From: a virus
IMG/VR virus record: IMGVR_UViG_3300049893_001309
Location: 1 to 26,382 of that record
DNA: 26,382 nt
Strand: one strand, 5' to 3'
The notes under the pieces were generated by a model, which did not search any database, was not told the DNA's origin, and was given only the letters and a program-made list of their open reading frames with translations. The translations under genes were made by a program, and so were the position numbers. The stretch's first letter is position 1; each line of letters starts with the position of its first letter. Positions 1 to 26,382 of this stretch are shown one piece after another.

Positions 1-1
1 T

Positions 2-628
2 GAAAGCTTCCTTACGTTCAAAGCAGGTTCCGCATTTCCCGCAATGAAGCTCTCGGCCATTGTAGCATGAATAGGTATAGGCCAGGGGAACTTGAAGCTG
101 AGCCCCAAGCCTGCAAATATCGGTCTTGTTCATCGAGAAAAATGGAGCGATGAGCGAGACTTTGCCATCTGTTCCTTGATAGATCGCCTGCCCCATATCA
201 TGAGTAAAGGCTGGGCGGCAATCGGGGTAGATCGCATGATCACCGGCATGATTCGCAATCACCACTCGGCTCGCTTCAAAACTTTCAGCCAAGCCTGCCG
301 CTATCGAAAGCATGATGCCATTCCTGAAAGGAACAACGGTGCTCTTCATCGAAGCGTCGGTGTAGTGACCCTCTGGAATTGGCTCTTTGCTTGATTTCAA
401 AAGGTCCGAGACGAAGAGTTCCTTGACCATGTCAAGTTTGATGCGGCGATGCAGAACGTCATAGAAAGACGAAATATGCTCAGCAGCCCGATATTCTCGG
501 TCATTATGCTTGCTGCCATAGTCAAATGATACAGCCATGACATTCTCGCTGCCATGATTTGCTACCATCTGAGCTAGGGCAACTGCCGAGTCCATACCAC
601 CAGATAACAGAACAACTGCTTCCTTCAT
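2..628 (-). CDS. queC: QueC, 7-cyano-7-deazaguanine (preQ0) synthase, 3' end cut by window edge
   Basis: This is an ATP-dependent PP-loop enzyme that converts 7-carboxy-7-deazaguanine and ammonia to preQ0, the base used for queuosine or, in phages, for DNA modification. I translated the minus strand by hand from the ATG at 628 and found 209 open codons to the edge. Visible motifs are the PP-loop SGGMDS at residues 9-14, VVPFRN near residue 101, AGDHAIYPDCRPAF near residue 127, and the C-terminal zinc cluster SCYN...HCGKCGTCFERKEAF with four cysteines. QueC is usually about 220-230 aa, so only roughly 10-20 residues are missing. The start overlaps the dpdA-like stop as ATGA (625-628), which indicates translational coupling. 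Phage QueC beside a TGT-like protein points to DNA modification rather than tRNA queuosine. Identification is very secure; the downstream use of preQ0 is inferred. Confidence 0.95.
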   Translation of the reverse strand, partial: MKEAVVLLSGGMDSAVALAQMVANHGSENVMAVSFDYGSKHNDREYRAAEHISSFYDVLHRRIKLDMVKELFVSDLLKSSKEPIPEGHYTDASMKSTVVPFRNGIMLSIAAGLAESFEASRVVIANHAGDHAIYPDCRPAFTHDMGQAIYQGTDGKVSLIAPFFSMNKTDICRLGAQLQVPLAYTYSCYNGRELHCGKCGTCFERKEAF

Positions 629-1452
629 TTCTTTGGCCTCCAATAGTCCCATGCGTTGATCATGTGATTAGCTTGATGCTCGCTTGTTACAGCGAGGAAA
701 AAATGACTCTTAAGCTTCAGCCGAATGTCGATCATATATCGGACCCAGGCCCTGGCAGGAATGATCTGAAGCCATCGCTTATTGTCTCCAGCGTTTTTCC
801 ACTGCTCTCTATCGGCAAGCTGAGATGGGTCGCAGCCATGAATAGCCAGGACGCGCTTATGGTTTTCAGATAGGCGCGGAAGGTCATCGTAGGTGAACTT
901 CTTAAGCCATACGCCATTACGATCATAAAGATGGATGGCCCCGAACCGCACTCCCGATGACCAAGATGAGCTATCAAATGAGTATGGCTTTGCCCATGCA
1001 ATAGCATCGGCATTACCGAAACCGAGCAGATGAACATTCCTGCCCCTCGTCTTCTGCATGACACCCTTGACGAAGTTGATCGCTTTTGGGGTTTGAACCA
1101 ATCCACCAATGCCGACTAGGTCGGTCGTTTTGTAGTAGTCATCGAATACTGATGGGTCTTCGCCGCGGGTGAACACAGGGACAGGCTTGAACCCTCGCTT
1201 TAGCATCAGCTCGTAGTTCCGCATCGAGCCATGCGGATCGCCGACGATATCGAGAGCAAAATAACGCCAAGGGGTTATCGGCAGGCTTTCGAGGAAACGG
1301 CAGTAGTCATCCAGGGCAATCGGCTTTCCAGCTTTCCAGGCCGTAAAGGCCCCAGAGTCAACGAATAACCTGGTTTCTGACTCTCTGCGTTTAATTGCCG
1401 CAGCAACTTCCTTTGTGAAGTATGGGTAGGCGACAAGTAGATTTAGCTTCAT
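625..1452 (-). CDS. dpdA: DpdA-like DNA transglycosylase (TGT superfamily)
   Basis: This 275-aa protein belongs to the tRNA-guanine transglycosylase superfamily in the phage DpdA branch, which exchanges guanine in DNA for a 7-deazaguanine. Visible elements are FVDSGAF (residues 30-36), matching the TGT VDSGGF substrate-binding Asp; ALDIVGDP (66-73); VGIGGL (113-118), matching the base-recognition loop; HLLGFG (141-146); and FDSSSW (159-164), whose Asp160 is the likely nucleophile by comparison with TGT. Canonical bacterial TGT is about 370 aa with a CxCxxC zinc site, and no such site is seen here, which is against a tRNA enzyme. I chose the ATG at 1452 over a TTG at 1476: it follows the upstream stop by one base and has GGATGAG before it. 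The subfamily and the exact base inserted cannot be assigned. Confidence 0.82.
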   Translation of the reverse strand: MKLNLLVAYPYFTKEVAAAIKRRESETRLFVDSGAFTAWKAGKPIALDDYCRFLESLPITPWRYFALDIVGDPHGSMRNYELMLKRGFKPVPVFTRGEDPSVFDDYYKTTDLVGIGGLVQTPKAINFVKGVMQKTRGRNVHLLGFGNADAIAWAKPYSFDSSSWSSGVRFGAIHLYDRNGVWLKKFTYDDLPRLSENHKRVLAIHGCDPSQLADREQWKNAGDNKRWLQIIPARAWVRYMIDIRLKLKSHFFLAVTSEHQANHMINAWDYWRPKK

Positions 1453-1453
1453 C

Positions 1454-1996
1454 TCATCCAATGGTAACACCAGCAATATTTAGGTCGTTTATGGCTTTTT
1501 TCAAAGCCCTCTGCACATCGTCCTTATCATCCTTGTGGCATTTGATCTTTATGGTTGCCTCATCAAGACCGGTCATCTCACTATCAAGGTCTTCCATCCT
1601 ATCAAGGTCAGCATTCCATTCCATATCAATTGGTTCAAAGCCAATCTCTTCAATCTCAAAGCTTTCCTCTCGCAAAGCCTGTAAAGTCTTACCTAAAATT
1701 TCCTCGTCCCATGTTGCCAGCTCCGCGGTCCTGTTATCTGCTAATGCAAACGCAGCAGCTTCAAAGCCGGACAGATCAGTGCGTACAACGGAAAGCTTAC
1801 TCCAGCCAAGTTCTTTAGCAGCTTGCAGAGTACCATTTCCTGCTATAACTACGTTATTATGATTGATGACAATCGGCTTCTGCTGACCAAATTTAGCTAG
1901 GCTTCCTTTGATAGCTCGCAAGTTTTTCTCATTGTGAAGTCTGGCATTATTCGGATCAAAGACAAGCTCATCAATCTCAACCATCTCTAGTTTCAT
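1454..1996 (-). CDS. ParB/sulfiredoxin-like N-terminal domain protein, possible DNA-modification partner
   Basis: This 180-aa protein has a ParB/Srx-type N-terminal domain at about residues 1-95: FDPNNARLHNEKNL near the start, then FGQQKPIVI, then VIAGNGTLQAAKELGW in place of the classical GERR box of chromosomal ParB. In known phage and bacterial proteins this variant usually accompanies or is fused to DNA methyltransferases. Here no methyltransferase is adjacent; the next gene is the DpdA-like transglycosylase, one base after this stop. The C-terminal third is acidic and charged (DEATIKIKCHKDDKDD) and I do not recognise it. The ATG at 1996 has AGAGGGA five bases upstream. It is the first gene of the leftward operon. 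A role as DpdB-like partner or sequence-recognition subunit is inference; a generic ParB-like nuclease or regulator is the alternative. Confidence 0.75.
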   Translation of the reverse strand: MKLEMVEIDELVFDPNNARLHNEKNLRAIKGSLAKFGQQKPIVINHNNVVIAGNGTLQAAKELGWSKLSVVRTDLSGFEAAAFALADNRTAELATWDEEILGKTLQALREESFEIEEIGFEPIDMEWNADLDRMEDLDSEMTGLDEATIKIKCHKDDKDDVQRALKKAINDLNIAGVTIG

Positions 1997-2037
1997 AGTT
2001 CCCTCTGACGTTTGGCTATTAGCTTAGGAGTAATTTA
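1997..2037. promoter_or_regulatory. Divergent intergenic region between modification operon and packaging genes
   Basis: This 41-bp gap separates the leftward operon from the rightward structural genes and is the only divergent junction in the window. It holds both ribosome binding sites: AGAGGGA for the ParB-like gene and TTAGGAG (about 2025-2031) for the small terminase. A candidate leftward sigma70-type promoter has a TTGGCA -35 (complement of 2039-2044, inside the terminase start) and, after 17 bases, a weak TAATAG -10 (complement of 2016-2021). I saw no convincing rightward promoter here, so the structural genes may use one inside the ParB-like gene or a phage-specific signal. The promoter call is weak. 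Confidence 0.3.
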
Positions 2038-2547
2038 ATGCCAACAAAAAGACCACCGAAAAAAGGCGCTCCAGTAGGGAGGCCATCAAAGTATAAGCCG
2101 GAATACTGTGAGAAAGTCATCGAGGTTATGTCTCTTGGTTACTCCTTAGCTGCGTTTTGCACACAGATAAAAGTGGGGCGGGATACCGTGTTCCACTGGA
2201 TGCAACAGTACCCAGAGTTTGGCCTAGCTGTCAAAACTGCAAAGGAGGCATCGCAGGCTTGGTGGGAAAGATTAGCAACGGTTGTTGCAACTGGGCAGAA
2301 TAGAACAATCGACGAATCTACAGGAAAACCAAGGAGTTTATATAAAGATGCTCACCCAGGTATGATCATGTTCATGATGGGTAGACGCTTCCCAGATTAC
2401 TATGCAAAGAAAGAAAATATCATTGAGTCTGAATCGAATAGCAGGAAAGAAGCCATCAAGCAAATGATGCCAGAGGAACGAATGGCGTTCATTGCAAAGT
2501 ATCAAAGACTTATACAAGAACTAGCCGAGATGGAAGATGGGAAGTAA
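2038..2547 (+). CDS. terS: Terminase small subunit
   Basis: This 169-aa protein would bind the packaging site on phage DNA and feed it to the large subunit. The N-terminus is basic with a GRPSKY motif, followed by a helix-turn-helix-like segment (GYSLAAFCTQIKVGRDTVFHW, residues about 34-54, first part GYSLAAFCTQ) and then PEF. This is the arrangement of HTH small terminases of the gp1 type. The C-terminal third is charged and helical, fitting oligomerisation or contact with the large subunit. The ATG is preceded by AGGAG at an 8-base spacing. It is the first rightward gene and overlaps the large terminase by 11 bp. Identification rests on family pattern and position. Confidence 0.85.
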   Translation: MPTKRPPKKGAPVGRPSKYKPEYCEKVIEVMSLGYSLAAFCTQIKVGRDTVFHWMQQYPEFGLAVKTAKEASQAWWERLATVVATGQNRTIDESTGKPRSLYKDAHPGMIMFMMGRRFPDYYAKKENIIESESNSRKEAIKQMMPEERMAFIAKYQRLIQELAEMEDGK

Positions 2548-4009
2548 GAGAAAAAAACTAGAGATGGAAATCTACGAAGCCTTATTTGATGATCTCAAGG
2601 GATTGGCTAGAGATAACCTATTAGCCTTTGCTACCTATATAAATAAGTATTACACAATCAACTGGCATCATCGAGTCATCTGTGAAAGGCTTTCACGACT
2701 GCCCTACGAAAAGCAAAAGCGCATCATGATATTCATGCCGCCTCAGACTGGTAAAAGTGAAATTGTATCGAGGACGCTCCCAGCCTGGATGCTGGGCATA
2801 AACCCAGATCTACGCATCATCCTTGCATCATACTCAGCCGACCTAGCAATGGGCTTCTGTCGAGATGTTCAGAGGATACTTTGCTCGGATGCTTATGAGG
2901 ATATTTTTCCTGGCACAAGCATATCGCATAAAAATATAGTTAAAAGTGGTGGATATAAGAGAACCGCGAATCATTTCGAGGTCATTGACGCTAGAGGTTC
3001 AATGTTCAGTGTCGGCGTTGGCGGCTCAACTACTGGAAAGTCAGCCGATATATTCATCATTGACGACCCTTTCAAAGACCTACAGCAAGCCTATTCCCAA
3101 ACAACCAGGGCAAGGGTAATCGACTGGTATAACTCAGTCGCGCAAACAAGACTCACATTAAACGGCCATATCATCCTCATGCACACTCGCTGGCATGAAG
3201 CAGACCTTGCTGGCTATCTACTTGCCGAGGCCCAAAGAGATCCAAAAGCAACTCAATGGGAAGTGATATCCATTCCTGCGATTGGTGTTGAACATAACCC
3301 ATTCAAGCATCCAGCGGATAAAAGACGTGAGGGCGATCCTCTATGGCCTGAGTTCAAGGGCGATATTGAATACCTGGAAACCGTTCGCAAGTCAGTTGGC
3401 GAAAAGGTTTGGTCAGCTCTATACCAGCAATCGCCGACGATTGAGGGCGGGAATATAGTCAAAGAAGCTTGGCTCAAATACTATTCCAGTCTGCCTTTCG
3501 ATATAGCATCCAAACGAGCACATGATCTGATTCAAAGCTGGGATTTAACCTTTAAAGAAACTGGAACAAGCTATGTAGTAGGCATTGTGATAGCCAAGCA
3601 TGGCGCTGATTTCTATATAGTTGACTGCTATCGAAAGAAAGCTGATATCGTTCAAACGATGGAAGCTATTAGGTCTATGACTAAGAAGTACCCAGATACC
3701 TCTATACTCATAGAGGACAAAGCAAACGGTCCAGCCGTTATTTCTATGTTGAAATCACAGATATCAAGAGTCATACCAGTTAGGCCATCCTCTGGTAAAG
3801 ATGAGCGGCTACATGTTGTGGCGCCATTATTTGAAGCTGGAAATGTTCACTTCCCAAGCTTTGCGCCTTGGACTAAAGAGGTTATCCATGAACTGCAATC
3901 GTTTCCAAATGGAGCCAATGATGATATAGTTGACGCTATCAGCCAGGGATTACAGCACTTTAACAAATTATCAGGTTCACGACGACTGGAGGCTATGGCT
4001 CGTTTATGA
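2537..4009 (+). CDS. terL: Terminase large subunit, ATPase/nuclease
   Basis: This 490-aa packaging motor pumps DNA into the prohead and cuts concatemers. The N-terminal ATPase has Walker A PPQTGKS (residues 68-74) and Walker B IFIIDDP with Asp176-Asp177. The C-terminal RNase H-like nuclease has candidate metal-binding acids in QSWDLTF (Asp336), LIEDKANG (Glu393/Asp394) and ANDDIVDA (Asp462/463/466). Length and domain order are typical, and no truncation is seen. The ATG at 2537 overlaps the small subunit gene by 11 bp with GGAAG immediately before it; an internal ATG at 2564 (MEIYEALF) is a possible alternative start. The stop overlaps the portal start as ATGA. The packaging strategy cannot be read from the sequence. 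Confidence 0.95.
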   Translation: MGSKRKKLEMEIYEALFDDLKGLARDNLLAFATYINKYYTINWHHRVICERLSRLPYEKQKRIMIFMPPQTGKSEIVSRTLPAWMLGINPDLRIILASYSADLAMGFCRDVQRILCSDAYEDIFPGTSISHKNIVKSGGYKRTANHFEVIDARGSMFSVGVGGSTTGKSADIFIIDDPFKDLQQAYSQTTRARVIDWYNSVAQTRLTLNGHIILMHTRWHEADLAGYLLAEAQRDPKATQWEVISIPAIGVEHNPFKHPADKRREGDPLWPEFKGDIEYLETVRKSVGEKVWSALYQQSPTIEGGNIVKEAWLKYYSSLPFDIASKRAHDLIQSWDLTFKETGTSYVVGIVIAKHGADFYIVDCYRKKADIVQTMEAIRSMTKKYPDTSILIEDKANGPAVISMLKSQISRVIPVRPSSGKDERLHVVAPLFEAGNVHFPSFAPWTKEVIHELQSFPNGANDDIVDAISQGLQHFNKLSGSRRLEAMARL

Positions 4010-5445
4010 AAAAAAAACTTAAAAGCATAAAACGCACTGTTACAGATGGATGGGCCAATGTGCTATCTGGCATTGGAACTAACCTTGATAAGCAATCCTA
4101 CGCTCGACCGATGTGGGTTGGATTGGATAAAGGAAATGCCGAGTCGATCTTTGCAGCCGACGATATCGGATCAAAGATTGCCTCGATAGTGCCAGACGAT
4201 GGAACACGCGAAGGTATTGATTGGATTATCCCGTCCGATAATAGTGGCGATATTACCAAGTTTTTAGAGAAAGAGTTCGACCGCCTGCACGCTTGGAAGC
4301 AGATATCATGGGCATGGACACTTGCGCGGGTCTATGGTGGAAGCCTGATCTATCTATCTTGCGATGATGGAAAGGATGCGTCAGAACCACTTGATCTTAA
4401 CAGCATGAGACGTGTAAACTCATTAGTAGTATTTGACCGTTGGCAATTTCATGTTGATCAATCCGATATCATAACGAACCTCGATGATCCCGACTTCGGG
4501 AAGCCAGCCTATTATAATTTTCGTGTCGGTTCTGGTGCTTGGAACGACGAAACCATCCTGCGTATCCACTACTCCCGCGTGCTTCGGTTTGATGGACAGA
4601 GATTGCCAATGCGTCTTTACGCTCAAAATGGATATTGGCACGATAGTATCTATGCGAAGCTTTATAAGTCCATACGAAACTATTCAACCAGCTATGACTC
4701 TGTTGCTACAATTATGACCGACTTCAATCAGCCTGTTTTCAAGGTTGAGGGCTTAGCCGAAGCTCTTGCGATGGATCAGGACCAATTGGTGATGAAAAAA
4801 ATCGAGACTGTGAACCTTTCTCGCTCGGTTGCCCGTGCGGTTATCCTCGATAAGCAGGATGACTTTAGCACCGTTGGGGCATCGGTCGGTGGCCTTGCTG
4901 AACTCTTACGAATGACGACTGATCGCCTCGTCTCTGGTTCAGGCATTCCACATACACGCCTGCTTGGAGAATCACCCTCTGGCCTCGGTGCCACAGGACG
5001 CAGTGAGCTAAACGACTATTACGATATGGTCAAAGCCGCTCAAGAGCAGAATTTGCGCGGACCTTTGGATTACCTGCATCAACTGTTTTTCCTGCAAGAC
5101 GATGCGCCTATCATGCCAGAGGGGTTTACTTTCGTTTTCAGGCCGCTTTACCAAACGGATGAAGCGACCAAGATTGCTACGCGAAAAGTCCAAGCTGATA
5201 TTGATGCGGTCTATATTGACAAAGGCGTCTACGATCCATTGACCGTAAGAAAGTCTCGCTTTGGCAGTGGCGAGTATAGCTTTGAAACGACAATAGAGCA
5301 TGAAATGCTCGAGTCAACCGAGTTCGAGGATTTAGAGGAACGAACCGAAACCCCAGACGAACCAGACGATACACTCGAACAAGAGGGAAAAAATATTTTA
5401 GCCGAGGGTCTGATAAATGGCGAAGAGGAAGTCATCATCCGTTAA
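4006..5445 (+). CDS. Portal protein, DUF1073 type
   Basis: This 479-aa protein would form the dodecameric portal ring at one capsid vertex, through which DNA enters and to which the neck attaches. It matches the DUF1073 portal family: AADDIGSKIASIVPDDGTRE near the N-terminus, WAWTLARVYGGSLIYLS near residue 104, and GESPSGLGATGRSELNDYY near residue 325. The C-terminal about 60 residues are very acidic. Database entries for this domain can carry the label anti-CBASS Acb1-like; the gene position between large terminase and minor head protein and the full-length portal architecture argue for a structural portal. Its ATG overlaps the terminase stop (4006-4009). Confidence 0.9.
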   Translation: MKKKLKSIKRTVTDGWANVLSGIGTNLDKQSYARPMWVGLDKGNAESIFAADDIGSKIASIVPDDGTREGIDWIIPSDNSGDITKFLEKEFDRLHAWKQISWAWTLARVYGGSLIYLSCDDGKDASEPLDLNSMRRVNSLVVFDRWQFHVDQSDIITNLDDPDFGKPAYYNFRVGSGAWNDETILRIHYSRVLRFDGQRLPMRLYAQNGYWHDSIYAKLYKSIRNYSTSYDSVATIMTDFNQPVFKVEGLAEALAMDQDQLVMKKIETVNLSRSVARAVILDKQDDFSTVGASVGGLAELLRMTTDRLVSGSGIPHTRLLGESPSGLGATGRSELNDYYDMVKAAQEQNLRGPLDYLHQLFFLQDDAPIMPEGFTFVFRPLYQTDEATKIATRKVQADIDAVYIDKGVYDPLTVRKSRFGSGEYSFETTIEHEMLESTEFEDLEERTETPDEPDDTLEQEGKNILAEGLINGEEEVIIR

Positions 5446-6415
5446 AACATCGGATATTCAAAAGCGGTATGATATCGACTTTGCCCGAATGGAACGCGAG
5501 TCAAAGGAAGCTTACAAGCTTTACTTTCAGCTTTTCATCGAGCAGGTATTGCCATATCTGAAAACTCTTGTTCCTGGAACGACGCTTGATGCAAGTGAGG
5601 CTGATCAGAATAGGCTTCGTCAGCTACTTCAGCAAATTACCGGAGCAATGCAGTCGCAGTTCAACCTTGGTAAGCTGCAAAAAACGAGCATGGAAACATT
5701 TCAAAACATACGCTTAAAGAGCCAGAAGAATTTTGAAAAAACCCTACTCCAGCAAATAACTGTGGCGGCTAATCAGAAAAACCTCACGGGCGCAATCGAG
5801 GCATCGAAAGGTCTTGTAGCTGGTATGTCGGCTGGAATGTCGCAAGACCTAGCAGCAATTCAGACGAGGATGGCGAATCAAACTGGTCTTGACCTATTTG
5901 TCCAGCAGGAAGCAGGGACAGGCACCGCTATCGCTTCGCGTGTTCTCAATGGAGTATCAGCAGGGGAACGGTGGGAAAGTATCGCTAAGGCTGTTTTAGG
6001 AACGTCAAACCCCAAGTCAGGGGAAGCAATCGTTCGGGATGCTCCAAAGGATAGCGAGGCGCGAAAGGTGCTGAACAAGGCCAAGTTCATAGCTCGTAAC
6101 GCTACGTCCACAGTCATCGGAGAATACGATAAGCGGCAGTCAGCCGAAGCCGGTATTGAAATCTATATGTGGCAGACAGCCGAGGACGAAAGGGTTAGGC
6201 CAACGCATCGAAGTTTGAATCAGAAAGTTTTTGCTTGGAACCCTAGCACTAAGGCACCAACCTCGATACAATACGGCAAAAGCTCCTATGTGAAAGGCAG
6301 GGTGATTCCGCAAGCGAGTGACCCAAGCTATAACGGTGGAGCCCCAACCTACCCTGGACAACCTTGGAACTGCCGATGTGTCGCGGTTAACTTGATTCAG
6401 GGAATAGACTTTTGA
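5417..6415 (+). CDS. Minor head / head morphogenesis protein, Mu F or SPP1 gp7-like
   Basis: This 332-aa protein belongs to the portal-associated minor capsid family, a few copies of which join the prohead with the portal. The N-terminal two thirds are helical and charged. The C-terminal domain carries the family signature: [19 protein letters not shown] around residues 253-271, then [18 protein letters not shown] near the C-terminus (conserved His, CxC and proline motif). It overlaps the portal gene by 29 bp; the ATG at 5417 is preceded by GAGGG eight bases upstream, inside portal coding sequence, suggesting coupled translation. No ADP-ribosyltransferase or peptidase fusion is seen. Confidence 0.88.
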
Positions 6416-6423
6416 GGGTTTAT

Positions 6424-6615
6424 ATGCCACTATCACTCGGTTACAGCCAGGAAACCATAAGTGAAAACATAGCGAAGCTCATCAGAGAGGGCAGGCCCAA
6501 GGAACAAGCAGCAGCGATTGCTTATTCTCAAGCTAGAAAAGCCGCTCGCAAAGCTCGTAAAGAATACCGAGCCAAGATCATGAAGGGTCTTAGGCCAGAC
6601 ATGAACGGTGAATAA
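6424..6615 (+). CDS. Small basic phage protein (63 aa) of unknown function
   Basis: The product is short and lysine/arginine-rich. It starts [16 protein letters not shown] and continues with an [17 protein letters not shown] segment; this pattern of SxExISxNIxxLxxEG(K/R)PxxQAxAIA recurs in small phage proteins in head gene clusters, whose function I do not know. I chose the ATG at 6424, with GAGGG six bases upstream, over a TTG at 6412 overlapping the minor head gene. The C-terminal half is strongly basic ([13 protein letters not shown]) and could bind nucleic acid, which is inference only. Confidence 0.75.
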
Positions 6616-6616
6616 A

Positions 6617-6790
6617 ATGCCAATTTATCGCGCTTACAAAATCATCAATATGTATACCACCAAGGAGTACGAAGCTCCGAACGAGGGTCAGGCAAGAGCA
6701 ATGGCTTTGAGTGACCTTGGTGCTGTCGATAAGATCGAGGAAGTACCAGAGCCGCTGCCAGAACCGGATAGCGATACTCCAGCGACATGA
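6617..6790 (+). CDS. Small hypothetical protein (57 aa)
   Basis: I do not recognise this protein. It begins MPIYRAYKI, a motif followed by a short predicted beta/alpha unit (YEAPNEGQARAMALSDLG) and an acidic, proline-rich tail (PEPLPEPDSD). The ATG at 6617 lies one base after the preceding stop and has GGTGA upstream; a GTG at 6608 is less likely. Its stop overlaps an ATG of the next gene (ATGA, 6787-6790). Codon use and tight spacing on both sides support it as a real gene in the head operon. Confidence 0.68.
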   Translation: MPIYRAYKIINMYTTKEYEAPNEGQARAMALSDLGAVDKIEEVPEPLPEPDSDTPAT

Positions 6791-6798
6791 GGGGAAGC

Positions 6799-7896
6799 AT
6801 GAAGCAAATTGTAAGACATGACTACGCAGTCTTAGGTGATGGAAGCGCAAAGCTTCTGCCTAATGGCTTTCTGCCTGTCGAGGCAAACCTCACACGAACT
6901 GGAATTTTCACCTACTTCGATATGGCTCCAGATGGAACGGTGAAACTCCAAAGGCAGCTCAGGCATCCTGATGAAGTGTTTGCCGATGAGACGATGGCAT
7001 CGCTTCATGGACTTCCTGCAACCAACGATCACCCGCCCGTTAACCTTCTCAATTCTGATAACGCTAAGGATTGGATAGTTGGCTGGCAGGCAGATACTCC
7101 GATGCGTATTCAGCTTGACGATGCTACGAACGAAAGTCCAGACTATATCAGGACCAAAGTAGTTTTCTTTGATCGCAAGACTATTGACCAGATTCAAACT
7201 GGGCAGAAGCGGGAAATCAGCCTTGGCTATACTTGCCTGCTTGATGAAACTCCAGGCGTGTATAACGGGCAACCTTATGATGCGGTCCAAAGACAAATTC
7301 GCTATAACCACTTATCCCTAGTCGATAAGGCTCGCGGTGGTCCGGCTTGTAGAATCCTCAAAGACTCACAAGCAGAACTCCATGCGCTTTGTGATGGGAT
7401 ATCAAACTTTGAGGAACAAGCAATGGATCAGCCAGTAGTGAACACGGACGCAGAAGAACTAAAAACACTTAGAGATGCACACGAGCGCTTAAAGGCCGAG
7501 CGTGATGAACTCTCGGAAAAACTCAAGGTCGCCCAATTCCACGACGCTGATTCATTTGCATCAGCCGTGAAAAAACGGGTTGGTCTGGAAATCAAGGCTC
7601 AACAAATCCTTGGACCTAAAGTGGTCCTCAGTGATTCCAGTGAGCGAGAAATCATGGAGCAGGTGATCAAGACAATCCGACCTGAGTTGGACTTGTCTGG
7701 CCGCTCCGATGAATATGTAGCCGCTCGGTTTGAAATCGCGTGCGAGGATGCTTTGCGACCTGCGCAGCCACGACGAGTCGAGACTGCAATGTCCAAAGCG
7801 GTGGTTGGTGATAGCGCCGAAGATTCTTGGCAAACAGTTTATGCCAAGGCTCGCGCTAAAATGCAGGAAGAAGCACGCAACGCTTACAAAGCTTAA
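6799..7896 (+). CDS. DUF2213 prohead protease fused to scaffold-like domain
   Basis: This 365-aa protein has two parts. Residues 1 to about 185 match DUF2213, a family related to herpes/HK97-type prohead maturation proteases; candidate catalytic residues are His78 in TNDHPP and Ser141 in GQKREISLGY, followed by NHLSLV. The remainder is charged and helical with a coiled-coil stretch (LKTLRDAHERLKAERDELS near residue 215), typical of a scaffold region. No separate scaffold gene is present before the capsid gene, so this protein probably supplies both activities, the scaffold being removed by self-cleavage. I prefer the ATG at 6799, with GAGGGG four bases before it, over an ATG at 6787 that overlaps the previous stop. 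Confidence 0.83.
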   Translation: MKQIVRHDYAVLGDGSAKLLPNGFLPVEANLTRTGIFTYFDMAPDGTVKLQRQLRHPDEVFADETMASLHGLPATNDHPPVNLLNSDNAKDWIVGWQADTPMRIQLDDATNESPDYIRTKVVFFDRKTIDQIQTGQKREISLGYTCLLDETPGVYNGQPYDAVQRQIRYNHLSLVDKARGGPACRILKDSQAELHALCDGISNFEEQAMDQPVVNTDAEELKTLRDAHERLKAERDELSEKLKVAQFHDADSFASAVKKRVGLEIKAQQILGPKVVLSDSSEREIMEQVIKTIRPELDLSGRSDEYVAARFEIACEDALRPAQPRRVETAMSKAVVGDSAEDSWQTVYAKARAKMQEEARNAYKA

Positions 7897-7917
7897 TAAA
7901 CGATAGGAGTAATTGGT

Positions 7918-8376
7918 ATGGCTCAGACTACTTATGGTTCAGCAATGGCAATTGGTGTCTCTGGGATGCTCGCTCAACAGTTTGCCCTTCGGCAAATTGA
8001 TAGCTGCATGGTTGCGGAGACGAACGGAGTTAGCCCAGGACAAGTGGTAAAATGGGATGCGAATGGCAATGTAGTGAAGGTTGCCGCTGGTTCTGATAAG
8101 TCAGCAGGCGTCGTCATCGCTACCTATTACGGATGCTCATGTCTCTGTGGACCAGTAGCAGCCACATACGCTAAGGGTGAATGCGCACCAGTTATGCGTT
8201 ATGGCCGCGTTTACGTTCAAGCTGCCGAAGCAGTCGCTATCGACGATCCAGCTTACTACGTTATCGCAAGCGGTAAGTTCGGCAAAACATCGACCAGCAA
8301 TGTTGATGTTAAAGGCAAGTTTGTTACTGCCGGTGCTGCCGATGCAATCGTTTGTCTTGAACTGATCTGGGAATAA
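7918..8376 (+). CDS. Head decoration / structural cement protein
   Basis: This 152-aa protein lies between the protease-scaffold and major capsid genes, the usual place for a decoration or cement protein that stabilises expanded capsids. The sequence is rich in Gly, Ala and Val and has the small beta-domain pattern of such proteins: SPGQVVKWDANGNVVKVA, then SAGVVIATYYG, GECAPVMRYGRVYV and ending in a beta strand (IVCLELIWE). It resembles annotated structural cement proteins of the Gp24/DUF2190 kind. The ATG is preceded by AGGAG at about eight bases. Position and fold pattern support the role; the family assignment is less sure than that of the neighbours. Confidence 0.7.
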   Translation: MAQTTYGSAMAIGVSGMLAQQFALRQIDSCMVAETNGVSPGQVVKWDANGNVVKVAAGSDKSAGVVIATYYGCSCLCGPVAATYAKGECAPVMRYGRVYVQAAEAVAIDDPAYYVIASGKFGKTSTSNVDVKGKFVTAGAADAIVCLELIWE

Positions 8377-8402
8377 AAAATTAAAATTTTGGAGATATAG
8401 CT

Positions 8403-9338
8403 ATGACGGCATTTAGACAATTTGTGAACCTCGACGCTGATCTGTCCATGTTTTTGTGCTCGGAAATCGAGTACGTAAAGTCTCGAATGATGGACCAGAA
8501 GTACCCAGAATTGCTCGCTCGCCGCCTGTTCCCTGTAAGCTATTCGTCGAACCCAGCAGCCGCTTACATCGTGGTGCATAACTATGATCAAGTTGGCTCT
8601 GCTAAGATCATTAACTACTATGCAAACGATCTGCCCAACGTGGCATTGTTCCGTTCTGGAACTGACACTCGTAAGATCTATGCTATCGGTGTGGCGTTTG
8701 GTTACTCGGTGCAGGATATCCGCGCAGCCCGTGCAGCAGGTATCGGCCTTGAGCAGCGTTTAGCTAACGTAGCCCGTTATGCTTATCTGCAAAAGGAAAA
8801 TGATCTGGCGTTGCTCGGTGATACTAACCTTGCCATTCCTGGCTTCGTAAACAACCCTAACACCAACAGCGTAACCCTAGCCAATGGTGCATCTGGTGGG
8901 TCGAAAGCTTGGTCTACGAAGACTCCTGACGAGATTATCAAGGATATCGCGGACACAATCGCAGCGATCCGAACCGCCAGTAATGGTGTCGAAACGCCTA
9001 ATACTTTGCTTCTTCCAGAGGCACAGTATACAAAGATCGCAACGACTCCACGCGCAGCGACTTCTGATGTAACCATCCTTGAGTTCGTCTTGGCATCTAA
9101 CCCATTCCTGACAGCAGTTATCCCTGTCTATCAGCTCAAGGGTGCTGGCGCTTCGGCAACCGATGTCATGATCGCTTATGATCGTAACCCAGACAAAGTA
9201 ACCCTTGAAGTTGCTCAAGACTTTGAAGTCTTGCCAGCTCAAGAGAAAGCTTTGATGTATGAATTTCCTTGTCATGGACGGACCGCTGGCGTGGTGCTTT
9301 GGGCTCCGAAGTCCGTGGCACAAGCTAACGGAATCTAA
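8403..9338 (+). CDS. Major capsid protein, DUF2184 type
   Basis: This 311-aa protein forms the icosahedral shell with an HK97-type fold. It matches DUF2184 capsid proteins: an N-terminal arm, then YPELLARRLFPVS, a YDQVGSAKIIN strand region, the ARAAGIGLEQRLANVARYA spine helix (residues about 107-125), a TPNTLLLPEAQYTKIAT segment, and a C-terminal FPCHGRTAGVV element. Neighbouring protease, cement and adaptor genes agree. The ribosome binding site TTGGAGATAT lies a few bases before the ATG. There is no sign of a second capsid gene or Ig-like extension. Confidence 0.92.
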   Translation: MTAFRQFVNLDADLSMFLCSEIEYVKSRMMDQKYPELLARRLFPVSYSSNPAAAYIVVHNYDQVGSAKIINYYANDLPNVALFRSGTDTRKIYAIGVAFGYSVQDIRAARAAGIGLEQRLANVARYAYLQKENDLALLGDTNLAIPGFVNNPNTNSVTLANGASGGSKAWSTKTPDEIIKDIADTIAAIRTASNGVETPNTLLLPEAQYTKIATTPRAATSDVTILEFVLASNPFLTAVIPVYQLKGAGASATDVMIAYDRNPDKVTLEVAQDFEVLPAQEKALMYEFPCHGRTAGVVLWAPKSVAQANGI

Positions 9339-9662
9339 ATGTTTGTAGAAAACACTCAAGCTCGTGCTGTCTATTGTGGTGGTATTCTTTTGTATCCTGG
9401 CATCAATCGCGTGACCGATGCTCAGAAAGCCGACTTGGAAAAGAATGGCTACTGGGCTGGTCTTGAGGAACTTGTCGAGTACGGAGATATCAAGTTCCAT
9501 GAGGAAAAGCTTTCGGCTGCTGTTGTAGCTAAAACCTACAATATCCAATTGCTCGAATCATGGCTTGATGATGCGCCTCGACCGCTTCGCAATGCGATAG
9601 ATAAGCAGCTTAAGGAAATGAAAAAGGTACCAGAAGGCAGTCAAACAATAACGATTTCTTGA
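9339..9662 (+). CDS. Hypothetical protein (107 aa) following the major capsid gene
   Basis: I do not recognise this protein. The ATG directly follows the capsid stop with no gap, and the upstream ACGGAATCTA is only a weak ribosome binding site, so translation may depend on reinitiation after the capsid gene. The N-terminal half has a small beta pattern (ARAVYCGGILLYPGINRVTD), and the C-terminal half is helical and ends in a short hydrophilic tail. Small proteins at this position in related phages may be accessory capsid or head-completion proteins, but nothing in the sequence proves it. Confidence 0.65.
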   Translation: MFVENTQARAVYCGGILLYPGINRVTDAQKADLEKNGYWAGLEELVEYGDIKFHEEKLSAAVVAKTYNIQLLESWLDDAPRPLRNAIDKQLKEMKKVPEGSQTITIS

Positions 9663-9669
9663 GGTTCTT

Positions 9670-10158
9670 ATGAGTGCTCTCGATGATGTGACTCCAGCTT
9701 ATGTCGATGTGGTAACGAACTATTTGTTTACTGCAAGGACTAGCGATGCGAATGAGTTTCCCATCGTTCGAGAACTCGCTAGCACTTTCATGAACTCGTC
9801 TGTTTGGCCTTACGAGAAGTACAAGCTTGGGATAGCCTTGCTCATGGGTCATTATTATCAGCTCTGGGGTGTTTCGGCAGCCCAGGCTGGTTCATCTGGT
9901 GGTTTGGTTCCAGGCATAGATAATACTGTGGCTGGACCTGTGACGAGTGAGACAGTGGGTAACGTATCACGGAGCTTCGGACATAGCAGCAGCTCTGCTA
10001 GCTCTGCTTCGATTGGAATACCTACCGATTGGCTGATGCTAACAAACTTTGGGAAGCAGTGGTTGCTGCTTCTTAAGTCGTTCAAGTCGGTTCCCTCGGT
10101 GACGGGGGAACTCTTTTGCTGTCCACCAGTGAAGCTCCACTGTCCTAGTTATCCTTAA
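9670..10158 (+). CDS. Head-tail adaptor protein, DUF4054-like
   Basis: This 162-aa protein fits the DUF4054 adaptor family, which binds under the portal and starts the neck. It shows a helical N-terminal half (residues 1-75, including WPYEKYKLGIALLMGHYYQL), the family loop GPVTSETVGNVSRSF near residue 97, and a C-terminal NFGKQWLLLLKS helix. A serine-rich low-complexity stretch (SSSSASSAS) lies between the last two. The C-terminal 25 residues are unusually Cys/Pro-rich. The start is preceded by TTGAGGTTCTT. It begins the neck block after the head genes. Confidence 0.77.
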   Translation: MSALDDVTPAYVDVVTNYLFTARTSDANEFPIVRELASTFMNSSVWPYEKYKLGIALLMGHYYQLWGVSAAQAGSSGGLVPGIDNTVAGPVTSETVGNVSRSFGHSSSSASSASIGIPTDWLMLTNFGKQWLLLLKSFKSVPSVTGELFCCPPVKLHCPSYP

Positions 10159-10168
10159 AGGAGTTTTT

Positions 10169-10378
10169 ATGTCTAATTGGTCAATTAAAACGAAAGAGAT
10201 AGTTGACGGCCAGACTGTCGTTCGTGGCTATGAGTTTTGGGCACTCGATTACGAGGCCGCTTTGAATCGTAGCTGGCACCTTGATGGTGTTGCCACCGAA
10301 ATCAAAAACAAGGATAAGCCTAGCGAAAAGCATGATATCGGTGCGAAAACCTGGAGCGGTGGAGGTACTAACCCATGA
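10169..10378 (+). CDS. Small hypothetical protein (69 aa) in neck gene block
   Basis: This small hydrophilic protein is not recognised. It starts MSNWSIKTKEIVDGQ, has several aromatic residues (YEFWALDYEAALNRSW) and ends in a Gly-rich basic tail. A strong ribosome binding site (AAAGGAG) lies six bases upstream of the ATG. Its stop overlaps the next start as ATGA, so it is coupled to the following 57-aa gene. A structural or chaperone role in neck assembly is only suggested by location. Confidence 0.68.
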   Translation: MSNWSIKTKEIVDGQTVVRGYEFWALDYEAALNRSWHLDGVATEIKNKDKPSEKHDIGAKTWSGGGTNP

Positions 10379-10548
10379 AGTATGAAGTCAACGGATTTGA
10401 CTATGTTGCTGGCGTTACAGTTCTGACGCCTGAAGTTTTCGAGGGTGATAGCGAATTGGAATGTCTTTTAAAAGCTCAGGAAAAGCTTGGGTCGATTGGG
10501 CCTTATAAGCGTTTACCTGACGATACCAAGGCCGATGCTGGGAGTTGA
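10375..10548 (+). CDS. Small hypothetical protein (57 aa), short gene in neck block
   Basis: I found this by reading the gap between two larger genes: an ATG at 10375 opens a 57-codon frame to TGA at 10546-10548. It begins MKYEVNGFDYVAGVTVLTP and ends in KRLPDDTKADAGS. The start overlaps the previous stop (ATGA), and the stop lies two bases before the next ATG, so it fills the gap precisely, which is the main evidence that it is real. The product has a short beta-rich first half and a helical, Lys-rich second half. Function is unknown. Confidence 0.7.
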   Translation: MKYEVNGFDYVAGVTVLTPEVFEGDSELECLLKAQEKLGSIGPYKRLPDDTKADAGS

Positions 10549-10550
10549 TA

Positions 10551-11015
10551 ATGCTGCACTGGATAATACCGTCGTGGTGTCAGGAAACCGTTACAATGAA
10601 ATGGTTTCAGAACTGCCAGTATTTTTCCGGTCGCTGGGAATATGGAACGCTGCAAGAAAAAAACATCACGGCATCGGTCCAGAACCCAGCCTCTAATCTT
10701 CGCCAATTCAATGGTGAAGGCACGCAGGACATAGAAAATCTCGTTCTCTTTACGAACGAGGATACTATTCAGCTCATCCAAGCTGGCGGTCAGGATAGCG
10801 TGTTTTTTGAAATTAGGGGTAAGCTTTGGTTCATGACTGCTTGGGAACGATGGAACTATTTGATGCCTCACTATCGGGTAACGCTGGTTGGGCAAAATAT
10901 GCTACCGTTCCCACCATCGAATATGCCGAATTACATTGATGCGCAGTATCTGACCGATGAGGCGCTGGTGATCCTTACCGATGAGGCTTTAAATAAATTG
11001 GTGCGAGGCTGGTAA
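10551..11015 (+). CDS. Neck / head-closure-like protein
   Basis: This 154-aa protein has the pattern of small neck or head-completion proteins: ITASVQNPASNLRQF near residue 41, then a beta-rich core with TQDIENLVLFTNEDTIQL, DSVFFEIRGKLWFM, and W....YLMPHYRVTLVGQ. The ITASVQP-like box followed by short barrel strands is known from phage head-closure and collar proteins. I chose the ATG at 10551 (GGGAG six bases upstream) rather than a TTG six bases earlier. The last stop base is shared with the next start (TAATG). Placement between the adaptor and tail completion genes supports the role. Confidence 0.62.
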   Translation: MLHWIIPSWCQETVTMKWFQNCQYFSGRWEYGTLQEKNITASVQNPASNLRQFNGEGTQDIENLVLFTNEDTIQLIQAGGQDSVFFEIRGKLWFMTAWERWNYLMPHYRVTLVGQNMLPFPPSNMPNYIDAQYLTDEALVILTDEALNKLVRGW

Positions 11016-11524
11016 TGGGTGTCAAGCGGACAAAAAACAAAGTTAACGAAGCGTTTCTAAAAACGCTCGTTGGCCGTCCGTTTGAAATCCGAGTCGGTAT
11101 TATGAGCGACCCAGATGGGACAACGGTAAAGGGAACCGACAAAAAAAAACCATCGCACTCAGAGCGTGGCGCAAAGCGTAAGCCAAGAGGCAGAAACGCA
11201 AGACCTTTGACAGTTGCAGAAGTCGGTAGCTTTCATGAGTTCGGCACTCGAAAGATTCCTAAAAGATCGTTTCTAATTTCCACGTACAAGCGAAAACGAA
11301 ATGACTGGACCGAGGCTTTTATAAAGCTGGTCCAAAATTCTGTGGACGAACAGACCTACCGTCAAGCCCTTTTAAAATATGGCGCTCTCATGCAGCGAGA
11401 CGTGCGCCTAACCTTTACAAACAATAATTGGAAGCCCTTAAAACATCGCTCCGGCACACCATTGGTAGACACAGGGCAATTGAGGCGGTCTATCGGCTAT
11501 AGTGTGAGGGAGATCAAAAAATGA
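11015..11524 (+). CDS. Tail completion / neck protein, HK97 gp10-like
   Basis: This 169-aa basic protein carries two hallmarks of the gp10/virion-morphogenesis family: SFHEFGTRKIPKRSFL (residues about 70-85) and TPLVDTGQLRRSIGY near the C-terminus. Such proteins form or complete the ring joining head and tail. A Lys/Arg-rich loop (KKKPSHSERGAKRKPRGRN) precedes the first motif and may be disordered. The start overlaps the upstream stop by one base (TAATG) and the stop overlaps the next ATG (ATGA), indicating tight coupling in the neck operon. Confidence 0.82.
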   Translation: MGVKRTKNKVNEAFLKTLVGRPFEIRVGIMSDPDGTTVKGTDKKKPSHSERGAKRKPRGRNARPLTVAEVGSFHEFGTRKIPKRSFLISTYKRKRNDWTEAFIKLVQNSVDEQTYRQALLKYGALMQRDVRLTFTNNNWKPLKHRSGTPLVDTGQLRRSIGYSVREIKK

Positions 11525-12033
11525 AAAAATGGGCAGAAATTCAATACGCAATACGCCAAGGCGTAATAGCAGCCGGTAGCAATACCGAGGTCATTTACTG
11601 GTATCCTGATGCGCCTCGTCCTCGTTTGCCTTACACAGCAATCGAGTTTGTATCATGGGGACCAGTTATCAATGATTGGTTTACACTCGAAAGCGCATGG
11701 GATGCTTCCAATCCTGGAGCATATCGGCAATATGGATTTAGGGAGCTGAATGTCAGACTTCATTGGTTTGGCAGCGAAGCTTACATTGAAGGCGCACGCT
11801 GCGCTTCGGGCTTTGAAAAGCTAACCGTGCGCGAGACGATGAGTCTTAACAATTCCATCGCAATCATGCGACAAGGTGAGGTTGTTCTAAGCTCTGAAAT
11901 AGTCGAGAATAGCTACGAGCCACGAGCCGAAATGGAACTCGTTCTTTCGATAGCTCTGCAAGACGGTAGCGATATAGATGGTGTTGGCTACTTTGATAAA
12001 GTCGATCCGATACTTTGGATAAACAAACCATGA
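11521..12033 (+). CDS. Tail terminator / neck terminator protein
   Basis: This 170-aa protein sits immediately before the sheath gene, where the tail terminator is normally encoded. Features include an N-terminal helix, PDAPRPRLPYTAIEF (residues about 29-43), a pattern common in neck terminators, and a C-terminal strand region EPRAEMELVLSIAL. It resembles the gp12-type neck terminator family of myophages. It would cap the tube and sheath when the tape measure length is reached. Family recognition is moderate; position is strong. Confidence 0.72.
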   Translation: MKKWAEIQYAIRQGVIAAGSNTEVIYWYPDAPRPRLPYTAIEFVSWGPVINDWFTLESAWDASNPGAYRQYGFRELNVRLHWFGSEAYIEGARCASGFEKLTVRETMSLNNSIAIMRQGEVVLSSEIVENSYEPRAEMELVLSIALQDGSDIDGVGYFDKVDPILWINKP

Positions 12034-12045
12034 TGGGAGTCAGGC

Positions 12046-13086
12046 ATGGTCCAGATAGTTGATATTGTCGATGTAGAAGTGAAAGTAAGTACCAGCGCCA
12101 TTTCCAGGCAGGGCTTCAATAGCCTTTTAATCCTTGGCAAAGCCACAAGCTTTGGCGCTGGATGGACAACAAGCGGAGCATATCAAGTCAAGGAGTATAC
12201 AAGCTTGACGCAGGCTCTAGCTGATACGGATATCGTGACAGATTCACCTGTGCAAAAGATGCTCACAGCAGCCTTTGCCCAAAGTCCTCGCGTTCCAAAG
12301 GTCTATGTTGCCAACGGAACTGGCGCCAACGTAGCTGCACCATCAGCCGATCTTACCCAGATTGCTAAGTTGAATAACAGTTGGTTCGGGCTCGTCATGG
12401 AGCATGATGCCGTTGCTGCAATTGATGATGTCTTTCCTTGGGTGGCTGCGAATAAGAAATACGGATTTTTCAGACTTGCTGCCAAGAACGCTTTCCCAAC
12501 TGCGACAAGCAATTGGTCATCGGTCTGGTACAGCTCGACAAGCCCAGTGGACTATATCGACGTTGCAGCGGCTTCGACTATTCTTGCGAGAACCCCTGGC
12601 TCTTACACAGCAGCATTTAAAGAGCTTGAAGGCGTTCAGGCTACGACCGGCCTTACCGTTGCCGAGGAAACGACTTTCCGAAGCAAGGGAGTCAACTGGT
12701 ACCCAGAGGTTGGCGGTCGCAAGATCACTTACAACGGTACGGTTTACAATGGCTCGACAAGTGGCTTCATCGACACTTACATCGGTGCTCTATACCTTGA
12801 GGCACGGATGGAAGAGGATGTTTTTGCTGTTCTCGTAGCAGCAGAAAAAGTTCCTTACACGGATGATGGTATCAATATCATCGTCAATACCATTTACGGA
12901 CGACTAGGAACGAGTGTTGCCGAGGGCTATCTGGCTCCAGATCCGGCTCCAGTGGTCGATGCTCCAAAGGCTCGCAATGTTCCGGCAACTGACAAGGCAG
13001 CTCGTCTGCTTCAGAATGTCACGTTCGTAGCCTATACAGCCGGTGCAATCCAGCGTGTAATGATCAAGGGAACCGTAGTCGTCTAA
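12046..13086 (+). CDS. Contractile tail sheath protein, DUF3383 type
   Basis: This 346-aa protein polymerises around the tail tube and contracts during infection; its presence classifies the phage as a myovirus. It matches DUF3383: the N-terminal VKVSTSAISRQGFNSLLILG, then a SLTQALADTDIVTDSPVQKM segment, KVYVAN, and a C-terminal domain containing NTIYGRLGTSVAEGYLAPDP and ending with a strand (VMIKGTVVV). The length is short for sheath proteins but normal for this family. The start has GGGAG about seven bases upstream, and the next gene encodes the tube. Confidence 0.9.
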   Translation: MVQIVDIVDVEVKVSTSAISRQGFNSLLILGKATSFGAGWTTSGAYQVKEYTSLTQALADTDIVTDSPVQKMLTAAFAQSPRVPKVYVANGTGANVAAPSADLTQIAKLNNSWFGLVMEHDAVAAIDDVFPWVAANKKYGFFRLAAKNAFPTATSNWSSVWYSSTSPVDYIDVAAASTILARTPGSYTAAFKELEGVQATTGLTVAEETTFRSKGVNWYPEVGGRKITYNGTVYNGSTSGFIDTYIGALYLEARMEEDVFAVLVAAEKVPYTDDGINIIVNTIYGRLGTSVAEGYLAPDPAPVVDAPKARNVPATDKAARLLQNVTFVAYTAGAIQRVMIKGTVVV

Positions 13087-13105
13087 TCATGAAAGGTGAA
13101 TCAAT

Positions 13106-13552
13106 ATGGCATTATGGACATTCGACCCTAAACAGCTCTCGGTGATAGTTGGTCCTTACATAATCAAGGGTTTCTCAGAAACCATGATTTCAATTGCTCG
13201 CGCTACTGATGCTTTCAGTATGATCGTAGGTGCCGATGGTGAAGCTACTCGCGTCAAGAGTAACGATAACTCGGCAACCATTACGATCACACTTCAGCAG
13301 GGTAGCCCATCGAACGATGATCTATCCAAGATTGCCACTGCTGATCGTCTTAGCTCGCTGGGGGTTTTCCCTCTGCTGATCAAAGATAACTTCGGCAATA
13401 CAATCATGACTGCGCCTACTGCTTTCATTTCAAAGGTGCCAGATATTACCTTTGCAAAAACTCATCAAGATCGGGCATGGGTGATCATGACCGACAACAT
13501 CGAGATTTTCCTCGGTGGTCAGACACAGTCTGGCGCTAACTATGCTCCATAA
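13106..13552 (+). CDS. Tail tube protein, DUF3277 type
   Basis: This 148-aa protein matches DUF3277 tube proteins, which stack as hexamers inside the sheath. It starts MALWTFDPKQLSVIVG and has IKGFSETMISIARATDAF, GADGEATRVKSNDNSATITI and a final TDNIEIFLGGQ strand. Length and location directly after the sheath gene are typical. The ribosome binding site AAAGGTGA precedes the ATG. Confidence 0.9.
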   Translation: MALWTFDPKQLSVIVGPYIIKGFSETMISIARATDAFSMIVGADGEATRVKSNDNSATITITLQQGSPSNDDLSKIATADRLSSLGVFPLLIKDNFGNTIMTAPTAFISKVPDITFAKTHQDRAWVIMTDNIEIFLGGQTQSGANYAP

Positions 13553-13561
13553 GGGTGATGC

Positions 13562-13936
13562 GTGAATCAATTGCATACGAAACAGATCGAAGGTCATGAA
13601 GTAGCGTTTGGCAAAATGAATGCGGTCGATGGATGGCGAACCATTCATCGGCTTGCAAAGGTTGTCGGACCTATGATTGATAGCTTGGCAAAGAAAGAGC
13701 TAGGCGAAGGCATTGCAAAGGTGATGGCTACGACCAGTGAGGATGACCTGCTTAATTTGATTAGACTGCTAACGGCTGATGTTTTAGTCGATGGCAAAAA
13801 ATGGTCTAATGAAAATCTAGCAGACTATGGCTTCACTGTTTTAGTGATCACCGAGGCCGTGCGCTATAATTTTGGGGGTTTTTTTTCTCCGGTCATGAGG
13901 GGACTACAAAACGCTTCAGCAAAAACAGGTCAGTAA
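13562..13936 (+). CDS. Tail assembly chaperone, short form
   Basis: This 124-aa protein is the unshifted product of the tail chaperone pair, equivalent in position to lambda gpG and Mu gp41. It is made between the tube and tape measure genes and would coat the tape measure before tube assembly. It uses a GTG start at 13562 with AAGGGTGA upstream; a nearby ATG at 13558 is out of frame. The helical body includes GWRTIHRLAKVVGPMID. Near the end, codons ggg-ggt-ttt-ttt cross the slippery tract, and the zero frame ends at TAA 13934-13936. A fraction of ribosomes is expected to shift to make the long form. Confidence 0.85.
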   Translation: MNQLHTKQIEGHEVAFGKMNAVDGWRTIHRLAKVVGPMIDSLAKKELGEGIAKVMATTSEDDLLNLIRLLTADVLVDGKKWSNENLADYGFTVLVITEAVRYNFGGFFSPVMRGLQNASAKTGQ

Positions 13937-14142
13937 ATGGTGCGAGTAAGTACAATATAACCGAAAGCAAAGTTGACTTATTTTTGTGGAGGCCAGTTAT
14001 CGCTGGCCTTTGTCGTTTCACTGAATTGTATCAGATGAATGTTGACGACCTACTCGATATGCACGAAATCCTGGATATGCAGGATCACATGGCCGAGATA
14101 GATCGAATGGAAGCGGAGGCAGCGCGTGTCAAAAGATCTTGA
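13562..14142 (+). CDS. Tail assembly chaperone, long form by -1 frameshift
   Basis: This product joins the first 107 codons of the zero frame (to base 13882) with 86 codons of the -1 frame (13882-14139, TGA 14140-14142), giving 193 aa. I checked every codon of the -1 frame and there is no stop. The added part reads as a real protein: RPVIAGLCRFTELYQMNVDD, then LLDMHEILDMQDHMAEI and a charged end. It is like the C-terminal half of myophage E' or Mu gp42-type chaperones. It has no credible start of its own. It overlaps the tape measure start by 17 bp. Efficiency cannot be read from sequence. Confidence 0.83.
13876..13882 (+). promoter_or_regulatory. Programmed -1 ribosomal frameshift site GGGTTTT
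   Basis: The zero frame reads G GGT TTT across these bases, an exact X XXY YYZ slippery heptamer, inside a run of five G and eight T (13874-13886). Both tRNAs can re-pair after slipping back one base. Immediately after it, TCTCC (13886-13890) can pair with GGGGA (13899-13903) around an 8-base loop, a weak candidate stimulator. Its position near the 3' end of the first chaperone frame is conserved in tailed phages. RNA-polymerase slippage on the T run is another way to the same fusion. Confidence 0.85.
13990..14009 (+). other. Perfect 7-bp hairpin inside the frameshift extension
   Basis: AGGCCAG (13990-13996) and CTGGCCT (14003-14009) form a perfect stem with the loop TTATCG. It lies within coding sequence of the chaperone long form, about 107 bases after the slippery site and 116 before the tape measure start. 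Downstream TTGTCGTTT is only mildly T-rich, so a strong intrinsic terminator is doubtful. It could be an mRNA structure or weak attenuator that sets tape measure levels. Confidence 0.4.
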
Positions 14143-15553
14143 GAACCTAGTCTTTACGATCAATATCGAGGGCGGCCAGCAGGCTAAGGCTATGCTGGAA
14201 AATATTTCCAACGCCTTTGATAAGGTTGGTGACGAGGCCGAGAAAGCGGGTAAAAAATCAGACGGTGCATCGCTTGCAATGGCTTCGCTGGCTTCGTTTG
14301 CTGGTAATTTAGCCGCGAATGCAGTTACGTTCCTGGCACGAGAACTGACACAGCTAGGCATATCCCTAGTCCAAAACGTAATAGGTGAAGCAGCCGAGGC
14401 TGAGTTATCACTTGCAAAACTAACGGATGCTGTCAGGCGAGCAGGTCTTGATACCAATACAGTCACCAAAGACCTAGATGATTTCGCTGGCTCGCTCGCA
14501 CTTGTAACGAAGTTCACTGATGACGAAATAAGAGCAGCCGAGGCTATGGGTCTAAGCCTTGGTATGAGCACCGATCAGATTAAAGAGTATTTTACGACAG
14601 CAGCCGACCTCGCCACAGCCAAGGGATCGAGTCTCGAAGAGGCTGTGATAGGCATTGCAAAGTCCTTTCATGGTTCGGCTGGAGCCCTTGCTAGACTTTT
14701 GCCTGAGTTAGCCGATCTTACCGAGGAACAGTTAAAAGCAGGCGCAGCCGTCAATTATATCAGGAAAGCATTTGGCGGTGCTGCTCTAGCAGAAATATCG
14801 ACATTCTCTGGCGCTCTCCACCAGATGCAAAAAACATGGGGTGATGTGCTTGAGACGATAGGCAAGCCGATAGTCGATATGCTTCGCCCTGCGCTGATTG
14901 AACTCAATGCGTTTTTGGGAAGCTTTGTTGGTTCTCAAGCTTTGCAGGACTTTGGTAAGGGAATAGCTGATGTACTAGTCGAAGCTGGCGCATGGCTCCT
15001 TAACTTCTTCTGGTTCCTTCAAGGCGAGGACTCGGTATTCGGCAAGCTTGGATGGAACACAGGTGGCTCTGTTTGGGATAGGCTGCTTGAGTCTCTAAAA
15101 CAGGTTCTAGCCCTCGTCCTGAAGCTGCTTGTTGACTTCATGACCAACCCTGAGTTCATCGCTGTTACCGCTAAAATTGGGCTTGAGATTGGCGCTGCTA
15201 TTGGTGAAGGAATTTTGAAAGGTCTTTGGAATACGATAATACCGATCAAGGGCATCATAGAGAGCGCTACGAGGCTTGGCATAGCAGGTGAGTATATTTA
15301 TAGCAGCGTGACTGGCGGCCCTATGTCGATACCCTACGATCAATACCTAAAGTCGAGAATGGCAGAACCTGCAAAGGCTGAGGGTATCGTTCCCCAGGGC
15401 TCTAGTAGTTCGCCCCAAGGAACCAGTGGCCTTGGCGGTAGCACTACTAACATCAATCAAGATGTGAAAATATTCACGAGTGAGTCGGCAGAGGCATTGC
15501 AGCGGCATCTGAAAAACGCCATGCCACGCTTCAGAACCAATGTGCTCGCATAG
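14126..15553 (+). CDS. Tail tape measure protein
   Basis: This 475-aa helical protein sets tail length and is ejected with DNA. It begins at a GTG with GGAGG about six bases upstream and overlaps the chaperone long form. It shows the mix typical of tape measures: an Ala-rich charged N-terminus, a hydrophobic segment near residues 55-90 (SLASFAGNLAANAVTFLARE), long helices, further hydrophobic stretches (LLNFFWFLQ near 293 and LALVLKLLVDFM near 329), and a Ser/Gly-rich linker before the C-terminus. At about 1.5 angstrom per residue a tail of roughly 70 nm is expected. It is short for a myophage, and no peptidoglycan hydrolase domain is seen. Confidence 0.87.
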   Translation: MSKDLENLVFTINIEGGQQAKAMLENISNAFDKVGDEAEKAGKKSDGASLAMASLASFAGNLAANAVTFLARELTQLGISLVQNVIGEAAEAELSLAKLTDAVRRAGLDTNTVTKDLDDFAGSLALVTKFTDDEIRAAEAMGLSLGMSTDQIKEYFTTAADLATAKGSSLEEAVIGIAKSFHGSAGALARLLPELADLTEEQLKAGAAVNYIRKAFGGAALAEISTFSGALHQMQKTWGDVLETIGKPIVDMLRPALIELNAFLGSFVGSQALQDFGKGIADVLVEAGAWLLNFFWFLQGEDSVFGKLGWNTGGSVWDRLLESLKQVLALVLKLLVDFMTNPEFIAVTAKIGLEIGAAIGEGILKGLWNTIIPIKGIIESATRLGIAGEYIYSSVTGGPMSIPYDQYLKSRMAEPAKAEGIVPQGSSSSPQGTSGLGGSTTNINQDVKIFTSESAEALQRHLKNAMPRFRTNVLA

Positions 15554-15566
15554 GTGAGGGAATAAT

Positions 15567-16301
15567 ATGGCACTTCAATCGCTCAAAAACCTCATTTTCG
15601 GAAGCCGTTACTTTAGCATAACTCCGCTTAAGTATGTCCCAACGAAAGGGACACTGGAGGAATTAAGCAAGGAACTTTTCGAGATGGATGCCGTCGTTAG
15701 CGATAATGAGCAAAGGTCGATATCGGTGACGAACTATCCTCTGGAGTCAGGTGGAAGCTTTGCCGAGCATGCGAATCAGCTAGCCTTTACTCTATCTGTG
15801 AACGGTGTCATATCCGATACTTCCTTAAGTTATCTGGATATCGGGCAGAATTTGCAAAATAGTCCTCTAGGACAGCTTGCAGGCTTTCAGTCCAAGAGTC
15901 AGGCTGCTTACGATAAGTTGACTAAGTGGGCTGAAACTGGTCAGCCATTTCTAGTTCGGACTAAATTTCAGCAGGCTGGCTATTACAAGGGAACTGGTTT
16001 CAATAGGCAACCAGTGCCATTTGTCATCGAATCATTCTCAGTTAGTCGTAACAAGGATATAGGCAAAGCCATTCCGATTTCGATGGTATTGCGGGAAATC
16101 AGGCTTATTCCAGGCATCAAAAACAAGACCAGCATTTCGACTTATATTCCTAGCGAAATTCCAACTGTAACTGATAAGGGTAATGCCGATATCAATGCAG
16201 GGACTAAGGCATCGAGTGCTCAAAAAAATAACGATACCAGCAAAGCCATGAATGAGATTTTAAAACGAGCAAATGAGTTAAAGGCAGGGGGTATTAAATG
16301 A
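15567..16301 (+). CDS. Baseplate hub protein with Dit-like N-terminal domain
   Basis: This 244-aa protein follows the tape measure, the place of distal tail and hub proteins. Residues about 40-100 match the Dit-like domain pattern: EMDAVVSDNEQRSISVTNYP, then ESGGSFAEHANQLAFTLSVN and GVISD. The middle has WAETGQPFLVRTKF and FVIESFSVSRNKDIGKAIPI, fitting a beta-barrel ring contacting the tube. The C-terminal 50 residues are polar and probably flexible. The start ATG is preceded by GTGAGGGAATA. Its stop overlaps the next ATG (16298-16301). Confidence 0.78.
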   Translation: MALQSLKNLIFGSRYFSITPLKYVPTKGTLEELSKELFEMDAVVSDNEQRSISVTNYPLESGGSFAEHANQLAFTLSVNGVISDTSLSYLDIGQNLQNSPLGQLAGFQSKSQAAYDKLTKWAETGQPFLVRTKFQQAGYYKGTGFNRQPVPFVIESFSVSRNKDIGKAIPISMVLREIRLIPGIKNKTSISTYIPSEIPTVTDKGNADINAGTKASSAQKNNDTSKAMNEILKRANELKAGGIK

Positions 16302-16639
16302 TTCTTTCATCCATAGATATACCAATTGCCGATGATACGTTTTACCAAGTGCAGGTATTTTTCGATGAGGAAAAATATAACCTCCGCTTTCACTGGAATA
16401 GCCGATGTGACACTTGGTATGCAGATCTTTTAACTGTGGATAACGAGCCTATTCTATATGGTCTAGCATGCCTGACAAACGTCCCGCCAATGTTTGGCCG
16501 CTTCGCTCTTACGACCACGCCTAAGACTGGTGATATGATCATTCTCGATGTAAACGGTCTTGGTAAAGATCCCACTTTCGAGGATTTCGGTGATAAAACT
16601 GGACCATTCTATCTGAGTGTTGCCGATGACATATCTTAA
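16298..16639 (+). CDS. Baseplate plug protein, Pam3 gp18-like (DUF6983)
   Basis: This 113-aa protein matches the small plug family described for the cyanophage Pam3 baseplate. Visible pattern: QVQVFFDEEKYNLRFHWNSR with the conserved WN, then TVDNEPILYGLACLTNVPPM, and a C-terminal DPTFEDFGDKTGPFYL segment with the DPTxxDxG motif. In Pam3 the plug closes the hub channel before infection. It overlaps the upstream gene by four bases and the hub gene downstream by 14. Recognition is by pattern from memory. Confidence 0.72.
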   Translation: MILSSIDIPIADDTFYQVQVFFDEEKYNLRFHWNSRCDTWYADLLTVDNEPILYGLACLTNVPPMFGRFALTTTPKTGDMIILDVNGLGKDPTFEDFGDKTGPFYLSVADDIS

Positions 16640-17498
16640 CAGAACCTATAGCTTGATGTTTCAGCAAGAGGGTGGTGACCAATATATTTGGAAGCAAACC
16701 ACGAATGAGATAGGGCTTGCTCTCAATTTCAAGGCAGTCAAGACGATATCGAAAGAGCCCAATGTTGCGGAAATAGGTATCTATAACCTATCGGTCGAAA
16801 GTCAGAATGCGCTAATGGGTGGCGGTATTGTGCAGCTATCGGCTGGCTATGCTGATACGAATGATATTGTGATACTTGGTTCTATTACCAGGACAAGCTT
16901 TACAATAGAGCCATCCGGTGATCGGCTGACGACTATTTCCACTCTAGCGAATCTTGTTTCCAAGACAGTAGGTAATACGCTCATAAAGCTTGAAATGGGC
17001 TCAGGCAGCAGCACGACCCAGATCGTCCAAAAATTGACTGATCACATAAAAAATAACGTCAAGGGTGTCAAGGTTACAAAGTACATGATCTTAACGCCTA
17101 AAATCTATAAGTCAGGCATAAGCTCGATAGGCGATGTGTTTCAGCTTTTAGATGTTTATCTAAGCGATTGTGGCTATATCTATTTCATAGATAATGGTTC
17201 ATTGAATATTGTCAAAAACACAGGAACTACAACTGTTCCGATTGCTGAAATAGGCGAGGATAGCGGAATGATCGGAGCGCCTAAGCCTATTCTAGCAACG
17301 GATGATGATGGAAAATCACGCATCGGAGTGGATTTCGAGACTATTCTAAATCCCAATTTGAATATAGGCGGTAGGGTTAGAATCAACTCGAAAGTAAATA
17401 AACAGATTAACCTGCTCTATCGAATCGAAAGCCTTGAGCATGAGGGCAATTCTCATTCGGGAGTTTGGAAAACAAAGGCAAAGGCTTGGAAGGTATAG
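16626..17498 (+). CDS. Baseplate hub protein, gpD/gp27-like
   Basis: This 290-aa protein occupies the position of the central hub below the tube, between plug and spike. It is beta-rich, with IWKQTTNEIGLALNFKAVKT, NVAEIGIYNLSVESQNALM, a GYADTNDIVILGSITRTSF segment, and a C-terminal IGGRVRINSKVNKQINLLYR segment, patterns common in gpD-like late control and Mu gp44-type hub proteins. I chose ATG 16626; a GTG at 16617 is possible, and neither has a strong ribosome binding site, so expression is probably coupled to the plug gene. No lysozyme or peptidase domain is visible. Confidence 0.75.
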   Translation: MTYLNRTYSLMFQQEGGDQYIWKQTTNEIGLALNFKAVKTISKEPNVAEIGIYNLSVESQNALMGGGIVQLSAGYADTNDIVILGSITRTSFTIEPSGDRLTTISTLANLVSKTVGNTLIKLEMGSGSSTTQIVQKLTDHIKNNVKGVKVTKYMILTPKIYKSGISSIGDVFQLLDVYLSDCGYIYFIDNGSLNIVKNTGTTTVPIAEIGEDSGMIGAPKPILATDDDGKSRIGVDFETILNPNLNIGGRVRINSKVNKQINLLYRIESLEHEGNSHSGVWKTKAKAWKV

Positions 17499-17500
17499 CA

Positions 17501-18187
17501 ATGGACGAGGATATAAACCTAGTTGATGTATTGCAGGCAGCTATTGACTATAACCTTGCCAATGTTCACACGTCTTTTCCTGGCAAGATAACTGCCTTTC
17601 AAAAAGGGCGAGCAACGGTCGATGTTCTGCCAAGCGTAAAGAAGCTTTTAAAAAACGGCAAAACAATGGATATGCCAATCCTTAAGGGTGTGCCTATTGT
17701 TTATCCTGCTGGCAGGAGTGGTGGTTTGACGTTCACGCTATCGCCTGGAGACGGTGTTCTTGTCGTTTGCTCGGAAAGATGTATCGACCAATGGAAAGAG
17801 GGCGAGACGAGCGCAGCGCCGCTATCAAGCAGAAAGTTTGATATCACCGATGCCTTTGCCATTCCCTGCGTTTTTCCATACAAGGACAGACCGAGAACAG
17901 CCAAGCGGTTTTACCCTCAGAATGGCACAATGCTCACAGGACCAAAGGTGTTTGTTGGCGATCCAGAGGCGCTTAAGGCTGGAACAGTTAAGCCTGTGAA
18001 TGTCGATGTCGTGGCAATCCTTTTAGAAGCACTTGCTATGCTGGATGCCCTCGTTACGGCTGGTGGCATTGTCTCACCGCCTGGGGTATCCGGTGGACCA
18101 TGCACAACTCCTACGCTGACACCAAGGATTTCCGATATCAAGGCTTACCAGCAGGCCCTACAATCGCTCTTATTGACACCACAATAG
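17501..18187 (+). CDS. Baseplate spike protein, gpV / Mu gp45 (Gp138_N)-like
   Basis: This 228-aa protein would form the trimeric spike at the tip of the tail. It shows the N-terminal OB-domain pattern of Gp138/Mu gp45 spikes: SFPGKITAFQKGRATVDVLP (near residue 25), LKGVPIVYPAGRSGGLTFTL and GDGVLVVCSERCIDQW. The C-terminal half has a Gly/Pro-rich loop and a short helix, with no HxH iron-binding tip or LysM domain seen. The chosen ATG at 17501 has GGAAGGT eight bases upstream and lies two bases after the hub stop; a TTG at 17465 would only extend into the hub gene. Confidence 0.82.
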   Translation: MDEDINLVDVLQAAIDYNLANVHTSFPGKITAFQKGRATVDVLPSVKKLLKNGKTMDMPILKGVPIVYPAGRSGGLTFTLSPGDGVLVVCSERCIDQWKEGETSAAPLSSRKFDITDAFAIPCVFPYKDRPRTAKRFYPQNGTMLTGPKVFVGDPEALKAGTVKPVNVDVVAILLEALAMLDALVTAGGIVSPPGVSGGPCTTPTLTPRISDIKAYQQALQSLLLTPQ

Positions 18188-18199
18188 AAAGGGATAGGT

Positions 18200-18586
18200 A
18201 TGGCTGACATAGCTGTCGATGGTTCAAACGATATCATTTTCAAGAAAGGCGACCTGCTGTTCACTTCAGATATCAGCTACGGGGAAACAGTGCGTTCGCG
18301 GCTCCAAGCCTATTTGAAAACCTTTCTAGGCGAGTGGTTCCTTGATGATCGTAGGGCTCCGATATGGGGGATGCCTTACTATCAGCGAGTTTTAACCGAT
18401 AGGCGACCGACGGATTTAGAGCTGGATACTATTTTCCGGTCAGCGATCCTGGGCACCGATGGCATCCAGCGTGTCGATAGGCTGGAGCTTGAGATAGCAA
18501 AGAGAGTTTTAACTGTAACTTTCGAGGCGACCCTTGCCGACGAAACACTTATAAATGATACTATTGAAATAGCAATCGGAGTGTAA
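18200..18586 (+). CDS. Baseplate wedge protein, gp25/gpW-like
   Basis: This 128-aa protein matches the gp25-like wedge family that joins the sheath to the baseplate. The signature YGETVRSRLQAYLKTFLGEW (residues 27-46) followed by FLDDRRAPIWG and a conserved beta sandwich at the C-terminus (LTVTFEATLADE) is clear. It precedes the gpJ-like gene, the universal order in contractile baseplates. A GGGATAGGT ribosome binding site precedes the ATG. Confidence 0.86.
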   Translation: MADIAVDGSNDIIFKKGDLLFTSDISYGETVRSRLQAYLKTFLGEWFLDDRRAPIWGMPYYQRVLTDRRPTDLELDTIFRSAILGTDGIQRVDRLELEIAKRVLTVTFEATLADETLINDTIEIAIGV

Positions 18587-18590
18587 AAAT

Positions 18591-20342
18591 ATGGCTGGAC
18601 TAACAACGAGCGGCTTCGTATCAGCGACCGTAGAGGAAATCAGAGTAATCATTGCAAACGCATTGAAAGCAAATCTTGGCGCTTCGATTGATACGAACCC
18701 ATCGTCGCGTATAGGCCAGTTCATAGATATTGTTGCGACTGAACTATTTTCGCTATGGCAAGGTCTTGAAGCCGTTTATGCCTCACAGTTTCCAGTATCG
18801 GCATCGGGTGTCAGCCTTGATAATATAGGCTCGATAACGAATACGCTTAGATCGTCTGGCGTGTATGGTCTTGTCAGGGTTGTTTTTGGTGGACAGCTTG
18901 GCTCTGTAATTCCGCAAAATAGTCTGGTATCGAATGGCAAGGGATATGAGTTTGCCACGCAAGGCGCTCTTACGATTGTCGAGAATACTGTTTTGCTGCG
19001 AACTGATCTTATTCCAACCAGTGATGCAGCTAGATTTTTCCTGATGCTTGACGGATACGATGCTGACTTTTTTGAAATCTACAACCAATATACTCCGACT
19101 GAGATAATTGACGCGATTGTTGCAGCATCCAAGCCGAGGCGCTGGCTATATTCAGGGGTAAGGAATGGTACTAAAGCAACAATTCAAACTGTTGGCGATC
19201 ACCCATATAAGATCGGTGATGCAGTAGTCCAGACCTATACAACTGGCGGTTACTTCGATGGAACGCATACCATAACAGCCGTTCCAACTCCGAATACCTA
19301 TGAATATGCTGATGCCTCTACTGCCCTTGGTCTTATCATTTTTGATCAAACAGCAAATGAAAATGTCAGAGCAAAGGCGCAAGCATCACTTCCCATGCTA
19401 ACGGCTAGCCAGATAACGGTCGATGGTCAATTCTCTTTAAACGGGGCGGTTTGGATTAGATTTAATCCAGCGATAGCAACGCAGCGTTGGTATATGAGGC
19501 TGCTCGAAAATAACATGTACGCTGGTCCAACGCCTACGGTGTTAACTGTAAACTATTCGGTCGCTACTGATGTTGAGGCCCTTGGAACAACTTTCGAGAA
19601 CTTTGCTTTCCCAACTCATAGCGTTTCGGAAATCGTATCGAGTGTTTTTGGTGTTAGCGAAGTGACCAACCTGCTAGCTGGTCGCTCATCGAAAGAACGA
19701 GAAACCGATGCAGCGTATCGTCAACGGCTAACGGATGAATTACAAAATCCAGGCGGTGCAACTATCACAGGAATCAGGGACGGTGTGAAATCCGTCCTCG
19801 GTGTTACTTATGTTGCTATCGTCGATAACCCTTTGAGCTTAGCTGACTCAGCAGGCAGACCACCACACTCGATGGAAGTTTACGTTGAGGGTGGGACCGA
19901 TAACGAAGTAGCGCAGAAAATATATGACCTGCATCCTGCTGGAGTCCAGGTTGTTTCCACGGCTTTGCCAATTGATAAGCGGACCGGAAATATAATTGAT
20001 GTCAATGGAACGGCTGCGACTTTGTCGTTTAGCAAGCTCAAAGATACGCCTATCCGTGTTGAAATGACCTTGACTATAGATCCCTTGCTTTACCCACCAT
20101 TAGCGGAAGCTGAGGCTAGGATACAAGCTGATGTTGTAGCCTATGTGAATGCTCTACAAGTTGGCGAACCGCTCTACTGCCATAAACTGATCGGCTTAAT
20201 AGACAAAGTTCCTGGTGTGAAAGCCATTGTTATCGGTGCGAGGATTGAGGCCACAGGTGGTCCGCTAGTGCAGGTTGTTACACCGCCTGGATTTAGCAGG
20301 CTCAGCATCGTTCCAACTTACATTGTCATCATAACAAATTGA
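18591..20342 (+). CDS. Baseplate wedge protein, gpJ-like, with small beta insertion
   Basis: This 583-aa protein is the main wedge component, equivalent to P2 gpJ and Mu gp47. The N-terminus has IDTNPSSRIGQFIDIVATEL and LDNIGSITNTLR; the C-terminal half has the diagnostic AGRSSKERETDAAYRQRLTD (near residue 364) followed by GATITGIRDGVKSVLGV and VYVEGG. Residues about 193-247 hold an extra beta unit with HPYKIGD and GGYFDGTHTITAVP that resembles an insertion in the next gene. The start has a GGAG at about nine bases. Function: links wedges to hub and fibres and triggers contraction. Confidence 0.9.
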   Translation: MAGLTTSGFVSATVEEIRVIIANALKANLGASIDTNPSSRIGQFIDIVATELFSLWQGLEAVYASQFPVSASGVSLDNIGSITNTLRSSGVYGLVRVVFGGQLGSVIPQNSLVSNGKGYEFATQGALTIVENTVLLRTDLIPTSDAARFFLMLDGYDADFFEIYNQYTPTEIIDAIVAASKPRRWLYSGVRNGTKATIQTVGDHPYKIGDAVVQTYTTGGYFDGTHTITAVPTPNTYEYADASTALGLIIFDQTANENVRAKAQASLPMLTASQITVDGQFSLNGAVWIRFNPAIATQRWYMRLLENNMYAGPTPTVLTVNYSVATDVEALGTTFENFAFPTHSVSEIVSSVFGVSEVTNLLAGRSSKERETDAAYRQRLTDELQNPGGATITGIRDGVKSVLGVTYVAIVDNPLSLADSAGRPPHSMEVYVEGGTDNEVAQKIYDLHPAGVQVVSTALPIDKRTGNIIDVNGTAATLSFSKLKDTPIRVEMTLTIDPLLYPPLAEAEARIQADVVAYVNALQVGEPLYCHKLIGLIDKVPGVKAIVIGARIEATGGPLVQVVTPPGFSRLSIVPTYIVIITN

Positions 20343-20349
20343 GGTTGGT

Positions 20350-21183
20350 ATGGCTAAAGAGCTGAAAATAGATATTCATGACACGACCAAAAAATTCCTT
20401 TGGCAATATGCGACCTCGGAGCGATTCAAGCTATTTGTTAACTCATTCATTCACACAGCTTTCGATCAGGTCGAAACTCAGTTGGACAGCCTATATCGTC
20501 AAACATCGTTGATGGGCTCTAGTGGCACTACGCTAGACAGTTGGGGAAACCGCTTCGGTGTGCCTCGTAATTCCACTGATGATGAGGTATATCGGGACGA
20601 AATACTAAAGAAGATATCTGAAATCTATAGTCTCGGAACTGTTTATGATGTTCAGGACTTTTTCAAAAACTACTATCGAGCGGCAGATGTCCAGATCAAT
20701 GAAAAGGGAAATGGGCAAATTGATTTGACTGTTCTCGGTGGTGTTCAAAAGTATCCACCTAGAACGTCTATTCTAAGGGTTATATTCGATGGAACCACGA
20801 AAGTAGCTCTGATCACTCAACAACTTCACGGATTAAAAGTTGGCGATGTAATTAGAGTTTTCAATAACGATCAAGTGGTGCCCGACATTGGTGGGCAATA
20901 TAAAATCACACAGACATACCCTGCGGCTCTATATATCACGATCCCTGGGAATACGTTCACTGGTGTTATAGATACACCTAACAGTCATTATGAGTCGGAA
21001 ATCGACTGGCCTTGTTTCGTTGCAGGCATGGCTCAGGTTGATGATGTTAAATATCAGCTTTATGATTATGTATTTTCGTTTGCAGAGGATCAAAGGCCCT
21101 TATCGGCTGGTTATGGAATTTTAGAAGCTGATGGTACAACAGTCCGCGCAGGTGTTGGCGGCTATTTCACATTGGAGATATAA
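20350..21183 (+). CDS. Baseplate wedge protein, gpI / DUF2612-like
   Basis: This 277-aa protein follows gpJ in the gpI position and should connect the wedge to the fibres. The N-terminal QTSLMGSSGTTLDSWGNRFG and VYRDEILKKISEIYSLGT match the DUF2612/gpI pattern, and the C-terminus ends with AGYGILEADGTTVRAGVGGY. Residues about 148-205 form an added beta unit (HGLKVGD, GGQYKITQT) like that in the gpJ-like protein. The ribosome binding site TTGAGGTTGGT overlaps the upstream stop. Confidence 0.83.
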   Translation: MAKELKIDIHDTTKKFLWQYATSERFKLFVNSFIHTAFDQVETQLDSLYRQTSLMGSSGTTLDSWGNRFGVPRNSTDDEVYRDEILKKISEIYSLGTVYDVQDFFKNYYRAADVQINEKGNGQIDLTVLGGVQKYPPRTSILRVIFDGTTKVALITQQLHGLKVGDVIRVFNNDQVVPDIGGQYKITQTYPAALYITIPGNTFTGVIDTPNSHYESEIDWPCFVAGMAQVDDVKYQLYDYVFSFAEDQRPLSAGYGILEADGTTVRAGVGGYFTLEI

Positions 21184-21187
21184 AAGA

Positions 21188-22918
21188 ATGGCAACTAAAC
21201 CAACGATAAGTGTCAAGTGGGCTGATGGTGCCTCAGCATTAAAAATAAACACAAGCATAAAGCAGCAGGACTGGGGTTGGACAACCTCGAATAATACAAT
21301 TAGCGGAACGCCTGAAAAGCCTATTTTGCAATATGAAAACGGCTGGCGTTATGCGGTTTGGCAATGGGTTAAATACCTAGACGAAAAAACAACTGAAATC
21401 GCGCCTCCAGCAACGGGCAAGGATGGTCAATTTTTATCGCTCAACGGAAGCACATACGAATGGAACTCACCGTTTCCGACGAGTGTTGCAGGCGATGTGA
21501 CCGGAAATAAAACCATCAAGGTAACCGCTGCAACTGATGATCCGACAAGGGCAGTGCTCCAATGGGGATATCCCTGGCAAGACCCTGGAGCCACGACCGA
21601 TGGCAACCCGCTCCGATTCTCATACAATAGCGGTGGTTATCTCTGGCAAACAGCTTTTCCAGCTTTCGCCGGTAATGGCAGCAAATCGTTAAAACTGAAC
21701 TCTGGAGCGACGGCTGTTGAATGGGCAACGAGCTATGAGGTTCCGACCCCAGGTGGCTCTGGCCTTATTTTGCAGGCCAATGGCTCTAGTGCTGGCTCAT
21801 TCGCTTGGGTATCACCTAGCTTTTCCGCTTCAGTAATCACAAGTGGCACAGTTGATACAATGCGGCTTCCGATCTATCAAGGCGCTAGTGCTGTTGCTGT
21901 CGGTATTGCTGGCGCGGTTCCACCTGCTCCGATTGGTGGACAAGGTAGATTCCTTACTGGCGGGGGAACATGGGCGCAAATCAGTGAAGTCCCACCCCAA
22001 ACCTTGCAGGGTGGAAAGTTTCTGACGACCAATGGAACTACGGCATCATGGGCTGAGAACTATTCAGTTCCGACTGCTGGTAGCGCTGGAATGGTTCTAA
22101 AATCGACTGGCACATCTGCTGGTGCCTATGCGTTCCAATTCTCTTACGAGGTTCCAACCCCAGGTGGCGCTGGCCTCATCCTGCAATCGAGCGGTTCATT
22201 TGCTGGTGCTTATGCTTGGGCTAATCCCAGTTTTACACCGGACAAAATAATTGGCGGGACAAACGGTCAGGTACTCGTCTCGAATGGAACGAATGCGACT
22301 TGGTCGGCTCTGACAGCCACACAAATTCCATCGCTTGATGCAGCTAAAATCACGACCGGAACTTTTACGGCTGCTCAGATACCATCGCTCGATGCCGCCA
22401 AAATAACCACGGGAACCTTCCTTGCAAGCCAGATTCCTTCGCTTGATGCCGCCAAGATTACGACTGGGACTTTGGCAGGTGCTCGCGTCGGAGCATTCAC
22501 AGGAGCAACGTCTGGCGCTGCTGGCAGTCTCGGTGGGGTTGCGGCTCCGGCTGCTGGCGATCAGGGAAAATTCCTGCGAGGTGATGCAACATGGCAGGCT
22601 TTGCAGGTTGCAGGTATGCTTACCTCGGCAACATCGGGAACACAGCAGCTCGACTTTACAGCCTGGAACACCGTTAGCTGTTTAGCGATTAGCGGAAGTA
22701 TCACGTTCACGTTTACTGGTCTTAGCGGAGGTCGTATCCTTACTATCGCTTTAAAAGCAGCAAGCGGAACGCAGAGCATAACATGGCCTGCTGGCATCAA
22801 ATGGGCCGATGGTTTGCCGCTAACGGCTGCTACGACAACGGCCTCAACTGTTACTCTAGTTGCGTATGGACCTGCTGCAACCGATGTTTACGCAACAGCA
22901 ATCCGTACCTATAGCTAA
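21188..22918 (+). CDS. Tail fibre protein with repeats
   Basis: This 576-aa fibre follows the gpI-like gene. I start it at ATG 21188, not at an upstream GTG/ATG frame inside the previous gene. The N-terminal 70 residues (WADGASALKI, GWRYAVWQWVKYLDEKT) look like the baseplate-attachment domain of fibres. The middle has three loose copies of a PTPGGxGLILQ..G..AGxxAW unit of about 33 residues (near 21730, 22065 and 22145), then three tandem 18-residue repeats. A module GDQGKFLRGDATWQ near residue 460 also occurs in the last fibre gene. The C-terminal 100 residues are beta-rich and may be the tip. Very Gly/Ala/Thr-rich; no enzyme motif is visible. Confidence 0.83.
   Translation: MATKPTISVKWADGASALKINTSIKQQDWGWTTSNNTISGTPEKPILQYENGWRYAVWQWVKYLDEKTTEIAPPATGKDGQFLSLNGSTYEWNSPFPTSVAGDVTGNKTIKVTAATDDPTRAVLQWGYPWQDPGATTDGNPLRFSYNSGGYLWQTAFPAFAGNGSKSLKLNSGATAVEWATSYEVPTPGGSGLILQANGSSAGSFAWVSPSFSASVITSGTVDTMRLPIYQGASAVAVGIAGAVPPAPIGGQGRFLTGGGTWAQISEVPPQTLQGGKFLTTNGTTASWAENYSVPTAGSAGMVLKSTGTSAGAYAFQFSYEVPTPGGAGLILQSSGSFAGAYAWANPSFTPDKIIGGTNGQVLVSNGTNATWSALTATQIPSLDAAKITTGTFTAAQIPSLDAAKITTGTFLASQIPSLDAAKITTGTLAGARVGAFTGATSGAAGSLGGVAAPAAGDQGKFLRGDATWQALQVAGMLTSATSGTQQLDFTAWNTVSCLAISGSITFTFTGLSGGRILTIALKAASGTQSITWPAGIKWADGLPLTAATTTASTVTLVAYGPAATDVYATAIRTYS
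22322..22483 (+). repeat. Three tandem 54-bp repeats (QIPSLDAAKITTGTF units)
   Basis: Units start at 22322, 22376 and 22430, each 54 bases (18 residues), encoding QIPSLDAAKITTGTF followed by three variable residues. The protein copies are nearly identical, while the DNA copies differ mainly at third positions, so selection keeps the amino acids. Such repeats form beta-strand turns along fibre shafts and allow length change by recombination. Confidence 0.9.
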
Positions 22919-22928
22919 GGGGATAGAT

Positions 22929-23996
22929 ATGACGACGGCAGGTTTTCTATCGAGTTGGACGACTAACAAAGCCGCCTATTTCATGTACTTCGATGTGAAT
23001 GGTGATAAACACTTTGGAAAGGTGGTATTTCGTGATCAGGCTACCTATCTTTCACTCATAGAAGACTTTGCCCGTCCAGCCGGAGCGACTAATAATTATG
23101 CTTATTGGTTTACCACGCACGGTTTGAAATTCTATTCAAGCTCCTACACGGCCGCTACTGGACAGATATCGCGTTGGGTTAAACAGGGTGATAATGGTTT
23201 ATATCAATTTGCATCTGCTATAGCCAATACATCCAATCAGCTTTGGTCTTGTTATCAAACACCTTATGGGGTGTTTATAAAAGATACGAATGGTTCGCTC
23301 TATATAATTCAAGAGGATACAGGCTTAGCATATCAGACGATACCACCATTGCAGCTTGGATCAGGAACGCCAAACACAGGTCAGGACTATAGATCAGACC
23401 CTTGTTATTTCGGTGGTCCTGCAAGTTATTTTGCTTATGTTGGATGCAATAATAGGGTGATGATTTATACCCCCGGCACCGGGGGCGATATGAGAGCTGT
23501 TACTGTGACGAATGGAAACCCTAGTTCTATCAATTATAACCCTAGCGATTTAGTCTATTCATACAAATGGGATCGTGTCTACTTCGTGGCGACGGTTGGC
23601 GGTCCAATTAGTTATAGGGTGAACTATTACACACCTCCAGCCGGTGCGGTCACTACTATTACGATGACGAATGTGATGTCTACTCAGTCTGGAGCGTTAA
23701 TCATTTTCAATGGCGATCCTATCTATCTAGGCAGCGACAATATCATTTACCGTTCATTTGATGGTGGACCTACCTGGACTTCATGGATCAATGCTGGAAC
23801 TCTTTGTAACTTACAATATGGGCGATATTTGGCAACTGATGGTCGAAATATTTTCATCTCTGGTACTGAATTTACAACTTCAGAATTTAAAATATGGCAA
23901 ATTGATATCAACCTAGCTGCCAGAGTTATTCCACAGATGAACGGATACGGGGCCTATGAAGGACATTACACACAGCTTGGCGCAATAGTTCCTTAA
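22929..23996 (+). CDS. Putative tail tip / receptor-binding protein with Asp-box
   Basis: This 355-aa protein lies between two fibre genes. I do not recognise a family. The ATG at 22929 has AAGGGGAT upstream; a TTG at 22860 would overlap the previous gene. The sequence is rich in Tyr, Trp, Gly and Asn with alternating beta strands, and one clear Asp-box (SFDGGPTW, residues 276-283), the motif found in sialidase-type beta-propellers. Repeated strand patterns (LWSCYQTPYGVFIKDTNGSL, DRVYFVATVGG) support a propeller-like fold. It may bind a host surface sugar; catalytic residues of a sialidase are not seen. Confidence 0.6.
   Translation: MTTAGFLSSWTTNKAAYFMYFDVNGDKHFGKVVFRDQATYLSLIEDFARPAGATNNYAYWFTTHGLKFYSSSYTAATGQISRWVKQGDNGLYQFASAIANTSNQLWSCYQTPYGVFIKDTNGSLYIIQEDTGLAYQTIPPLQLGSGTPNTGQDYRSDPCYFGGPASYFAYVGCNNRVMIYTPGTGGDMRAVTVTNGNPSSINYNPSDLVYSYKWDRVYFVATVGGPISYRVNYYTPPAGAVTTITMTNVMSTQSGALIIFNGDPIYLGSDNIIYRSFDGGPTWTSWINAGTLCNLQYGRYLATDGRNIFISGTEFTTSEFKIWQIDINLAARVIPQMNGYGAYEGHYTQLGAIVP
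23470..23485. repeat. GC-rich perfect inverted repeat inside the Asp-box gene
   Basis: CCCCCGG and CCGGGGG face each other across CA, giving a 16-bp perfect inverted repeat in coding sequence (PGTGG). As RNA it would fold with six G-C pairs and a four-base loop. It is much more GC-rich than its surroundings and has no T run after it. Confidence 0.7.
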
Positions 23997-24015
23997 AATA
24001 TATTTGGAGATAGCC

Positions 24016-26382
24016 ATGACGATACATTTAATCAAAGACATTGTGCCACCTGCTGTTCCTCCGATTGAGCTAGGATGTCACTACATCGACACAGTAAATA
24101 AAAAATCCTATATTTCGGTCGGGACATTATCTGTTGCTGACTGGAAGGAGACGACTGGCGGTGGAACTGTTCCAGGCGGTTCGGTTACTTCTGTCTTTGG
24201 TCGTGTTGGAGATATTGTTGCTCAGGTTGGCGACTACACAGCAACACAAGTTGGAGCATACACGACGGCTGAGGTCGATACTGCGCTTGCGGGAAAGGTA
24301 TCGTCTAACGCTCCAATCATTGGTCAAACGCACACTAAAATAACATACGATAGTAAAGGGCTGGTTGTTTTCGGTGCTAACCTAGCTCCATCTGACTTGC
24401 CGATATTTGCGCCAGCGAGTGCTACGGTTGATGGTGGTCCTGGTGCTGTTCCAGCTCCGGCTATGGGTGATCAAGGAAAGTTCCTGCGTGCTGATGGTGT
24501 TTGGGCTGTAACAGGTGGTGGTGGCGGTGGTGGTGCTGTTGATTCGGTCAACGGTTACACTGGTGTCGTGGTTTTAACGAAAAATGATATTGGGCTGAAT
24601 AACGTAAACAATACATCGGATGCCAACAAGCCCATATCGACTGCAACGCAGACGGCTTTGGATGCTAAACTTACAGGCAATGCAGCGATTACTGGTGGGA
24701 CGTTTCCTAAGATAACATTTGATGCCAAAGGTTTGGTAACGGCTGGCTCGGCTCTTGCGGCTGCGGATTTGCCTCTATTCATTGGAGCGACTGGGGTTGC
24801 TGCTGGAACTCGTGGCGCTGTGCCGCCACCATCATCCGGTCAGACAACTTTATTTTTGCGCTCTGATGGAACCTGGGCATCGACACCTGCTGCGCCTGTA
24901 ACTTCGGTTAATGGCCAGACTGGTGTTGTTGTCCTAACGAAAACGGACGTTGGTCTTGCAAATGTCGATAACACTTCGGATGCAAATAAGCCGGTATCAA
25001 ATGCAACTCAAACAGCTTTAAATGCCAAGCTTGACAAGAATGCGAACATAACGCCTGGGACATCGACCAAGGTGACTTACGATCTGAAAGGTCTAATCAC
25101 TGGCGCTTCTCCACTTACAGGCCCAGACATTCCATCATTCACGGGAGCTACGGCTGGATCTGGTGGAACTCGTGGCGGTGTTCCATTATCGTCCGCTGGT
25201 GATCAGTTGAAGTTTTTACGAGCCGATGGAACATGGCAATCTATAGCAGCAGGCGGGGTAAACTCGGTCAACGGCCAAACTGGTGATGTGACTCTGACTA
25301 AGTCAGACCTTGGGCTCGCAAACGTCGATAACACTTCAGATGCTAATAAGCCGATATCATCAGCAACGCAAACTGCACTCGATGCAAAGGTAGATTCAAA
25401 TGCAGCTATATCGGCTGGAACAGCAACCAAAATAACCTACGATGCGAAAGGTCTTGTGACGGCTGGTACTACACTTGCTGTTACAGATATTCCGGTATTT
25501 ACTCCAGCCAGTGCTGGCGCTGGCGGTACTACTGGTGGCGTTCCTGTGTCGTTAGCTGGCGATCAGGGTAAGTATCTTAGAGCTGATGGAACGTGGCAAA
25601 CAGTAGCGGGTGGCGCTAGCGTAGCTGGAAGCAATACACAGGTACAATTTAACAATAGCGGAGCGTTTGGAGCCTCGGCTAACTTCACATGGGATAACGC
25701 AGCGGCACAGCTAGTCGTAAGCGGTAGTGATAACGTAGCTACGACTCCGACTTTTACTGTTAGGGATAATGCTGGTACGGTTGAATTTCAGGTCAGAAAC
25801 ACTGGATTGATATTCGGTCAGACGATAGATACCGGAACGGTAAGTAATACTGTACGCATTGGTCCTTCGACATTTAGTACGGGAACGCCACAGGACGGAA
25901 TCTTGATTGGCCGCTCCGCTGGTGTTGCTGCTGGAGCTACATTTAGCCAGTGCGTGTTCATTGGTGCCTTATCTGGAAATAAAGCTACGACGGCTCAGCG
26001 ATGCGCTGGAATCGGGCAATCTACTCTCCAAAACCTAACGAGTGGGACCGATAATACTGCTTTCGGTGTTCAAGCTTTGCAGAATATTACAACGGTAACA
26101 TTCAACGCTGCTTTCGGAACAAACGCTTTGCGAGCCTGTACGGGTGGCAGTAATACAGGTATCGGTACTAACGCTGGTGTATCGTCAATAGATGGTGTTA
26201 ACAATGTGTTCCTGGGATCGGGTGCAGCATCGTCTGTTCAGTATGTAAATAACTCAACCTATCTTGGAACCCTATGCGTAGGGACTAACGGAACGAGTGG
26301 CTTGAAAACATCGAACGAAATAGTCATCGGTGCTTCGGCTGTTGGTAGGGGTACTAATACAGCAACCTATGGTACCACTGCT
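24016..26382 (+). CDS. Large tail fibre protein with 120-residue tandem repeats, 3' end cut
   Basis: An ATG at 24016, with TTGGAGAT upstream, opens a frame of 789 codons with no stop before the window end. The N-terminal 55 residues end in a Gly/Ser linker; then come four repeats of about 120 residues, each with SVNGQTGVVVLTKxDxGL, NVDNTSDANKPIS, ATQTALDAK, KITYDAKGLVTAG and a GDQxKFLRADGTW end. This matches repeats of known fibre shafts. A seven-glycine linker (GGT-rich, 24514-24534) lies between the first and second repeats. After 25624 the sequence changes to a beta-helix-like type with AGIGQSTLQNLTSGTDNTAF and IGTNAG turns, common in fibre stems before an autoproteolytic or receptor-binding tip. 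The tip is beyond the edge. Confidence 0.86.
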   Translation, partial: MTIHLIKDIVPPAVPPIELGCHYIDTVNKKSYISVGTLSVADWKETTGGGTVPGGSVTSVFGRVGDIVAQVGDYTATQVGAYTTAEVDTALAGKVSSNAPIIGQTHTKITYDSKGLVVFGANLAPSDLPIFAPASATVDGGPGAVPAPAMGDQGKFLRADGVWAVTGGGGGGGAVDSVNGYTGVVVLTKNDIGLNNVNNTSDANKPISTATQTALDAKLTGNAAITGGTFPKITFDAKGLVTAGSALAAADLPLFIGATGVAAGTRGAVPPPSSGQTTLFLRSDGTWASTPAAPVTSVNGQTGVVVLTKTDVGLANVDNTSDANKPVSNATQTALNAKLDKNANITPGTSTKVTYDLKGLITGASPLTGPDIPSFTGATAGSGGTRGGVPLSSAGDQLKFLRADGTWQSIAAGGVNSVNGQTGDVTLTKSDLGLANVDNTSDANKPISSATQTALDAKVDSNAAISAGTATKITYDAKGLVTAGTTLAVTDIPVFTPASAGAGGTTGGVPVSLAGDQGKYLRADGTWQTVAGGASVAGSNTQVQFNNSGAFGASANFTWDNAAAQLVVSGSDNVATTPTFTVRDNAGTVEFQVRNTGLIFGQTIDTGTVSNTVRIGPSTFSTGTPQDGILIGRSAGVAAGATFSQCVFIGALSGNKATTAQRCAGIGQSTLQNLTSGTDNTAFGVQALQNITTVTFNAAFGTNALRACTGGSNTGIGTNAGVSSIDGVNNVFLGSGAASSVQYVNNSTYLGTLCVGTNGTSGLKTSNEIVIGASAVGRGTNTATYGTTA
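24181..25623 (+). repeat. Four tandem fibre repeats, period 363/360/360 bp
   Basis: The in-frame tcg codon of the SV(N/T) opening lies at 24181, 24544, 24904 and 25264, so the last three units have a period of exactly 360 bases. The first copy is divergent in its first half (SVFGRVGDIVAQVGDYTATQ), while the others share the NVDNTSDANKP motif. The copies differ widely at silent positions, indicating old duplications under protein-level selection. Confidence 0.88.

Follow-up and report, generated by a model that had tools for sequence, protein, structure and literature searches.

A ParB-DpdA-QueC operon in an IMG/VR virus, predicted to serve guanine replacement in phage DNA

Carrying genes for modified guanines is a known means of evading bacterial enzymes that cut DNA. 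Among the phages of Hutinet's group 2 (2019, PMC6884629), the share of G present as dPreQ0 is given as about 28% for Rosebush and about 32% for CAjan, and phages with DpdA, FolE, QueD, QueE and QueC are predicted in that paper to carry preQ0 or ADG; CAjan's modification sites are reported as GA and GGC (PMC8306585). The mycobacteriophage CRB2 has six such genes in the order ParB, DpdA, QueC, QueD, QueE and FolE beside its terminase, and the CRB2 paper suggests ORF1 as a DpdB homologue and likens ORFs 1-6 to the subcluster B2 phages. Bacterial dpd islands form a further relative; we found one (L127), with the order DpdC, DpdB, DpdA, DpdB, in one of 369 genomes searched. DpdC reportedly turns dPreQ0 into dADG by hydrolysis (PMC12839542).

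The window analysed here is an IMG/VR virus record in its entirety, 26,382 bases long. Its left end holds a leftward operon that diverges from the packaging genes, as follows.

1454-1996, minus strand: ParB-like protein of 180 aa, whose gene opens the operon (phrog_620, 2.8e-37)
625-1452, minus strand, ATG at 1452: predicted DpdA-like DNA-guanine transglycosylase, 275 aa (phrog_887, 8.1e-30)
2-628, minus strand, ATG at 628: QueC (7-cyano-7-deazaguanine synthase), 209 aa present, C-terminus lost at the edge (PF06508, 2.4e-58)
1997-2037: intergenic gap of 41 bp from the modification operon to the divergent packaging genes (from ORF coordinates)
2038-4009, plus strand: small and large terminase subunits, divergent from the modification system and not part of it (phrog_309, 4.4e-20; phrog_38, 1.4e-113)

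A portal gene also lies to the right, with the terminase genes. An earlier note, made from the letters alone, had read three leftward genes, ParB, DpdA-like and QueC, joined by a 1-bp gap and an ATGA overlap, and the minus-strand ORF coordinates agree: a single base pair separates the end of the ParB stop codon (1454) from the DpdA start (1452), and the end of DpdA at 625 overlaps the start of QueC at 628 by the 4 bp ATGA. The three identities also held up, through the profile matches listed above; QueC, for which TIGR00364 is above its cut-off as well, is a certain assignment, and the phrog_887 family matched by the DpdA-like protein is labelled 'queuine tRNA-ribosyltransferase'. QueD, QueE and FolE are absent from the window, as the note had said, and no amidotransferase or reductase, of which it had likewise seen none, is named among the six window proteins scanned, the others having been read by eye.

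Do the missing preQ0 genes lie beyond the left edge, or does the host supply them? The note had offered both, and the sequence left of base 1, where it advised looking for queD, queE and folE, decides for the first. A longer contig of the same species, G001 (37.7 kb), aligns over the full length of the window as a single block, 98.8% identical, so that the window is a fragment of a larger genome. G001 itself is probably a near-complete genome, because its two ends align to one and the same site of a second contig; its class in IMG/VR is linear. A part of G001, here L002, carries the operon on past the window's left edge, and all three missing genes are in it.

L002 10825-11493, same strand as the operon: QueC, complete, 222 aa (QueC Pfam match, 6.2e-59)
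L002 11483-11920, same strand as the operon: QueD (PTPS, 8.1e-28)
L002 11917-12558, same strand as the operon: QueE (phrog_2076, 2.9e-28; in Pfam only radical SAM)
L002 12555-13124, same strand as the operon: FolE (GTP cyclohydrolase, 5.2e-62)

These four genes overlap one another in succession by 4 to 11 bp, and DpdA and the whole preQ0 set (FolE, QueD, QueE, QueC) are thus found in one phage of the window's species. The 222-aa QueC has no extra domain by Pfam, and the L002 and L097 proteins scanned gave no ArcS-type Pfam match. No QueF was found in G001, where the FolE gene alone cross-matches, at 17.7 bits against a cut-off of 27.3, and none of the restriction genes DpdD-K is named among the phage proteins scanned against PADLOC.

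On sequence, the window operon is probably a member of Hutinet's group 2, that of Rosebush and CAjan, with the gene order of CRB2. Rosebush we take to be a subcluster B2 phage, its gene order being assumed from the B2 remark in the CRB2 paper. With group 2, whose phages have no recognised amidotransferase, the window phage shares DpdA together with FolE, QueD, QueE and QueC. The gene order of CAjan differs, however, and on a DpdA tree the window DpdA falls in a clade separate from the CAjan type. The likeness to CRB2 extends to all six genes and their order, yet the two DpdAs are only about 25% identical, the operon of the window phage diverges from the terminase, unlike that of CRB2, and the related contig of 37.7 kb is well short of CRB2's 72 kb. 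Since the same neighbours recur in phages whose DpdAs are only about 25% identical, the operon arrangement is not a matter of chance. In bacterial dpd islands, too, DpdA has a gene of the ParB superfamily as its immediate neighbour and a YaaA-related hydrolase is present, as in the window phage; their DpdA is longer, 423 aa against 275 aa.

DpdA is the enzyme on which the reading of the operon turns. It has no Pfam or NCBIfam match and is unrecognised by PADLOC. The TGT-type catalytic motifs (DSGAF, LDxxGD, GGL, DSS) are present, as seen in an alignment with 12 DpdAs from 11 named phage records. In a second alignment, of the window protein with 38 relatives from viral contigs, D32 (DSGAF), D68, G116-G117, H141 and D160 (DSSSW) are invariant in all 39 sequences. 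We take these motifs to correspond to the two catalytic aspartates of the TGTs, as the alignment to 7ui4 also indicates. H141, which is kept in the alignment with CAjan DpdA as well, would from its position occupy the column of H196 of 9g DpdA; that histidine is described as missing from DpdA2 (Hutinet 2019, PMC6884629), and DpdA2 was rejected as an identity for the window protein since H141 is present.

The AlphaFold2 model of DpdA (pLDDT 93.5, pTM 0.91) superimposes by VIA-align on 2ash (Z 14.6, rmsd 3.1, 231 residues) and on 7ui4, the solved DNA preQ0 insertase DpdA (Z 14.2, rmsd 3.4, 236 residues), and all 50 of the matches listed are TGT-family or DpdA structures. Foldseek with the same model gave nothing at E<=0.001 and ranked unrelated folds first, so that the assignment of a TGT fold is made from the VIA-align matches and the motifs, not from Foldseek. 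A single-sequence search of the PDB likewise returned nothing meaningful; a DpdA profile searched against PDB sequences had one match, weak (E=0.0053), to 7ui4, and none to a tRNA enzyme. The same profile reaches the DpdA of the bacterial dpd island at E=3.1e-8 over 78 columns. The tRNA TGTs have a zinc site of the form CxCxxC...H. The window DpdA shares their fold and catalytic aspartates, but is roughly 90-110 residues shorter and lacks the CxCxxC motif, with only two cysteines in the whole protein. Modification of DNA by preQ0 is the best reading because DpdA keeps the motifs and the fold and is without the zinc motif of the tRNA enzymes.

We therefore consider it highly probable that the operon is a phage system for post-replicative replacement of guanine with a preQ0-derived base, in which the ParB-like protein would assist and host restriction would be blocked. 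Seen directly are the gene content, the operon structure, the intact motifs, the fold and the conserved linkage of ParB to DpdA; activity on DNA, the identity of the base, the part played by ParB and the protection are inferred. The three genes of the window would form the upstream half of such an operon. GTP would be converted to preQ0 by FolE, QueD, QueE and QueC; DpdA, by analogy with the TGT mechanism, would excise guanine from phage DNA, a catalytic aspartate forming the covalent intermediate, and insert preQ0 in its place. The ParB-like protein would most likely aid DpdA on the DNA, as a clamp, a targeting factor or a nucleotide-driven subunit, in the manner of DpdB. The product, dPreQ0, or dADG if a DUF6884 protein of this phage acts like DpdC, would block host restriction. 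The cassette itself is an ordinary but well-supported DNA-modification system.

Which of the two bases would the phage DNA carry? The earlier note gave preQ0 itself as an inference, adding that phages with these genes are known to carry it or related bases. The latter is in keeping with the dPreQ0 reported for Rosebush and CAjan (PMC6884629), and the former is supported by the gene set, the DpdA motifs and the fold, up to the choice between preQ0 and ADG, which a gene probably related to DpdC leaves standing.

L002 15417-15839: DUF6884 protein, 140 aa, outside the window (PF21818, 2.9e-26)

This gene, 2.3 kb past FolE and not in the tight operon itself, is also found on a second phage contig, G002. 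If DpdA inserts preQ0 and the DUF6884 protein then hydrolyses the nitrile as DpdC does, the final base would be dADG, an outcome that we regard as a real possibility rather than as the expectation. A possible homology to DpdC argues for it. A profile of seven DUF6884 proteins meets the DpdC of L127 at E=7.4e-6 with a probability of 84%, but the match is partial, covering only 77 columns, and that DpdC has 310 aa against 140; in PADLOC the DpdC match, at 4.2e-6, is surpassed by PDC-M57A at 1.9e-23. DUF6884 is named together with dpdC in one report (PMC11888242), in favour of dADG; against it, DNA repair is suggested for one member of the family by the Pfam authors.

A DUF6884 gene sits between cassette genes in L018, L068, L078, L110 and L123, which favours dADG, but the family occurs in only 10 of 121 stretches (93 loci, whose contigs are the best 80 of 516, 25 genome loci, and three stretches of G001 and G002). 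It is found in only three of the 15 records searched, namely G001, G002 and CRB2, and the CRB2 copy is about 17 kb away from dpdA. More widely, 140 phage records have a DUF6884 match, 116 of them Mycobacterium phages; 19 Mycobacterium phage records among the matches listed have genomes of 40-42 kb, none of the 19 is among the DpdA records listed, and the DUF6884 and DpdA phage records do not overlap among the matches listed.

The ParB-like protein raises questions of its own. General models match it only under their cut-offs, at 21.4 bits for Pfam ParB_N (cut-off 26.3) and 31.3 for NCBIfam parB_part (cut-off 58.45); its structure model matches ParB/Noc/KorB and sulfiredoxin folds, and in the GHxR box it has T where most of the aligned relatives have R. 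Is it a DpdB? The DpdB model PDLC02811 matched none of nine phage records at E<=1, and a PADLOC scan of the window protein gave no DpdB model at E<=10. A profile of the phage ParBs meets the two DpdBs of L127 weakly (E=2.2e-4, probability 45%), in register at the GxxR box. Membership in the DpdB family was rejected because DpdB models do not find the phage protein. Judged by these models, then, the phage ParB shares the position and the superfamily of DpdB but is not DpdB by family. ParB domains are reported to be fused to DNA methyltransferases and to accompany another phage base-modifying enzyme (PMC12783734), associations that fit a general helper role of ParB in DNA modification.

Linkage of ParB to DpdA was followed in 93 loci: the window, 12 annotated phage records, and 80 viral contigs, the best of 516 when ranked by likeness to the window DpdA, so that the set leans to its clade. 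The 4764 ORFs were searched with ParB, DpdA and Que models seeded from the DpdA loci and iterated once, and genes on the same strand within 150 bp were called adjacent. Across the 93 loci (contigs the best 80 of 516), ParB adjoins DpdA in 68, upstream in 62 and downstream in six; 21 have no adjoining ParB, and four that end too near DpdA to judge are kept in the total. The 68 are made up of 62 of those best 80 contigs, five of the 12 phage records, and the window. When the DpdAs of the same set are clustered at 90% identity, 40 of 63 clusters have an adjacent ParB, 20 do not, and three are undecided.

A DpdA tree was made from 61 of the 93 rows (contigs again the best 80 of 516), after 90% duplicates, loci at contig edges and proteins below 170 aa had been dropped, with SH-aLRT as the only support. 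The window's clade has 24 rows, all but the window from viral contigs, with an SH-aLRT of 100, and ParB is upstream in 24 of 24. Over the whole tree the ParB label changes four times, against a mean of 17 for shuffled labels, and the CAjan-like group has no ParB. In loci from bacterial and archaeal genomes, a ParB match stands beside DpdA in 11 of 25, including L103, with a gap of 152 bp, and a weak match in L115.

One might think that the ParB-like gene simply serves phage partition or belongs to the packaging region, and has come to lie beside dpdA by chance. ParB-like genes are widespread in phages irrespective of DpdA, with a match in 579 of 50,697 records, and the window gene borders the terminase genes. 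The distances say otherwise. For the 25 loci with ParB, DpdA and TerL (contigs the best 80 of 516), the median gap is 0 from ParB to DpdA and 4.5 kb from ParB to TerL, and just seven of these loci have ParB on the terminase side of DpdA; a plain terminase-linked gene was rejected on these grounds, as ParB tracks DpdA and not TerL. The 70 ParB matches among the 4764 ORFs (contigs as before, the best 80 of 516) include 68 beside DpdA, a count biased by the DpdA-adjacent copies that seeded the model, plus one a gene away (L005, scored as having no ParB) and a second copy (L073). Over 33 loci from the same best-80-of-516 selection, the distances between ParB and DpdA are the best correlated of ten gene pairs (rho 0.61, partial 0.36), with ParB and FolE nearly as high (0.56, partial 0.30). 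Chance neighbourhood seems to us unlikely, and the ParB gene is a conserved partner of DpdA, not a bystander.

Why do most of the related DpdAs examined travel with a small ParB-like gene, and those of the CAjan type not? CAjan makes dPreQ0, and no ParB was found within 7 kb of its dpdA; some DpdAs, therefore, can do without ParB. Should ParB govern the sites or the extent of modification by DpdA, this would help explain the replacement seen in phage DNA, which is partial and motif-bound, at about 30% of G, and would provide a compact tool for putting 7-deazaguanines in DNA.

Could the cassette be decayed or silent, and the virion DNA unmodified? The QueC of the window is truncated, though at the contig edge; against decay, none of the six reading frames is interrupted in L002 and their translations, on reading, show the motifs expected, and the blocks that hold cassette genes are 99.6% (L002), 94.4% (L004) and 92.6% (L003) identical to the window. 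A decayed or silent cassette is on this evidence very improbable. A main role in host tRNA, with extra preQ0 and a TGT-like enzyme raising queuosine for translation, is scarcely credible and was rejected: DpdA does have the TGT fold, many phage homologues carry the annotation queuine tRNA-ribosyltransferase, and Hutinet raises a tRNA role for phages that have the pathway and no DpdA (PMC6884629), but this DpdA lacks the zinc motif, its profile reaches a DNA enzyme and no tRNA enzyme, it is linked to a ParB-type gene, related phages with the same gene set modify DNA, and that paper reports no QueA, QueG or QueH in the viruses analysed.

Replacement of guanine by a preQ0-derived base remains our reading, and the sister phages suggest that its last step may have diversified. 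QueF occurs in 28 of the 121 stretches (contigs the best 80 of 516), directly after DpdA in 27, the exception being L015, and an acetyltransferase in 11, in each case together with QueF; among the 24 dereplicated rows of the window's clade, from the same selection, QueF is in eight and the acetyltransferase in four. As the carriers are related phages, these counts represent few independent events. Tentatively, and with less confidence than we place in the modification system itself, we propose that this large phage DpdA clade comprises a two-part enzyme, its small ParB-type subunit a counterpart of DpdB from outside the DpdB family, and that the final base may vary from preQ0 to ADG, via DUF6884, in the window's phage, and in sister phages to preQ1, via QueF, and N-acyl-preQ1, via QueF and the acetyltransferase. 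We know of no report of N-acyl-preQ1 as a DNA base, and the accessory genes of the relatives suggest DNA bases for which measurements may still be lacking.

What is new here is the DpdA clade, its near-constant pairing with ParB, and the accessory genes of the sister phages. The literature checked was the open-licence part, and the 2023 papers on dpd biochemistry and on further 7-deazaguanine bases may already contain a description of the ParB-DpdA pairing or of the QueF-acetyltransferase cassette. By megablast, positions 1-12000 of the window matched none of the phage records searched, and the 12 best phage terminase matches, at 37-40%, are to phages of Staphylococcus, Proteus, Faecalibacterium, Listeria and Aggregatibacter. 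A cassette of the window type is also present in one MAG (L100) labelled Granulosicoccus, a member of the Gammaproteobacteria.

What base might the sister phages of the window's virus carry in their DNA? QueF lies between DpdA and QueC in sister phages representing 8 of the 24 dereplicated DpdA rows that group with the window's DpdA on the tree. A GNAT acetyltransferase is additionally present in 11 loci (4 of the 24 rows), and directly follows QueF in all three loci inspected. An example, in coordinates local to that stretch of a relative's DNA, is:

L034 3055-3905, QueF (+ GNAT) region (QueF, PF14489, 4.6e-33); also in L029, L048, L052 and others

The presence of QueF in the cassette therefore predicts preQ1 in sister-phage DNA, and that of QueF with the acetyltransferase perhaps N-acyl-preQ1.

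Relatives' cassettes hold further genes. A small phosphoribosyltransferase-like gene, with Pfam matches below cut-off or absent, occurs in 45 of the 121 stretches, and is flanked by QueD and QueE in each of the four inspected; one relative has a SAM methyltransferase inside its cassette, and there a search with the QueC model built here found no match.

L034 5642-6061, phosphoribosyltransferase-like gene
L029 7331-7714, the same
L048 4563-4958, the same
L022 13155-13577, the same
L021 4234-4983, SAM methyltransferase (PF13847, 1.2e-20)

Further genes of the window's species were seen in G001, a 37.7-kb contig 98.8% identical to the window:

L097 (stretch of G001) 431-3405, Gp157, ERF recombinase, SSB, VRR nuclease, and a protein resembling metalloproteases (Pfam below cut-off)

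Pfam named no DNA polymerase among the scanned proteins of this species (L097/G001), which is consistent with modification following host-driven replication. In the window, the modification and packaging operons diverge from an intergenic stretch of only 41 bp (1997-2037), so their promoters may overlap coding sequence or sit elsewhere.

Paired DpdA genes within one cassette occur in L006, L103, L104, L106, L107 and L093, which are one viral contig and several loci from actinobacterial phages or genomes; possibly each DpdA serves one of two sequence motifs. In a bacterial dpd island (L127 3456-7858), DpdA is flanked by two distinct DpdB genes, 35% identical.
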